Below the pieces are notes generated by a model that saw only the letters and a list, made by a program, of their open reading frames with translations, searched no databases and was not told the DNA's origin. This document shows, in pieces, positions 1 to 64,000 of a stretch of 64,000 bases of DNA. Each line of letters begins with the position of its first letter. Positions within the stretch are counted from its first letter, which is position 1. This stretch comes from Chlorobaculum parvum NCIB 8327. Lineage in GTDB: Bacteria > Bacteroidota > Chlorobiia > Chlorobiales > Chlorobiaceae. The translations under genes were made by a program, and so were the position numbers. The stretch lies in contig NC_011027.1 in NCBI RefSeq assembly GCF_000020505.1, forward strand, positions 158,501 to 222,500, given 5' to 3'.

Positions 1-141
1 TCCTTCTCAATGCGTTTCTCAATCTCCGAAACGCACGGCAGGCCGCCTGCTGAACGGATCGTTTGCTCTGCGGGTTTATGGAGACAGCCCAAAATGTTTA
101 CATTCAGAAAACACCTCATTTTCATTCAAGGACCATCCGTT

Positions 142-387
142 ATGAAGCCGACCTACTACCTCATAGCCGCTGCGCTGTCGATCATCCTCTCGATTTACGT
201 GTTCATTTTCGGCACGGCGGCCAACAGCCAGCTCATGGCGATCTTTATCGGCCTCTGGGCGCCGACCATTATCTGTCTCGGCATTTTCAATATTCTCATG
301 AACATCCACGACGAGATGTGCTGCGCCCACAAGCGCATCGAGGGTCGGCAGACCGGCAATGACGACGGCAATTGCTGTAGCCGCTGA
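142..387 (+). CDS. Small two-helix membrane protein of unknown function
   Basis: An 81-residue protein if started at the ATG at 142; a longer in-frame start at 10 only adds a tail that does not look protein-like. Two hydrophobic segments are clear, about residues 4-26 and 30-50. After them comes a short charged and cysteine-containing tail with two Cys pairs (MCCAH near residue 55 and NCCSR at the end). It lies 13 bases before crcB on the same strand, so it may be co-transcribed with it. I do not recognise a family. The role is unknown; an inner-membrane location is inferred from the helices. Confidence 0.55.
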   Translation: MKPTYYLIAAALSIILSIYVFIFGTAANSQLMAIFIGLWAPTIICLGIFNILMNIHDEMCCAHKRIEGRQTGNDDGNCCSR

Positions 388-400
388 TGGAGCCGGAGCG

Positions 401-775
401 ATGAAAAATGTCTTGCTGGTTGGTGCGGGAGGATTTGCCGGGTCGGTGGCGCGCTACCTCGTGGCGCTCGCCGTGCCGTTTTCGGGTACGGGATTTCCCT
501 TTGCAACCTTTGCGGTCAATCTGCTCGGTTCGTTCCTGATCGGCTTCATCAGCGAACTGGCGCTTTCGACCACGCTGCTCTCGCCCGAAGCCCGCCTGCT
601 TCTGACGACCGGCTTCTGCGGGGGCTTCACCACCTTTTCGACCGCCATGTACGAAACCGGCGGCCTCATGCGCGACGGCGAGGCGCTTTACGCCAGCCTG
701 TACGTTGCGGGTAGTCTCGTCGGTGGCCTTGCCTGTCTTTTTTCCGGAACCCTTCTTGCAAAACTCTGGCAATGA
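401..775 (+). CDS. crcB: Fluoride ion channel CrcB/Fluc
   Basis: A 124-residue membrane protein of the CrcB/Fluc family, which exports fluoride as a dual-topology dimer. The sequence shows the family hallmarks: the N-terminal GAGGFAGSVARY segment, the central FAVNLLGSFLIGF stretch and the GFCGGFTTFSTA motif that lines the pore, with four hydrophobic segments. The length is normal for the family. The start at 401 is chosen over 359 because the family signature begins there. Its stop overlaps the start of the next gene (ATGA), and the DUF190 gene that follows is a common CrcB neighbour. Confidence 0.93.
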   Translation: MKNVLLVGAGGFAGSVARYLVALAVPFSGTGFPFATFAVNLLGSFLIGFISELALSTTLLSPEARLLLTTGFCGGFTTFSTAMYETGGLMRDGEALYASLYVAGSLVGGLACLFSGTLLAKLWQ

Positions 776-1107
776 TGAACTTCATCGAATCGGAACTTCT
801 GCGGATCTTCGTCGGTGAGCAGGAAAAGCTGCACCACCGCCCGCTCTACGAACTCCTCGTCAGCGAAGCCCTCGAACGCGGCATGGCCGGCGCAACGGTT
901 TTCCGCGGCCTCCTCTCCTTCGGCTTGCGCCACAAAGTGCACACCTCAAAGATTTTCGAACTCGCCGGAGAGCTGCCGATGGTGATCGAAATCGTGGACA
1001 TCACCGAAAAGATCGAAGAATTCCTGCCGGTAGTGGAGACCCTACTGAAAGAGTCCGGAGCGCAAGCGCTGGTGACGCGGGAAGCGGTGCGGCAGTGGAC
1101 GACGTAG
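772..1107 (+). CDS. DUF190 domain protein, CrcB partner
   Basis: A 111-residue soluble protein of the DUF190 family. It resembles small PII-like ferredoxin-fold proteins and includes the typical stretches LRIFVGE near the N-terminus, LYELLVSEALERGMAGATV in the middle and PMVIEIVD about residue 67. The gene overlaps the crcB stop by ATGA, which suggests translational coupling. DUF190 genes are often next to crcB, so a regulatory or accessory role in fluoride resistance is a reasonable inference, but none is proven. The next 180 bases are AT-rich and mark the change to the accessory island. Confidence 0.85.
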   Translation: MMNFIESELLRIFVGEQEKLHHRPLYELLVSEALERGMAGATVFRGLLSFGLRHKVHTSKIFELAGELPMVIEIVDITEKIEEFLPVVETLLKESGAQALVTREAVRQWTT

Positions 1108-1293
1108 GATTAGAGAAAAGAATTGAAAATCAGCAAGAATACCAAGTCAAAAAGCTGAACTAATTAAAGGTCTTTCTGGTTTTTTCATAAGATTTAAGTA
1201 AATTCACTTCTTCAATTAGACGCATCTCAAGCAAATATCCTGTTTAGTGTTTTTTTGTGCACTAAAACGAACCAATTGTTAGAGGAGGAAACT

Positions 1294-1506
1294 ATGAGTG
1301 CTGATATTACCTCTCGGTTCATGGAGAATGGCGTACTCATTCCAGACACTCTTGTGTTCAATTTTTCGGTACCAAAGTCAGAGCCAAATCTTAAGAGCTC
1401 CACCCACTTTCCGGACTTATCCTCCCAAAAATGCGCAGATTGTTATGAGCAACAATGTCAGCCATCAATTCCCGCGAACGTCGATTACCCCCACCCAATC
1501 GCCTAA
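1294..1506 (+). CDS. Short ORF upstream of and overlapping the SDH-type protease
   Basis: A 70-residue ORF starting at the ATG at 1294, which has a very strong ribosome binding site (AGAGGAGGAA at 1281-1290). It overlaps the next reading frame by 62 bases. The product contains a CxxC (CADC) and no recognisable domain. The following protease frame has no obvious ribosome binding site at its ATG (1445). This ORF may therefore be a translated leader, a separate small partner, or the true N-terminus of the protease joined by a frameshift. A run of five C at 1488-1492 would allow the last option: a one-base skip there reads directly into the protease frame. Confidence 0.5.
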   Translation: MSADITSRFMENGVLIPDTLVFNFSVPKSEPNLKSSTHFPDLSSQKCADCYEQQCQPSIPANVDYPHPIA

Positions 1507-2263
1507 ATATTGGGCGAAGGAAAAGGATCGGTATATAAGGCAGTTGCTCATTTCGGATATCCAAGAGCTAACAAATAGACCTCTAATAGTTTATTTTGCA
1601 CAGTTAGATCAACAAATCAACTTTACAGACCCTGATGATTTGTCGGAAATCATATCCGGCATTGGTGCTGAGGAAGTTGATTTGTTGATTCAAACCCCAG
1701 GAGGGGTTGTTGATGCAACTGAAAAGCTCATTGGAATCTTGCGTCATAAGTTTAAGAAATGGCGAGTAATTGTTCCAAGTTGGGCAAAATCAGCGGGGAC
1801 TGTGATTGCATTATCTGCCGAAAAAATAGTCATGGGTATTAACTCAGAGCTAGGCCCTATTGATCCTCAATGGCAACAACAAGGGGGGCTTTCAATCCCT
1901 TGTGAAATAATTAGTCAAGATCCTTCTCAACCCCATCACCTTAAAAAACTTGCTGAAATGGCAGTCAACAGAATGCGATCTTTAGCCAAGTTATTACTGA
2001 AAAATGGGATGATGCAGGATAAGTCAGATGAAGAGATTGAAGCTGTCTTAAAAAAACTATCAAATCCATCTTCATATAATTCTCACGCAGCTGTAATAGA
2101 TTACCATGAAGCTATAGATATTGGGCTTTCTGCTGAATACTTGAAACATGATGATGATCTCTGGAAAAAGCTTTGGCTTCTTTATTGCCTTTATGATTAT
2201 GATACTAAGTCTAAAGGATTAGGGCGGCTGATTGAGGGAGAGGTATTAAGTATTTCTAGATAA
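1445..2263 (+). CDS. Serine dehydrogenase proteinase (SDH/ClpP-like) family protein
   Basis: A 272-residue protein from the ATG at 1445; the frame is open further upstream to 1298, but that part looks non-coding. It matches the SDH-proteinase family, which has a ClpP/crotonase-like fold. The features are DLLIQTPGGVVDATE near residue 79 (oxyanion-type glycine motif), PSWAKSAGTVIAL with the presumed nucleophile Ser116, and SELGPIDPQW around residue 135. No signal peptide or membrane helix is visible. The gene is clearly more AT-rich than its neighbours, which points to recent transfer. In other genomes this family is often found in accessory or defence-like settings; here the role is unknown. 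Confidence 0.72.
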   Translation: MSNNVSHQFPRTSITPTQSPKYWAKEKDRYIRQLLISDIQELTNRPLIVYFAQLDQQINFTDPDDLSEIISGIGAEEVDLLIQTPGGVVDATEKLIGILRHKFKKWRVIVPSWAKSAGTVIALSAEKIVMGINSELGPIDPQWQQQGGLSIPCEIISQDPSQPHHLKKLAEMAVNRMRSLAKLLLKNGMMQDKSDEEIEAVLKKLSNPSSYNSHAAVIDYHEAIDIGLSAEYLKHDDDLWKKLWLLYCLYDYDTKSKGLGRLIEGEVLSISR

Positions 2264-2299
2264 ACAGAAATCTTATTCTAAGAAAGAGAATTAAAACAA

Positions 2300-2332
2300 A
2301 AAAGGGCCGCCTTTTCGGGCAGCCCTTTTTTC
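2300..2332. terminator. Intrinsic terminator, left repeat copy
   Basis: A hairpin built from AAAGGGCCGCC and GGGCAGCCCTTT with a short TTTTC loop has A-rich and T-rich flanks, so it can act in both directions. It would terminate the protease gene on the + strand. An identical hairpin follows the real hemL at 4190-4222. Confidence 0.8.
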
Positions 2333-2355
2333 GTCTCTGTGCGTCCTCTTGCAGC

Positions 2356-2499
2356 TTATTTGGTAGCGGCGATGAGGGCGTTGTAGTTTGCCTTGACCGT
2401 CTTCTCCAGATCTTCGTCGGTGTGGACGAAGCTGGTGAACATGGCCTCGAACTGCGACGGGGCGAGGTAGATGCCCTGGTCGAGCATGGAGTGGAAGTA
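2356..2499 (-). pseudogene. Truncated 3' fragment of hemL
   Basis: This is the last 47 codons plus stop of glutamate-1-semialdehyde aminotransferase, without any upstream part. It differs from the intact hemL tail at five coding positions. Four are silent and one is Val to Ile, so the fragment seems to derive from a once-functional hemL allele rather than from a decayed copy. It is bounded at 2499 by foreign sequence. Confidence 0.88.
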
Positions 2500-2507
2500 T
2501 CCCTGAA

Positions 2508-2630
2508 CGGGTATAATTCTGTTTTTATTGAAGCAATTATATTAGATCGGGTATAAATCCATCAAAACCTCTTGCATTTATACCCGTAATGGTATAGCTT
2601 CCTTCTAAGTTATATCAACTATACCCGATC
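2508..2630. promoter_or_regulatory. Probable HipB operator array and promoter region
   Basis: Four copies of the core GGGTATA lie just before hipB: direct at 2509 and 2549, and inverted at 2579-2585 and 2619-2625. The pair 2548-2558 / 2576-2586 forms a perfect 11-bp inverted repeat with a 17-base spacer. GATCGGGTAT at 2545 is mirrored at 2621-2630. By analogy with HipAB operons, which are autoregulated through repeated operators ahead of hipB, these are probably HipB binding sites that overlap the promoter. This is inference from pattern and position. Confidence 0.65.
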
Positions 2631-2645
2631 AGTGTCTCGAGGCTT

Positions 2646-2852
2646 ATGAATGCTTTATCTGAATTTGTTCGTAATCGGCGCAAGTCTTTGGGCTTGACCC
2701 AGCCTGAGCTGGCGGAGAAGGCTGGCACGGGGCTGCGGTTTATCCGTGATCTCGAACAGGGGAAAAAGACGTTGCGGATGGACAAGGTGAACCAGGTGCT
2801 CGCCCTGTTCGGTTACGAGCTTGGCCCTGTTCGGCAGGAGTGGGAGGAGTAA
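2646..2852 (+). CDS. hipB: HipB-like antitoxin, XRE-family DNA-binding protein
   Basis: A 68-residue helix-turn-helix protein of the XRE/HipB type. The HTH spans about residues 5-58 (RKSLGLTQPELAEKAG, then FIRDLEQGKKTLRMDKVNQVLALFGYELG). It is shorter than E. coli HipB (88 residues) and lacks a long C-terminal tail. It is the first gene of a tight hipB-hipS-hipT operon (3-base gaps). The repeated GGGTATA sites upstream are its likely operators. In HipBST systems of this kind HipB works mainly as DNA-binding repressor and complex partner, while the small HipS protein neutralises the kinase. Confidence 0.85.
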   Translation: MNALSEFVRNRRKSLGLTQPELAEKAGTGLRFIRDLEQGKKTLRMDKVNQVLALFGYELGPVRQEWEE

Positions 2853-2855
2853 GCC

Positions 2856-3179
2856 ATGCGGAAAGCCGAGGTGAAATATCTTGACCGAACAGCGGGCTGG
2901 CTTGTGCAGGATGAGGAGGGCTATCATTTCCTGTACGATCAGGCGTACCTCGAATCGGAAAATCCCAAGCCGGTCAGTTTGACGCTGCCGTTGCAGGCTG
3001 CTGCGTATTCGAGCAAAACCATGTTTCCGTTTTTTGACGGCCTGATTCCCGAAGGCTGGCTGCTCGATGTTGCCGAACGGAATTGGAAAATCAATCCGCG
3101 AGATCGCATGGGGCTTTTGATGAACTGCTGCGCGGATTGCATCGGGGCGGTCAACGTGCATCCTGTTCTTTCGGAGTAG
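2856..3179 (+). CDS. hipS: HipS-like protein (HipA N-terminal subdomain 1)
   Basis: A 107-residue protein equal to the N-terminal subdomain of HipA (couple_hipA), standing alone. The recognisable part is FFDGLIPEGWLLD at residues 59-70, followed by DRMGLLMNCCADCIGAV. In E. coli O127 HipBST the separate HipS is the antitoxin and inserts a tryptophan of the matching loop into the kinase active site. Trp68 here is in the equivalent GW position. The gene lies 3 bases after hipB and 3 before the kinase gene, so the three are one transcript. The antitoxin role is inferred from the family and gene order. Confidence 0.85.
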   Translation: MRKAEVKYLDRTAGWLVQDEEGYHFLYDQAYLESENPKPVSLTLPLQAAAYSSKTMFPFFDGLIPEGWLLDVAERNWKINPRDRMGLLMNCCADCIGAVNVHPVLSE

Positions 3180-3182
3180 CTT

Positions 3183-4139
3183 ATGGAACGGCGATGTCTC
3201 TATTGCTATGAACCGCTGGAATCCGGTGAGACGGATTTTCATCCGAAATGCAGTCGGAAAATGTTCGGAACGGCCACTCCGCCGCTGTTGCCTTACGACG
3301 AAAACCAGCTCGATGAGCTTGCGTTGGAGGTCGTTCGGAGCCATACCGCAATTACCGGCGTACAGCCCAAACTTTCGCTGCACCTGGCGTCCAACGGAAA
3401 AACCCGCTCGCCTCAACGCTTCACCATCGTCGGCTTGTGGGGCGGCTATATCCTCAAGCCGCCATCACCGCGCTTCCCGCAATTGCCGGAAATCGAGGAT
3501 TTGACGATGCACATGGCCGAGGAGTTGCGGATTGCAACCGTTCCGCACAGCCTGATTCGCATGAAATCGGGAACGCTGGCCTACCTGACTCGCCGCATCG
3601 ATCGTACGAAGAAGGGAAAGCTGCACATGGAGGATATGTGCCAGATTACCGGACGTCTCACGGAAAACAAATACGACGGTTCGTATGAGCAGATCGCAAA
3701 AGCGATCCGCCGTTTTTCGGTCAATCCGGGTTTCGATGTCATCAACTTTTTCGAGATGGTGCTGTTTTGCTTTCTGACCGGTAATGCCGATATGCACCTG
3801 AAAAATTTTTCCTTGATCGATATTCCCGAAAAAGAGGGCGTGAACCTTGCCCCGGCTTATGACCTCGTCTCCACCGCGCTCGTGATGCCATCCGACGATG
3901 AAGAGCTTGCCCTGACGCTCAACGGCAAGAAAAAACGGCTGATGCTCACGGATTTTCAAGCAGCGTTGAAAACATTGTCGGTTGACGAGGTGGTGCAGGA
4001 TCGAGTGTTCCGGAAATTCAGCAAGGCTCGTCCAGCTCTGGAAAACCTGATTGACAAGAGTTTCCTTGACCCGGAACTCAAGCTGGCCTACAAAGAGCTT
4101 GTCATAAAGAAATATCGGCAGATTGGGCTGGCTTCATAA
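3183..4139 (+). CDS. hipT: HipT-like serine/threonine kinase toxin
   Basis: A 318-residue HipA-type kinase without the N-terminal subdomain, which is encoded separately just upstream. Visible kinase elements are the Gly-rich loop region TAITGVQPKL at residues 55-64, the ATP lysine in YILKPP (Lys92), the catalytic loop GNADMHLKNFS (Asp203, Asn208) and the metal-binding Asp227 in APAYDLVS. The active-site residues look complete. E. coli HipT has two autophosphorylated serines in the loop (SIS); at those positions this protein has Ala56 and Thr58. The N-terminus has a Cys5-x2-Cys8 ... His20-x2-Cys23 pattern that could bind zinc. Known HipT targets aminoacyl-tRNA synthetases; the target here is unknown. 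Confidence 0.85.
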   Translation: MERRCLYCYEPLESGETDFHPKCSRKMFGTATPPLLPYDENQLDELALEVVRSHTAITGVQPKLSLHLASNGKTRSPQRFTIVGLWGGYILKPPSPRFPQLPEIEDLTMHMAEELRIATVPHSLIRMKSGTLAYLTRRIDRTKKGKLHMEDMCQITGRLTENKYDGSYEQIAKAIRRFSVNPGFDVINFFEMVLFCFLTGNADMHLKNFSLIDIPEKEGVNLAPAYDLVSTALVMPSDDEELALTLNGKKKRLMLTDFQAALKTLSVDEVVQDRVFRKFSKARPALENLIDKSFLDPELKLAYKELVIKKYRQIGLAS

Positions 4140-4189
4140 CTGCGTTCGCTTGCACATTCAACCCAATCCCCAAAATCATCCACAAACAA

Positions 4190-4222
4190 AAAAGGGCCGC
4201 CTTTTCGGGCAGCCCTTTTTGC
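4190..4222. terminator. Bidirectional terminator between hipT and hemL
   Basis: A GC-rich hairpin AAAGGGCCGCC / GGGCAGCCCTTT has A and T tracts on each side. It lies between convergent hipT (+) and hemL (-) and would serve both. Confidence 0.8.
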
Positions 4223-4245
4223 GTTTCTGTGCGTCCTCTTGCTGC

Positions 4246-5541
<1,296 letters not shown>

Positions 5542-5646
5542 GTCGAATCGTTCGGTTTGAATTTGTCGAGGAGTGATTTAATGAATAACTGGTCAAGATA
5601 GAAAATAGTCCCGAAGATTGAAAACCCGTTAACCTAACGGGTTGGC

Positions 5647-6429
5647 TCAGGCGGAGATCAGCCGTGAGACGATGTCGAGGTGCTTGCGGTGAGGCATCCG
5701 GCCAAGGTGGCAGGCGCAGTACTCCTGCAGAAGTGCCGTGACCGCTGAGACCTCCTCGGGCGAGGCTTCCGGGCACGCCGCCTGGCTGCCGGTTGCCGCA
5801 AGGGCACGGATGAAGAGATAGTGGCTCACCGGTACGCGCTGGATCGTCGCGCCCATCGGTACGGCGCTGCCCGGCAGGGCGAAGCCACCGGGGTCGTGCA
5901 CAAAGAGCAGCTCGTCGAGCTGCATCTCTTCGATGCTGCCCAGTAGGTCGTAGTTGCTGAACACGCACCGTTTCAGCGCCGGGGTGAAACCGAGCACGCT
6001 GACGAGACGCAACAGGAAGCCGGCGAGAATCGGCTGGAAGTCCCGCTCGGTGTCGCAAAGCCGTTCGATGGTGGCGGCAACAAGCGTGAAGAGCGGCACG
6101 TTTTTCTCTTCGGGGCCGGAAGCGTAGCGGACGAGGTCGAGCACCCGGTAGAGCACGCTGAAGCGTTCGAGGTCGGGCGTTTCGGAGAGGGGGCTTTTCA
6201 CCAGGCTGGCGTCACTGGCAAGCTGAAGGTCGCGGTTGCCTTTTTTATAGAGTACCGCATCGATGAGGTTGCCTGGCGAAAACAGCATTCCGGTTTTGCT
6301 CTTCGCGCTTCGGCCGCCTTTCAGGATCACCGACACCTGGCCGTACTCCCTTGTCAGGAGCAGGCATATCTTGGACTGGTCGCGATACTTGATGTCGCGG
6401 AGTACGACCGCCCGCGTTTTTACGATCAC
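5647..6429 (-). CDS. recO: DNA repair protein RecO
   Basis: A 260-residue RecO protein, which loads RecA onto SSB-coated DNA together with RecR. The N-terminal OB-fold part is clear (IVKTRAVVLRDIKYRDQSKIC and EYGQVSVILKGGR within the first 40 residues). A helical C-terminal domain follows (LFTLVAATIERL, FQPILAGFLLRLVSVLGF). The start is a GTG at 6429; no ATG lies nearby. It is the upstream gene of the hemL strand and is divergent from the FmdB-type gene. Confidence 0.88.
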   Translation of the reverse strand: MIVKTRAVVLRDIKYRDQSKICLLLTREYGQVSVILKGGRSAKSKTGMLFSPGNLIDAVLYKKGNRDLQLASDASLVKSPLSETPDLERFSVLYRVLDLVRYASGPEEKNVPLFTLVAATIERLCDTERDFQPILAGFLLRLVSVLGFTPALKRCVFSNYDLLGSIEEMQLDELLFVHDPGGFALPGSAVPMGATIQRVPVSHYLFIRALAATGSQAACPEASPEEVSAVTALLQEYCACHLGRMPHRKHLDIVSRLISA

Positions 6430-6552
6430 CGGTGAAACTTTTTTTTGAATTTAAATATAGTTATATATGCAATCCAATTTTCCGGGTTTTTGCAACCCGA
6501 GCAGAACAGATCAACATATCCAGAATAGACGTTAGAACGGAGGAAAAGAGAT

Positions 6553-6810
6553 ATGCCAACTTACCATTACCGTTGCAGCAAGTGTGGTCATGAAGAGGAT
6601 ATTTTTCAGCGCATGACCGAAGACGCCCTGACCAAATGCTCCAAATGCGGAGAGGAGAGCTACGAGCGCGTCATCAGTGCTGGCGGCGGTTTTGTGCTCA
6701 AAGGTTCGGGCTTCTACAGCACCGACTACTGCGGCAGCAAATCGTCATCGTCCAAAGGCTCCGCACCAAGCGGCGGTTGCTCGACCGGCTCCTGCCCCTT
6801 TGCGCAGTAA
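6553..6810 (+). CDS. FmdB-family zinc ribbon protein
   Basis: An 85-residue protein that starts [12 protein letters not shown], the classic FmdB/CxxC regulatory-protein opening. It has a zinc ribbon made of two CxxC pairs (Cys8/Cys11 and the KCSKCGEE pair near residue 30). [12 protein letters not shown] segment and a Ser/Gly/Cys-rich tail follow. A good ribosome binding site (GGAGGAAAAG) precedes the ATG. The family was named as putative regulators but the function is not known. A strong terminator follows 30 bases downstream. Confidence 0.85.
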
Positions 6811-6837
6811 GCGACAGAGTCCACAAAAGCAGCAGAT

Positions 6838-6868
6838 CAAAAGCCTCCCTAACCGGGAGGCTTTTTTG
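6838..6868 (+). terminator. Intrinsic terminator after the FmdB-type gene
   Basis: A hairpin AAAAGCCTCCC / GGGAGGCTTTT with a TAACC loop runs straight into a T tract. Confidence 0.9.
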
Positions 6869-7087
6869 TCTCATCAAGCCGTAACGTATAATTTAAGACA
6901 TCCAGCTTGTCCTGAGGATTCTGTGAACGCCAAAAGATTCAGACCGCTTCAGCGTCCAACTTCTTGAGACCGTTCAGGTGCAGCCATCTGCGGGTTTTCA
7001 GATGGGAAAATCGTACATTGCAGGCTGGCGTTGCATTGCAACTTGTTGCCGGTTTGGTTTTATTTGTCCAACGAAAAATATGTTGCC

Positions 7088-7636
7088 ATGATGAAGAGGG
7101 TACAAACGATGCGGACGCTGCTGATTGCTTTGGCGGCGGTTATGATGATGTTCGGAACGGCTCGTGCCGGATGGGATCCGGCTGACGAGGCGAATGCCGA
7201 GCGGACAATCGGAAAGTTCAGGAAAGAGGATCCTTCTCTTGAGCGTTTCTTTTCAAGGGCTTACGGTTACGCGGTCTTTTCGGATATTTACAAGGGCGGC
7301 TTTATGGTGATCGGTGGAGGTCACGGTAAAGGTATCGTTTATGAGCACGGCGTGCCTATCGGCAGGTCAACGGTGACGCTGGTCAATGTTGGTCCGCAGC
7401 TTGGTGGACAGGCGTTTTCCGAGATCATTTTCTTCAAGGATCAGGCCGCACTTGCCAATTTTACGAAAGGCAATTTCGAGCTGAGCGCACAGGCTGGCGT
7501 GGTGCTTGTTCAGGCGGGCATGGCTACCAATACCGATTATTCGGATGGCGTTGCCGTGTTTGCGATGCCGAATGCCGGTATCATGGGTGAGGCGACCATT
7601 GGCGGCCAGAAGTTCAGCTTCAAGCCGGGACGGTAA
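7088..7636 (+). CDS. SYLF (Ysc84-like) domain exported protein
   Basis: A 182-residue protein with an N-terminal signal sequence (RTLLIALAAVMMMFGTARA, cleavage expected after ARA) and a SYLF/Ysc84 lipid-binding domain: AYGYAVFSDIYKGGFMVIGGGHGKGIV, then a Gly- and Ala-rich beta region ending NAGIMGEATIGGQKF. A periplasmic or outer-membrane-associated location is likely. The ATG at 7109 is an alternative start and has the better Shine-Dalgarno (GAAGAGG at 7093-7099). The gene stands alone before gatB, 50 bases away. The biological role of bacterial SYLF proteins is poorly known. Confidence 0.82.
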   Translation: MMKRVQTMRTLLIALAAVMMMFGTARAGWDPADEANAERTIGKFRKEDPSLERFFSRAYGYAVFSDIYKGGFMVIGGGHGKGIVYEHGVPIGRSTVTLVNVGPQLGGQAFSEIIFFKDQAALANFTKGNFELSAQAGVVLVQAGMATNTDYSDGVAVFAMPNAGIMGEATIGGQKFSFKPGR

Positions 7637-7686
7637 GCTCCAGCTGGTTTCGATAAGGTTTTTTCACTTTTTCAGTTTCTGCTTCA

Positions 7687-9114
7687 ATGAACTATGAAAT
7701 TGTCGTGGGCCTTGAGGTCCACTGTCAGCTCAATACCGAAAGCAAGGCCTTTTGCGGCTGTTCAGCAACCTTCGGCAAGGCGGCCAACACCAACGTCTGC
7801 CCTGTCTGCCTTGCGTTGCCCGGCGCGCTGCCGGTGCTGAACGCCCGTGTGGTGGAGGACGCCGTGAAGCTCGGCCTCGCCACCAACTGCACCATTGCAC
7901 GCCACTCCATCATGGCGCGCAAGAACTACTTCTATCCCGACCTTCCGAAGGGCTACCAGATTTCGCAGTTCGAGGAGCCGATCTGCTCGGAGGGTATGAT
8001 TCACGTCGAACTCGAAGAGGGGCGCAAGGATGTTCGTCTCGTCCGAATTCACATCGAAGAGGATGCGGGCAAGTCGATTCACGACATCGGTGACGACACC
8101 TACATCGACGTGAACCGTTGCGGCGTGCCGCTGCTGGAGATCGTGAGCTACCCCGACATGCGCACGCCTAAAGAGGCCTCGGCCTATCTGCAGAAGCTGC
8201 GCCAGATCGTCAAGTACCTCGGCATCTCCGATGGCAACATGGAGGAGGGCAGCCTTCGTTGCGACGCCAACGTGTCGGTCAGGCCGGTGGGCGCGACCGA
8301 GTACGGCACCCGCACCGAGATCAAGAACATGAACTCGTTCCGCAACGTCGAGCGCGCCATCGAGTACGAGGCCAAGCGCCACATCGAGGTGATCGAGGGC
8401 GGTGGCGTGATCGTTCAGGAGACGCGCCTGTGGGACGCTGACAAGCTCGAAACCCGCTCGATGCGCGGCAAGGAGCATGCCCACGACTACCGCTATTTCC
8501 CCGATCCGGATCTCGTGCCGGTGCTGGTCGATGACGGCATGATGCACAGGATGCGCGAAGAGCTGCCGGAGTTTCCGGAAGATCGCGCGGCGCGTTTCGT
8601 TTCGGAGTTCGGCATTCCTGCGTATGACGCTGGCGTCATCACCGTGGAGCGCGAGCTGGCCGACTATTTCGAGGCGACCGTGAACGTTTCAGGCGACGCC
8701 AAAGCCTCGTCGAACTGGGTGATGGGCGAGGTGATGCGCACGCTGAAAGAGAAGTACCTCGATATTCATGAATTCGCCATTTTGCCGGAGCGGCTCGGCG
8801 GCCTGATCAAGCTCATCGGTGCGGGCGCGATCAGCAATACCATCGCCAAGCAGGTGTTCGAGATCATGCAGCAGGACGAAGCGACGGCGGAGGAGATCGT
8901 CAAGCGCGAAGGGCTGGCGCAGGTCTCCGATACGGGTGCGATCGAGGCGGCGATCAAGGAGATTCTCGACGCAAACCAGAAGCAGCTCGAACAGTACCGC
9001 AGCGGCAAGACGCAGCTGTTCGGCTTTTTTGTCGGTCAGTGCATGCAGAAGATGAAGGGGAAGGCCAACCCGAAGGTGGTCAACGAAATTCTCAAAAAGC
9101 TGCTGGACGCCTGA
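7687..9114 (+). CDS. gatB: Aspartyl/glutamyl-tRNA amidotransferase subunit B
   Basis: A 475-residue GatB. It is the kinase and tRNA-binding subunit of GatCAB, which turns Glu-tRNA(Gln) or Asp-tRNA(Asn) into the amide form. The start [13 protein letters not shown], the zinc-type cysteines ([15 protein letters not shown]), the conserved [17 protein letters not shown] and [12 protein letters not shown] segments, and the C-terminal YqeY-like helical domain are all present at normal length. gatA and gatC are not in the window. The gene converges on xseB with only 6 bases between the stops. Confidence 0.96.
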
Positions 9115-9120
9115 GAATTC

Positions 9121-9423
9121 TCAGCTCTCCATGTCGAACAGGCCGGCCGCTTTCGGTGGCTCCGGTTTGGCAGGCTTCTCGGACTGAGCAGGCAGTGTGG
9201 CCTGAGCGGGCTTGTCAGGAGTGATTGTTTCGAGTTTCTTGCGGGTCTCCTGCAAGCGCTTGCGGCACTCTTCGGCAACCGAGCGGCCCTCCTCGTAAAG
9301 TTCGATGGAGTTCTCGAGCCCGGTGTCGGGATCTTCGATCTGGCCGGTAAGCTCTTCGAGACGCTGGATCAGCTCTTCGATGGTCGAAGTCTGATTCTTC
9401 TTGGTTTTACGTGCAGCAGGCAT
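9121..9423 (-). CDS. xseB: Exodeoxyribonuclease VII small subunit
   Basis: A 100-residue XseB. The family core is at residues 14-70: TIEELIQRLEELTGQIEDP, then LENSIELYEEGRSVAEECRKRLQ, a short coiled-coil-like helix pair. Downstream is a Pro/Lys/Ala-rich tail of about 30 residues that is longer than in most homologues (E. coli XseB has 80 residues). With XseA it forms exonuclease VII, which degrades single-stranded DNA. It is divergent from obg, with 83 bases between. Confidence 0.85.
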   Translation of the reverse strand: MPAARKTKKNQTSTIEELIQRLEELTGQIEDPDTGLENSIELYEEGRSVAEECRKRLQETRKKLETITPDKPAQATLPAQSEKPAKPEPPKAAGLFDMES

Positions 9424-9506
9424 TGTTAGTGCAGGGTTAAGTTCAGAATAACTTAGGTAACGATGGCGATTCCTACAAAAAGGATTCTTACAAAAAGGAC
9501 GGAAGC

Positions 9507-10514
9507 GTGAAGTTTGTCGATAGTGCGAAAATCTCGGTCAAGGCTGGTGACGGCGGACGGGGATGCGTGAGTTTCAGAAGAGAAAAGTTCGTGCCCAAGG
9601 GAGGCCCCGATGGCGGTGATGGCGGGCGCGGCGGCCATGTTTATCTGCGTGCCAACCGGCAGCTCTCCACTCTGCTCGACTTCAAGTACCGCAAGTCCTA
9701 CATCGCCGGTCGTGGCGAACACGGCATGGGCGCGCGCAAGAGTGGCAAGAACGGCAATGACGTCGTGATCGGCGTTCCCTGCGGTACGGTGGTGCGCAAT
9801 GCCGAAACCGGTGAAGTGCTCTGCGATATGGTCGAAGACGGCCAGGAGATCATGATCGCCAAGGGCGGACGTGGCGGCCAGGGCAACCAGCATTTTGCCA
9901 CGGCCACCCGTCAGGCACCGCGATTCGCACAGCCCGGTGAAAAGGGCGATGAGATCGAGCTTGAGATGGAACTGAAGCTGATGGCCGACGTTGGCCTCGT
10001 GGGCTTCCCGAACGCGGGTAAATCGACCCTGATCTCGGTGTTCAGCGCCGCACGTCCGAAGATCGCCGATTATCCTTTCACCACGCTGGTGCCCAATCTC
10101 GGCATCGTACGTTACGATGACTACAAGTCGTTCGTGATGGCCGACATTCCCGGCATTATCGAGGGGGCTGCCGAAGGGCGCGGTCTTGGAATTCAGTTTC
10201 TGCGCCATATCCAGCGCACCAAAACCCTGCTCGTCATGGTGCCGTCCGATTCGGCCGATATTGCCGCCGAGTACGCAACCCTGCTTCGTGAGCTCGAGAA
10301 GTTCGATGCCTCGCTGCTCTCCAAACCGAGGCTTGCGGTGATCACCAAGATGGACATCGCGCCGGAAGATTTTGCCATACCGGAGCTTGAGCCGGGCATC
10401 AAGGTTATCGCTATTTCAAGCGTGGCCGGTCAGGGGCTCAAAGCGCTCAAGGATGAATTGTGGAGACAGATTTCCACTTCAACCCAGATCACCGTTGACG
10501 ATGCCGGCAACTGA
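9507..10514 (+). CDS. obg: Obg/CgtA GTPase
   Basis: A 335-residue Obg GTPase, associated with 50S ribosome maturation and stress control. The N-terminal glycine-rich Obg fold covers residues 1-158 ([31 protein letters not shown]). The G domain follows: G1 GFPNAGKS 166-173, switch I DYPFTT, G3 DIPG 213-216, and G4 as TKMD. The variable C-terminal domain is essentially absent. The start is GTG at 9507 with GGAAG upstream. The 3' end overlaps the following acetyltransferase gene by 14 bases. Confidence 0.94.
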
Positions 10515-10974
10515 GACCATCATCCGCAACGCGCGGCTGAATGAGGCTGAACAGATTTCCCGGATGACGGACGCTTATGCCGGGAAGGGCATCATGCTCA
10601 AGCGGCCTGTCGAGAGCATCATCGAGCATATTCGTAATTTCTTTGTGGCCGAATACCAGGGACAGCTTATCGGCTGTTGTGCGGTGGCCTTCTACTCGGT
10701 CAAGCTGGCTGAAATCCGCTCGCTTGCCGTGGTTGATGAGTTCCGCGGCAGAGGCATCGGAAGTCTTCTGGTCAGAAAAGCCGAATCTGTGCTGACCGAA
10801 GAGGGGGTCAAGGAGGTGTTCGTGCTGACGCTCAGTCCCGGATTTTTCGATAAAATGGGGTATAAGCAGATTGAAAAAGAGTATTTTCCTCAGAAAATCT
10901 GGCGCGATTGCACCAACTGCCCGAAACTCATGGCGTGCGATGAAATCGCGATGGTAAGAACTCTTAACCATTAA
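10501..10974 (+). CDS. GNAT acetyltransferase, ArgA-like (possible N-acetylglutamate synthase)
   Basis: A 157-residue GNAT-fold acetyltransferase. The acetyl-CoA loop is seen in [18 protein letters not shown] about residue 75. The C-terminal part, [20 protein letters not shown] then CxxC...C, is like the acetyltransferase domain of ArgA and of short argA-type synthases that make N-acetylglutamate for arginine synthesis. The assignment to that reaction is inference. The ATG at 10501 lies inside the obg 3' end, so translation is coupled; the longer upstream reading is the obg shadow. HPr follows 15 bases later. Confidence 0.8.
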
Positions 10975-10989
10975 AACCGACCAGTATCC

Positions 10990-11256
10990 GTGATCGTCCA
11001 GGAAGTGACCATAACCAACAGTGCGGGACTCCATACCCGGCCTGCGGCGGCTGTCGTCAAACTCGCCTCCAAATTCAAGTCCGAATTTTTCATCGAGATG
11101 GAGGGCTCTGCCATCAATGCCAAATCCATCATCGGTGTGATGAGCCTGGCTGCCCCCAAGGGTTCGCGCCTTGTGCTCCGCCTGGAAGGGGAGGACGAGG
11201 CGGAAGCCGCGCGGCAGCTTATCGAATTTTTCGAACAGGGGTTCGGCGAGAAGTAA
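10990..11256 (+). CDS. HPr-family phosphocarrier protein
   Basis: An 88-residue HPr. The phosphorylation histidine is His15 in SAGLHTRPA, and the regulatory serine is Ser46 in NAKSIIGVMSLA, so both PTS-type and HPr-kinase-type sites are present. The start is GTG at 10990. No PTS permease or enzyme I is in the window. In bacteria with few or no PTS sugar transporters, HPr homologues usually have regulatory duties; this would fit an autotrophic green sulfur bacterium. It lies between the acetyltransferase and the glycosyltransferase cluster. Confidence 0.9.
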   Translation: MIVQEVTITNSAGLHTRPAAAVVKLASKFKSEFFIEMEGSAINAKSIIGVMSLAAPKGSRLVLRLEGEDEAEAARQLIEFFEQGFGEK

Positions 11257-11289
11257 CTCCCGGTTGCCCCCAAGCCGGACTCCGCTCCC

Positions 11290-12432
11290 TTGAAGCCTTT
11301 GCGGATAGCCCTGATCAGCCCGTTTCCTCCCTTGAAAGGGGGGATTGCACGCTTTAGCGAAAGCCTACGGCAGGCGCTGGGCGTGGCTGGTTGCGATGTG
11401 ACGGCCGTGCCTTACCGCCGCCTCTGGCCTCGCTGGCTGCTGAAGGGGCGTCCGGCGGTCGAACCCGGCGTCGAACTACCGGCATCGACGCCGTTCTCCA
11501 TCGATCTGATGAATCCCTTCACCTGGTTTTCGGTGGCTCGCCAGCTTCGCCAGAGCCGCCCTGACGTGCTGCTCGTTGCCTACTGGAGTGCTGTCCTTGC
11601 GCCACTAATCACGATCTTGCGCTGGATCAGCGGCCTGCCGAGCGTGGTGCTGCTACACAATTTCACTTCTCATGAATCCATTCCGGGGGAACCGATGCTG
11701 AAGCGCTTGCTGGTTTCATCGTCCGACGGTTTCATCACCCTCTCCCGCAGCGTCGAGTCGGAGCTGCTCGGCTTCAGCCCTGACGCGCGCACCTGTTCGC
11801 TGTTTCATCCTCTCTACGAGTCGCAAACGCCTGCTCCCGCCAAGATCGAAGCGCGGCGCACGCTGGGTTTGCCGGAGGATGCGCCGGTGCTGCTCTTTTT
11901 CGGCTACGTTCGTGAGTACAAAGGCCTCGATACGCTGCTTAATGCGATGGTTGCCGTAGTGCGCGAACAGCCGTCGGCGAAGCTGGTTGTTGCCGGGGAG
12001 TTCATGCTCGATTCGGCGCGCTTCCGTGACGAGGCCCGGCAGCTCGGCATCGACGGCGCTGTCGAGTTTCGCGAAGGGTACGTGCCTGCCAGTGAGGTTG
12101 CCATGCTGATGGCCGCCGCCGATGCCGTAGTGTTGCCTTACCGTTCGGCCACGCAGTCAGGCGTTGCGCCGCTCGCTTTCGGCCACGGCGTGCCGGTGAT
12201 AGCTTGCAGCGCCGGAGGTCTCGATGCACAGGTCGAGCACGGGAAGACCGGTTGGATCGTCCGCGAAGAGGGGGCTTCGGCACTGGCCGACGGGATCGTT
12301 GAATTTTTCCGCGAGCGCGACCAATTGCCGCTGGAGGAGGGGATCGCCGAAGTTTGCCGCAAGCTTTCGTGGAGTGCGTTCGCATCGGAATCGGCCACTT
12401 TTCTTGAGCGATGTTCCCGGAGGTCGGCATGA
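11290..12432 (+). CDS. Glycosyltransferase, GT4 type
   Basis: A 380-residue GT-B-fold glycosyltransferase. The N-terminal half opens LRIALISPFPPLKGGIARFSE (acceptor domain). The C-terminal half has FFGYVREYKGLDTLL and the donor-binding GHGVPVIACSAGGLDAQVEHGKTG near residue 300. The start is TTG at 11290; no better start exists nearby. It is the first gene of a seven-gene overlapping block for surface polysaccharide assembly. The stop overlaps the next start as ATGA. Donor and acceptor sugars cannot be told from sequence. Confidence 0.85.
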   Translation: MKPLRIALISPFPPLKGGIARFSESLRQALGVAGCDVTAVPYRRLWPRWLLKGRPAVEPGVELPASTPFSIDLMNPFTWFSVARQLRQSRPDVLLVAYWSAVLAPLITILRWISGLPSVVLLHNFTSHESIPGEPMLKRLLVSSSDGFITLSRSVESELLGFSPDARTCSLFHPLYESQTPAPAKIEARRTLGLPEDAPVLLFFGYVREYKGLDTLLNAMVAVVREQPSAKLVVAGEFMLDSARFRDEARQLGIDGAVEFREGYVPASEVAMLMAAADAVVLPYRSATQSGVAPLAFGHGVPVIACSAGGLDAQVEHGKTGWIVREEGASALADGIVEFFRERDQLPLEEGIAEVCRKLSWSAFASESATFLERCSRRSA

Positions 12433-13286
12433 ACGGCGAAAAAACGGCAGTCATCGTGCTGAACTGGAACGGTGCGGCTGACACGCTCGTCTGTCTGGCG
12501 TCGCTCGGGAAGGTGCGCCAGCCGGAGTTCACTGTCATCATGGCCGACAACGGCTCGACCGACGGCTCGGTCGCGCTCGTCCGCCGGGCTTTTCCGGAGG
12601 TCGAAATTCTCGAACTTGGGCGCAACCTCGGCTTTGCGGGAGGCAATAACGCAGCATTCCGTTCGCTGCGAGGGCGCGGCTTCGATAACGTGGTGTTCCT
12701 GAACAACGACACCATCGTTGATCCCGGCTTCCTCCAGCCGCTCATCGAAACCCTGCGCGATGCGTGGGTTGGCATCGTCGCTCCGAAAATTCTCTACATA
12801 GACGATCCGGCGCGCATCTGGTATGCGGGCGGTGCGGTCAACCCTGCGACGGGGCTGATCGAGCACACGGGCATCCGCCAGTCCGATGGCCCGCGTTTCG
12901 ACGCGCTGAAGCCGGTCGGGTACGCCACCGGTTGCTGCCTGGCAATGAGGTGCCCTGTGTTCGATGAGGTCGGTGGTTTCGACGAGCGGTTCCGGATGTA
13001 CGGCGAGGATGTCGATCTCTCGATGAAGGTGCGCGAGCGCGGCCTCGCCGTCATGTATCAGCCCGCGTCGCGCATCTGGCATCGTGTGTCAGCCTCGTCC
13101 GGCGGGGAGATGAACTTCGGAAAGCAGCTCCGAAAGAGCGGCGCAGCTATGACGCTGTTCGCAAAGCACGGCATGTTCAGTAGCCTCGTGCTCTATCCGC
13201 TGCTGCTGCCGTTCCGGGCTCTGCTCGGTCTGTTGCGCTTCCAACTGTTCCGGCGAGCGTCATCGCAAGAGCGGGAGGATGCATGA
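12429..13286 (+). CDS. Glycosyltransferase family 2, rhamnosyltransferase-like
   Basis: A 285-residue GT-A enzyme of family 2. The signature motifs are present: AVIVLNWNGAADTL at the start, ADNGSTDGS about residue 39, the LNNDT metal-binding DxD equivalent near residue 97, and GGFDERFRMYGEDVDLSMK about residue 180. A hydrophobic C-terminal segment (LVLYPLLLPFRALLGLL) may anchor it to the membrane. It is similar in layout to rhamnosyltransferases of O-antigen clusters. The ATG at 12429 overlaps the preceding stop; the in-frame ATG at 12411 is less likely. Confidence 0.87.
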   Translation: MNGEKTAVIVLNWNGAADTLVCLASLGKVRQPEFTVIMADNGSTDGSVALVRRAFPEVEILELGRNLGFAGGNNAAFRSLRGRGFDNVVFLNNDTIVDPGFLQPLIETLRDAWVGIVAPKILYIDDPARIWYAGGAVNPATGLIEHTGIRQSDGPRFDALKPVGYATGCCLAMRCPVFDEVGGFDERFRMYGEDVDLSMKVRERGLAVMYQPASRIWHRVSASSGGEMNFGKQLRKSGAAMTLFAKHGMFSSLVLYPLLLPFRALLGLLRFQLFRRASSQEREDA

Positions 13287-13864
13287 CGGTCGGACAACCA
13301 TTTCGGACGGTCGTTGACCAGACGTGGAGCGCCGATCCCGCGCACCGGATGCGGTGGGAGAAAAGTCTTGCGTTCGTCGCAGCGTCCGACGCGATCTCGC
13401 TTCCGGCGCGGGCGGGACTTGACATCGGCGACCGCACGCCTGCGACCGCGATGCTCGAAGCGCACTTCGGCTGCCGCTTCGACACGACCTCGGTTGATCT
13501 CGACACCGAGCCGCTCGATGTGGCTGCGCGCTATCCGGTGGTAACGGCGTTCGAGGTTATCGAGCACCTCTACAATCCGCTTCACCTGTTGCTTCAGGTT
13601 CGCGACGCGCTCGATCCTGCGCCGTCGTCGCGCCTGTTCCTCTCCACTCCGGCGTGGAAGCCGGGCTTCCTGCAAAGCCCCGATCATTTCCACGAAATGC
13701 CGAAGCGCTCGCTTGACGCGCTCGTTGCGAGGGCCGGATTCGAGGTGGTGCGGAGCGCGGAGTTCGGCATCCGCTCTCCGCTTTTCTGTCTGCATGGTAT
13801 CAGGCCGATGCTGCGCTGCATCTTTGAAAAAATCAGGATTTACGAGCTTGCGGCGCGGCGGTGA
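13283..13864 (+). CDS. SAM-dependent methyltransferase-like protein
   Basis: A 193-residue class I methyltransferase-like protein. It shows VVTAFEVIEHLYNPLHLL (the post-II motif common in Methyltransf_23) about residue 88, and SRLFLSTPAW followed by HFHEMPKRSLDALVARAGFEV, the usual C-terminal half. The SAM glycine motif is weak (GLDIGDRTPATAM), so it may be divergent or have reduced activity. It sits between glycosyltransferases, which suggests a capping or sugar-modifying role. ATGA overlap with the gene before, and 17 bases of overlap with the next. Confidence 0.75.
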   Translation: MTVGQPFRTVVDQTWSADPAHRMRWEKSLAFVAASDAISLPARAGLDIGDRTPATAMLEAHFGCRFDTTSVDLDTEPLDVAARYPVVTAFEVIEHLYNPLHLLLQVRDALDPAPSSRLFLSTPAWKPGFLQSPDHFHEMPKRSLDALVARAGFEVVRSAEFGIRSPLFCLHGIRPMLRCIFEKIRIYELAARR

Positions 13865-15167
13865 ACACATCGACCTCATCTGGTTCTCCGAAATCCAGTG
13901 GGACTTTCTTTCGACCCGCAAGCAGCGGTTGCTCGCCCGCTTTCCGGAGGAGTGGCGGATCCTTTTCATCGAGCCCTTCACGCTTGGTCGTAAGCAGCAC
14001 TGGCTGCCGGCCAAACGTGGGCGTGTAACGGTGGTGACGGTGCCGTTCCTCAAAACCATTCCGCTCGGAAAGCCGCAGCTTTTCGACAACCCGCTTATCC
14101 GCTGGTTTGTTACGCTTGTCGGTCGAACGCTTGCCGCATTCTGGTTTCGTCTGTTGGGATTTTCATCCGCCGACCGGATCATCGGACTGAGCAATATTTA
14201 CTGGGGCGACGCGGCGGCTGTGATGCCTTGCCGGTTGCGGTTCTACGACGCCAACGACGACCACCTCGCCTTTACGCCCGGCCAGCCGTGGCTGCACGAC
14301 TCGATGCGCCGGTTTGTCGAAAAGGCCGACCTGATTTTTTACGTGAGTGATCCGTTGCTCGACAAACTCATGCCGAGACTAGTGTCAAGTCAATACCAAA
14401 CAGTCTGGCGTATTCCCCGTCATTGCGAGGAGCATCGCGACGCGGCAATCCATGCGAACCCTGCGAAATCAACAAAAGATGGATCGCCACGTACCGACAG
14501 GTCGGGACTCGCGATGACGAATATCCGTCATTTTTTGCTTGACACGCTACCGGAGCAGCGATGCGTCGAACTCGGCAACGGCGTCGAGTTCGACCACTTC
14601 GCAACGCCTCGTCGCGAAACGCCGTCGCAACTTGCCGGGTTGCCCAGGCCGATTCTGGGCTACGCGGGCGCGATGGATTGGCTCGACGCCGATCTCGTCG
14701 CGTCGGTCGCCAAAGCGTGGCCGGAGTTCAGCGTCGTGCTCGTTGGCCCGGCGTATGCGAGCGACTGGGCGGAGCGTCACGCCGATTTGCTCTGCTTGCC
14801 GAATGTTCACTGGGTTGGCAAGATCGATTACGACGAGCTTCCGGCGTGGGTGCAGCAGTTCGATCTGGCGCTGATGCCGCTCGAACGGAGCGATTTGAAA
14901 CGGGCTTCCAATCCGAACAAGCTCTACGAGTACGCGGCGGCGTGCGTGCCGATTCTCGCCATCGATTACTGCGATGCCGTCCGGAAGGCGAGCGATGTGG
15001 TGCACGTCGTCTCGACATCTGAGGAGTTTGTCCGGCTCGTACCCGATGCGCTTGCCGATTGTCGGAAGGGTGAGCGACATGCGTTCGCCCGGGCGCACAG
15101 TTGGGACGCGCTTGCTGCCGCGATGGTGCGAGAGTTGCGTGACGCCATGCAATGGAGGCGGTCGTGA
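13848..15167 (+). CDS. Glycosyltransferase, GT-B type, with in-frame repeat insertion
   Basis: A protein of about 439 residues if started at the TTG at 13848, which overlaps the methyltransferase gene; the frame is open further upstream but that part is the other gene's shadow. It begins IDLIWFSEIQWDFLSTRKQ and has the GT-B C-terminal pattern SNPNKLYEYAAACVPILAI near residue 355. The middle, after LLDKLMPRL, holds about 56 residues with no family look (HCEEHRDAAIHANPAKS and following). These coincide exactly with a palindromic repeat at 14381-14548. The normal sequence resumes at LPEQRCVELGNGVEFDHF. Whether the enzyme still works is open. Confidence 0.78.
   Translation: MRRGGEHIDLIWFSEIQWDFLSTRKQRLLARFPEEWRILFIEPFTLGRKQHWLPAKRGRVTVVTVPFLKTIPLGKPQLFDNPLIRWFVTLVGRTLAAFWFRLLGFSSADRIIGLSNIYWGDAAAVMPCRLRFYDANDDHLAFTPGQPWLHDSMRRFVEKADLIFYVSDPLLDKLMPRLVSSQYQTVWRIPRHCEEHRDAAIHANPAKSTKDGSPRTDRSGLAMTNIRHFLLDTLPEQRCVELGNGVEFDHFATPRRETPSQLAGLPRPILGYAGAMDWLDADLVASVAKAWPEFSVVLVGPAYASDWAERHADLLCLPNVHWVGKIDYDELPAWVQQFDLALMPLERSDLKRASNPNKLYEYAAACVPILAIDYCDAVRKASDVVHVVSTSEEFVRLVPDALADCRKGERHAFARAHSWDALAAAMVRELRDAMQWRRS
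14381..14548. repeat. Palindromic interspersed repeat inserted in frame in a glycosyltransferase gene
   Basis: A segment of about 168 bases with nested inverted repeats. The outer ends are GTGTCAAG (14382) and CTTGACAC (14538). Inner arms are CGTCATTGCGAG (about 14419) with CTCGCGATGACG (about 14508), and GGCAATCCAT with ATGGATCGCC. Repeats with this CATTGCGAGGAGC...GCAATCC core occur widely in bacterial genomes as non-coding palindromic elements. Here the length is a multiple of three and there is no stop in the host frame, so the gene stays open. Confidence 0.8.
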
Positions 15168-16660
15168 AACGCGAGGTGACGATTGCGCGGGAGGCCGGTA
15201 TTTCGATGGTCGGTTTCGTGTTTGGGCAGGTGGTGCGCTTCGCTTACAACCTGCTCGCTGCGCGGCTGCTCGGGGTCGATGCGCTTGGCACCTATGCGCT
15301 CGTTGTCGCGGTGCAGCAGGTGGCCGAAGTGTTGGCGATTGGTGGTTACGATTCCGGACTCCTGCGCTTCGTCAACCAGCGGGAGGGTGAGGAGCAGCGC
15401 CAGGTGATCGCTGCGGCTATAAAACGAACCTCGCTTGCATCCCTTGTTGCTGGGTTGCTGATCGTGCTCTTCTCCGGATCGCTCACCTCGTTGTTACACG
15501 GCGACGGAGTGCTGCGCATGACCCTGCTCGCGGTCGCTGTGGCGTTGCCGATGTCGGTGACGACCAGCATGGCCGGGTTTGCCATTCAGGCCCAGCGGCG
15601 TCTCATGCCCAAAATGATGGCGACCCAGATCATCGTGCCTGGACTGTTTTTGCTCACCATGCTTGCTGCACGCTATCTTTGGGGACGCGAGGCCGCGCTG
15701 GCGTTGCCTTTTCTTGTGGCTCCGCTGCTTGCTCTTTTGTGGATTGTACCGCGATTCAGATCGATGACCGGCATCGGGCTGCCAACGGTGCTGCAGGCTG
15801 AACGGAGCCGAGAGCTCAGCCGGTTTGCCCTGCCGCTGCTTGCTATTGCGCTCTTCTCGATTCTTTCACACTGGATCGATGTGGTGATGCTGGGCTTGCT
15901 GACCGACGTGCGTACCGTGGGCATCTACCAGCCCGCAGCCCGGACGGCAGGGCTGCTGCGCTCCGTGTTGGTGGCATTTTCCAGCATCGCCGCGCCGATG
16001 ATCGCCGGGTATTACGGGCGGCAGGAACACGACGGAATACGGGCTACCTACGAGATGGTCAATCGCTGGATCGTGATGATTGTCATGGTGCCGTTTCTGC
16101 TGCTTGCGCTTTTTCCCGCCGAGGTGCTTTCGGTGTTCGGCAAAGGGTTCGGCGCGGGATCGACGGCGCTGGTGCTGCTTGCCGCTGCTTCGTTGCTGCA
16201 CGCCTCGTTCGGGCTTGGCAGCACGGTGCTCGCCATGAGCGGCGGGGAGCGTCTGAGCATGGTCAATCAGGCCGTGGCGCTCTTTTTGCAGGTGCTGCTG
16301 CACTGGTTGCTGATTCCACGTTTCGGGTTGAATGGCGCGGCACTTTCGACCCTGATCGTCATGGCGCTGCTGACCGTCGTGCGGATGGTCGAATTGCGCT
16401 ATGTACTCGACATCCCATTTTTCTCCATCAAGCTTTGGAAGCCGCTTGCGGCAGGCGTAGCGGCAGGCGTAGCCATGCTTGCCGTAAGCTCCGCCCTCTC
16501 TCCGCAGCCATTGTTTATGCTGCTCGCCATGGCAGGCTTGACGGGAGCGGCGGTGTATGTGTTGCTCATCCGTGCGTTCCGGTTGGAACAGGAGGAGCTG
16601 GAGGTTATTTTCAAATTCATGCCTTTTCTGAACACTCAAAGCAAGAACGAAAACCCGTGA
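15152..16660 (+). CDS. Wzx-type polysaccharide flippase (MATE/MVF superfamily)
   Basis: A 502-residue integral membrane protein with about 12-14 hydrophobic helices through the whole length. The N-terminal AGISMVGFVFGQVVRFAYNLLAARLLGVDALGTYALV is typical of oligosaccharide flippases (RfbX/Wzx), which move lipid-linked glycan units across the inner membrane. GSTALVLLAAASLLHASFGLGS appears near residue 350. It overlaps the preceding glycosyltransferase by 16 bases; the GTG at 15164 is an alternative start with a GTGA overlap. Within this cluster it is the likely exporter of the assembled glycan. Confidence 0.88.
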   Translation: MEAVVKREVTIAREAGISMVGFVFGQVVRFAYNLLAARLLGVDALGTYALVVAVQQVAEVLAIGGYDSGLLRFVNQREGEEQRQVIAAAIKRTSLASLVAGLLIVLFSGSLTSLLHGDGVLRMTLLAVAVALPMSVTTSMAGFAIQAQRRLMPKMMATQIIVPGLFLLTMLAARYLWGREAALALPFLVAPLLALLWIVPRFRSMTGIGLPTVLQAERSRELSRFALPLLAIALFSILSHWIDVVMLGLLTDVRTVGIYQPAARTAGLLRSVLVAFSSIAAPMIAGYYGRQEHDGIRATYEMVNRWIVMIVMVPFLLLALFPAEVLSVFGKGFGAGSTALVLLAAASLLHASFGLGSTVLAMSGGERLSMVNQAVALFLQVLLHWLLIPRFGLNGAALSTLIVMALLTVVRMVELRYVLDIPFFSIKLWKPLAAGVAAGVAMLAVSSALSPQPLFMLLAMAGLTGAAVYVLLIRAFRLEQEELEVIFKFMPFLNTQSKNENP

Positions 16661-19035
16661 AGCACGCTGCCTGGCCGTACCTGATTGCCATTCTCCTTTT
16701 TGCCCTTATGCTGGCGCTGCCTTTCGGCCCGATTCTGAGCCTGCATCTCGTGCCGGGCTCGCCGGACAGCGTCACACCGATGGCGCTCGGCAAGGCGCTC
16801 GAGGCGCTTCAGGTTCAATCCGGCCACTATCCGCTCTGGCAGCCCTGGACCTTTTCAGGAATGCCGACCGTAGCGGCGTTCAGTTATCTGAGCGGACTTT
16901 ATCTCCCGAACCTCGTGTTCGGTGCGCTGCACATCGATCCGATGTACATCCAGCTTTTGCACCTTGTGTTTGCTGGCATGGGTGGCTTCGTGCTTGCGCG
17001 GCAGCTCGGGCTGGGCAGCACTGCGGCTTTTTTTGCCGGGTCGGCCTTCATGCTCAATCCCTACATGACCGCCATGCTCGCCTATGGGCACGGCAGCCAG
17101 CTCATGACGGCGGCGTACATGCCGTGGGTGCTCTGGGCGGCGATCCGCCTTTCCGAGCGGGGCAGCCTTGCTGATGCGGGTTTGCTGGCGCTCCTGGTCG
17201 GTTTGCAGCTCCAGCGCGCACATGTGCAGATCGCCTGGTACACCTGGATGCTTGTTGTGCCATTGCTCGCTGTGAAGATTCTGGTTGACAAAAATGCGGG
17301 TGGATCGAAAATCAAAACCGGCGGATTCGCGCTCGCGGCTTTGGTGCTTGGCGTGGCGGTGGCGTTGCAGGTCTATCTGCCCGCGCTCGGCTATCTGCCC
17401 TTTTCGGCGCGCGGCGCTGCGGGTGATGCTGCCGATGCGTATCGTTACGCGACGATGTGGTCGATGCACCCCGCCGAATTGCTCACCTACCTGTTGCCGG
17501 GCGCTTACGGCTTCGGCGGTGTCACCTACTGGGGCTTCATGCCCTTCACCGATTTTCCGCACTACGCGGGCCTCATCGTCCTCGGATTTGCGGTTGGCGG
17601 TGCGGTTGCCGGGCGCAAAAAGCCCGTCGTGCTCTTTTTTATCGCCATGACGGTGCTGGCTCTGCTGCTTTCGTTCGGCAATTTCTTCAGTCCGGTGTAT
17701 GATCTCTTCTATCGTTTCGCGCCCAAGTTCAGCTCCTTCCGAGTGCCGTCGATGGTGCTGATTGTCGTAGCGCTCTGTCTCGCGATGCTCTCCGGATTCG
17801 GCTTGCAGGCGTGGCTCGACAAGCCGCTTGGCGACTCCTCCCGCTTCCTGAAATGGGCTGGCATTGCCGTAGGGGTAATGGCGATTCTGTTCCTGTCGCT
17901 TGAGAGTGGTCTGGAGCAGCTGCTTCGGGCATCGTTCCCGCCCGTGCGCATCGACAACTTCAGCCTGGTTTCGATGGTGGGCGACCTCCGCTGGGAGCTG
18001 TTCAGGAGCAGCCTGTTCATGCTTATCCTTGTTTTTGCCGGTGTGCTTGGTCTGTTGTGGCTGGTTGCAAAAGGGATGATCAATGCGCGGCAGGCTGCGC
18101 TGGTGCTGGTGACGGTTTCCTCCATCGATTTGCTCTGGATGGATCACAAGATCGTTTCGCCTGCGGACAACTCCCTCCGCATGTCGCCGCTGGTGGAGCG
18201 CGCCTCGCTCGATGTAGCGCTCGAAGAGGACGAAGTCACGCGTTTTCTGTCGAGCCGCGAGGGGCTGTTCAGAATCTATCCGGTCGGACGCCTTTTCTCG
18301 GAGAACAAGTTCAGTGTCGCGGGAATCGAATCGACCGGCGGCTACCATGCCGCCAAGCTCGGCGTTTATCAGGAACTGCTCAGCCGCACGGAGAATCTGG
18401 CCAATCTCGATGTGCTTCGGATGCTCAACGTCAGGTATGTGGTGTCGCCGCAGCCTTTGCACGCCGAAGAGCTGAAGCCGGTGGCGTCGGGCGCGCTGTC
18501 GCTGGTGTCGGGCCAGGTGCCGGTGGCGGTCTATGAGCTGTCCGGAGCGATGCCGCGCGCGTGGTTCGCACCGCAGGCCGATGCTGTGCAGAGCGAAGCC
18601 GCGGCAGTGGAGGCGGTCATGCAGGGAGGGGGAAGCGATGGCGGTGTCTTTGTCGAAGCTGCGCCCTGGCAGGGAGTGAAGCGTTTTGCGCCGGGCGAAG
18701 TGCTCTCCATGCAGCGCAGTGCCGAGTCGATCACGATGAAGGTTCGCGCGGACGGCGAGGCGTTGCTGGTGCTCAGCGAGGTTTGGTATCCGCAGGGCTG
18801 GAAGCTCACCGTCGATGGCCGCGCGCAGCAGGCGCTCAAGGTTGACGGCGTGATTCGCGGCGTCATCGTGCCGCCCGGCGAGCATGAAGTGCGCTTCGTC
18901 TATGATCGCAGCCGCTTCGAGACCGGCCGGATGGTTTCGACTGTCGCCACACTGCTTTCGCTCGGGCTCATCGTGGCCGGTAGCGTGCTTGGCCGAGGTT
19001 CATCAAAATCATCAAATTTAGCCAGCAAATCGTGA
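16657..19035 (+). CDS. YfhO-type multi-spanning membrane protein
   Basis: A 792-residue protein started at the GTG at 16657 that overlaps the flippase stop (GTGA). The first 470 residues or so carry about 12 membrane helices, with the conserved YPLWQPWTFSGMPTVAAFSY periplasmic stretch near residue 60 and HVQIAWYTWM further on. A soluble extracytoplasmic part follows, ending in GEALLVLSEVWYPQGWKLTVDG, the usual YfhO C-terminal motif, and one last helix. YfhO proteins are GT-C-like and, in Gram-positives, decorate surface polymers with sugars. A role in glycan modification here is inferred from that and from the neighbours. Confidence 0.85.
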   Translation: MKHAAWPYLIAILLFALMLALPFGPILSLHLVPGSPDSVTPMALGKALEALQVQSGHYPLWQPWTFSGMPTVAAFSYLSGLYLPNLVFGALHIDPMYIQLLHLVFAGMGGFVLARQLGLGSTAAFFAGSAFMLNPYMTAMLAYGHGSQLMTAAYMPWVLWAAIRLSERGSLADAGLLALLVGLQLQRAHVQIAWYTWMLVVPLLAVKILVDKNAGGSKIKTGGFALAALVLGVAVALQVYLPALGYLPFSARGAAGDAADAYRYATMWSMHPAELLTYLLPGAYGFGGVTYWGFMPFTDFPHYAGLIVLGFAVGGAVAGRKKPVVLFFIAMTVLALLLSFGNFFSPVYDLFYRFAPKFSSFRVPSMVLIVVALCLAMLSGFGLQAWLDKPLGDSSRFLKWAGIAVGVMAILFLSLESGLEQLLRASFPPVRIDNFSLVSMVGDLRWELFRSSLFMLILVFAGVLGLLWLVAKGMINARQAALVLVTVSSIDLLWMDHKIVSPADNSLRMSPLVERASLDVALEEDEVTRFLSSREGLFRIYPVGRLFSENKFSVAGIESTGGYHAAKLGVYQELLSRTENLANLDVLRMLNVRYVVSPQPLHAEELKPVASGALSLVSGQVPVAVYELSGAMPRAWFAPQADAVQSEAAAVEAVMQGGGSDGGVFVEAAPWQGVKRFAPGEVLSMQRSAESITMKVRADGEALLVLSEVWYPQGWKLTVDGRAQQALKVDGVIRGVIVPPGEHEVRFVYDRSRFETGRMVSTVATLLSLGLIVAGSVLGRGSSKSSNLASKS

Positions 19036-20309
19036 GAAAAGCGCTGTTTCTGACCCGGAATTTTCCGCCTTACGTCACCTGTGGTTCGTCGCGGGCCTGG
19101 AAGTTTGCTTCCAACCTCTCCACCATCGGCTGGGAGCCGGTCGTCATCGCGCCTCCGGGAATCAACGGGGTGCCGAACGCTGTGCAGTCGGGCGCGAATC
19201 CCGTGCTCGCGGTACACCGCACCGGTCCGGAGATCGATGCCGAAGGGCTTGACGTTGCCGACCGTAACGCTTTGCTGCATGGCCAGGAGGTCGCGGCGCT
19301 GAACCAGTCGTTGAAAGCCAGGCTCTCCGGGCTGTTCAGAGAGAACTCCAATGGCGCGACCTGGGAGAAAAACGCCGCAGAGCTGATCGATCGCCTGCTC
19401 GAAGAGGAGCCGGAGATCGACCTGCTCTACGCCCAGGGGCCACCGCTCGAACCGCTCCGCCTTGCGCTGGAAACCGCCCGCAAGCACTCTCTTGCGGTCA
19501 TTCTGGACATTGTCAGCCCGCTCGATCCGGCCATGCCTCAGCCCGGTTCGTCAAGCTCGTCGGAGGCTGCCGAGGCTGAGGCGCGGATTCTGCTTTCCGG
19601 CGTGCACCTGCTTGCGCCGACGCGCCACCTCAAGGAGTACTACCTCCAGAAGTACCACGGTCGGCTCGACCACGGTTTGATGACCATCGTGTCGCCGTCG
19701 TTTGATCGGTCGCATCCAGCTTTCGGACGCTCGGCAGCCGAAGCCTCCGACACCGTGTTGCGCATTGCACTTCTGGTGGAGGAGCTGCCCAAGGCCGAGC
19801 TGAAGGCGTTGATCGCCGGGCTTGAAGCGTGGCTGCAAGGGGGGATTCCCGCGGGCGGCGTCGAGTTCTTGCTGCTTGGCGCCGGAGCTTCGGAGTTGTT
19901 GCGCCGGGCAGCGAAAAAGCCGCTTGAAAAGCTCCTCACGCTCGACGAGACCGGCGGCATCGACAGCGAGCTGAAGCTCTCCCGCAAGGCCGGATTTTTC
20001 TGTGCGGTTCAGGCCGGCACGGCGTCCAGCGCCAGCACCGTACCCGATCGCCTTGCCGATGCGCTTGGCATGGGGCAGGCGTTGTGCGCCATTGCTCCCG
20101 AAGGCGCAACCTCGCGGCTGGTGCTCGACGCCGGGGGGATGTACGCGCCGGCGGGAGATGCCGGAGCCATCACGGAGCTGTTCCGCGCGATGGCCTCAGG
20201 CTGGTTTGCACGAACCTTGCAAGGCGCACCAGAGCCTATCCGGGAGAAATACGACATCTCCGAGGCGATGCGCGCACTGACCAGCGTGATCGCCAGCCAG
20301 CCGGTGTAG
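19032..20309 (+). CDS. Glycosyltransferase-like protein (GT4 N-terminal type)
   Basis: A 425-residue protein with a GTG start overlapping the YfhO-type stop. The beginning KALFLTRNFPPYVTCGSSRAWKFASNL is typical of GT-B glycosyltransferase acceptor domains. The interior is more divergent: a stretch with LLLGAGASELLRRAAKKPLEKLL near residue 280 and a C-terminal ADALGMGQALCAIAPEGATSRLVL that looks like the sugar-nucleotide half. It is the last gene of the cluster; about 165 bases separate it from the next gene. The substrate is unknown, and the family call is of medium certainty. Confidence 0.65.
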   Translation: MRKALFLTRNFPPYVTCGSSRAWKFASNLSTIGWEPVVIAPPGINGVPNAVQSGANPVLAVHRTGPEIDAEGLDVADRNALLHGQEVAALNQSLKARLSGLFRENSNGATWEKNAAELIDRLLEEEPEIDLLYAQGPPLEPLRLALETARKHSLAVILDIVSPLDPAMPQPGSSSSSEAAEAEARILLSGVHLLAPTRHLKEYYLQKYHGRLDHGLMTIVSPSFDRSHPAFGRSAAEASDTVLRIALLVEELPKAELKALIAGLEAWLQGGIPAGGVEFLLLGAGASELLRRAAKKPLEKLLTLDETGGIDSELKLSRKAGFFCAVQAGTASSASTVPDRLADALGMGQALCAIAPEGATSRLVLDAGGMYAPAGDAGAITELFRAMASGWFARTLQGAPEPIREKYDISEAMRALTSVIASQPV

Positions 20310-20475
20310 GCAGGCGTACCCCATTGACGTATTGCTACGAGTGCGTTATTTGAGTATATACCAATATGCTCTTGGCGTTGCTCGCCCCTTTCCGTTTATC
20401 GCAATAACGCGGTTTGCATTAAGCGCCTTTTGCCTTGCTTTTTCAGTGCCAATCATCAATCAAGGAGATCACTCT

Positions 20476-20874
20476 ATGGAGATTAAAACCCCATACGCTT
20501 TCGGAAAAACCATCGATCTGCCCTTTGCCGAAGCCGATCCGAAGGTTCGCGCAGAGCTTGCCAAAGAAGGGTTCGGCGTCATTTCGGAGATCGACGTGAA
20601 GAAAAAATTTGCCGAAAAGCTTAAGATCGACTTCCGCAACTATGTCATTCTCGGCGCGTGCAATCCGCCCATTGCCCATCAGGTGCTGAGCCGCGAGTTG
20701 CCGGTCGGAACGCTGCTGCCCTGTAACGTCGTACTCTACTCCACCGACGACGACAAAACCTCCGTGGTCGTCATGGACCCCGTGCCTCCGCTTTCGATGG
20801 CCGAACATCCGGAAGTCGTAGCGCACGCCAAAGAGGTGGCTGAAAAGATGCATCGCGTTATTGCTGCCCTCTGA
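20476..20874 (+). CDS. DUF302 domain protein
   Basis: A 132-residue cytosolic DUF302 protein. The family core is visible: ELAKEGFGVISEIDVKKKFAEKLKIDFRNYVILGACNP, with the PCNVVLYSTDD strand at about residue 83. A clear AAGGAGATC ribosome binding site precedes the ATG; the upstream in-frame extension from 20332 is rejected for that reason. DUF302 proteins have a TT1751-like fold and an unknown function, sometimes linked to redox or sulfur metabolism. A second DUF302 gene, membrane-anchored, is at 50494. Confidence 0.85.
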   Translation: MEIKTPYAFGKTIDLPFAEADPKVRAELAKEGFGVISEIDVKKKFAEKLKIDFRNYVILGACNPPIAHQVLSRELPVGTLLPCNVVLYSTDDDKTSVVVMDPVPPLSMAEHPEVVAHAKEVAEKMHRVIAAL

Positions 20875-20910
20875 TCGGCTTTTTTTTGCTTTTGTTGGTT
20901 AACAATTGAT

Positions 20911-20957
20911 AATCCAGCCGTCCTGATCGTGAGCACGGGGCGCCTGGATTTTTTTTG
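20911..20957 (+). terminator. Likely terminator after the DUF302 gene
   Basis: AATCCAG at 20911 pairs with CTGGATT at 20944, and the second arm runs into a T tract. The loop is long (26 bases), so the stem is only moderately convincing. Confidence 0.5.
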
Positions 20958-21018
20958 TGCGACGGCGGGGTTACCTTTCAAAAAACGGGCTGGCTTCGCA
21001 ACGCTTACACTGTGACCG

Positions 21019-22122
21019 ATGAGCACCGGAAATCATACGCCCCACAAGAAAAGGCAGAAAAAGCGGATCTTCCGAAGCCGCGTCAAAGCGCTCGGCCAGC
21101 CGCCGGGTTCCCTGATCCATATCGGTGAGCAGAAGGTCGAACAGACCGGCATCACGGCATTCGGCTACGATGAGGGGCAGGCAGTTGCGGTTGAAGTAAA
21201 GAATGTCGAAGAGTGCCTTGGCTTGAAAGAGCGTTTCAAGGTGCTCTGGATCAACGTCGATGGCTTGCATGACACCGCGGTGATCGGCATGCTCGGGGAG
21301 CTGTTCGGCATCGATTCGCTGACGCAGGAGGATATTCTCGACACCGGGCAGCGCCCGAAGGTGGAGGATTTCGAGCGATACCTCTTTCTGTCGCTCCGGA
21401 TGCTCGATTTCAACCGTGAGCTGAACGAAATCACCCAAGAGCAGTTGAGCATCGTGCTCGGCCCCGGCTATGTCATCACTTTTCAGGAAAAGCCCGGCGA
21501 CATGTTCGAGCCCGTGCGCCAGCGCATCAGAAGCGCCGCTTCCAAACTCAGGAAGCATGATGCCGACTTTCTCGCCTACGCGCTCGTCGATGCGGTGGTC
21601 GATCGCTACTTCTCGATCCTCGAAGAGATCGAGAACCGCATCGATACGCTCGATTCTGAAATGATGGCCGACTTCAGCCAGGAGGCCTTCAACGCGCTTT
21701 ATGCCATGAAACGGGAGCTGATCATTTTCCGCAAAACCGTCTGGCCATTGCGGGAGATCATCGGCAGCATCACGCGGGAGGATTTCGACGTCGTGGGCGA
21801 AGGGGTCGATCCCTATTTCCGTGATATTTACGACCACATCGTGCAGGTGATCGACACCATCGAAGTGTTCCGCGAAATCGTTAACGGCATGCACGAAACC
21901 TACCTGGCCGGGGTGAACAACCGCATGAACGAAATCATGAAGTTCCTCACCATGATCGCCACGGTCTTCATGCCGCTCTCATTTATCGCCGGCATCTATG
22001 GCATGAATTTCAAATACATGCCCGAGTTGAGCTTCCATTGGGGATACTTCACCGTACTTGGTGTGATGGTGCTGATCGCGATCGGGTTTATGGTTTACTA
22101 CCGATCGAGGAAGTGGTTCTGA
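21019..22122 (+). CDS. corA: Magnesium/cobalt transporter CorA
   Basis: A 367-residue CorA channel. A long soluble N-terminal domain (residues 1-300, with the DTLDSEMMADFSQEAFNALYAMKRELIIFRK helical part) is followed by two membrane helices: FLTMIATVFMPLSFIAGIY and then, after the GMN selectivity motif at 328-330, YFTVLGVMVLIAIGFMVYY. The C-terminus is short and basic. Length and motif are normal. It converges on the YqhA-family gene with a 15-base gap. Confidence 0.93.
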   Translation: MSTGNHTPHKKRQKKRIFRSRVKALGQPPGSLIHIGEQKVEQTGITAFGYDEGQAVAVEVKNVEECLGLKERFKVLWINVDGLHDTAVIGMLGELFGIDSLTQEDILDTGQRPKVEDFERYLFLSLRMLDFNRELNEITQEQLSIVLGPGYVITFQEKPGDMFEPVRQRIRSAASKLRKHDADFLAYALVDAVVDRYFSILEEIENRIDTLDSEMMADFSQEAFNALYAMKRELIIFRKTVWPLREIIGSITREDFDVVGEGVDPYFRDIYDHIVQVIDTIEVFREIVNGMHETYLAGVNNRMNEIMKFLTMIATVFMPLSFIAGIYGMNFKYMPELSFHWGYFTVLGVMVLIAIGFMVYYRSRKWF

Positions 22123-22137
22123 GCGGCGTCCTGAGGC

Positions 22138-22608
22138 CTATTTCTTTTTCTTGTTGCTCACAAACCAGGTCAGCCCCGCCGTGACCAGCGCGATCGCCCC
22201 GCCAAGCCAGATCAGCTCCTGTTCTCCGTGCCACTTGATGACATGGCCGAGAAACACTACGCCCATAACCACGACGATGACGCCGACCAGCTTGTCTTTC
22301 AGGTCGTCGAGCGTGTGAATTTCCAGCCAGTCCGGTACGGGAATTGAGTCGTCGATAAACAGCTCGTACAAGCCCAGCGAAATCATGAAAAAGACTGTGC
22401 CGAGCAGGAACAGGTCGATGGCTTCGATGAACCCGAGCACGAGCAGCTTGCCGGTTTTGCCGGAAATGTCTGCGTGCATGACGGTGTCGGCAATGAGTTG
22501 CACCACCGAAATGCCGCCGAAGACAAGCAGCGTCAATGAGGCGAGGAAGGTGCCGACAACGGCGATGAGAACGAGATAGCGGCTTGAAGAGAGCAGTCGC
22601 TGTAACAT
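22138..22608 (-). CDS. YqhA/UPF0114-family membrane protein
   Basis: A 156-residue protein of the YqhA (UPF0114) family, started at the ATG at 22608; the frame is open to 22716 but the added residues look non-coding. There are four hydrophobic segments (YLVLIAVVGTFLASLTLLVF, LGFIEAIDLFLLGTVFFMISLGLYELF, LVGVIVVVMGVVFLGHVI, LIWLGGAIALVTAGLTWFV) and a poly-Lys end. The motif FIEAIDLFLLGTV is typical for the family. The function is unknown; it is an inner-membrane protein. Confidence 0.82.
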   Translation of the reverse strand: MLQRLLSSSRYLVLIAVVGTFLASLTLLVFGGISVVQLIADTVMHADISGKTGKLLVLGFIEAIDLFLLGTVFFMISLGLYELFIDDSIPVPDWLEIHTLDDLKDKLVGVIVVVMGVVFLGHVIKWHGEQELIWLGGAIALVTAGLTWFVSNKKKK

Positions 22609-22796
22609 GATGGTGTGATGAATTGATGAACGTGAATTAGCAGCGCATAAGTTAGGTAATGCCGAGGTGAATTGGAACTGCTCAGCGTGGGTTTTCCAAT
22701 AAGCGTTTTCTTTCAATATCCGCAGGATGTAGATTTCAGGATGTTGCTGCTAATCGCTTTTCTTGACTTAAGAAACAGACCATCTCAATTCAATTA

Positions 22797-23486
22797 ATGT
22801 CAGAGTTCAATCTTATGTCATTGCTCTATAAGTTCAGGCCAGCGGAACCATTATCATATTTGATTGATATTTTGCTCGAGCAACGCCTGTATTGCTCAAA
22901 ATATGAAGAACTTAATGATCCTTTTGAAGGGCAGTTTATCGAAGAAATTCTTGATACACCTGAATTAAGAATGGCCATGTATGCAGTTGCAAAAACAGGC
23001 TTAGGATTCTCGCCTACGAATAAACCAATAAGTCGCATGATGAAGTCTGTTACAGATCTTCCTATGAGCAAGCATGATGATTTGCGAATATGCAGCTTGA
23101 CGTCAACGTTATGTGATGTGAGAATGTGGTCTTTGTATGCATCTGGACACAAGGGGGTTGCGTTCGAATTGGATTTTAGTGGACTTGATATCAATGCGCA
23201 TCAGGTTATCTACGAGCCTGCTTTAAAAAAATGGAGTACAACTTTGATGGGGGCGCCATCAGCTGAACAAGTGCTTACTCGCAAAACTGAACACTGGACG
23301 TATGAGCAAGAGTATCGGATATTTGCCAGGGATGAGTACGTGTCTGTTGCAAACCGGATTCGCCGCGTGATTCTTGGGGCGCGAGCTACACCGATGCTCG
23401 AGAATCTTGTGCGTCGGTTGGCTGGGGAACAAGTAGAAGTTGTCAGAGCATCGTTGGATGTTGATGGTGTTCGTATTCCTAACTAG
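22797..23486 (+). CDS. DUF2971 family protein
   Basis: A 229-residue DUF2971 protein. Diagnostic pieces are LYKFRPAEP at the start, YEELNDPFEGQF near residue 40, the central LRICSLTS ... DVRMWSLYASGHKGVAFELDF, and TEHWTYEQEYRIF about residue 163. The gene is clearly AT-rich next to its GC-rich neighbours and stands alone, which suggests horizontal acquisition. DUF2971 genes are common in accessory and defence-associated regions but have no established activity. The start at 22797 lacks a strong ribosome binding site; Met7 (22815) is an alternative. Confidence 0.75.
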   Translation: MSEFNLMSLLYKFRPAEPLSYLIDILLEQRLYCSKYEELNDPFEGQFIEEILDTPELRMAMYAVAKTGLGFSPTNKPISRMMKSVTDLPMSKHDDLRICSLTSTLCDVRMWSLYASGHKGVAFELDFSGLDINAHQVIYEPALKKWSTTLMGAPSAEQVLTRKTEHWTYEQEYRIFARDEYVSVANRIRRVILGARATPMLENLVRRLAGEQVEVVRASLDVDGVRIPN

Positions 23487-23529
23487 GTAAACTTATCATC
23501 CCCCTTTCATCTCTCCAGTACGGTTTCGC

Positions 23530-24096
23530 TCATTCCACCGGAATGCCTTCGCCGAGATCGATGATTCCTGGTAGCGTCACGGTTCCGAGCGCTTTTTCCA
23601 GAAGCGTTACGTCGAGGCATTTGATGCTGCCTTTGCCTCGGCACTCTCCTGTGTGAATCTTCATGATTTTTCCACCGGTTATTTCGAGTGTGAATCCCTT
23701 GAGGTTCAACTGCACGGTGATGTCGAACGCGATGGTTTTTGAGATGATGCGGTCGATTTCGACCTCGATTTCCGGTTTGTGCCTTGATGAAATGGTGTGC
23801 TCAAGCAGCGGTTCGAGGTAGGAACGGTCTGGCGGGTAGGTTTCGGTATCGGTATATTTTGAGAGGTCGAAATAATTTTTCCATGCCCGCAGCATGATTT
23901 TCGCCAGATCGATGTCGAGCAGTTTTCCGACATGATCGACGACGCTGCTCCAGACCGGTTTCCACTGGAGCGCCTGCTCTTGTGCGGGCAGGTTTTTGCG
24001 CAGCTCTTCAAACACCTCTTTTTTCTGAAGCTTGTCGAGCGTGGAATCATCGCGGTTCAGATGGCCGAAAAAATCGCCGAGGGTGACTGTCTGCAT
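23530..24096 (-). CDS. Hypothetical protein, 188 residues
   Basis: I do not recognise a family. The protein is soluble and mixed in character. A helical N-terminal half (TLDKLQKKEVFEELRKNLPAQE) has Trp-rich parts around residue 45 (WKPVWSS), and a strand-rich C-terminal half contains KTIAFDITVQLNLKGFTLEITGGKIMKI and KCLDVTLLEKALGTVTLPGIIDLG. No signal peptide or membrane helix is seen. Its start is 31 bases downstream of the stop of the PASTA gene on the same strand, so the two may be one transcript and act together. Confidence 0.65.
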   Translation of the reverse strand: MQTVTLGDFFGHLNRDDSTLDKLQKKEVFEELRKNLPAQEQALQWKPVWSSVVDHVGKLLDIDLAKIMLRAWKNYFDLSKYTDTETYPPDRSYLEPLLEHTISSRHKPEIEVEIDRIISKTIAFDITVQLNLKGFTLEITGGKIMKIHTGECRGKGSIKCLDVTLLEKALGTVTLPGIIDLGEGIPVE

Positions 24097-24127
24097 GGTT
24101 TTCTCCGGGTCGGTCTTCTGTTCGTTG

Positions 24128-25213
24128 TTATGACGGGTGGATTTCCTGCACGCCGTTGTCCGGGCGGATGGTTACGACAATCGTCGGAGCTTTTTCAGGA
24201 TTTCCGGTAGTCTGCACCTGCTGGGTTCCCTCATCGAGCTTTTCACGGATGGAGACATGAACTTCTTTGTTGCGCGGGGCTGCTTTGACGCGGCTGCTTC
24301 GCATGAAAAGAAGGGCTCCGCCGATGATGGTCATCAGCGCTGCTCCGCCGAAAATGGCTGGCCATGGTGGAGTTTTCGTCGGCCGGGACGGTTTCTTTAT
24401 GATTGGCGGCGCGGCGATGGTTCTTAATGTCAGCACGACCGATGAGCCTTTTCGGACGGTGGTGGGCGGCTCGGGATTTTGGCTGGTGACGACAGCCTCA
24501 TCGTTCCGGCTGTTCATAGTGTCCGTGATTGGTATCAACCCTGCACGTTCGATGACCTTGCGGGCATCGCCCAACTCAAGCCCGACAACATGGGGAACCT
24601 CGACCAAGCTTCGGATTGAGAGCACCAGCGCGACAGGCGTACCAGGCTTGACTCTCGTCCGGGCTTTCGGCGACTGTTCGATGATTGTGCCCGGTTCGCC
24701 ATCGGATTCGGCGCTGGTGAGCTGGCCGAACTGTAAATCAAGTTCCGAGAGTATCGAGCGGGCTTGGTTCAGCGGCAGGCCGGTCAGTGGGGGAACGGTG
24801 ACCATGGCGGGCTCGGCGATCACCAGCGAGACAGCTGTGCCGGGCCTGACTCTTGCTCTGGCCTCGGGGGACTGCCGGATGACCGTATCCGGTTCATCGC
24901 TGGATTCGGCGCGCGTGACCTGGCCGACTCGCAGGTTTGTGTCGAGAAGCGTTGCCCGGGCATCGTCCAGCGACAGACCGGCAAGTGATGGTACGGTAAT
25001 CAGGATGGGACGCAGGCCTTCGATTTGGGGGCGTGGCTCCGATGAAGCACCGTCGGCCGGCGGTGGGGTGGACATGACGGCCGGCGGTTGGGAACTGCTG
25101 GTGTTCGAGGTGTCGATCAGTGCCGGATTATAGGCGGCAAAAGCCTGTAAAGAAAGGCCTTGCAGCACGGCAAACCACCAGGCAAGGCAGCATGTGAGGA
25201 AAGCTTTTCTCAT
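24128..25213 (-). CDS. Exported PASTA-domain protein with C-terminal membrane anchor
   Basis: A 361-residue protein started at the ATG at 25213, where a signal peptide begins (RKAFLTCCLAWWFAVLQGLSLQAFA). Three PASTA repeats follow, each with VP.L.GL.L..AR and later P....V.PG (about residues 65-135, 135-200 and 200-270). A Lys/Pro linker and one membrane helix (AIFGGAALMTIIGGALLFM) come next, then a basic tail of about 60 residues. PASTA domains usually bind peptidoglycan on Ser/Thr kinases or PBPs; here there is no kinase or transpeptidase domain. It is likely anchored in the membrane with the repeats in the periplasm. Binding to the wall is inference. Confidence 0.83.
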   Translation of the reverse strand: MRKAFLTCCLAWWFAVLQGLSLQAFAAYNPALIDTSNTSSSQPPAVMSTPPPADGASSEPRPQIEGLRPILITVPSLAGLSLDDARATLLDTNLRVGQVTRAESSDEPDTVIRQSPEARARVRPGTAVSLVIAEPAMVTVPPLTGLPLNQARSILSELDLQFGQLTSAESDGEPGTIIEQSPKARTRVKPGTPVALVLSIRSLVEVPHVVGLELGDARKVIERAGLIPITDTMNSRNDEAVVTSQNPEPPTTVRKGSSVVLTLRTIAAPPIIKKPSRPTKTPPWPAIFGGAALMTIIGGALLFMRSSRVKAAPRNKEVHVSIREKLDEGTQQVQTTGNPEKAPTIVVTIRPDNGVQEIHPS

Positions 25214-25478
25214 GGCTGGAGCTGTTGTTCGGGATGCAGGTTTCAACGGGGGCACGCAACACCATCCTGCAGGTGGTCGAAATTGAAATCCTTATCCCGA
25301 AAGCGTTCAGGCGTCTGTTTTCTGCGTTTTGTCCTTCAGGAGTCGTCAGGAATGTGCACTGAAAACATCGCTATCCGTAAGTGGCCGTCAGCTTTGTTTT
25401 TTAAAAATAGTCTTTGACGCTATGATTTGAAAGGCCAAATCTGAGGTGCCGTTTGCGGTCTGGCGACGGCATGCAGGT

Positions 25479-26204
25479 TCAGAAGTCGATATACTCGCCG
25501 TTCTGGAGGGTGTAGCGATGCAGTTTCAGGGGTTCGTTGTCGTCGAGGCGGATCGCCAAAGCTGTGGCGTAGCCGCAGATGCGATCGAAGACGGGGGTGA
25601 CGCAGGTGAGCGTCAGGCTTTCACCAAACTGGACGTTGAAGCGGGTCATGCGGTACTGGGCCGCCACGTCCGAGGCAAGCAGGCCATGCTCGAGCGACCA
25701 GCCGCTGGCCTTGATGAGCGCCTCCTTGATGCACCACAGCTTGATGAAGGCTTTATTCTTTTCCCATGCAGGCAGGTTGACAACCAGCGCGTACTCCTCG
25801 GCGGAGAAGTAGTTGCGGGCAAGCCGGTCGATCCCCTCGACCGTGCGGATGCGCTCGATATCGATGCCGGTTTCGGCATGGCCGGAGAAGGCATATGCTA
25901 TCTGGTCGCCGGAGTGAGAAAGGTTGAACCAGAGGCCGGAGTTTTCAGGAAAGGCAATGACGGGTTTGCCGACAGCCGTGGTCGCAAAGCGGATGCGAGT
26001 GGGATCGGTGTCGAGGGTTTCACCAATGATGCGCCTGAGCAGTCCTCGCCGCATGATGAAGCGTTTCCGGTCAGCTTCGAAACGAAACGTGTCGATCCGC
26101 ACTCGTTCATCGTCCGAAAGAAGGGCAGAGAGCTCCTCCTCGGGAATTCCGATGGCTTGAATGTCGGTATGGATGGCCGTGACACTCTCTTTGCTGATGA
26201 TCAT
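25479..26204 (-). CDS. 4'-phosphopantetheinyl transferase (Sfp type)
   Basis: A 241-residue enzyme that moves the phosphopantetheine arm of CoA to carrier proteins. Motifs in order: RRGLLR near residue 52, FNLSHSGD 93-100, GIDIE 113-117 (Mg-binding Asp115 and Glu117), and FIKLWCIKEALIKASG 153-168 with Lys160/Glu161. The size fits the Sfp/HetI group. The ATG at 26204 gives the normal family length; an in-frame ATG at 26321 would add 39 unlikely residues. No carrier-protein or polyketide genes are nearby, so it may serve acyl carrier protein or a distant cluster. Confidence 0.87.
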   Translation of the reverse strand: MIISKESVTAIHTDIQAIGIPEEELSALLSDDERVRIDTFRFEADRKRFIMRRGLLRRIIGETLDTDPTRIRFATTAVGKPVIAFPENSGLWFNLSHSGDQIAYAFSGHAETGIDIERIRTVEGIDRLARNYFSAEEYALVVNLPAWEKNKAFIKLWCIKEALIKASGWSLEHGLLASDVAAQYRMTRFNVQFGESLTLTCVTPVFDRICGYATALAIRLDDNEPLKLHRYTLQNGEYIDF

Positions 26205-26547
26205 CGTTTCTGGTCGGTCGAGGGTTGTGGTTCGATGATGATAATCATTTTCTTCGACATAGCCGTCAAGACCGGCAGTTTCGGGCGGTGTGCTTTGATC
26301 GCTATGATGCCAGGACACCATATTCTTTATACGATTAAGGCCGAAGATCGAGAGGGAACAAGCACAATTTGGTGGTTTCCTGCAAAGAGAGGCTGAAGAA
26401 TGGAGAAAAGAGGTCGATAAATCAAAAAAAACGGGGATTCATATTTTGTTTTTTATGGTAAATCTTTTACTTTGGTCGTCCTTATGGTTTTTCCTGATTG
26501 GATTTCACCGGGAATCTCAAACGAAATAGAAAAAGAGAGTTTACTGT
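26205..26547. other. Intergenic region upstream of the str operon
   Basis: 343 AT-rich bases between the divergent phosphopantetheinyl transferase and rpsL genes. It should hold the promoter of the ribosomal block, but no -35/-10 pair stands out enough to call. No gene is seen. Confidence 0.5.
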
Positions 26548-26937
26548 ATGCCGACGATTCAGCAGCTTATCAGGCACGGAAGAAGTATGAAGGCGTCTAA
26601 GACCGCCTCACCGGCTCTGGAAAAGTGCCCTCAGAAAAGAGGTGTTTGCACCCGTGTCTACACGACCACTCCTAAAAAGCCGAACTCCGCGCTTCGCAAG
26701 GTCGCTCGTGTTAGGCTGTCCAACAAGATCGAGGTGACTGCATATATCCCTGGTGAGGGTCATAATCTTCAGGAGCACTCCATTGTGCTGATTCGCGGCG
26801 GAAGGGTTAAGGATCTTCCTGGTGTTCGCTATCACATTGTTCGTGGCTCTCTCGATACGTCGGGTGTTGCTGATCGCAAGCAGAGTCGTTCCAAGTATGG
26901 TGCCAAGCAGCCGAAAGCTGGTGCCGCGAAGAAGTAA
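26548..26937 (+). CDS. rpsL: 30S ribosomal protein S12
   Basis: A 129-residue S12 of the decoding centre. [17 protein letters not shown] contains the streptomycin-related Lys of the PKKPNS loop. [20 protein letters not shown] contains the Asp that is methylthiolated by RimO in many bacteria. The length is normal. First gene of the str operon, preceded by the longest upstream gap of the block. A 28-base gap precedes rpsG. Confidence 0.97.
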
Positions 26938-26965
26938 TCAAACTGAATTATAACTCGGGTTTATA

Positions 26966-27436
26966 ATGGGAAAGAAGGGTGCCGGATACGGATTGCGAGG
27001 CGGTGATTTTCGTTACAATGACGAGACGGTCGCTCGCCTGATCAATGCTGTTATGCTTGATGGTAAGAAAGAGGTTGCAACCAAAGTTGTGTATGACGCT
27101 TTTGATATTATTGCATCGAAGAGCGAAGATGGCGATGCTCTTGAGGTGTTCCGCAAGGCGATGAGCAATGTCGCTCCGCTGGTCGAGGTTCGCAGCAAGC
27201 GTGTCGGTGGTGCCACCTATCAGATTCCGATGGAGGTTCAGCCGGCAAGAAGAACTGCGCTGGCATTCCGCTGGATCAAGCAGTTTGCTACACGGCGCGG
27301 TGGTCGCTCGATGGCCGAGAAGCTTGCGGCCGAGTTGCTGGATGCTTCCAACGAGCAGGGGGCTTCCGTGAAGAAGCGCGACGAAGTGCATCGTATGGCA
27401 GATGCGAACAAGGCATTTGCTCACTTCAGGTTCTGA
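26966..27436 (+). CDS. rpsG: 30S ribosomal protein S7
   Basis: A 156-residue S7, the primary binder of the 3' major domain of 16S rRNA that nucleates assembly of the 30S head. The body NDETVARLINAVMLDGKKEVA, the KRVGGATYQIP beta-arm and the terminal HRMADANKAFAHFRF are all present at usual length. Second gene of the str operon. Confidence 0.97.
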   Translation: MGKKGAGYGLRGGDFRYNDETVARLINAVMLDGKKEVATKVVYDAFDIIASKSEDGDALEVFRKAMSNVAPLVEVRSKRVGGATYQIPMEVQPARRTALAFRWIKQFATRRGGRSMAEKLAAELLDASNEQGASVKKRDEVHRMADANKAFAHFRF

Positions 27437-27479
27437 TTCTGAAAGAGAAGAACGAATTATATAAATATTGATCTAAGTT

Positions 27480-29594
27480 ATGGCACGGCAAGTTGCGTTA
27501 GATAAAGTCAGGAACATTGGCATCATGGCCCATATTGATGCTGGCAAGACCACGACGACCGAGAGGATTCTCTATTACACGGGTCGCTTGCACAAGATGG
27601 GTGAGGTTCATGAGGGCGGCGCTACCATGGACTGGATGGAGCAGGAGAAGGAGCGTGGTATTACGATTACCTCCGCTGCTACCACCTGTTTCTGGACTCC
27701 AAAGTTTGGCAACTATTCCGGCGTCAATCACAGGATCAATATTATTGATACGCCTGGTCACGTTGACTTTACGGTTGAGGTTGAGCGTTCGCTCCGCGTG
27801 CTCGACGGTGCTGTTGCGCTGTTCTGTGCTGTCGGTGGTGTTGAGCCTCAGTCCGAGACGGTCTGGCGTCAGGCTAACAAGTACGGCGTTCCGAGGATCG
27901 CCTATGTAAACAAGATGGATCGTACCGGCGCTGATTTCTTCAACGCCGTCAAAGCGATTCGTGAGCGCCTCGGGGCCAACCCGGTTCCGATTCAGATTCC
28001 GATCGGTGAGGGCGAGATGTTCGCCGGCTTCGTCGATCTGATCCGCATGAAGGGGATTATCTACGATAAAGAAGATGGCAGCACCTACGAAGAGGTTGCT
28101 ATTCCGCACGATCTCGAAAACGAGGCTCGTACCTGGAGGATCAACATGCTTGAGGCTGTCTCCGAGCTTGACGAGACTCTTCTTGAAAAATACCTGAACG
28201 GCGATGACATTACCGAAGAAGAGATTCGTTCGGTGCTTCGTCAGGCTACCCTCAATGTTTCCATTATTCCGGTGCTCTGCGGCTCGTCCTTCAAGAACAA
28301 GGGCGTGCAGTTTATGCTGGATGCCGTGATCGATTACCTGGCTTCGCCGGTCGATGACGGTGTGGTTGAGGGGCACGACCCCAGAACTGAAGAGGAGATT
28401 GTTCGGCAGCCGAAAGATGAAGAGCCCTTTGCGGCGCTTGCGTTCAAGATCGCAACCGATCCGTTCGTCGGCAAGCTGACCTTCTTCCGCGTCTATTCCG
28501 GTGTGCTCAATGCAGGTAGCTATGTACTGAACTCGGTGACTGGCAAGAAAGAGCGTGTCGGTCGCGTGCTGCAGATGCACTCCAACAAGCGTGAAGAGCG
28601 CGACGCTGTGTACGCTGGTGATATTGCCGCCGCTGTCGGCCTCAAAGAGGTCCGTACCGGTGATACGCTTTGCGACGAGAACAAGCCGATCGTGCTTGAG
28701 AAGATGGTGTTCCCGGAGCCTGTTATCGAGATCGCTGTCGAGCCGAAAACCAAGGCAGACAACGATAAACTCGGTATGTCGCTTGCCAAGCTTGCTGAGG
28801 AAGATCCGACCTTCAGGGTGAAAACCGATGAAGAGACCGGTCAGACGCTGATCGCCGGTATGGGTGAGCTTCATCTGGAAGTTCTGGTCGATCGTCTGAA
28901 GCGCGAATTCAAGGTTGAGGCCAACGTCGGTCAGCCGCAGGTTGCCTACCGCGAAACTATCCGCGGAACGGTCGAGCACGAAGGTAAATTCGTTCGTCAG
29001 TCCGGTGGTAAAGGTCAGTTCGGTCTGGTCGTGCTCAGGCTCGAGCCTCTCGAAGAGGGCAAGGGCTACGAGTTTGTCGACGAGATCAAAGGTGGCGCAA
29101 TTCCTAAAGAGTATATCCCGTCGGTGAATGCCGGTATCCAGCAGGCCATGAAAGATGGTGTGGTTGCCGGTTTCCCGATGCAGGATGTCAAGGTTGCGCT
29201 GATCGATGGTAAGTATCACGAGGTCGACTCTTCGGAAATGGCATTCAAGATCGCTGGTTCGATTGGTTTCAAGGGCGCTGCCAAAAAGGCGAACCCGGTA
29301 CTGCTCGAGCCGATCATGAAGGTAGAGGTCATCACTCCTGAAGAGTATCTCGGCGATGTGATGGGTGACCTGTCCGGCCGCCGCGGTCACATCGAAGGTA
29401 TGGGCGAGCGCGCAGGTGCGCAGTTCGTCAAGGCCAAGGTGCCGCTTTCCGAAATGTTCGGCTATTCGACGACGCTTCGTTCCATGACGCAGGGCCGTGC
29501 GAACTACTCAATGGAGTTCGAGACCTATCGCGAGGTGCCGCGCAATATTGCTGAGACCTTGCAGGAGAAAAGGGTCGGAAAGGATTCCGAATAA
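27480..29594 (+). CDS. fusA: Elongation factor G
   Basis: A 704-residue EF-G, the translocase GTPase. G1 is AHIDAGKT at 17-24, then [30 protein letters not shown], and NKMDRTGAD for guanine recognition. Domains III-V follow in order, with [18 protein letters not shown] and the domain V ending in [20 protein letters not shown]. It has full length and no odd features. Lies between rpsG (43-base gap) and tuf (51-base gap). Confidence 0.98.
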
Positions 29595-29645
29595 CAGTTT
29601 TTTTCACCGCATCACTAAACAAGATAACCGACAGGGAGAACAGCT

Positions 29646-30827
29646 ATGGCTAAAGAGTCATACAAGAGGGATAAACCTCACGTAAATATTGGTACTATCG
29701 GTCACGTTGACCACGGCAAAACCACCCTTACCGCAGCAATCACCTCGGTGCTTGCTAAATCTGGTAAAGCAGCAGCTCGTGAGTTTGGTGACATCGATAA
29801 GGCTCCGGAAGAGAGGGAGCGCGGTATTACCATCTCGACCGCACACGTCGAGTACCAGACCGACAAGCGTCACTATGCACACATCGACTGCCCCGGTCAC
29901 GCTGACTACATTAAAAACATGATCACCGGTGCTGCCCAGATGGACGGCGCTATCCTCGTCGTTGCCGGTACCGACGGCCCGATGCCTCAGACTCGTGAGC
30001 ACATCCTGCTCGCCCGCCAGGTGAACGTTCCTGCGCTGGTCGTCTTCCTGAACAAGGTTGACATCGCCGACCCGGAACTTCTCGAGCTGGTCGAAATGGA
30101 ACTCCGTGAGCTTCTCACCGAGTACGGTTTCCCGGGCGACGATATTCCGATCATCAAGGGTTCCGCTCTGAACGCCCTGAACGGCGATCCGGAAGGCGAG
30201 AAAGCCATCATGGAGCTCATGGACGCTGTTGACGACTACATTCCTGAGCCGGTTCGTGACGTTGACAAGCCGTTCCTGATGCCGGTCGAAGACGTGTTCT
30301 CGATCTCTGGTCGTGGTACTGTCGGTACCGGTCGTATCGAGAGGGGCATCATCAAGGTTGGTAACGAAGTCGAAATCGTCGGTATCAAGCCGACCACCAA
30401 ATCGGTTGTTACCGGTATCGAAATGTTCCAGAAGACCCTCGACGAAGGTCAGGCAGGTGACAACGCCGGCTTGCTCCTCCGCGGTGTGGACAAAGAGGCG
30501 CTCGAGCGTGGTATGGTTATCGCCAAGCCTGGTTCGATCACCCCGCACACCAAGTTCAAGGCTGAGGTGTACATCCTGAAGAAGGAAGAGGGCGGTCGTC
30601 ATACTCCGTTCTTCAACGGCTATCGTCCGCAGTTCTATTTCAGAACCACTGACGTGACCGGTTCGGTAACTCTCCCTGAGGGTGTCGAGATGGTCATGCC
30701 TGGTGACAACCTCTCCGTCGATGTCGAGCTGATCGCTCCTATCGCTATGGAAGAGAGCCTCAGGTTCGCTATCCGCGAGGGCGGCCGTACGGTTGGTGCC
30801 GGTTCGGTAACCAAGATCGTCGAGTAA
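29646..30827 (+). CDS. tuf: Elongation factor Tu
   Basis: A 393-residue EF-Tu, which brings aminoacyl-tRNA to the ribosome. G1 is GHVDHGKT 19-26, then [38 protein letters not shown] and NKVDIADPE. Domains II and III are complete and end [14 protein letters not shown] strong GGGAGAA ribosome binding site precedes the ATG. It is the last gene of the str operon; a terminator-like hairpin follows before rpsJ. Only one tuf copy is in the window. Confidence 0.98.
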
Positions 30828-30845
30828 TCGACAGATTGTTATCCC

Positions 30846-30876
30846 GGGGCGAGGCAGCGCTCTCGCCCCTTTTTTA
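30846..30876 (+). terminator. Terminator or attenuator between tuf and rpsJ
   Basis: GGGGCGAG (30846-30853) pairs with CTCGCCCC (30862-30869), followed by a T tract. It has the form of an intrinsic terminator and separates the str genes from the S10 genes, although rpsJ starts only 29 bases later. Confidence 0.85.
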
Positions 30877-30904
30877 TTGAAACCATCGAAACAGGGATAG
30901 ACCA

Positions 30905-31216
30905 GTGGCTGTTCAGCAAAAGATCAGGATTAAGCTCAAGTCGTACGACCATAGCCTCGTTGATAAGTGGGCTTTGAAGATTATCGATGTGGTCAAGCAG
31001 ACGGATGCCATCATTTTTGGCCCCATTCCGCTTCCCACGAAAACTCATGTATATACGGTCAACCGTTCCCCTCATGTGGACAAAAAATCCCGTGAGCAGT
31101 TTGCATTCTCATCGCACAAGAGGTTGATCGAGATCATCAACCCGACGGCCAGAACGATTGATATGCTCATGAAGCTCGAGCTTCCCAGTGGCGTTGATGT
31201 GGAAATCAAGTCTTAA
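30905..31216 (+). CDS. rpsJ: 30S ribosomal protein S10
   Basis: A 103-residue S10 (also the NusE antitermination factor). It shows [21 protein letters not shown], the loop with [28 protein letters not shown], and a normal C-terminus. The start is GTG at 30905. First gene of the S10 part, 35 bases after the hairpin that follows tuf. Confidence 0.97.
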
Positions 31217-31250
31217 AGTGTTTTAAAGTAAATAGAAAAGCTAATCGGAT

Positions 31251-31880
31251 ATGGGTGCGATTCTCGGGAAAAAAATCGGCATGACCCGTTTATATAACAA
31301 TAAACGCGAAGCTGTTCCCTGCACGGTGATTCAGGCCGGGCCGTGTTTTGTGGCTCAGGTCAAGAGCACCGAAAAAGATGGCTACGATGCCTATCAGCTC
31401 GGCTTCGGCGAGCGTGATGAAAAAAAGGTCACCAAGCCTCTTGCAGGCCACTATAAAAAGGCCGGTAAGACCCCCGGTTACCTGCTTTCAGAAGTCAGCA
31501 AAAGCCTGATCGCTGGTGAACTCGAGGCTGGCGCTACGGTTGCCGTCGATGTCTTCACGGAAGGTGAGATTGTCGATGTGCTGGGTGTCACCAAGGGTAA
31601 AGGATTTGCCGGTGTGGTCAAGCGCCACAACTTCGGTGGCGGTTCCAGAACGCACGGTCAGTCCGACAGGCTCAGGGCTCCGGGTTCGGTCGGCGGTTCT
31701 TCCGATCCGTCCAGAACCTTCAAGGGCACCAGAATGGCCGGAAGAATGGGTGGAGAAAATAAAACGGTCAGGAATCTCGAGATCGTCAAGGTTATGCCCG
31801 AATCGAATCTCATCGTCGTGAAAGGTGCTGTACCGGGACCGAAGAACTCCTATGTAAAGATTGTTTCAACAACCAAGTAA
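31251..31880 (+). CDS. rplC: 50S ribosomal protein L3
   Basis: A 209-residue L3, an early assembly protein near the peptidyl transferase centre. Clear segments are [14 protein letters not shown], the central [27 protein letters not shown] extension that reaches the catalytic centre, and [18 protein letters not shown]. Normal bacterial length. Confidence 0.97.
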
Positions 31881-31899
31881 ACGGTGAGTGCAGAGAACA

Positions 31900-32526
31900 A
31901 TGGAATTAAAAGTACTCAATATACAAGGCGCAGAAACCGGTGAAGTGGTTACGCTGAACGATGATATTTTCGCCGTTGAGGTTTCCGAACACGCTATGTA
32001 CCTCGATGTGAAGGCGATTCTCGCCAACCGCAGACAGGGTACCCACAAGACCAAGACCCGCGCTGAAGTTCGCGGTGGCGGCAAAAAGCCGTATCGCCAG
32101 AAGGGCACCGGTAATGCACGCCAGGGCTCGTCCCGCTCGCCGATCATGGTTGGTGGCGGCACCATCTTTGGCCCTCAGCCCCGCTCCTACGAGCAGAAGG
32201 TCAACCGTAAAGTCAAGCAGCTCGCTCGTCGTTCTGCTCTGAGCTCGAAAGCCGCAGCAGGTCAGATTGTCGTGGTTGAAGATTTCAGCCTTGAGTCGAT
32301 CAAGACCCGTCCGGTGGCCGACATGCTCAAAAACCTCGGTCTTGCCGAGAAGAAAACCCTGCTTATGATGCCGCACTACGATAATGTGGTCAGCACCTCC
32401 GGCAGGAACATCGAAAAGCTGAACATCCAGGTCGCCGATCAGGCTTCGACCTACGATATTCTCAACAGCCAGGCCGTGCTTTTCCAGAAGGCCGCCCTGC
32501 AGAAAATAGAAGAAACATTAGGGTAA
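31900..32526 (+). CDS. rplD: 50S ribosomal protein L4
   Basis: A 208-residue L4, which lines the exit tunnel. The start at the ATG at 31900 ([14 protein letters not shown]) is chosen over 31888, which lacks support. [28 protein letters not shown] forms the tunnel loop. The helical body and normal C-terminus ([15 protein letters not shown]) follow. In enterobacteria L4 autoregulates the S10 operon; no evidence for that is visible here. Confidence 0.96.
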
Positions 32527-32560
32527 TCCACCGTTTGCCAGTAAAAAGGAGAAGATTGCA

Positions 32561-32878
32561 ATGAAAAACCCGTTGTTGCGGCCGTGGCTGACCGAAAAGA
32601 GCACCGGACTCACTGAGCAGAAAGGCCAGTATGTGTTCCAGGTCAAAAAGGACGCCGACAAGAGCGATATCAAGAAGGCTGTCGAGGAAAAGTTCAATGT
32701 TGATGTCGTTTCCATCCGTACGATCAATTGCCTCGGCAAAACCAAGCGGCAGTATACCAGGAAAGGACTTATCGCCGGCAAAAAGAGCGACTGGAAGAAA
32801 GCGATTGTGACGCTTGGCGAAGGCCAGGCCATTGACTACTATGCCCAGCCAGCCGACAAGAGCGATAAACAGGATTAA
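32561..32878 (+). CDS. rplW: 50S ribosomal protein L23
   Basis: A 105-residue L23, at the tunnel exit where SRP and trigger factor dock. [13 protein letters not shown] at the start, [26 protein letters not shown], and [27 protein letters not shown] are typical. Ribosome binding site AAAAGGAGAAG just before the ATG. Confidence 0.96.
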
Positions 32879-32902
32879 CAACCGGATAGATAAAACAGTA
32901 CG

Positions 32903-33742
32903 ATGGCAGTCAGGAAATTAGCTCCGAACACTCCGGGCACAAGGTTCGCTTCATACGCAAGTTTCGAGGAGATCACCAAGAGTGAGCCCGAAAAAAGTCT
33001 TCTCGTACCGCTCAAGAAAAGCGGTGGCCGTAACACCAACGGGCGCATAACCTCCCGCCACATGGGCGGTGGTCATAAGCGGTTCTACCGACTCATCGAT
33101 TTCAAGCGTAACAAGGATAACGTTCCTGCCAAAGTCGCTGCTATCGAGTATGATCCGAACCGTTCTGCAAGAATTGCACTTCTTCATTATGTTGATGGAG
33201 AAAAACGTTATATTCTCGCCCCTAAAGGTTTGAAGGTCGGTGATCGCATCGAGAGTGGCGAAAAGGTGGACATCAGGGTTGGTAATACCATGCCGCTGAA
33301 GAACATCCCGCTCGGCACCGATGTGCACAACATCGAAATGAAGGCCGGCAAGGGTGGACAGATGGCAAGGTCAGCCGGCTCCTATGCTGTGCTTGCTGCT
33401 CGTGAAGGCGTTCATGCAACGCTCAAGCTGCCATCCGGCGAAATCAGGAAGGTCCGTGTTGAGTGCCGTGCAACCATCGGCGTTATCGGCAACTCCGAGC
33501 ACGAGAACATCAGCCTGGGTAAAGCAGGTCGCAGCCGCTGGTTAGGCATTCGTCCGCAGACTCGCGGTATGGCCATGAACCCGGTCGATCACCCGATGGG
33601 CGGTGGTGAAGGTAAATCCAAATCTGGCGGTGGCCGCAAGCATCCGAAATCCCCATGGGGTCAGCTTGCAAAGGGTCAGAAGACCAGAAATAAAAAGAAA
33701 GCCTCGACGAAGCTGATCGTTCGCGGCCGGAAAGCCAAGTAA
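32903..33742 (+). CDS. rplB: 50S ribosomal protein L2
   Basis: A 279-residue L2, required for subunit joining and peptidyl transfer. It has [20 protein letters not shown], the [26 protein letters not shown] core, and near the end [20 protein letters not shown] with the histidine that lies near the catalytic centre. Normal length. Confidence 0.97.
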
Positions 33743-33775
33743 CATTGCGGTAACTAACAACAAGCAGAGAGAATT

Positions 33776-34072
33776 ATGCCAAGATCACTGAAGAAGGGTC
33801 CTTTCATCGAATTCAAGCTGGAAAAGCGGATCCTTGATATGAACAGCAAAGGTGAAAGAAAGGTTGTGAAGACCTGGTCTAGAAGTTCGATGATCTCTCC
33901 TGATTTTGTCGGTCACACCGTAGCGGTTCATAACGGCAAAACTCATGTGCCAGTGTACGTTACCGAAAACATGGTCGGCCACAAGCTTGGCGAATTCGCT
34001 CCGACCCGGTTGTACCGTGGCCATGCGGGCGGCAAGGCAGAGAAGGGCGGTTCGGCACCCAGGAAAAAATAA
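33776..34072 (+). CDS. rpsS: 30S ribosomal protein S19
   Basis: A 98-residue S19 of the 30S head. [18 protein letters not shown] at the start, [46 protein letters not shown] in the core, and a basic tail. All conserved parts are present. Confidence 0.97.
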
Positions 34073-34103
34073 ACTGAATCAAGCGGAAAGGTAAAGAGAT
34101 ATC

Positions 34104-34464
34104 ATGCAAGCTAAAGCAATTTTACGGCATACCCCGACGTCGCCCCGCAAAATGCGGCTCGTAGCCGGCCTTGTTCGTGGCAAGCAGGTCGATCAGGCGA
34201 AAGCCATCCTGCTCAACTCCACCAAGAGTGCCTCCCGTAACGTGATGGTTACGCTCAAATCGGCTGTGGCCAACTACTCGCAGCTTAACCCCGATGAAAG
34301 GGTCAGCGACAATGAGCTGTTCGTTAAAGCGGTTTTCGTCGATGAAGGACCTTCGCTCAAAAGGACTTCTGCCCGCACCGATGGGTCGTGCATACAGGAT
34401 TCGCAAGCGTTCGAACCACCTGACGATCATCGTTGACAAGGTCAAGACACCGGTAACCAAATAA
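34104..34464 (+). CDS. rplV: 50S ribosomal protein L22, frameshifted near the 3' end
   Basis: The first 87 codons encode a normal L22 ([23 protein letters not shown] ... [10 protein letters not shown]). After AAA-AGG at 34359-34364 the frame becomes non-homologous and stops at 34436 (110 residues). In the +1 frame, from CTT at 34366, the expected ending follows in full: [23 protein letters not shown], then KVKTPVTK and a stop at 34462-34464. One extra base, probably A34365, explains this. The lost part is the beta-hairpin tip and C-terminus that line the exit tunnel. The causes could be a sequencing error, a real mutation, or +1 frameshifting. The coordinates given join both frames. Confidence 0.88.
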
Positions 34465-34478
34465 ACAAGGAGATAGCA

Positions 34479-35243
34479 TTGGGTCAGAAAGTAAATCCAA
34501 CCGGATTCAGACTGGGAATCATCAAGGACTGGACCTCCCGCTGGTATGACGACGGACCGGTTATCGCCGAAAAGATCAAGCAGGATCAGGTTATCCGTAA
34601 CTACATTTCGGCCAGACTCAAAAAAGAGAAGGCCGGTGTTTCCAAGGTTGTCATCGAGCGTACGACCAAGCATATCAAGATCAACATCTACGCTGCCCGT
34701 CCAGGCGCCGTGGTCGGTCGCAAGGGTGAGGAGATCAACAACCTTTCCCAGGAGCTGACCCGCATCACCGGCAGAGAGGTAAAGATCGACGTGATCGAGG
34801 TGATCAAGCCCGAAATTGAGGCGCAGCTCATCGGTGAGAATATCGCCTACCAGCTGGAAAATCGCGTCTCTTTCCGTCGCGCTATGAAACAGGCGATCCA
34901 GCAGGCCATGAGGGCAGGTGCCGAAGGTATCAGGATTCGCTGTGCAGGCCGTCTTGGCGGTGTTGAAATCGCCAGATCCGAGCAGTATAAAGAGGGCAAG
35001 ATTCCGCTTCATACCCTCCGCGCCAACGTTGACTACGCAAGTGTAACCGCTCACACCATCGCTGGTGCCATCGGTATCAAAGTTTGGGTGTATAAAGGTG
35101 AAGTGCTCGTCCAGAGGCTCGATGCCATCGAAGAGGAAGAGATGAAGAAAATGCAGGAGCGTCGTAACGATTCACGTGGCAGAGGCCGTGGCGATGGCCG
35201 CGGTGCGAAACGCCGCCGCCGTCCTGCTGCGAAAAAAGCCTGA
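34479..35243 (+). CDS. rpsC: 30S ribosomal protein S3
   Basis: A 254-residue S3 with an N-terminal KH domain ([22 protein letters not shown] near residue 70) and a C-terminal S3 domain ([22 protein letters not shown]). It starts with TTG at 34479 behind AAGGAGA. The C-terminal tail after residue 220 is rich in Arg and Gly ([16 protein letters not shown]) and longer than in E. coli S3 (233 residues). S3 is at the mRNA entry site. Confidence 0.96.
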
Positions 35244-35289
35244 CGAGACTATAATACCATATAATTCGAAATAGAATGGAGTTGCCGGT

Positions 35290-35709
35290 ATGTTAATGCC
35301 AAAGAGGGTTCAATACAGAAAGACACAGCGTGGCCGCATGAAGGGGAACGCCCAGCGCGGGACTGCCGTTACGTTTGGCTCCTTCGGCCTGAAAGCTCTG
35401 GAGCCGGCATGGATCACCAGCCGTCAGATCGAGGCTGCCCGTGTCGCCATGAACCGATATATGAAGAGAGACGGTAAGATCTGGATCAGGATTTTCCCTG
35501 ACAAGCCGGTCACCAAGAAGCCTGCAGAAACCCGAATGGGTTCCGGTAAAGGTAATCCGGAGTTCTGGGTTGCCGTCGTCAAGCCAGGCCGCATCATGTT
35601 CGAAGCTGCCGGTGTGCCGCGTGAGATCGCTCAGGAAGCGTTCAGGCTCGCCGCCAAGAAGCTGCCGATCAAGACCAGGTTTATCGTCAGGCCCGATTAC
35701 GAAGGATAA
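35290..35709 (+). CDS. rplP: 50S ribosomal protein L16
   Basis: A 139-residue L16, near the A-site tRNA elbow. [19 protein letters not shown] opens the protein; the [25 protein letters not shown] core and [20 protein letters not shown] follow. Normal length. Confidence 0.97.
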
Positions 35710-35739
35710 CGTGCAATTTAACCGCCAAGAGTGCGAATT

Positions 35740-35946
35740 ATGAAAAACTATGAAATAGCGGCTATGAGCAGGAAAGAGCTTCTCGAGAAGATCGACGAGC
35801 TTGAAAACAGACTGGCCGATATCAACTTTCACAAGGCTATTGAACCGCCGCAGAATCCGATGGTTTTCCGCAATTCGAAGCGTGACATCGCACGAATGAA
35901 GACCAGGCTCAGGCAGATGGAGCTGCAGGAAAGCAGCAACGCCTGA
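35740..35946 (+). CDS. rpmC: 50S ribosomal protein L29
   Basis: A 68-residue L29 with the two-helix coiled-coil fold (MSRKELLEKIDELENRLADINFHKA, then NSKRDIARMKTRLRQMEL). It lies at the tunnel exit with L23. The ATG at 35740 fits the family length; a GTG at 35731 is in frame but less likely. Confidence 0.93.
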   Translation: MKNYEIAAMSRKELLEKIDELENRLADINFHKAIEPPQNPMVFRNSKRDIARMKTRLRQMELQESSNA

Positions 35947-36000
35947 CAACAGCGTCCGGCAGAGTTATCAATAACCGGTTTCAACAGGAAATAAAACAAA

Positions 36001-36285
36001 ATGGACAACGCAGCAATGTCAAGTGGAGCTGAAACGAGAGGCCGTAAAAAGAGCTGGTTGGGCAAAGTTGTAAGCAGCAGTATGGATAAGGGAATCGTCG
36101 TTGCGGTCGAACGCAGGGTTCAGCATCCGGTGTACAAGAAGTACTTCAAGAAGACGACTCGCCTGATGGCCCATGACGAAAAGAACGAAGCTGGTGTGGG
36201 CGATGTGGTTCGCGTGATGGAGTGCAGGCCGCTCAGCAAAAACAAGAGTTGCAGGCTCGTCGAAATCGTCGAAAAAGCCAAGTAA
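36001..36285 (+). CDS. rpsQ: 30S ribosomal protein S17
   Basis: A 94-residue S17, an OB-fold primary 16S binder. Core: [44 protein letters not shown], then [25 protein letters not shown]. The first 14 residues form a short extension before the usual start. Confidence 0.96.
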
Positions 36286-36320
36286 CCGATTTATTATCAA
36301 TTAACAGGGGTTAATGCAGG

Positions 36321-36689
36321 ATGATCCAGAAAGAGACAAATCTGGTTGTTGCCGATAATAGCGGAGCGAAAAAAGTGCGTTGCATTCATGTCTTCGGTGG
36401 TACCGGAAGGCGTTATGCAGCTCTCGGAGACCAGATCATGGTAACGGTCAAGGCAGCGGTTCCGAACGGCGTCGTCAAGAAAAAAGATGTTTGTAAGGCT
36501 GTTGTCGTGCGTTGCGCCAAGGAGCAGCGTCGTAAGGACGGTTCCTACATCAGGTTCGATGAGAATGCCGTTGTGCTGCTCAACGCTCAGGGCGAGCCGA
36601 GAGGCACTCGTATTTTCGGGCCGGTCGCTCGCGAGCTTCGCGACAAAAGGTATATGAAGATCGTATCGCTGGCTCCCGAGGTTCTCTGA
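36321..36689 (+). CDS. rplN: 50S ribosomal protein L14
   Basis: A 122-residue L14. [27 protein letters not shown] at the start, [31 protein letters not shown] in the middle, and [20 protein letters not shown] at the end. The tRNA-Gly gene begins 12 bases after its stop. Confidence 0.97.
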
Positions 36690-36700
36690 GGGAGCGATCA

Positions 36701-36773
36701 GCGGGAGTAACTCAGCTGGTAGAGTCACAGCCTTCCAAGCTGTTGGTCGCGGGTTCGAGTCCCGTCTCCCGCT
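36701..36773 (+). tRNA. tRNA-Gly (anticodon TCC)
   Basis: A full cloverleaf can be drawn: acceptor GCGGGAG / CTCCCGC with discriminator T, a D arm with CTCAGCTGGTAGAG, anticodon stem ACAGC / GCTGT with loop CTTCCAA (anticodon TCC, reads GGA), and a T arm with GGGTTCGAGTCCC. CCA is not encoded. It lies within the ribosomal-protein block between rplN and rplX on the same strand, so it is probably cut out of the long mRNA. Confidence 0.95.
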
Positions 36774-36805
36774 CAGGTTCATGAATAATATCATACAGGT
36801 CAACC

Positions 36806-37048
36806 ATGAAAACAGGCATTAAAAAGATCAAGCTCCACGTCAAGAAGAATGATGATGTCGTTGTCATTGCCGGTAACGACAAGGGCAAGTCGGGCAAGGT
36901 TCTGAAAGTCTTCCCGCAGAAAGGTCGCGTGATCGTCGAAGGCGTCAATATTCGCAAGCGCCATATGCGCCCGACCCAGACTTCGCCTCAGGGCTCGATC
37001 ATCGAGCGCGAGTTTCCGATTCATGCGTCGAACGTCAAGAAGAGCTGA
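36806..37048 (+). CDS. rplX: 50S ribosomal protein L24
   Basis: An 80-residue L24, an assembly initiator with a KOW motif ([35 protein letters not shown]). It is shorter than E. coli L24 (104) but includes the whole core; the end is [11 protein letters not shown]. It starts 32 bases after the tRNA. Confidence 0.95.
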
Positions 37049-37109
37049 CTGAGATTTCATTAAAAGGCAGGATGACCAAGACCATCCTGTGTAAAAAGTA
37101 CAAGCAAAG

Positions 37110-37694
37110 ATGTCTAAAAAAGAGAATGCGGAGCAGGAAGTAGCTATGCCTGCTCGCCTTGAGGTCTACTACAAGGAGACCGTCGTTCCGAAGATGATGG
37201 AGCGATTCAAATACGAGAATATCATGATGGTTCCCCGCCTCGAAAAGATCGCGGTGAACATCGGTGTGGGCGAAGCCGCCCAGGAGCCCAAGCTGCTCGA
37301 AACCGCCATGCAGGAGCTCGGCCAGATCACCGGCCAGAAGCCGCAGATTCGCAAAGCCAAGAAAGCTATCTCGAACTTCAAGCTTCGTGAAGGCCAGGCA
37401 ATCGGCTGCCGCGTTACCCTCCGTCGCAAGATGATGTACGAATTCCTCGATCGTTTCGTGACGGTTGCCGTGCCTCGTATCCGCGACTTCCGCGGTCTGA
37501 GCGACACGAGCTTCGACGGTCGCGGTAACTATAACGCAGGTATCCGCGAACAGATCATTTTCCCGGAAATCGACATCGACAAGGTGCCGAGAATCAACGG
37601 CATGGACATCAGTTTTGTCACGTCGGCAAAAACGGATGAGGAGGCCCACGAGCTTCTCACCCTGCTCGGCATGCCCTTCAAAAAGAAGAACTAA
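37110..37694 (+). CDS. rplE: 50S ribosomal protein L5
   Basis: A 194-residue L5 that binds 5S rRNA. The body starts [26 protein letters not shown], with IGVGEA, the [23 protein letters not shown] core and the [23 protein letters not shown] end. About 12 extra residues precede the usual start; Met13 (37146) is an alternative. Confidence 0.96.
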
Positions 37695-37715
37695 ACAAAC
37701 AAAGCACGAACCAAG

Positions 37716-37985
37716 ATGGCAAGGAAAAGCATCATTGCACGTAACGAAAGAAGGAAAGAGCTTGTCGAGAAGTATGCGGCAAAACGTGAAGAGCTGAAAA
37801 AAGCCGGCGATTACGAAGCCCTTCGCAAGCTTCCCCGAGACAGTTCCGCCACGAGAGTGCGCAACCGCTGCGTCCTGACCGGTCGCGGTCGCGGTAACTA
37901 CGAGAAGTTCGGCCTGTGCAGGAACATGTTCCGCAAGCTGGCACTCGAAGGCAAGCTTCCCGGCGTCAGAAAGGCGAGCTGGTAA
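37716..37985 (+). CDS. rpsN: 30S ribosomal protein S14
   Basis: An 89-residue S14 of the long, zinc-independent type: [25 protein letters not shown], then [30 protein letters not shown]. It lacks the CxxC pairs of the short zinc form. Confidence 0.96.
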
Positions 37986-38049
37986 GCGCGCCACCGGGAT
38001 CGATAGATAGATGTCTGATCATTTACGAAAGTAACCAATTGTTAGAGCC

Positions 38050-38451
38050 ATGCCCGTAACGGATTCCATAGCCGATTTCATCACCCGCATCAGAAATGCC
38101 GGGAGCGCAAAAAACAAGACGACCGATATTCCTTATACCCGCGTCCGCGAGAATCTCTCGAAACTGCTGGTCGAAAAGGGATACATCCAGAACTACACGG
38201 TGATCAAAACCGAAGCCGACAAGTTCCCGTTCATCCGCGTCGAGCTGAAATACACGGCTGACGGACGGCATGCCATCAAGGAGATTTCGAGGGTCAGCTC
38301 TCCTGGCCGCAGAGTCTATCAGGGCAAGGATATCAAACGATACCTTGGCGGTCTCGGTCTGTTCATCCTTTCGACCTCGAAGGGTATTCTGACCGACAAG
38401 GAGGCACGCGAGCAGAACGTCGGCGGTGAGGTGCTGTTCCGTATTTATTAA
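38050..38451 (+). CDS. rpsH: 30S ribosomal protein S8
   Basis: A 133-residue S8, a 16S central-domain binder. [20 protein letters not shown] at the start, [39 protein letters not shown] near the end, closing with GGEVLFRIY. In E. coli S8 represses the spc operon by binding its mRNA; whether that holds here is not visible. Confidence 0.97.
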
Positions 38452-38482
38452 AATTTTCTAAGCCAAAGAGCATCAGTTTACC

Positions 38483-39022
38483 ATGTCAAGAATAGGAAAA
38501 ATGCCGATCCAGCTTGCTGATCAGGCTAAGGTCGAGGTCAAGGACAAGATGATCAACGTAACCGGTCCGAAGGGTTCGCTTTCGCAGGCTCTGGTTGATG
38601 AGGTTATCGTTACGGTTGAAGATGGCGCCGTGACCGTGCAGAGAATTGATGACAGCAAACGTTCGCGAGCCATGCACGGCTTGTACCGCATGCTGGTCAA
38701 CAATATGGTTGAAGGTGTGACCAAAGGGTTTACCCGCAAGCTCGAAATGTCCGGCGTCGGTTATCGCGCTGAACTCAAGGGCGATCTGCTTGCGCTGACC
38801 GTCGGATTCTCGCACATGATCTACTTCCAGGCTCCTGCCGAAATCAAAATCGAGGTGCCCGAACCGACCGTCATTCTTGTCAGCGGTATTGACAAGGCTC
38901 TGGTTGGCCAGATCGCTGCAAAGATCCGCTCCTTCAGGAAGCCGGAACCGTATCGCGGCAAGGGTATCAAGTACGAAGGTGAGGTTATTCGCCGCAAGGA
39001 AGGCAAGGCTGCCGGTAAGTAA
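38483..39022 (+). CDS. rplF: 50S ribosomal protein L6
   Basis: A 179-residue L6 with two repeated domains: SRIGKMPIQL at the start, MVEGVTKGFTRKLEMSGVGYRAELKGDLLALTVGFSH joining them, and RSFRKPEPYRGKGIKYEGEVIRRKEGKAAGK at the end. Located near the factor-binding site. Confidence 0.97.
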   Translation: MSRIGKMPIQLADQAKVEVKDKMINVTGPKGSLSQALVDEVIVTVEDGAVTVQRIDDSKRSRAMHGLYRMLVNNMVEGVTKGFTRKLEMSGVGYRAELKGDLLALTVGFSHMIYFQAPAEIKIEVPEPTVILVSGIDKALVGQIAAKIRSFRKPEPYRGKGIKYEGEVIRRKEGKAAGK

Positions 39023-39081
39023 GTCGGCCGTGCCGAGGATCGGAAAAAGTCAGGTAACAAACATTTATACGGTTAGAGATA

Positions 39082-39441
39082 ATGAGCCAAATCGATAAAG
39101 CTGCCCGCAGGCAGAAAATCAAGGCAAGAAGCAGGGCTACGGTGCATGGCAACGCAACAAGACCAAGGCTGTGCGTGTACAGGAGTCTTTCGCAGATCTA
39201 TGCGCAATTGATCGACGATGAGAGTGGCAAGACACTCATGGCGGTATCGACCATGTCCAAAGACAATGCAGGTCTTCAGGGATCCAAATCCGAGAGGAGT
39301 GCCGCAGTAGGCAAGCAGCTTGCTGAAAAGGCGATTGCCCAGGGTATTTCCAATGTCGTTTTCGACAGGAACGGATTCCGCTACCACGGTCGCATCAAGG
39401 CTCTGGCCGACGGCGCACGTGAAGCTGGCCTGATCTTTTAA
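39082..39441 (+). CDS. rplR: 50S ribosomal protein L18
   Basis: A 119-residue L18, which binds 5S rRNA. RARVHG-type start here as [30 protein letters not shown], then [41 protein letters not shown]. Normal length. Confidence 0.97.
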
Positions 39442-39462
39442 AACTTTTCAAAGAGAACGTAC

Positions 39463-39981
39463 ATGTCGAAAAAATCTGCCAGGAATATCAAGCCCGGTGA
39501 GTTGAATCTGAAAGAGAAGCTGGTGCACATCAACAGAACCGCCAAGGTTGTCAAAGGTGGTAAGCGCTTCGGTTTCAACGCTATTGTCGTTGTCGGTGAC
39601 AAGGAAGGCCATGTCGGATACGGGCTCGGAAAAGCCAATGAAGTTCAGGATGCTATCGCCAAGGGCGTTGAAGATGGCAAAAAGAACGTCATCAAGGTGC
39701 CGATTGTCAAGGGAACCATTCCTCACCCGATCGTCGCCAAATACGGATCAGCTAAAGTTTTGATGAAGCCTGCGACGCCCGGTACGGGTCTGATCGCTGG
39801 CGGCGCTGTCAGGGCCGTGCTTGAAATGGCCGGTATCCATGACATCCTGACCAAGTCTCTCGGCTCCTCCAACCCGCACAACGTGGTCAAGGCAGCCATC
39901 AAGGGTCTCCAGAGCATCTCCGATGCCAACGATGTGGCAGAGCGCCGCTCGAAGACCCTGCAAGAGGTATACGAAAGCTAA
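39463..39981 (+). CDS. rpsE: 30S ribosomal protein S5
   Basis: A 172-residue S5 of the mRNA entry tunnel. The double-stranded-RNA-like N-domain has [41 protein letters not shown]. The C-domain has [38 protein letters not shown]. Confidence 0.97.
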
Positions 39982-39996
39982 AAAGGAGTGGCGAGC

Positions 39997-40182
39997 ATGA
40001 GTGAGAAAATGTTACAGGTTACCCAGGTGCGCAGCGTTATCGGTGGCACCAAGAAGCAGAAGGCAACGATCAAGGCTCTCGGCCTCGGACGGCCGAACCA
40101 CAAGGTTCAGATCAAGGACAACCCCTGCTCCAGAGGGCAGATTCGCGTCGTCCAGCACCTTGTCAAGGTTGAAGAGCTTTAA
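39997..40182 (+). CDS. rpmD: 50S ribosomal protein L30
   Basis: A 61-residue L30: LQVTQVRSVIGGTKKQKATIKALGLGRPNHKVQIKDN, ending in VQHLVKVEEL. The ATG at 39997 lies 9 bases after AAGGAG. The GTG at 39988 is in frame but overlaps that ribosome binding site, so it is rejected. Confidence 0.94.
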   Translation: MSEKMLQVTQVRSVIGGTKKQKATIKALGLGRPNHKVQIKDNPCSRGQIRVVQHLVKVEEL

Positions 40183-40216
40183 GAAGAATCACTAAAGATA
40201 GTCGGGAATTCAAACA

Positions 40217-40771
40217 ATGGATTTAAGTTCACTCCGCCCTGCTAAAGGTGCAGTCAAGGGAAGAAAAAGGGTCGGTCGCGGACCCGGTTCAGGCAACGGT
40301 ACTACTGCCGGCAAGGGTAACAAGGGACAGCAGTCGAGGAGCGGTTATACGCGTCCGGTCACTGAAGGCGGACAGATGCCTATGTACAGAAGGCTTCCGA
40401 AGTTCGGTTTCACGCCGCCAAACAAGAAGTCTGTCGCATGCGTCAACCTTGCCCAGATTCAGATGTGGATCGAGAAGGGGCTTGTTGGTGAAGAAATCAG
40501 TGTGCTTGATCTCAAGCATCTCTGCAACGCCAGCAATCAGGACTACTTCAAGATTCTTGGCAACGGTGAGTTTGAGTCCGCGGTAACCATCACGGCTCAT
40601 TTCTTCAGCAAGAGTGCTGTGGAAAAGATCGAAAAGGCTGGTGGCAAGACCGTCACTGCTTACCGTACGCTTGAGGAGGCTTCAAAGGTCAATGGCCTGC
40701 CGTTCGAAGAGGCTCTTTTGACTCCCAAAGCCCCGGTGTTGAAGAAAAAAAAGAAGTCGGACAAGTCGTGA
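40217..40771 (+). CDS. rplO: 50S ribosomal protein L15
   Basis: A 184-residue L15. LSSLRPAKGAVKGRKRVGRGPGSGNGTTAGKGNKGQQSRSG forms the Gly-rich N-terminus, and YRRLPKFGFTPPNKK the conserved middle. It is longer than E. coli L15 (144) by a C-terminal Lys-rich part ending KKKKKSDKS. Confidence 0.95.
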   Translation: MDLSSLRPAKGAVKGRKRVGRGPGSGNGTTAGKGNKGQQSRSGYTRPVTEGGQMPMYRRLPKFGFTPPNKKSVACVNLAQIQMWIEKGLVGEEISVLDLKHLCNASNQDYFKILGNGEFESAVTITAHFFSKSAVEKIEKAGGKTVTAYRTLEEASKVNGLPFEEALLTPKAPVLKKKKKSDKS

Positions 40772-40789
40772 ACCACGGAATGAGCTGCC

Positions 40790-42115
40790 ATGAAGCTTAA
40801 TGAGAGCATTCGGAATATTAACAAAATCCCTGAGTTAAGGCAGCGGATCCTCTATACCCTCCTGCTACTGTTTGTGTACAGGCTGGGATCGCATATCACC
40901 ATTCCGGGGGTTGACGCCGCAGCAATTGCGAGTGCGACCACGTCACACTCCAATGACCTTTTCGGTCTGTTTGACCTGTTTGTCGGAGGCGCGTTTGCAC
41001 GCGCCTCGATCTTTTCGCTCGGTATCATGCCGTACATTTCGGCATCGATCATCATTCAGCTTCTTGGAGCGGTGACGCCGTTCGTGCAGAAGTTGCAGCA
41101 GGAGGGCGAAGAGGGACGACAGAAAATCAATCAATATACCCGTTACGGTACGGTTCTTTTGGCGTTTCTCCAGGCATGGGGCGTCAGCGTCAACCTGTCG
41201 AGCCCTTCATCGTTCGGCAAGGTGGTTGTTCCCGATCCGAGCATTTTCTTTACCATCACGGCCATCGTTATTCTGACCGCCAGCACTGTGTTCATCATGT
41301 GGCTTGGTGAGCTGATTACCGAGCGTGGCATTGGTAACGGTATTTCGCTGATCATCATGATCGGTATCCTTGCCAGGTTCCCGCAGTCGCTTGTGGCTGA
41401 AATTCAGTCTGTTTCGTTTGGCAGCAAGAACTGGATTGTCGAGATCGTTATCATGGGGCTCATGGCGGCAATCGTAGCGATCGTGGTGTTGCTGACCGTA
41501 GCGACGAGAAGAATTCCGGTACAGCACGCCAAGCGCGTCGTTGGCCGCAAGGTTTACGGTGGCGGCACGCAGTACATTCCGATGAAGGTCAATACGGCCG
41601 GTGTTATGCCGATCATCTTCGCGCAGTCGATCATGTTCCTGCCGAGCACCTTCCTGTCGTTCTTCCCCGAAAGTGAGGCCATGCAGAAGATCGCTTCGGC
41701 ATTTGCCTACGATTCGTGGTGGTACGCCATTATCTTTGGTCTCATGATCGTGTTCTTCACCTACTTCTATACGGCTATCGCGTTCAATCCGAAAGAGGTT
41801 GCTGATACCATGCGTCGTCAGGGGGGATTCATTCCCGGTGTTCGCCCCGGTAAGAGTACCGAAGAGTTTATCGACAATATCCTTACCCGAATCACGCTGC
41901 CTGGCGCTATCGCTTTGGCTGTGATTGCTGTGTTGCCAACCTTTCTGACCAAGTTCGGAAACGTGACGCCCGGTTTCGCCCAGTTTTTCGGTGGCACCAG
42001 CTTGCTCATTATTGTCAGCGTCGGCCTCGACACGCTTCAGCAGGTCGAAAGCCATCTGATGATGCGCCACTACGACGGGTTCATGAAGACCGCGAAGGCT
42101 CGGGGGCGTCGATGA
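40790..42115 (+). CDS. secY: Preprotein translocase subunit SecY
   Basis: A 441-residue SecY with ten membrane helices, the core of the protein export channel. It has LGIMPYISASIIIQLLGAVTP early, the plug region before it, ARRIPVQ-type loop (ATRRIPVQHAKRVVG) in the cytoplasm, and NPKEVADTMRRQGGFIPGVRPGKSTEEFI. No gap or truncation. Stop overlaps the map start (ATGA). No adk gene lies between secY and map, unlike in many other bacteria. Confidence 0.97.
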   Translation: MKLNESIRNINKIPELRQRILYTLLLLFVYRLGSHITIPGVDAAAIASATTSHSNDLFGLFDLFVGGAFARASIFSLGIMPYISASIIIQLLGAVTPFVQKLQQEGEEGRQKINQYTRYGTVLLAFLQAWGVSVNLSSPSSFGKVVVPDPSIFFTITAIVILTASTVFIMWLGELITERGIGNGISLIIMIGILARFPQSLVAEIQSVSFGSKNWIVEIVIMGLMAAIVAIVVLLTVATRRIPVQHAKRVVGRKVYGGGTQYIPMKVNTAGVMPIIFAQSIMFLPSTFLSFFPESEAMQKIASAFAYDSWWYAIIFGLMIVFFTYFYTAIAFNPKEVADTMRRQGGFIPGVRPGKSTEEFIDNILTRITLPGAIALAVIAVLPTFLTKFGNVTPGFAQFFGGTSLLIIVSVGLDTLQQVESHLMMRHYDGFMKTAKARGRR

Positions 42116-42885
42116 TCACCATCAAAAGCGAGCGTGAAATCGGGTTGATGCGCGAGGCTGGCGAAATCGTCGGTCGCGTTCTCGACATGCTCGAAGAGGA
42201 AATTGCTCCAGGTATGACGACCAAGCGGCTCGACGAGCTTGCCGAGCAGTTCATTCGCGATCATCAGGCCGTGCCGAGTTTTCTGAATTACGCGCCGAAA
42301 GGCGAGCCCAATGTGACGCCTTACCCGGCCACCCTGTGCGTCTCGATCAATGAAGAGGTTGTGCATGGCGTGCCGAGCGACAAGCGTGTGATTCAGGAAG
42401 GTGAGATCGTTTCGGTCGATTGCGGAGCTTACAAAAGCGGTTACCACGGCGATTCTGCCCGAACGTTTGTGGTTGGAGAGATCGCCCCCGAGGTTCAGCA
42501 GCTTGTCGATGTGACGCGCGAATGCCTCTATCGCGGTATTGAGCAGGCCGTTGCAGGCAACCGTCTGCACGACATTTCGGCGGCCATCGAGAAGCATGCG
42601 CGCTCGTTCAATTACAGTGTGATCGAGAACATGGTCGGCCATGGAATCGGCAGCGAACTGCATGAGGACCCTGCCGTTCCGAATTATGGACGGCCGCATA
42701 CCGGTGTGAAGTTGCGCAAGGGAATGACGCTGGCCATCGAGCCGATGATTGCCCTTGGCCGCTCTCGACGTGCGGTCAGTAAACGAGGCGCCTGGGTTGC
42801 TGTAACCGAAGACGGCAAGCCGTCAGCCCATTTCGAGCACACCATCGCCATCGGTGACGGCCCTGCCGAAATTCTGACCCGGTAA
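42112..42885 (+). CDS. map: Methionine aminopeptidase, type I
   Basis: A 257-residue MetAP that removes the initiator methionine. The metal ligands are visible: Asp103 in SVDCGAY, Asp114 in YHGDSART, the His of VGHGIGSELHE, Glu in AIEPMIALG, and Glu in HFEHTIAI. It is of the short Ia form without an N-terminal zinc extension. Coupled to secY by ATGA overlap; infA follows after 50 bases. Confidence 0.96.
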   Translation: MITIKSEREIGLMREAGEIVGRVLDMLEEEIAPGMTTKRLDELAEQFIRDHQAVPSFLNYAPKGEPNVTPYPATLCVSINEEVVHGVPSDKRVIQEGEIVSVDCGAYKSGYHGDSARTFVVGEIAPEVQQLVDVTRECLYRGIEQAVAGNRLHDISAAIEKHARSFNYSVIENMVGHGIGSELHEDPAVPNYGRPHTGVKLRKGMTLAIEPMIALGRSRRAVSKRGAWVAVTEDGKPSAHFEHTIAIGDGPAEILTR

Positions 42886-42935
42886 GCAACAGAGAGCACT
42901 ATTTATAACGAACTGAAGAAAAGCGGAGAGAGACA

Positions 42936-43154
42936 GTGGCCAAGGAAGAATCAATTGAGGTAGAAGGCGAAATTCTGGAAGCGCTTCCGAACGCGCAGTT
43001 CAGGGTCAAGCTCGAAAACGGTCTCGAAGTGCTTGCGCACGTTTCGGGAAAGATCCGGATGCACTACATCCGGATTCTGCCCGGTGACAAGGTGAAGGTT
43101 CAGATTTCGCCTTACGACCTGAGCAAAGGTAGAATTACCTACCGTTATAAATAA
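42936..43154 (+). CDS. infA: Translation initiation factor IF-1
   Basis: A 72-residue IF-1, the S1-type OB-fold factor that blocks the A site during initiation. [51 protein letters not shown] is nearly consensus. The start is GTG at 42936. Between this gene and rpmJ lie 110 AT-rich bases. Confidence 0.97.
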
Positions 43155-43264
43155 AAAAGAAAATATTTGGCCTTCATCCGGTTGATTGTTTGGTGTGTTT
43201 TGATTACATTACATGCCTTTTCATATTTTGGACAGACCGGACAATTATACATGTGGGGTTTACC

Positions 43265-43381
43265 ATGAAAGTTTATTCGTCTATCAAAAAACGTTGCGAG
43301 CACTGCAGGATTATCAAGCGCAAAGGAAAACGGTATGTGATCTGCAAGGTGAATCCAAGCCATAAGCAGCGCCAAGGGTGA
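43265..43381 (+). CDS. rpmJ: 50S ribosomal protein L36
   Basis: A 38-residue L36 of the zinc-binding type: Cys11, Cys14, Cys27 and His33 (CEHC ... ICKVNPSH). The frame is open upstream to 43190, but L36 starts at the ATG at 43265 ([11 protein letters not shown]). Confidence 0.96.
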
Positions 43382-43416
43382 TCTTCAGGAACAATCAACA
43401 GATTTGAGAAAAACAT

Positions 43417-43794
43417 ATGAGGTTAGCTGGGGTTAATTTGCCATTGAACAAACATGCGGTCATCGCGTTGACCTATGTTTATGGCATCGGGAACACATCC
43501 GCCAAAAACATACTCGCAAAAGCCGGAGTCGCTCCTGACAAGAAAATTTCAGAGCTGAGCGATGAAGAGGCTCACGCTATCAGGGAAATCATCGGCAACG
43601 AATACACGGTCGAGGGTGAGGCACGTGCTGAACAGCAGCTTTCCATCAAGCGCCTCATGGATATCGGATGCTATCGTGGTCTTCGTCACAGGCGTTCCCT
43701 GCCGGCTCGTGGTCAGCGTACCCGCACCAATGCGAGAACCAGGAAAGGCAAGCGCAAGACGGTTGCAGGCAAGAAGAAGGCCGGCAAGAAGTAA
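43417..43794 (+). CDS. rpsM: 30S ribosomal protein S13
   Basis: A 125-residue S13 of the 30S head, in contact with P-site t[27 protein letters not shown] and the [26 protein letters not shown]-terminal tail are typical. Confidence 0.97.
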
Positions 43795-43841
43795 CGAGCG
43801 GAGCAATCAAGCAACAAGAGAGATAAAATACCGACAGACTC

Positions 43842-44225
43842 ATGGCAACAGCGAGCAGGAAAAAAAAGAAAGTCAAGGTTACCCCGGAAGGTACCGTCCA
43901 TATCAAGGCATCGTTCAACAACATCATGGTGACCATCACCGATACGCTCGGTAATACGGTTTCCTGGTCGAGCGCAGGCAAAAATGGCTTCAGGGGCTCC
44001 AAGAAAAATACCCCGTATGCATCGCAGGTGACTTCCGAGGCGGCAGCCAAAGAGGCCTACGATCTTGGTATGCGTTATGTTGACGTGCTTATCAAAGGAC
44101 CTGGTTCCGGTCGTGATGCTGCCATCAGGGCGCTTCAGGGAGTCGGTCTGGAGGTGCGCTCCATTCGCGATATTACGCCGCTTCCGCATAACGGTTGCAG
44201 GCCTCCCAAGCGCAGAAGGGTCTGA
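43842..44225 (+). CDS. rpsK: 30S ribosomal protein S11
   Basis: A 127-residue S11 of the platform: [45 protein letters not shown] and the ending [17 protein letters not shown], both close to consensus. Confidence 0.97.
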
Positions 44226-44261
44226 TGGTTATAATTAAGAATTTTCAATGAAGCAATTGCT

Positions 44262-44873
44262 ATGGCACGATTCAGAGGCTCAATTACCAAGGTTTCACGC
44301 AGGCTGGGAATAGCTCTTTCTCCCAAGGCTGAAAAATATCTCGAAAGACGCCCGTACGCTCCGGGTGAGCACGGCCAGTCCCGCAGGGGCAAGGTGTCGG
44401 AATATGCGCTGCAGCTCAGAGAAAAGCAGAAGATGAAATATCTTTATGGTGTTCTCGAAAAGCAGTTCAGGATTTACTACAAGAAGGCTGTCGCCCAGCG
44501 CGGCGTTACCGGTGACAACCTGGTGAAGATGCTCGAACGCCGTTTCGACAACGTGGTCTATCGCTGCGGTTTCTCGCCGTCTCGCGCCGGTGCCCGTCAG
44601 CTTGTTACGCACGGTCACATGCTGGTCAACGGCAAGAAGGTCAACATTCCTTCATTCCTGGTATCACCTGGCGATCAGATCGAGTTCAGGCAGAAGAGCC
44701 GCAATCTCGATGCCGTAGCCGATTCGCTCAACAAGGCTGCCGAGTCAAGGATTCCCGAGTGGATCCAGGTTGACAAAGCGAACCGCAAAGCGGTGTTCCT
44801 GGCTATTCCTGAGCGCGAAGCCGTACAGGAACCGTTCAATGAACAGCTTGTCGTCGAGTTGTACTCCAAGTGA
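44262..44873 (+). CDS. rpsD: 30S ribosomal protein S4
   Basis: A 203-residue S4, a 16S assembly initiator. [42 protein letters not shown], then an S4 RNA-binding domain with RLDNVVYR-type [40 protein letters not shown]. It lacks the N-terminal zinc cysteines found in some S4 forms. Confidence 0.97.
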
Positions 44874-44902
44874 TCTTTTTGAATTCCTAAGGAAGCAAGA
44901 CT

Positions 44903-45889
44903 ATGATATATCAGATGCAGATGCCTGCAAAGATCGATGTGGACGAAGCGACCCACACCGGCAGCTTCGGGCGATTCATAGCCCAGCCGCTGGAGAGGGG
45001 ATACGGAGTTACGCTGGGCAATGCCATGAGAAGGGTTCTGCTTGCCTCTCTTCCCGGAACAGCAATCACCGGGATCAAGATCGATGGTGTGTTTCACGAG
45101 TTTTCAACGATCGACGGCGTTCGCGAGGATGTGCCCGAGATTGTACTCAATCTGAAAAAAGTGCGCTTCAAGTCGAACTGCAAGCGCAGCTGCAAAACGA
45201 CTCTGACCCTTGCGGGGCCTAAAGATTTCCTTGCCGGCGACATCGTCGCACAGGAAGGTGAATTCGAGGTGCTCAACAAGGATCTGCATATCGCGACGAT
45301 CAACTCTGAGGCTGCCGTGACGATCGATATTTATATCGGCCGCGGTCGTGGTTATGTGCCCGCCGAAGAGAATCGCAGCGACGGAATGCCGATCGGCTTC
45401 ATCGCCATCGACTCGATTTATACACCGATCAAGAACGTCAAACTGACCGTCGAGAACACCCGTGTCGGGCAGAAGACCGACTACGAAAAGATGATTCTCG
45501 ATGTTGAGACCGACGGATCAATCTCTCCCGACGACGCCATCAGCCTTGCCGGCAGGATCATCAACGATCACGTCACCTTCTTTGCGAACTTCTCGCCGAC
45601 CGAAGAGGAGTATGCTGAAGAGGAGTACAAGCAGCTCGACGAAGAGTTCGAGAACATGCGCAAAAAGCTCCAGACCAAGATCGAGGATCTCGACCTTTCG
45701 GTTCGTTCGCACAACTGCCTGAGGCTTGCTGAAATCGACACGCTCGCTGATCTGGTTTCCAGAAGGGAAGATGAGCTGTTGAACTACAAGAACTTCGGCA
45801 AGAAGTCTTTGACAGAGTTGAGAGAGGCCCTTGAAAAAGAGGGGCTCAAGTTCGGGATGGATATCACCCGTTACCAGATGAAAGGGTGA
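44903..45889 (+). CDS. rpoA: RNA polymerase subunit alpha
   Basis: A 328-residue alpha subunit. The N-terminal dimerisation domain has [32 protein letters not shown] and [14 protein letters not shown]. After an acidic linker ([17 protein letters not shown]), the C-terminal domain has [44 protein letters not shown] for UP-element and activator contacts. Complete. Confidence 0.98.
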
Positions 45890-45936
45890 ACGCAGGCCAA
45901 TAGTACATTAGAAATCAATGAGAGCGGAAACAAGAA

Positions 45937-46401
45937 ATGCGTAAAGTAAAGCCAGCAAGGAAACTCGGGAGAACGACCGCCCATAGAAAAGCTACCCTGT
46001 CGAATCTTTCGACGCAGTTGCTGATCCACAAGCGTATCGAAACCACCGAAGCGAAAGCCAAGGAAACCCGCAAGGTTGTCGAGAAGATCATCACCAAGGC
46101 GCGCAAGGGCACCCACCATGCACAGCGTGAAATCTTCAGCGCCCTTCGCAACAAGGAAGCTGTTCAGGAGCTGTTCGAGGAAATCGTAGGACGCATCGGC
46201 TCGCGTAATGGCGGTTACACCCGCATCATCAAGCTCGCACCGCGCTTCGGCGATGCAGCCAAGATGGCGGTTATCGAGCTGGTAGACTTTGCCGAGGCTC
46301 CGGCAGCGGCATCGACGGCAGCCAAGCAGGATCGTGCAAAGCGCGTCAAAGGTTCGAAGAAAGCCGAGACTGAAAAAGAGGGCGGCGAATCGGCAGAGTA
46401 A
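45937..46401 (+). CDS. rplQ: 50S ribosomal protein L17
   Basis: A 154-residue L17. The core is [48 protein letters not shown] and [27 protein letters not shown] tail of about 35 residues, Ala/Lys/Glu rich, follows the core. Last gene of the ribosomal block; it converges on rsmG. Confidence 0.96.
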
Positions 46402-46467
46402 CGGTTCGGTCAGCATACAGTACTCGGTACAGAAACACGGTAGTCATCGTTCGCAGGATCAGCAAGA

Positions 46468-47121
46468 TCACCAGCGGGCGATGACTATCTGCTTTTCAGA
46501 GAAGAGCGGATCGATCTCTTCAATCGGCAGCCGGTCAACCGAGGCCGGGAACCCGAAATGCTTCTCCCGTGCCATCACGGCTTTTGCAATCTCCTCGTCA
46601 AGTTTTCCACCCTTCAGGCAGATCAGCACGCCATCACGTTTCAGCAACGTTGTGCAGTAGCTGCAAAGCTCTTCAAGCGGCGCCACCTGCCTACTGAGCA
46701 CTGTATCGAAAATCACTCCCCGCAGCTCCTCCACTCTCGAATGAACCGCCATCACATTACCGAGCCCGAGCTCTTTGATCATCGCCTTGCAGGCGGCGAT
46801 TTTCTTGCCGGTTGAATCAACGAGCAGAAATGAGGTTTCGGGAAAAAGAATGGCCAGCGGAATGCCGGGCAGGCCACCTCCGGTACCCAGATCAAGCACT
46901 TTTTCTCCAGGCTTGAAGTCGTGAATGCGGCTGATGAGCATCGAGTGGAATACGTGCTTGACGATGACCGGCGCATCCTCCTTGCGGCTGATAAGGTTCA
47001 CTTTGTGGTTCCACTCTTCGAGCAGCTCTGTGTAGCGCACCAGCAGTTTCAGGGCGTTTTTTTCAGCAGGAATGCCATGTTCACGGCAAAGTCTTTCTAA
47101 AAGTTGTAGGTCGTTCGGCAT
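46468..47121 (-). CDS. rsmG: 16S rRNA (guanine527-N7) methyltransferase
   Basis: A 217-residue RsmG (GidB), which methylates G527 of 16S rRNA. The SAM motif [17 protein letters not shown] is at 74-90, [21 protein letters not shown] next, and the [20 protein letters not shown] end is typical. The ATG at 47121 is chosen; the frame is open to 47202 but the extra residues are not family-like. Confidence 0.92.
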
Positions 47122-47273
47122 GACGTATCGTTCTCTGGTGCTATGAAAAAAGACTCCATCAGAAAAGAAAGCGATTTTGCCGGTAATGGCAAGAGCGCTC
47201 ATGCGTTATTGTAACGATAAGAGTGACAGCGGCAATTCGGTGGGCACCGGAAAAAAGATGAGCATCCAAATTT

Positions 47274-47294
47274 ATTGTACATTATAAATACAAT
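47274..47294. promoter_or_regulatory. Possible promoter/operator palindrome upstream of the ManC-type gene
   Basis: ATTGTA and TACAAT form a 6-bp inverted repeat with a 9-base spacer that contains ATTATAAA, a -10-like sequence. It lies about 105 bases before the ManC-type start. It could be a promoter with an operator; this is weak evidence. Confidence 0.25.
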
Positions 47295-47399
47295 CATTAA
47301 ACGATTCGTCTGTACAGAATGACGGGCATCTCATCGGGAGCTGAATCGGCTGTTGCCGGAATCATGACGGTGAGGGCTCGAAGGTAGAGAAAGAAAAGT

Positions 47400-48521
47400 A
47401 TGGGCACGACAAAGAATTTCTGCAGCCATGTCTATGCCGTGGTCATGGCTGGGGGCATAGGCAGCAAGCTCTGGCCGCTTTCGCGCAAGCGCTATCCCAA
47501 GCAGTTTCTCCATTTTTTTGATGGCGGAACCATGATCCGCAAAACCGTCGAGCGGATTGCCCGCATCGTCAGGAAAGAGAACATCCTCATCATCACCAGC
47601 AAGCAGCACTGGCGTCTTGTGCTCGACTCGCTACCCGATTTCGATGCCGACAACATCATCATCGAACCCACCATCAGGGATACGGCTACCTGTATCGCCC
47701 TGGCGACCACCTTCATCCGGAAACGCAATCCCGATGCCGTGACTGTCGTGCTTCCGGCTGACCACCTCGTGCACAATGAGGGGCGCTTTCTGGAAACCGT
47801 CGAGAAGGGAATTTGCATGGCGCGGGAAAAACAGGGGCTGATCACCATCGGCATCAAGCCGGATCGGCCTGAGACGCGCTACGGCTATATTCAGGTGGAA
47901 GCGTCGGTCATGATGGAGGATGAGACAGATGATGACGACATTCCCCTGTTTCGGGTAAAAACCTTTGCCGAAAAGCCTGACATTGCCACCGCCGAACAGT
48001 TTCTGCAAAGCTGTGACTTCTGGTGGAACAGCGGGGTCTTGATTTGGCACGTTGATGACATCAACCGGGAGTTCCGCCGCTCGTTGCCCGACCTGTACGA
48101 AGACATGCAGAACGTGCATGCCTTCATCGGAACCGATCGGCAGGAGTCGGTTATCGAGGATGTCTATAGTTGGGTTCATCCGGTTTCGATCGCTTACGGC
48201 ATTATGGAAAAGGCCGAAAAGGTCTACATGCTGGCCGGTGATTTCGGGTGGACCGATCTGGGATGCTGGGACGAGGTGATCAAGGTGGGACTCGGCCTCG
48301 AAGGTCGCGATATGGACGGCAGCGAGGCGATCATGATCGATTCGAACCAGGTCTTCGTCCGCAAGCCTCACGGCAAGGCAGTGGTGACCATCGGCGTGGA
48401 CGACATCATCGTGATCGATACGCCCGATGCGCTGCTGATCTGTCGAAAGGGGCAGTCGGGTGATGTTGCCAAGGCTGTTGAGGTGATGAGGCGCGAGGAG
48501 GGGCTGGACAAGTTTTTATGA
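47400..48521 (+). CDS. manC: Mannose-1-phosphate guanylyltransferase
   Basis: A 373-residue nucleotidyltransferase that makes GDP-mannose from mannose-1-phosphate and GTP. The signature YAVVMAGGIGSKLWPLSRKRYPKQFL is at residues 12-37, then LPADHLVHNEG, ETRYGYIQVE, FAEKPD and FWWNSGVLIW. It lacks the C-terminal isomerase domain of bifunctional AlgA/ManC types. One oddity: position 23 of the signature is Lys where most homologues have Arg. It stands alone; GDP-mannose would feed polysaccharide genes such as those at 11290-20309. Confidence 0.87.
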   Translation: MGTTKNFCSHVYAVVMAGGIGSKLWPLSRKRYPKQFLHFFDGGTMIRKTVERIARIVRKENILIITSKQHWRLVLDSLPDFDADNIIIEPTIRDTATCIALATTFIRKRNPDAVTVVLPADHLVHNEGRFLETVEKGICMAREKQGLITIGIKPDRPETRYGYIQVEASVMMEDETDDDDIPLFRVKTFAEKPDIATAEQFLQSCDFWWNSGVLIWHVDDINREFRRSLPDLYEDMQNVHAFIGTDRQESVIEDVYSWVHPVSIAYGIMEKAEKVYMLAGDFGWTDLGCWDEVIKVGLGLEGRDMDGSEAIMIDSNQVFVRKPHGKAVVTIGVDDIIVIDTPDALLICRKGQSGDVAKAVEVMRREEGLDKFL

Positions 48522-48536
48522 GGCGCTGACCCGCTC

Positions 48537-48626
48537 CCCGGCTTGAAAGCCGGGGCAACATGAATGTAAGAGGAGATGAATATCCGTTGGGCTGAAGCCC
48601 TCCTGAATGTGGGAGAGCCGGGGCAA
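48537..48626. repeat. Interspersed CCGGGGCAA repeat unit between the ManC-type gene and cysS
   Basis: A unit bordered by CCGGGGCAA at 48551 and 48618, opening with the self-complementary CCCCGGCTTGAAAGCCGGGG. In between are the TGAATGTAAGAG and GGGCTGAAGCCCTCCTGAATGT segments. The same parts build the larger element at 59673-60022. Confidence 0.8.
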
Positions 48627-48644
48627 AATGTCACAGCATAAATG

Positions 48645-48677
48645 AAAAAGCCGGAGGTTGAGTGCTCCGGCTTTTTT
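48645..48677. terminator. Bidirectional terminator between the ManC-type gene and cysS
   Basis: AAAAAGCCGGAG (48645) and CTCCGGCTTTTTT (48665) form a perfect hairpin with A and T tracts, between the two convergent genes. Confidence 0.9.
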
Positions 48678-48680
48678 AGT

Positions 48681-50147
48681 TCAGGCTTTTTTCTTTGTCC
48701 AGGTTGCGCCTTCCTTGGTGTCCTTGACTTCGATGCCTCGTTCCATGAGCAGGTCGCGGATTTTGTCGCTGGTGGCGAAATCCTTGTTTGCTCTGGCTTC
48801 TTTGCGCAGTTCGAGCAGCACCTGCATCACGTCGTCGAGCGTCTGTGCGCTTTCGCCGCTCTCTCCGGCCAACAGTTCGTTGCGACTTTTCAGGATGCCG
48901 AGCACCTCTCCGGCGTAAGTGGCGAGAAGCGCCAGAGCGGCGGCTTTCGATGCAGCGTCAAGCCCGCCTTTGTCGAGCGCGCCGTTGAGCGCTTTGATGA
49001 ACTCGAAAAGCACGGCAATGGCGACCGGCGTGTTGAAGTCGTCGTTGAGCGCGTCGGTGATTTTCTGCTCGAACGTTGCCACTTCGAGCTGGCCCTTGTC
49101 CTCCGCCGACTCTACCAATCGCTTGTACGTTTCCTGCAACTTTTCGAAGCCGGACTGCGAGGCCTTGATGGCCGCTTCGGAGAAGTCGAGCGGAGAGCGG
49201 TAGTGCGATTGCAGGATGAAGAAGCGGATGACCAGCGGGTCGAACGTGCCGAACAACTCCTTGAGGTTCACGAAGTTCTTGAGCGACTTGCCCATCTTGA
49301 CGCCATCGACCGTCACCATGTTGTTGTGCATCCAGTAGCGCACGAAGGGCTTGCCCGTGGCCGCTTCGGACTGGGCGATTTCGCAGTCGTGGTGCGGGAA
49401 CTTGTTCTCCATGCCACCGCCGTGGATGTCGATGGTGTCGCCAAGGTACTTCATGGCCATTGCAGAGCACTCCAGATGCCAGCCGGGGTAGCCCTCGCCC
49501 CACGGCGATTGCCACTTCATGATGTGACTTGGCTCGGCCTTTTTCCAGAGCGCGAAGTCCGAGGGGTTGCGCTTGTCGCTTCGCTCCGCGACGCGTCCGC
49601 CCGACTGCAACGCCTCCTGATCAGTCCGCCCGGAGAGCTTGCCATACCCGGCGAACGAGTTGACATCGAAATAGACGTTACCGTTGGATTCGTAGGCGTG
49701 GCCGGTTTCGACAAGCCGCTCGACCAGCGCGATCTGCTCCGGGATGTGGCCGGTTGCCGTCGGCGCGATGTTTGGGCGCTCGACGCCGAGCCGGTCCATA
49801 TCCTCGTAAAAGCTGCGGGTGTAGAACTGCGCCACCTCCATCGGCTCGATGCGCTCCTGACGCGCCTGCTTCTGGATCTTGTCCTCCCCCTCGTCGGCGT
49901 CATCGGTCAGGTGGCCAACGTCTGTAATGTTCTGCACGTACCGCACCTTGTAGCCCTGCTGCTCGCCGACATGACGCAGCCAGCGCACCACCACGTCGAA
50001 TGATACGTAGCTTTTGGCGTGGCCGAGGTGGGCGTGGCCGTACACGGTCGGGCCGCACACGTAGATCGTTGCCAGACCGGGCTGGATGGGTTCAAAAGGT
50101 TCTTTCTTGCGGGTAAGCGAATTATAGATATGCAGAGAAGAGGGCAT
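48681..50147 (-). CDS. cysS: Cysteinyl-tRNA synthetase
   Basis: A 488-residue class I synthetase. Zinc ligand Cys31 lies in YVCGPTVYG. The HIGH motif is HLGH at 40-43. [12 protein letters not shown] and [19 protein letters not shown] give the other zinc ligands (Cys227, His252). The second signature is KMGKS at 284-288, a variant of KMSKS. The C-terminal anticodon-binding part is complete. No neighbouring gene is linked to it. Confidence 0.96.
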
Positions 50148-50493
50148 CCGGATTGCTATGAATAGGTTGAGATGAGCCCGCCAAGGGGGGTTCGGAAAAT
50201 GTCTTGAAAGTTACACTTTTGGCTTGGTAAGGCAAGGTTTTCGGGCAGAACCGTCGGCGAATTTTTCCCCAGCTCAGCCCTTCGGTCACCAGCGCAGTCC
50301 GGGTGTTTTATTGACCATGCAGTGAAAGAATGTTAACTTGCTTGCGGTGATAGTGGTTATCCAGTGTTTGTCCATCACCATCCAGCCGATGCAAAGCGCC
50401 CCTTCACGCATGACCTGCTGCATCGAGAGACTCCTTGCCGCCACTGTCCCGTCATGTTGTCGCCGTTAAGCAATCCAAAACAAACAGGAGGAC
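50148..50493. other. Intergenic region, no gene seen
   Basis: 346 bases between divergent cysS and the DUF302 gene. Short frames here have no protein character. It must contain two promoters, but none can be placed with confidence. Confidence 0.5.
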
Positions 50494-50970
50494 ATGATGA
50501 ATATTCGCAGTCTGTTAATCGGGGTTGTCGTCGGCATTCTTCTCACCGCTGGCGCGGGGTGGATGATGATGCCGGGGATGATGCTGAAGGAGTACCAGAG
50601 CCCTTACGGAGTTGAAGAGACCGTTGCCACCATCAAGAAAAATGCGGTAGACGAAGGCTGGGTGGTTGTCAACGTCATGCCGATCGATCAATCGGTGAAA
50701 AAACATGGTGGCGGCGATCTTCCGCCGGTGAGGCTGGTCAACCTCTGCCAGGCAGACCACGCCTTCAACATTCTGAAGGGTGACGACACCAAGGTTGTTT
50801 CGGTTATGATGCCCTGCACGATCAGCGTCTATCAGAAAGCTGATGGACAAACCTATGTCGGCGCCATGAATGCCGGGCTGATGGGCAAAATGTTCGGCGG
50901 CGTCGTGGCCGAGGTGATGGGCGGCAAGGTTGCCAAGCAGCAGAAGCAGTTTATCAGATTTGTCAAATAG
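50494..50970 (+). CDS. Membrane-anchored DUF302 protein
   Basis: A 158-residue protein with one N-terminal membrane helix or uncleaved signal (SLLIGVVVGILLTAGAGWMMM) and a DUF302 domain after it (SPYGVEETVATIKKNAVDEGWVVVNVMPID, then MMPCTISVYQKADGQTYVGAMN). A GGAGG ribosome binding site precedes two adjacent ATG codons (50494 and 50497). The domain most likely faces the periplasm. Its function is unknown. It differs from the soluble DUF302 protein at 20476. A hairpin follows the gene at 50990-51010. Confidence 0.83.
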   Translation: MMNIRSLLIGVVVGILLTAGAGWMMMPGMMLKEYQSPYGVEETVATIKKNAVDEGWVVVNVMPIDQSVKKHGGGDLPPVRLVNLCQADHAFNILKGDDTKVVSVMMPCTISVYQKADGQTYVGAMNAGLMGKMFGGVVAEVMGGKVAKQQKQFIRFVK

Positions 50971-50989
50971 CATCTGGCGGCATTTCCCG

Positions 50990-51010
50990 GAGGCGGCTTC
51001 AAACCGCCTC
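50990..51010 (+). terminator. Hairpin after the DUF302 gene
   Basis: GAGGCGG and CCGCCTC pair around CTTCAAA. There is no T tract directly after it, so termination is uncertain. Confidence 0.4.
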
Positions 51011-51048
51011 TGAGCTTTCCTGATGCTTTTCATTAAAAACTCATTGTA

Positions 51049-51864
51049 ATGAATGAAGTGAATTTCAATCTTCTTGTGCATTACGTATCAACCTTCGGAA
51101 TCAAGCTGCTGGTCGGCCTTGTCATTCTTGTGGTCGGTATGAGACTTTCGACCTTCCTGAGTAATCGCCTTGTTGCGATGCTGAACCGGAAGGAGGGGCT
51201 CGACGAGATGCTGGTGCATTTCTTCGGAAGCCTTGCGCGCTACAGTATCATCGCCGTCACGGTGATCACCGTGCTCAACCAGATCGGCGTGCAGACTGCG
51301 AGCCTTCTGGCGGTGCTGGCCTCCGCCGGTCTTGCCATCGGCCTGGCGTTGCAGGGAACGCTCTCTAACATTGCCTCCGGTGTCATGCTGATTTTCTTCA
51401 GGCCGTTCCGCACCGGCCAGTATATCGAAGTGGCCGGCAAGGCGGGCACGGTTAAAAACGTTTCGCTGTTCACCACGGAGCTTGCCACGCCGGACAACGT
51501 CCAGATCATTCTGCCGAACAGCGAGGTGTGGAGCGGCTCGATCGTCAATTATTCGTATCACGAAACCCGGCGCGTCGATTTTCTGCTCGGCATTTCCTAC
51601 AGCGACAACATCGACAAAGCCTTTTCGGTTATCAACGGCGTTATCGGTGGCGACAAGCGCATTCATGCGGAGCCTGCTCCGCAGGTCGTGGTCAGCGAGC
51701 TTGCCAACAGTTCTGTCAACATCACGGTTCGCGTTTGGGTTGTGTCCGGAGACTACTGGGGCGTCAAGTTCGATCTGACCAAACAGTTCAAGGAGGCGCT
51801 GGACGCTAACGGCCTCTCGATTCCCTTTCCCCAGCAGGACGTTCACCTTATCCGGTCGGCGTAA
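51049..51864 (+). CDS. mscS: MscS-type small mechanosensitive channel
   Basis: A 271-residue MscS-family channel that opens under membrane tension to release solutes. Three helices: about 14-32, 62-80 and the pore helix 83-118 with the Ala/Gly pattern [26 protein letters not shown]. The beta domain follows ([39 protein letters not shown]) and a normal C-terminal alpha/beta part. The size is near E. coli MscS (286). 87 bases before the ligand-gated channel gene on the same strand; both are ion channels. Confidence 0.94.
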
Positions 51865-51951
51865 CCCGGCTGAGGCAATGGGCTTGGGCTGAGGGCCGCC
51901 TCGAATACCGACAATCCGATTCGCTTTCAAAGCCATCGGCAGCAGGAGGAC

Positions 51952-53103
51952 ATGCAAAACGTGTATCATACGACCTCATTCTTCTCCCTCTCTTGTTCCG
52001 GACGAGCTGGCCGCTGTCGGCTATCGTCGTGGCAGGCGATCACCCGCCTCTTTATCGCCCTTCTTCTTTGCTCGTTTTCCGGTTCGTTGACGGCCATCGC
52101 CGCCGAAGATGAGCTGGTGGTAGCCACGAAACAATCGCCGCCGTTTGCCATGAAAAACGACAAGGGGAAGTGGGAGGGCATCTCCATCGACCTCATGCGC
52201 GCGATTGCCGAAAAGCAGCAGCGCAAGCTCACCATCCGCGAGATGTCGCTCACCGGAATGCTCGAAGCCGTCGAGCGAGGAGCGGTCGATGCGGCAGCTT
52301 CAGCCATCACCATGACCGCCGAGCGCGAGCGTCTGCTCGATTATTCCTATCCCTATTTCCACTCGGGTCTGGCCATTGCCGTCAGGGAAAAGGAGTCAAG
52401 CTGGCTGCATATCATCGGCCGGCTTTTTTCTCCGGCCTTTCTCCGGGTGCTTGCCGCGCTGTCGATGCTGCTGCTTGTTTCGGGGGTGCTGGTCTGGCTT
52501 TTCGAGCGCAGGAAGAATCCCGAACAGTTCGGCGGCACGCCCACGCAGGGGATCGGGGCAGGGTTCTGGTGGGCCGCCGTGACCATGACCACCGTTGGGT
52601 ATGGCGACAAAGCGCCGGCCACGCTGGGTGGAAGGCTCATTGCGCTGGTCTGGATGTTCACCGGACTGGTGGTCATCTCCGGCTTTACGGCGGCCATGAC
52701 CACCGTGCTCACCGTCGGCAGCCTCGAAAGCGACATCCGGGAGGTCGATGACCTGTACGGTAAAAAAGTCGGCACGGTGCAGGCGTCGAGCAGCGGCAGC
52801 TTTCTCGAAGACGCCGCCATCAGGTACCGGCCATTTCCCGCCATTACGGAGGCGCTCCACGCTCTCGAAGAGGGGAAGATCGATGCCGTTGTGTTCGACG
52901 AACCGATCATGCGTTATCTCGTCACCTCGGGTGAAGTGAATGGCATCACCATCGTCGATCGCGTGTTCCGCCCCGAATACTACGCCATCGCCCTGCCGGA
53001 AGGCAGCGTACAACGGGAAGCCCTGAACCGGAATCTGCTCGACATCATGGCGTCGGAACGGTGGCGCGAAATCACCTTCAGGTATCTGCACAAAAGCCAG
53101 TAA
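51952..53103 (+). CDS. GluR0-like ligand-gated potassium channel
   Basis: A 383-residue protein that joins a periplasmic-binding domain to a potassium pore. After an N-terminal hydrophobic segment (about 30-50) comes lobe 1 of an SBP_bac_3 domain (DELVVATKQSPPFAMKND ... ISIDLMRAIAEKQ). A helix at 163-184, a pore with filter TVGYGD at 214-219, a helix at 227-255, and lobe 2 of the binding domain up to the end follow. This is the layout of GluR0 and related prokaryotic glutamate-receptor channels. The filter says K+ selective; the ligand (an amino acid by analogy) is not known. Ribosome binding site GCAGGAGGA. Confidence 0.9.
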   Translation: MQNVYHTTSFFSLSCSGRAGRCRLSSWQAITRLFIALLLCSFSGSLTAIAAEDELVVATKQSPPFAMKNDKGKWEGISIDLMRAIAEKQQRKLTIREMSLTGMLEAVERGAVDAAASAITMTAERERLLDYSYPYFHSGLAIAVREKESSWLHIIGRLFSPAFLRVLAALSMLLLVSGVLVWLFERRKNPEQFGGTPTQGIGAGFWWAAVTMTTVGYGDKAPATLGGRLIALVWMFTGLVVISGFTAAMTTVLTVGSLESDIREVDDLYGKKVGTVQASSSGSFLEDAAIRYRPFPAITEALHALEEGKIDAVVFDEPIMRYLVTSGEVNGITIVDRVFRPEYYAIALPEGSVQREALNRNLLDIMASERWREITFRYLHKSQ

Positions 53104-53164
53104 CCGTTGGTGAAGCCGGGTTAGTTTTAAAAGAAAAAGCACAGGCAACCAGTCCAAAACTGAA

Positions 53165-54802
53165 ATGAGTCACAGCGCATCCCCGAAGCAGGTCAAGGTC
53201 GCTACATGGAGCGAACTCAAAGGCAGAAAACCACACTATGCTCTGGTCGGCGAGGTTGACCTCGTCGTAATCCGTTACGGCGATGAGGTCTCGGTGCTTT
53301 ACGGGCGCTGCCTGCACCGCGGCGCGCTCATGGCCGATGGTTTTGTACAAGGCGACAACCTCATCTGCGGCGTGCACCACTGGGACTATCGCCTTGATAC
53401 CGGCGTGAGCGAGTACAACAACGAGGAGGCGTTGCCCCGGTTCCGGGCATGGATCGACCGGGAAGCCGACGCGGTGCTGGTTGATGAAAACGAGGTGGCG
53501 GAGTGGGCGCGTCTTCATCCGCAGCCCTTTGATCGCGAGGCGTATCAGGGCCTCTACGCCGACATCCACGGCGCCCCGGAAGAGCCTCACAACAGTCACA
53601 TTCATCAGCTTGCCGAAATCGATCCTGCCAGCTTTTCGCCGCAGGGCGCGGTTTCGGCGATGGGCGTGCCGGGCGACCAGCTGCCGAAATGGGACGACAT
53701 CCAGATTCTGACCGCCCAGCTCGCCGTCCAGCCGCTCGACGACAATGCTCATGTGGGAACCGAAGTGGTCATCGGGCCTCGCGCCAAGAGGCCTCTCCGC
53801 CTCGAAATTCCCCTGCTGGTGACCGATATGAGCTACGGGGCGCTCAGTCGTGAGGTCAAGATCGCACTGGCACGAGGGGCCGAACTGGCCGGAACCGGCA
53901 TCTGCTCCGGCGAAGGCGGGATGCTCGAAGCGGAGCGGGCCGAGAACTCCCGCTACTTCTACGAGCTTGCGCCTGCGGAGTTTGGCTTCGACATCGAGCA
54001 GGTCAAGCGCTGCCAGGCGTTCCATTTCAAGGCCGGGCAGGCCGCCAAAACCGGCGTGGGCGGATTGCTGCCCGCCGACAAAGTCACCGAAGAGATTGCC
54101 CGCGTTCGCGGCCTCGAACCGCATCGCGATGCCCATGCCCCGTCGCACTTCCGCAATCTGCGCACGCCGGAAGAGTTCGCAGAACGGGCCGAACGCATCC
54201 GGGAGGCGACTGGCGGCATTCCAGTCGGCTTCAAGCTCTCGGCGCAGCACATCGAGGCCGACCTCGACTTCGCCATCGAAGCGTGTGCGGACTACGTCAT
54301 CCTCGACGGACGTGGCGGCGGAACCGGCGCGTCGCCGAACCTGCTGAAAAACAATATCTCCGTGCCGACCATTCCGGCTCTTGCGCGGGCGCGGCGGCAT
54401 CTCGACAACAGCGCCGCCAACCATATCAGCCTCGTCATCACCGGCGGTTTGCGCACCGAGTCCGACTTCATCAAGGCGCTCGCCCTCGGAGCGGATGCCG
54501 TCGCTCTCGGCAACGCGGCGATTCAGGCCGCGGGATGCCTCGGAATGCGCGCCTGCCACAACAACCACTGCCCCGTCGGCGTCGCGACGCAAAACCCCGA
54601 ACTTCGCCAGCGCCTCCAGATCGACCACGCCGCACAACGGGTTTACCGCTTCCTGCGCAACTCGGTCGCCATGATGCAGGTCATGGCAAGAGCCTGCGGC
54701 CACAATCACCTCAATCGCTTCACCGTCTCCGATCTGGTAAGCTGGAAGCAGGAGATGACCGCGCTGGCCGGAATCCGCTATGGCGGCATTGGCGGAGGCT
54801 GA
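53165..54802 (+). CDS. Rieske-FMN glutamate-synthase-like fusion protein
   Basis: A 545-residue two-part protein. The first 110 residues form a Rieske [2Fe-2S] domain with Cys49-x-His51 and Cys68-x2-His71 (CLHRG, CGVHHW). The rest is the FMN-binding central domain of glutamate synthase (GltB type), with SYGALSREVKIALARGAELAGTGICSGEGG and LDGRGGGTGASP. The [3Fe-4S] pattern Cys458-x5-Cys464-x4-Cys469 is intact (CHNNHCPVGVATQ). The amidotransferase domain is missing, so it does not use glutamine by itself. It is probably a cytosolic oxidoreductase; the substrate is unknown. Confidence 0.88.
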   Translation: MSHSASPKQVKVATWSELKGRKPHYALVGEVDLVVIRYGDEVSVLYGRCLHRGALMADGFVQGDNLICGVHHWDYRLDTGVSEYNNEEALPRFRAWIDREADAVLVDENEVAEWARLHPQPFDREAYQGLYADIHGAPEEPHNSHIHQLAEIDPASFSPQGAVSAMGVPGDQLPKWDDIQILTAQLAVQPLDDNAHVGTEVVIGPRAKRPLRLEIPLLVTDMSYGALSREVKIALARGAELAGTGICSGEGGMLEAERAENSRYFYELAPAEFGFDIEQVKRCQAFHFKAGQAAKTGVGGLLPADKVTEEIARVRGLEPHRDAHAPSHFRNLRTPEEFAERAERIREATGGIPVGFKLSAQHIEADLDFAIEACADYVILDGRGGGTGASPNLLKNNISVPTIPALARARRHLDNSAANHISLVITGGLRTESDFIKALALGADAVALGNAAIQAAGCLGMRACHNNHCPVGVATQNPELRQRLQIDHAAQRVYRFLRNSVAMMQVMARACGHNHLNRFTVSDLVSWKQEMTALAGIRYGGIGGG

Positions 54803-54913
54803 AAACGTTGCCTTCACGGTTGTTCTGTTTTTTTGAGTGCTGGCACAAGAGGCCATTCATACCATCGTCAAAAAGAGTAGTGGCTTTTTCCAACTCTATA
54901 CCAAGATCCCCCG

Positions 54914-56149
54914 ATGAAAAAACAACTGATCTCACTGCTGCTGGCGTCCACGGTGCTTCCTGGCAACGCCATCCTCGAAGCGAAAACCGTAACCGAAGCC
55001 GGACGTTCCGAAGTGCAGCCAATTCGCGACCAATCGCTGAAAAAGACATTCGCGAAGTATGCGCAGGAGTATGACAACCTGAGGCCCATCAAGGGACAGT
55101 GCCCGTCGGACTACAAACTGGTGCAGCTTGCTCTCCTGCTCGATACCAGCAACAGCATGGATGGCCTGATCAACCAGGCAAAGAGCCAGCTCTGGCGTAT
55201 TGTGAACGAGGTGTCGAGAATGCGCAAAAGGGGCGAGCCGATCCGGTTGCAGGTTGCGCTGTACGAGTACGGCAACAATGGCCTCTCTCCCCGAACCGGG
55301 TACATTCGTCAGGTTGTCCCGTTCACCGAGGATCTCGACCGGCTTTCCGAAGCGCTCTTTTCGCTGACAACCAACGGTGGTTCGGAGTATTGCGGCCATG
55401 TGATCGGCAGCAGCCTGAACCAGTTGAGATGGAACACTTCCCACGATGGTCTGAAACTGATTTACATCGCCGGCAATGAGCCTTTCGACCAGGGTGATGT
55501 CAGTTATGAAGCGGCATGCCGCTGGGCAGCCGAGCGCGATGTGGCGGTCAACACGATCTATTGCGGCGACTATTATGCCGGTGTTCAGGGCCTCTGGAAA
55601 CGAGGCGCCACGCTTGGCGGCGGCAGCTACTTCTCCATCGACAGCGACCGCTCGACAAGAGGCATTGTGACCCCCTACGATGACGACCTCATGAGGCTCA
55701 ACAGCAGAATCAACGACACCTACGTTCCTTACGGCGCACAAGGTAAAGAGCTGAAGGCTCGGCAGTCCATGCAGGATCGGAACGCCGCGGCAGTATCGGC
55801 ACCGGTTGCGGCAGAGCGTGCGGCCTCGAAAGGTTCGTCGCTGTACAAGGCTTCCGGCTGGGATCTTGTCGATGCCATCGACAACAAGAAGGTGACGGTC
55901 GAGGGGCTCAAGAAAGAGAGCCTTCCCGAAGAGCTGAAAGGCAAATCCGATAAAGAGATCGGCAGGTATGTGCAGCAGAAAAAAGAGGAGCGCGAAAACC
56001 TGAAAACGCAGATCTCCGCTCTCAGCAAAAAGCGGGATGCCTATGTTCAGCAGAAAGAGCAGGAGAGCGCCGATTCAAAGAGCCTCGGAACGGTGATTCT
56101 CGAAAACCTGCGCACGCAGGCAGCGAGGAAGAATTTCAGCTATAAATAA
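54914..56149 (+). CDS. Exported VWA-domain protein
   Basis: A 411-residue protein with an N-terminal signal (KKQLISLLLASTVLPGNAI) and a von Willebrand A domain. The MIDAS DxSxS is Asp77-Thr-Ser79-Asn-Ser81 in LLLDTSNSMDG. GGSEYCGHVIGSSL and IYIAGNEPFDQGDV complete it. The last 100 residues are Lys/Glu rich and likely helical or coiled-coil (KEIGRYVQQKKEERENLKTQISALSKKRDAYVQQKEQE). Probably periplasmic. VWA proteins bind partners via the metal site; the partner here is unknown. Confidence 0.86.
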   Translation: MKKQLISLLLASTVLPGNAILEAKTVTEAGRSEVQPIRDQSLKKTFAKYAQEYDNLRPIKGQCPSDYKLVQLALLLDTSNSMDGLINQAKSQLWRIVNEVSRMRKRGEPIRLQVALYEYGNNGLSPRTGYIRQVVPFTEDLDRLSEALFSLTTNGGSEYCGHVIGSSLNQLRWNTSHDGLKLIYIAGNEPFDQGDVSYEAACRWAAERDVAVNTIYCGDYYAGVQGLWKRGATLGGGSYFSIDSDRSTRGIVTPYDDDLMRLNSRINDTYVPYGAQGKELKARQSMQDRNAAAVSAPVAAERAASKGSSLYKASGWDLVDAIDNKKVTVEGLKKESLPEELKGKSDKEIGRYVQQKKEERENLKTQISALSKKRDAYVQQKEQESADSKSLGTVILENLRTQAARKNFSYK

Positions 56150-56158
56150 CGTTTTTCG

Positions 56159-56220
56159 GGAACCGCTGCCTTGGCTTTTTTGCAGGAGGCTGAATGCTTT
56201 TCGCGCCCGGGCAGCGGTTC
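56159..56220 (+). terminator. Hairpin after the VWA gene
   Basis: GAACCGCTGCC at 56160 and GGCAGCGGTTC at 56210 form an 11-bp perfect stem. The loop is about 39 bases and the T-rich run after it is short, so it is a possible terminator or a small structured element. Confidence 0.55.
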
Positions 56221-56637
56221 TTGTTTGACGTCTCTCGACCCTACTCTTTATCCTTTCCGATACGGCTCCAGATACGCGTTGATACCCTGCTATGAGTTTT
56301 TGAGCGCTGATGAAGACGGATTAAAAATTTTTTTGAAATGAGATAGAGATGAGAAGCGTTTTGATGTTGAAACAATGGTTCTAAGGCGCAACATGGATGT
56401 GGCGATAGGATATCCGCAAGGGGCGTAAGAACTTATTGGCGAAATAGCTCTTGAAATTCTCGGCTGATTGTTGAATTTGCTATTTTTTCATTATCATAAA
56501 AATCGTATTGGCAGATAATGTTTTATGTCCGAGCTTTCTTTCGGCAGGTGTTTTTGGCTATGTAGGCTTAAGTTGTTTGAACGGTACGGATTTGAACTGA
56601 TAGGCATCTATATGAGAAAAAAACGAAGGGTACCGTT
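56221..56637. other. AT-rich intergenic region before the zeta-like gene
   Basis: About 415 bases with no supported gene. Base composition turns AT-rich towards the right, matching the accessory pair that follows. TTGAAT at 56471 and TATCAT at 56492 could be a weak promoter for that pair (15-base spacer). Some short frames have stops inside and were not called. Confidence 0.5.
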
Positions 56638-57213
56638 ATGCCTACTTGTTGGATTTTCGCTGGGCCTAATGGAGCGGGCAAAACAACTTTTGCCGAAGAT
56701 TTTCTCTCTAATGTTCCAGATTGTTCCTGCTTTTTAAATGCAGATTCTATTGCTCAAGAGTTGTCGTCTGAGGCTCCAGATCGAAAACCACTTACTTCTG
56801 TAGGCCGTCTTTTTTTTGACCAAATGGACCAGTGCACCAAAAATCGCAAAAATTTTGCTTTCGAAACAACCCTTTCAGGCCAATCGACAGTGAAGCGAGT
56901 TGAGCGTCTTCAAGGCGAGGGGTGGTATGTTTTATTGATTTATTTGGCTTTGCCGTCAGTTGAAATGTCCATATTGCGTGTTGCCGAGCGAGTTGAGCAT
57001 GGAGGCCATAATATCCCTAAATCAGTTATTGAGCGACGTTTTCCCCGTAGTTTGCAAAATTTATTCAAAGTCTTTTCTCACCGTGTCAATCACTGTTTTT
57101 GCTTTATGAACCACGGCAAAAAACCCGAGCTGATTTTTGAACAAGATCGTTCGGTTCGTAGCATAATACACCGGGATTACTATCAGGTGCTGCTTGAGGA
57201 GGCATTGCTATGA
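56638..57213 (+). CDS. Zeta-toxin-like P-loop kinase
   Basis: A 191-residue P-loop protein of the zeta-toxin/AAA-33 type. Walker A is GPNGAGKTT at 9-17, close to the N-terminus as in zeta toxins. FLNADSIAQELS (residue 32) and NFAFETTLSG (about 75) match the substrate-binding Asp and the ETT stretch. RVAERVEHGGHNIPKSVIERRFPRS carries the basic residues seen in such kinases. Zeta toxins phosphorylate UDP-GlcNAc, but many relatives have other substrates. The gene is AT-rich and overlaps the next by ATGA. The toxin role is inference. Confidence 0.75.
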   Translation: MPTCWIFAGPNGAGKTTFAEDFLSNVPDCSCFLNADSIAQELSSEAPDRKPLTSVGRLFFDQMDQCTKNRKNFAFETTLSGQSTVKRVERLQGEGWYVLLIYLALPSVEMSILRVAERVEHGGHNIPKSVIERRFPRSLQNLFKVFSHRVNHCFCFMNHGKKPELIFEQDRSVRSIIHRDYYQVLLEEALL

Positions 57214-57470
57214 CTATAATCTCAAAAGCTACTCCTTCTAAGGATGGGCAATTTGCACTTAACGCTCTTCAGCGTGCTGTAAACAAAGCTTTAAAAAGAA
57301 AAAAAGAGTCGGGTCAGTATGCGGTTGTCTGGCAGGAAGGTAAATCAGTACTCATAACTGGTAGTCGATTGCTTTATTTAGAAAGCGGGTCTAAAAAAAT
57401 GTCTCGATCTGGGAGTCGATCTCGTAAAATGAAAAATCGCAGAAAATCAAAACCTGAATTGATGAGCTGA
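57210..57470 (+). CDS. Small basic partner of the zeta-like kinase
   Basis: An 86-residue protein that overlaps the kinase stop by ATGA, so the two are translated together. The N-terminal half has a helix (FALNALQRAVNKALKRKKESG) followed by a strand pair (YAVVWQEGKSVLITG). The last 30 residues are mostly Lys, Arg and Ser. No family is recognised. A gene this small coupled to a toxin-like gene could be an antitoxin, but it comes after the kinase, which is the reverse of the epsilon-zeta order. Confidence 0.6.
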   Translation: MTIISKATPSKDGQFALNALQRAVNKALKRKKESGQYAVVWQEGKSVLITGSRLLYLESGSKKMSRSGSRSRKMKNRRKSKPELMS

Positions 57471-57776
57471 TGAACTTTCAGATTTTTAGTGAGTTTTCTC
57501 TAAATGGTTCGTAAACCTTTTTGCTTGGTGGTGTTCCATCATTGGTATCTTACCAAAGTAGATGCGGCGTATTTATGCGGTGGTCGAACGAAGACGTCTC
57601 CATTGTCTAAATTATTTTGCAACCGTAAGGTGCTGGTCAAAACCTGCTTGATCAGCGCCTTAAGTCGTTCAGATTTCCTGCATCTACTATTTAGCTTCCC
57701 TCTTTGGCAATCACCATAAAGCACAGGTCATTCCGCCCGGAATTCGCCTGCGCATTCTCACCTTTCACCCGCGTCC
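57471..57776. other. Intergenic region between the kinase pair and engB
   Basis: 306 bases. Short frames on both strands (57504-57719 plus, 57539-57724 minus) overlap each other and have no family resemblance or ribosome binding site, so I call no gene. The composition returns to GC-rich at its right end. Confidence 0.5.
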
Positions 57777-59672
<1,896 letters not shown>

Positions 59673-59674
<2 letters not shown>

Positions 59675-60022
59675 GAGATTGGGCTGAAGCCCTGAGTTGT
59701 TTTTTGGGATTCCGTGTCCCCGGCTTGAAAGCCGGGGCAATTGAAATGTAAGAGGGGTTGAATGTCCGTCGGGGTAAACCCCTCCTGAATGTAAGATCGC
59801 CGGGGCAACAGAAGAGAAAGTAAGAATGAAATGTCCGTTGGGCTTTCCCTCCTGAGTATGGGAACGCCGGGGCAATTGAACTGCAATGTAAGAGTGAATG
59901 TCCGCCGGGGTTATTACTTCGGCCATTAAATCTCTTAAACTTTCTTAGAAACAATTGCCCCGGACTTTAGTCCGGGGTACGCAAGTAAGGTATAATAAAT
60001 AAGGGCTTTAGCCCAATCTCTT
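59673..60022. repeat. 350-bp composite inverted-repeat element after purA
   Basis: The ends are 21-base inverted repeats (59673-59693 and 60002-60022, 20 of 21 matching). Inside, a second inverted pair of 26 bases lies at 59718-59743 and 59952-59977 (CCCCGGC...GGGGCAATTG type). The centre has three degenerate units of 65-75 bases, each starting GCCGGGGCAA (59731, about 59800, 59868) and containing TGAATGTCCG. It has no ORF. A simpler relative is at 48537-48626. It looks like a non-autonomous palindromic element. Confidence 0.85.
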
Positions 60023-60033
60023 CCTGCTGTTCT

Positions 60034-60345
60034 ATGGCTCTCCTCGACATTACGGTGATTCCTCTCGGTGCTGGTGGCAGCGGACTGAGCGCCTGGGTTG
60101 CCGGGCTTGAAAGGCTGCTCGAAGAGAGCGGCCTTTCGTTCAGGCTGAACGACATGGGCACGATCGTCGAAGGTTCGGCGGATGAACTGTTCGAGATTGG
60201 CCGAAAGCTGCACGAGCACTGCTTCGGCGCAGAGGTAGCGCGAGTCTACACCGTCATCAAGATCGACGACCGGCGCGACAAGCAAGTTGCCATCGGTGAC
60301 AAGGTCGCTTCGGTCGAAGCCCGCAAAGCCGCGCCGGATAAATGA
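60034..60345 (+). CDS. MTH1187-family thiamine-binding-like protein
   Basis: A 103-residue protein of the MTH1187/YkoF-like family (UPF0045). LLDITVIPLGAGGSGLSAWVAGLERLLEESGLSFRLNDMGTIVEGSADELFEI covers the ferredoxin-like core and the conserved MGTIVEG. Some members bind thiamine or related pyrimidines; that function is inferred from the family only. It lies 11 bases after the repeat element and before the bch genes. Confidence 0.85.
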   Translation: MALLDITVIPLGAGGSGLSAWVAGLERLLEESGLSFRLNDMGTIVEGSADELFEIGRKLHEHCFGAEVARVYTVIKIDDRRDKQVAIGDKVASVEARKAAPDK

Positions 60346-60439
60346 AAATTATTTTTATCTTCGAGTTCTCAATTATCAAGGGTTGAGCGCCCGGAGCCAC
60401 TTCGGAGCAGCCAGCACCATCTTATAAAGTCATACTGCC

Positions 60440-63338
<2,899 letters not shown>

Positions 63339-63384
63339 CGGGAAAATCTGAAAAATCAACAAACCAATTGACCTCTATCATACC

Positions 63385-64000
63385 ATGAGTTTAGTATTGG
63401 CCGTTTACGGAAAAGGCGGGATCGGCAAGAGCACGACCAGCGCGAACATTTCGGCAGCGCTGGCGCTCAAGGGAGCCAAGGTGCTTCAGATCGGCTGCGA
63501 CCCGAAGCACGACAGTACCTTCCCGATTACCGGAAAGCTCCAGAAAACCGTCATCGAGGCTCTTGAAGAGGTCGATTTCCACCACGAGGAGCTTTCGCCT
63601 GAAGACATCGTCGAAACCGGTTTCGCGGGCATCGACGGCCTCGAAGCGGGTGGCCCGCCAGCGGGCAGTGGCTGCGGCGGTTACGTCGTCGGCGAGTCGG
63701 TCACGCTGTTGCAGGAGATGGGGCTGTACGACAAGTACGACGTCATTCTTTTCGACGTGCTCGGTGACGTGGTGTGCGGCGGCTTCAGCGCCCCGCTGAA
63801 CTACGCCGACTACGCGGTCATCATCGCCACCAACGACTTCGACAGCATCTTCGCGGCCAACCGACTCTGCATGGCCATTCAGCAGAAGAGCGTGCGCTAC
63901 AAGGTACAGCTCGCAGGCATCGTGGCCAACCGCGTGGACTACACCAAAGGCGGCGGCACCAACATGCTCGACCAGTTCGCCGAACAGGTCGGTACGCGCC
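63385..64000 (+). CDS. bchL: Light-independent protochlorophyllide reductase ATP-binding subunit L (partial)
   Basis: The first 205 codons of BchL, the NifH-like ATPase that passes electrons to BchNB; the window ends inside the gene. Walker A is GKGGIGKST at 9-17. GCDPKHDST (about 37), then [17 protein letters not shown] with the first cluster cysteine, are all normal. The second cluster cysteine may lie beyond the edge. It follows bchB by 46 bases. Confidence 0.95.

What the first reader, a model, noticed from the sequence alone, without database searches (positions are those of the whole stretch)
2646..4139. Three-gene HipBST-like toxin-antitoxin operon in a green sulfur bacterium
Seen: hipB (68 aa), a stand-alone HipA N-terminal subdomain (107 aa, with FFDGLIPEGW) and a kinase lacking that subdomain (318 aa), spaced by 3 bases each. 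Known: in E. coli O127 HipBST the small HipS is the antitoxin and HipT the kinase. Inference: this is the same architecture in a distant phylum, in an obligate anaerobic phototroph, with an unknown kinase target.
Basis: partly seen in the sequence, partly recalled or inferred. Interest (0 to 1): 0.72.

Follow-up and report, generated by a model that had tools for sequence, protein, structure and literature searches.

The report
Split HipA toxin–antitoxin operon, Chlorobaculum
A green sulfur bacterium carries an intact three-gene toxin–antitoxin operon (DNA-binding regulator, small antitoxin, toxic protein kinase) of a type already reported in its wider group; the less ordinary part is a strictly conserved, probably zinc-binding, mini-domain at the start of the kinase.

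Summary
The split is genuine. All 20 other Chlorobiaceae loci with a full-length homologue, and all 78 broader loci with enough upstream sequence, have separate hipB-hipS-hipT; none is fused and several have hipS and hipT in different frames. Sequence and fold assign it to HipBST, nearer the Legionella subtype than E. coli O127. Systems of that subtype were already reported as widespread in the FCB superphylum, Chlorobiota named (PMC10653801), so the "distant phylum" novelty fails. [quoted passage not shown] coli HipBST, carries a CxxC…HxxC quartet invariant in 101/101 relatives, a likely zinc finger that is degenerate in sister clades; (ii) the Gly-rich loop reads AIT, the position whose alanine mutant abolishes E. 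coli HipT toxicity, so toxicity should not be assumed; (iii) TATACC-N6-GGTATA operators about 41 bp apart precede hipB; (iv) a 206-bp copy of the hemL 3' end brackets the module, in a hemL hotspot that holds a different TA pair in one relative. Toxicity, neutralization and kinase target are untested.

The parts
2294..2499 (.). 206-bp partial copy of the hemL 3' end plus its terminator (copy 1, upstream of the operators)
   Evidence: 97% identical to 4184-4389; the exact junction into the hipB promoter is shared with G001
2498..2515 (+). putative HipB operator 1, TATCCCTGAACGGGTATA
   Evidence: 1 mismatch to TATACC-N6-GGTATA
2538..2555 (+). putative HipB operator 2, TATATTAGATCGGGTATA
   Evidence: 2 mismatches
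2579..2596 (+). putative HipB operator 3, perfect palindrome TATACCCGTAATGGTATA
   Evidence: 0 mismatches; a site with 0-1 mismatch lies about 59-70 nt before hipB in all 21 loci; best match by chance in shuffles is mostly 4-5 mismatches
2620..2637 (+). degenerate fourth site (left half TATACC only)
   Evidence: aligns with better palindromes near -27 in several relatives
2646..2852 (+). hipB, 68-aa Xre-type HTH regulator
   Evidence: TIGR03070 E 1.6e-25
2856..3179 (+). hipS, 107-aa stand-alone HipA N-subdomain-1 (putative antitoxin)
   Evidence: PF13657 E 1.4e-25; HipS(Lp) E 5.7e-14
3030..3059 (+). HipS FFDGLIPEGW motif, Glu66 and Trp68
   Evidence: E66 99/99, W68 97/99
3183..4139 (+). hipT, 318-aa HipA-like kinase core without N-subdomain-1 (putative toxin)
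   Evidence: PF07804 E 2.7e-45; AlphaFold2 pLDDT 90.6; HipT(Lp) 7wcf VIA-align Z 38.1
3195..3251 (+). HipT N-terminal mini-domain CxxC-x11-HxxC (C5, C8, H20, C23), putative zinc site
   Evidence: quartet invariant in 101/101; pLDDT 92-96
3348..3371 (+). HipT Gly-rich loop AITGVQPK
   Evidence: Ser57-equivalent is Ala56, Ser59-equivalent is Thr58; pLDDT under 50, i.e. flexible
3789..3809 (+). HipT catalytic motif DMHLKNF (Asp203, Asn208)
   Evidence: D203 invariant, N208 99/101
3852..3866 (+). HipT Mg-binding motif PAYDL (Asp227)
   Evidence: D227 99/101
4184..4389 (.). hemL 3' end plus terminator (copy 2, the intact gene; hemL 4246-5541 on the minus strand)

Best explanation
This is a HipBST-type (tripartite, split-HipA) toxin-antitoxin module. 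Proposed mechanism: HipB dimers bind the phased TATACC-N6-GGTATA operators and repress the operon, helped by HipS-HipT. HipS sits on HipT where N-subdomain-1 sits in HipA, with E66/W68 holding the Gly-rich loop outward so that ATP cannot bind. When HipS is lost or outcompeted, HipT phosphorylates a cellular target and stops growth. The HipT mini-domain is probably a structural zinc finger. Shown here: genes, homology, predicted fold of HipT, conservation, operator-like sites, purifying selection. Inferred from E. coli/Legionella work: HipS-HipT inhibition, kinase activity, toxicity. Unknown: the target. The TrpS target of E. coli HipT cannot be carried over, because neither TrpS nor GltX rescues the closer Legionella HipT.
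For: Domain hits. HipT(Lp) and HipT(Ec) structures are the best sequence and fold matches; the complete HipT chains align from model residue 1-3, i.e. including the mini-domain, while HipA structures align only from about residue 29-36. Conserved operon in 20 Chlorobiaceae and 78/78 broader loci, never fused. Catalytic D203 in 101/101, N208 and D227 in 99/101, HipS W68 in 97/99; the only two HipS that lost W68 pair with the only two HipT that lost N208 and D227. Operators conserved in position. dN/dS mostly 0.03-0.25. Mechanism from PMC10627512 and PMC9325769.
Against: Loop is AIT: the corresponding E. coli change S57A (AIS) completely abolished toxicity (PMC10627512), so toxicity may differ. 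A HipS-HipT read-through model did not place HipS (HipS pLDDT about 35). No expression, toxicity or binding data.
Confidence: 0.82

Rival explanations
1. The module is not a growth-stopping toxin but a regulatory kinase/repressor complex: HipT with an AIT loop is weakly active or non-toxic and HipBST mainly regulates its own or other promoters.
For: AIT equals the non-toxic S57A state of E. coli HipT; one relative pair (L021/L022) keeps HipB and HipS under purifying selection (dN/dS 0 and 0.03) although Mg ligands N208 and D227 are lost.
Against: Catalytic residues are intact here. All 101 relatives keep at least one Ser/Thr at the two loop positions. [quoted passage not shown] No second operator cluster was found in the window (rest of the genome not scanned).
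Confidence: 0.13
2. The split is a sequencing frame error in one hipA gene.
For: hipS and hipT are in frame here across the TAG stop plus 3 nt, as a single wrong base could give.
Against: 20/20 Chlorobiaceae and 78/78 broader loci are split; stop codons differ; L007-L009, L016 and many Bacteroidota loci are out of frame or overlapping.
Confidence: 0.01
3. The module is a decaying leftover of a mobile element with no present function.
For: Patchy presence (21 of 86 Chlorobiaceae genomes); bracketing hemL fragments; hipT remnant at hemL in G020.
Against: All three frames intact, purifying selection and conserved operator-like sites.
Confidence: 0.04

Closest known systems
HipBST of Legionella pneumophila (Lpg2368-2370) and its FCB homologues (PMC9325769, PMC10653801)
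   Same: Operon order, stand-alone HipS, short HipT with mini-domain; best sequence (E 1.6e-46) and fold match (TM 0.89, Z 38, 32% identity); reported as widespread in FCB including Chlorobiota
   Different: HipT(Lp) is in the S-aliphatic-Q loop group against AIT here; the Legionella-like clade in the tree has a CPIxY mini-domain that lacks most of the metal quartet
HipBST of E. coli O127:H6 (PMC6581861, PMC10627512)
   Same: Three genes, HipS Trp (W65 there, W68 here), mini-domain, catalytic motifs
   Different: HipT more distant (E 1.2e-16, TM 0.77-0.80); dual-phosphoserine SIS loop not present; HipB 68 aa here against 107 aa; TrpS target not shown
HipBA (E. coli K-12, Shewanella)
   Same: Kinase core fold, HTH regulator, palindromic operators
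   Different: HipA is one chain and lacks the mini-domain; HipB is the antitoxin there

Membership tests
HipBST | Tricistronic order hipB-hipS-hipT | tested here: met
HipBST | HipS is a stand-alone HipA N-subdomain-1 | tested here: met
   PF13657/TIGR03071 over nearly full length; HipS(Lp) hit
HipBST | HipT lacks N-subdomain-1 and keeps Gly-rich loop, catalytic and Mg-binding motifs | tested here: met
HipBST | HipT N-terminal mini-domain absent from HipA | tested here: met
   complete HipT structures align from residue 1-3, HipA structures from about residue 29-36
HipBST | HipS Trp inserted beside the HipT Gly-rich loop | tested here: inconclusive
   W68 present and 97/99 conserved; read-through AlphaFold2 model gave HipS pLDDT about 35
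HipBST | HipT toxic, HipS (not HipB) neutralizes | not testable with these tools
   needs expression assays
HipBST | HipB represses the operon promoter | tested here: inconclusive
   conserved phased palindromes upstream; binding untested
HipBST, E. coli subtype | Ser-aliphatic-Ser dual autophosphorylation motif | tested here: not met
   AIT
HipBST, E. coli subtype | TrpS is the target | not testable with these tools
   TrpS with KMSKS is present in the genome, but that is not diagnostic
HipBST, Legionella subtype | Clusters with HipT(Lp) rather than HipT(Ec) | tested here: inconclusive
   Sequence and fold closer to Lp; the CCHC clade (100/97) groups at weaker support (92/69) with a CPIxY clade whose loops (mostly S[I/V]Q) resemble Lp, but the Lp sequence itself was not put in the tree
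HipBA | Single continuous hipA | tested here: not met

The most novel reading that the evidence does not exclude
The HipT mini-domain of unknown function is ancestrally a metal-binding finger. It is intact (CCHC) in this FCB clade and CCCC in other rows, and lost in the E. coli-like and Legionella-like clades. In these bacteria the Cys/His site could act as a zinc- or redox-sensitive switch that releases HipS or changes target choice, giving HipBST an input that I know of for no Hip system.
Probability: 0.15. Interest if true: 0.62.

Novelty: new member of a known kind. Interest (0 to 1): 0.3.

Why it matters
It settles that the split-HipA arrangement in green sulfur bacteria is a real, conserved operon and not an error. 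It gives an evolutionary reading of the HipT mini-domain (a probable zinc finger that is degenerate in the two subtypes with solved structures). It shows natural loops that sit badly with the E. coli rule that both loop serines are needed for toxicity, and supplies a natural kinase-dead/Trp-less pair. All of these are directly testable at the bench in E. coli.

Tried and rejected
Frame-error hypothesis: rejected. Folding HipS and HipT together: the first alignment of mixed HipS/HipT rows was misaligned (not used); the read-through fold of 427 residues gave a poor HipS part, so no claim about Trp68 geometry. Operator search over the rest of the window: two 2-mismatch sites (23474, 41135), the latter inside a SecY-like coding sequence; treated as chance. 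PADLOC: only weak matches to candidate family PDC-M03 and to HTH models, no named defence system. Target inference from TrpS KMSKS: not diagnostic, dropped. Literature searches for zinc or cysteine in HipT found none in the open papers checked, which does not exclude subscription papers or supplements.

Full report
Observation. Family models assign HipB (TIGR03070), HipS (PF13657, TIGR03071) and HipT (PF07804) well above cut-offs. The window is G000:C1:158501-222500 of a 2,289,249-bp one-contig genome with a single HipA_C gene. From memory that size equals Chlorobaculum parvum NCIB 8327; the genus is supported because contig G007:C95 has the same length as a record titled Chlorobaculum sp. (L074).

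The split is real. A search of 86 Chlorobiaceae genomes found 21 with a full-length homologue (64-100% identity), this one included. All 21 have separate hipB, hipS and hipT in the same order, with hipS-hipT gaps of 0-4 nt; the intergenic stop is TAG, TGA or TAA depending on the locus, and in L007-L009 and L016 hipS and hipT are in different frames. Of 80 loci fetched from 84,980 species genomes (mostly Bacteroidota), 78 have hipB-hipS-hipT; the other two are cut by contig ends; none is fused. dN/dS is mostly 0.03-0.25 in the pairs compared, with one hipS pair at 0.42 on very few changes.

What kind. By sequence HipT is closest to HipT of Legionella (E 1.6e-46), then E. coli O127 HipT (1.2e-16), then HipA (about 1e-7 to 1e-5). 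The AlphaFold2 model (pLDDT 90.6, pTM 0.90) matches HipT(Lp) 7wcf at TM 0.89 and HipT(Ec) at 0.77-0.80; structural realignment gives Z 38.1, about 32 and about 24 for HipT(Lp), HipT(Ec) and HipA. Complete HipT structures align from model residue 1-3, HipA only from about residue 29-36, so the N-terminal mini-domain is a HipT feature and is present here. PMC10653801 already reports Legionella-type HipBST as widely distributed in the FCB superphylum, naming Chlorobiota. The finding is a member of a known system in a group where it was known to occur.

Details that are not routine. First, the mini-domain quartet (C5-x2-C8, H20-x2-C23) is invariant in all 101 HipT compared. The model orders it (pLDDT 92-96) as a turn with CxxC followed by a helix at 21-28 that begins at HxxC, the layout expected of a small zinc finger (inference; ligand distances not measured). 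A wider phylum search brought in more divergent HipTs. Their mini-domains are CPIxY...YSxxGL (loops mostly S[I/V]Q, some S[I/V]G, the Legionella-like form), CPGTL...YS (loop mostly SIS, the E. coli-like form) or a second Cys-rich form, CxxC...CxxC. In the tree the CCHC group is one clade (100/97), grouped with CPIxY at weaker support (92/69). The CxxC...CxxC form resembles zinc ribbons (DZR_2 E 3.7e-4, below cut-off). PMC10627512 calls the E. coli mini-domain 'of unknown significance', and the open HipT papers checked do not mention zinc in it. The reading that the mini-domain is an ancestral zinc finger, degenerate in both subtypes with solved structures, is my inference.

Second, the Gly-rich loop. 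E. coli HipT needs both Ser57 and Ser59; S57A (AIS) is non-toxic. Here the triad is AIT. Across 101 relatives triads vary (TVT, TLT, AVT, TIT, AIT, TIP and others), but every one keeps Ser or Thr at one of the two positions. Regulation must differ from E. coli, or the kinase is weak. The published grouping of 48 HipTs already includes loops with Thr and with a non-phosphorylatable first position, so the loop type is not new in itself.

Third, a natural experiment: HipS Trp68 is present in 97 of 99; the two exceptions (W68A, L021 and L022) are paired with the only two HipTs that lost N208 and D227. They are close relatives, so this is one event, but it fits Trp68 being needed only against an active kinase.

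Fourth, operators: TATACC-N6-GGTATA occurs with 0, 1 and 2 mismatches at 2579, 2498 and 2538; the window has five matches with up to 2 mismatches against 0.19 expected, three of them in this promoter. In all 21 Chlorobiaceae loci a site with 0-1 mismatch lies about 59-70 nt before hipB, with further sites about 41 bp away, as expected for a HipB autorepressor (inference).

Surroundings. A 206-bp copy of the hemL 3' end and terminator (2294-2499) repeats 4184-4389 at 97%, bracketing the module. G001 has the same arrangement with the same junction; G012 and G040 carry hipBST beside hemL without the upstream copy; G020 has a hipT remnant there; G007 carries hipBST on another contig with a degenerate hemL tail just downstream; in G002 a hemL tail copy brackets a different pair (Gp49/RelE-like toxin and HI1420-type antidote); in G019 about 0.45 kb separates DUF190 from hemL and no module is present. 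The gap between DUF190 and hemL is thus a small-module hotspot; how the hemL tail is duplicated is not established.

Not shown. Toxicity, neutralization, kinase activity, metal binding and target. The HipS-HipT read-through model was poor in HipS and supports nothing about Trp68 geometry. The TrpS gene has a normal KMSKS loop, which is not evidence for the target; in Legionella neither TrpS nor GltX rescued.

Noticed in passing
window 1107-4389 (between DUF190/crcB and hemL): Hotspot downstream of hemL: different relatives hold hipBST, a Gp49/RelE-HI1420 TA pair bracketed by a hemL-tail copy (G002, L055), AAA ATPases, a lone HI1420-type antidote (G014), or nothing (G019).
   Followed up: partly
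L058 9061-9197 (G007): hipBST on a contig other than that of hemL has a degenerate 75% hemL-tail fragment about 22 nt after hipT, as if the module moved with it; a second partial hipB-like stretch lies upstream at 7290-7382.
   Followed up: partly
window 1298-2263: ClpP-like SDH-type serine protease gene (PF01972, E 1.5e-20) of 40% GC in a 55.5% GC window, next to the hipBST insert; not found in the fetched hemL regions of relatives.
   Followed up: partly
L021, L022: HipBST with probably dead kinase (N208H, D227E, plus K92M in L021) and HipS W68A, yet HipB and HipS under strong purifying selection (dN/dS 0 and 0.03).
   Followed up: partly
L161-L178: The phylum holds at least four HipT classes by mini-domain (CCHC, CPIxY, CPGTL, CCCC), some coexisting in one genome (e.g. 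two classes in G322).
   Followed up: partly

Follow-up and report, generated by a model that had tools for sequence, protein, structure and literature searches.

The +1 frameshift site of yeast Ty1 reads CUU AGG C, in which the AGG codon is rare, and the mitochondrial ND3 gene of birds and turtles has an extra base that recurs in many species. To our knowledge, dependence on recoding has not previously been shown for a ribosomal protein gene in any free-living bacterium. The programmed +1 frameshift of prfB, the RF2 gene, occurs family-wide, and its site combines a shifty CUU with a stop codon and with an SD-like element that lies one codon upstream (PMC13245932).

The genome of the green sulfur bacterium Chlorobaculum parvum NCIB 8327, a single contig of 2,289,249 bases, contains a canonical prfB site in which an SD-like GGGGG is followed by a spacer codon, CUU and a stop (elements as in PMC13245932). 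The site reads GGGGG TAT CTT TAA C (L117 1507–1521; G000:C1, prfB match start 2167795), with UAA in place of the usual UGA. Of the 13 genus members in which the shift site was inspected, 9 have UAA (compare L124, L129, L135, L142, L145, L147, L148 and L149), and TGA is found in L133, L136, L139 and L150 and in the sister genus. As UAA is also read by RF1, autoregulation of RF2 should be weaker.

We analysed a window of 64,000 nucleotides (the whole stretch from position 158501 to 222500 of the contig) in which the S10 operon is intact around rplV, the gene for ribosomal protein L22, with rplC, rplD, rplW, rplB, rpsS, rplV, rpsC, rplP and onward in that order. The neighbours of rplV, rpsS at 33776 and rpsC at 34479, are those expected of an L22 gene. 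Translation starts at ATG 34104 and encodes L22 in frame 0 through codon 87 (ending SLKR), and the C-terminus of the protein is then read in the +1 frame from 34366 up to the TAA at 34462–34464. An earlier note on this DNA had described a one-base frameshift after codon 87, with the conserved C-terminus continuing in the +1 frame to a stop at 34462; both statements hold, the former from translation of the open reading frames together with Pfam matches in two frames and the latter from translation. The features of the locus are as follows.

34104..34364, + strand: 5′ part of rplV, L22 codons 1–87 in frame 0 (Pfam PF00237 positions 1–88)
34365..34365, + strand: extra A relative to every relative with a complete L22, AAA AGG [A] CTT CTG (site alignment of 30 relatives; 79 relatives with unbroken L22)
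34366..34464, + strand: 3′ part of rplV in the +1 frame, stop TAA at 34462–34464 (translation; second Pfam piece, positions 74–103)
34365..34436, + strand: out-of-family tail of the 110-aa frame-0 open reading frame, 23 residues, stop at 34434–34436 (open reading frame list)

The 3′ part corresponds to the returning strand of the L22 β-hairpin plus the C-terminal strand. The gene matches the L22 profile (Pfam Ribosomal_L22, PF00237) over its length, as two pieces covering profile positions 1–88 and 74–103 that lie in two frames rather than in a single unbroken one, and the resemblance of both pieces to L22 is not due to chance. Against NCBIfam rplV_bact the 110-aa open reading frame scores 71.9 bits (cut-off 73.65), compared with 93.5 bits for an intact relative, and in a PDB search with the same 110-aa query the L22 chains align only to about residue 95. 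An intact second rplV elsewhere in the genome was considered and rejected, as a Pfam search of the genome found no other L22 copy. Further along the window, a tRNA-Gly(TCC) gene (36701–36774, + strand) sits between rplN and rplX in the spc-type ribosomal protein operon; its first 32 bases recur exactly in the corresponding stretches of G008, G040 and G034 (L077, L080 and L083).

The extra base had been assigned to AAAAGGA at 34359–34365. It does fall within this motif but does not add to the AAAA stretch: alignment of the window, which reads AAAAGGACTT, with the closest relative, which reads AAAAGGCTT, places it best as a single A at 34365, so that the run is not lengthened by the insertion. 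Some relatives write the Arg codon at this site as AGA, and because of this an extra G accompanied by a neighbouring substitution would be a formally possible alternative placement, less simple than an A at 34365.

Comparison with relatives indicates that the insertion is private to this record. L22 was matched in 82 of 98 genomes of the order sample. Among the 81 relatives with a match, L22 is whole in one open frame in 79 and partial in two (G056 and G092), both partial matches lying at contig ends, and alignment of 30 relatives at the site finds the extra base in the C. parvum NCIB 8327 record alone. The earlier note had called for inspection of the same site in other strains; in the relatives of the order compared here, the insertion occurs in none of the 79 with a complete L22. 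Seven genomes of the family sample have no L22 match at all; S3, encoded by the next gene, is also absent from four of these, and in the remaining three it lies near the end of a contig; for this reason the missing L22 genes look like assembly gaps rather than gene loss.

The closest relative found, DRSQ01000235 (the metagenome-assembled genome Chlorobaculum parvum HyVt-633), has an unbroken rplV that is 95.8% identical to the gene studied here, compared with 89.3% identity over the surrounding 23 kb. Its L22 is identical in protein sequence over codons 1–87. The two genes differ by 14 substitutions, 11 before the insertion and three after it, and each of these changes the third base of an L22 codon. 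Since the tail differs from the closest relative at third positions only, the L22 frame of the downstream half was maintained by selection up to the very recent past. Comparison of the tail with that of the next relative, G034, gives seven third-position changes and one first-position change. A tail of this kind is expected if the extra base is an error, a very recent mutation or a site of recoding, and thus the pattern rules out only an old, decaying tail.

We regard it as very probable, and as the best explanation of the data, that the A at 34365 entered the deposited sequence as a one-base error. The A would then be absent from the living organism, having arisen either as a base-calling or consensus error or as a mutation in a sequencing clone of the ribosomal-protein region, and the gene in the cell would be unbroken and encode an ordinary L22 of 119 aa. 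The single open frame of L22 in every relative with a complete match supports this explanation, as do the selection on the L22 frame in the tail and the standing of rplV as the lone clear sense-gene frameshift in 103 compared genes. It is also supported by the cost of the shift, which would deprive a protein required in the early steps of 50S assembly (PMC2672003) of its last strand and half its hairpin. Against it, indel errors arise most commonly by extension of a homopolymer, and the extra base here extends none. A literature search on recoding or errors in rplV found nothing relevant, and the suggestion of a clone mutation draws on background knowledge because a search of the literature on unclonable ribosomal genes gave no matches.

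The error rate of the record was gauged by scanning for frameshifts in about 260 kb of C. parvum NCIB 8327 against about 280 kb of a partly collinear congener (G008), with open reading frames chosen by match score. Among 103 well-matched genes (25,105 codons), rplV is the sole clear sense-gene frameshift in this genome; the compared region is about 11% of the genome, and the error rate is thus poorly fixed. Residual errors in finished genomes run at about 1 per 100 kb, and one private one-base indel per ~75 kb of coding sequence, a rough figure, is compatible with this. Other apparent frameshifts, for example at 32.5 kb, 35–37 kb and 43.2 kb of the window, were set aside as antisense or overlapping open reading frames, or as the leader upstream of rpmJ, and are not broken genes. 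In the reverse comparison, one ordinary gene of C. parvum NCIB 8327 is split in G008: a 389-aa open reading frame, whole near G000:C1:125857–127024, appears split by a frameshift around G008:C1 2001611–2001623 (L111), possibly a private frameshift in another complete record.

If the extra A is instead real, several outcomes can be envisaged. It might be a recent mutation in the sequenced culture, leaving a shortened 110-aa L22 or a little full-length protein made by leaky frameshifting; this we consider unlikely. The site is not a homopolymer and the record is otherwise clean, and the β-hairpin extension of E. coli L22 is dispensable for 50S assembly (PMC2672003). The same review, however, counts L22 as one of the proteins without which early 50S assembly cannot proceed, in line with the earlier view that the protein is needed for growth or nearly so, although the hairpin loop by itself can be spared. 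From the L22 fold, we infer that the shift takes away both the returning hairpin strand and the strand that completes the globular domain, so that the allele should be null or weak; an uncorrected truncation is therefore unlikely, and the genome has no further copy of L22. Alternatively, L22 could be made as two pieces, the C-terminal one started inside the gene at a +1-frame ATG (34342) or at an ATG in the tail. The ATG at 34342 indeed opens a 40-codon open reading frame that runs into the L22 tail, but the alignment shows this ATG in several relatives whose gene is unbroken, a start context specific to this record was not seen, the gene is split in no relative, and the break would fall within the β-hairpin. 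This is the least probable of the readings considered.

The earlier note had left the choice between a sequence error and +1 recoding at an AGG codon; an error fits the evidence, and we found nothing in favour of recoding. Efficient recoding to yield full-length L22 could proceed as in Ty1, with AGG waiting in the A site and the peptidyl tRNA-Lys in the P site slipping from its AAA codon onto the overlapping AAA, or by a tRNA-Arg that decodes AGGA as four bases. The AAAA would permit perfect re-pairing after a +1 slip, AGG has a single type of cognate tRNA, Arg(CCU), and the canonical prfB site in the genome is one at which its ribosomes presumably shift. Yet AAA-AGG is read in frame in the genes for EF-G (29568), L14 (36645) and L15 (40265) of the same window, and it is also read unshifted in the intact rplV of close relatives; none of the 79 relatives with a complete L22 needs a shift, so that the site is not a conserved one. 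Across 23 translation-related genes, AGG accounts for 61 of 312 Arg codons and is thus not a rare codon, AGG-A occurs in frame 24 times, and with no in-frame stop at the shift site either, a slow A-site event is not provided. Inspection of the tRNA sequences for Arg(CCT), Arg(TCT), Lys and Gly found 7-base anticodon loops and not the enlarged loop of a suppressor tRNA. A close SD-like element is also lacking at the site: the nearest AAGGA (34345–34349) lies 9 bases before the AAA codon, compared with 3 in prfB, and relatives without a shift conserve its EG codons as well. The RNA downstream folds no better than shuffled sequences (z 0.74), which argues against a stimulatory structure, and a P-site slip would replace a conserved Arg with Gly. 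We therefore hold efficient recoding to be highly improbable. One specific form of it, in which the extra A is real and an unprogrammed but very efficient +1 step at AAA-AGG-A gives the strain its full-length L22, is slightly more improbable still.

If the extra A is an error, as we favour, L22 in this record is truncated or liable to be called a pseudogene, and ribosomal-protein phylogenies that use the record would carry a corrupted L22 tail. If it is real, recoding would be sustaining an essential ribosomal gene in this strain, a rare situation.

Like prfB, rplV is a translation gene whose two open frames a +1 step would connect, but it has none of the prfB signal elements and its site is not conserved. 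With Ty1 and the mitochondrial ND3 of birds and turtles, rplV shares an AGN codon in the A site beside a single extra base; AGG, however, is rare in Ty1 and common in C. parvum NCIB 8327, and the ND3 extra base is shared among many species whereas the rplV insertion occurs in one record. The frameshift errors found in deposited bacterial genomes, which make essential genes look broken, are usually in homopolymers, unlike the rplV insertion, but in other respects they resemble it: they affect a single base in one record only, every relative has the gene whole, and the frame is conserved on both sides of the site.
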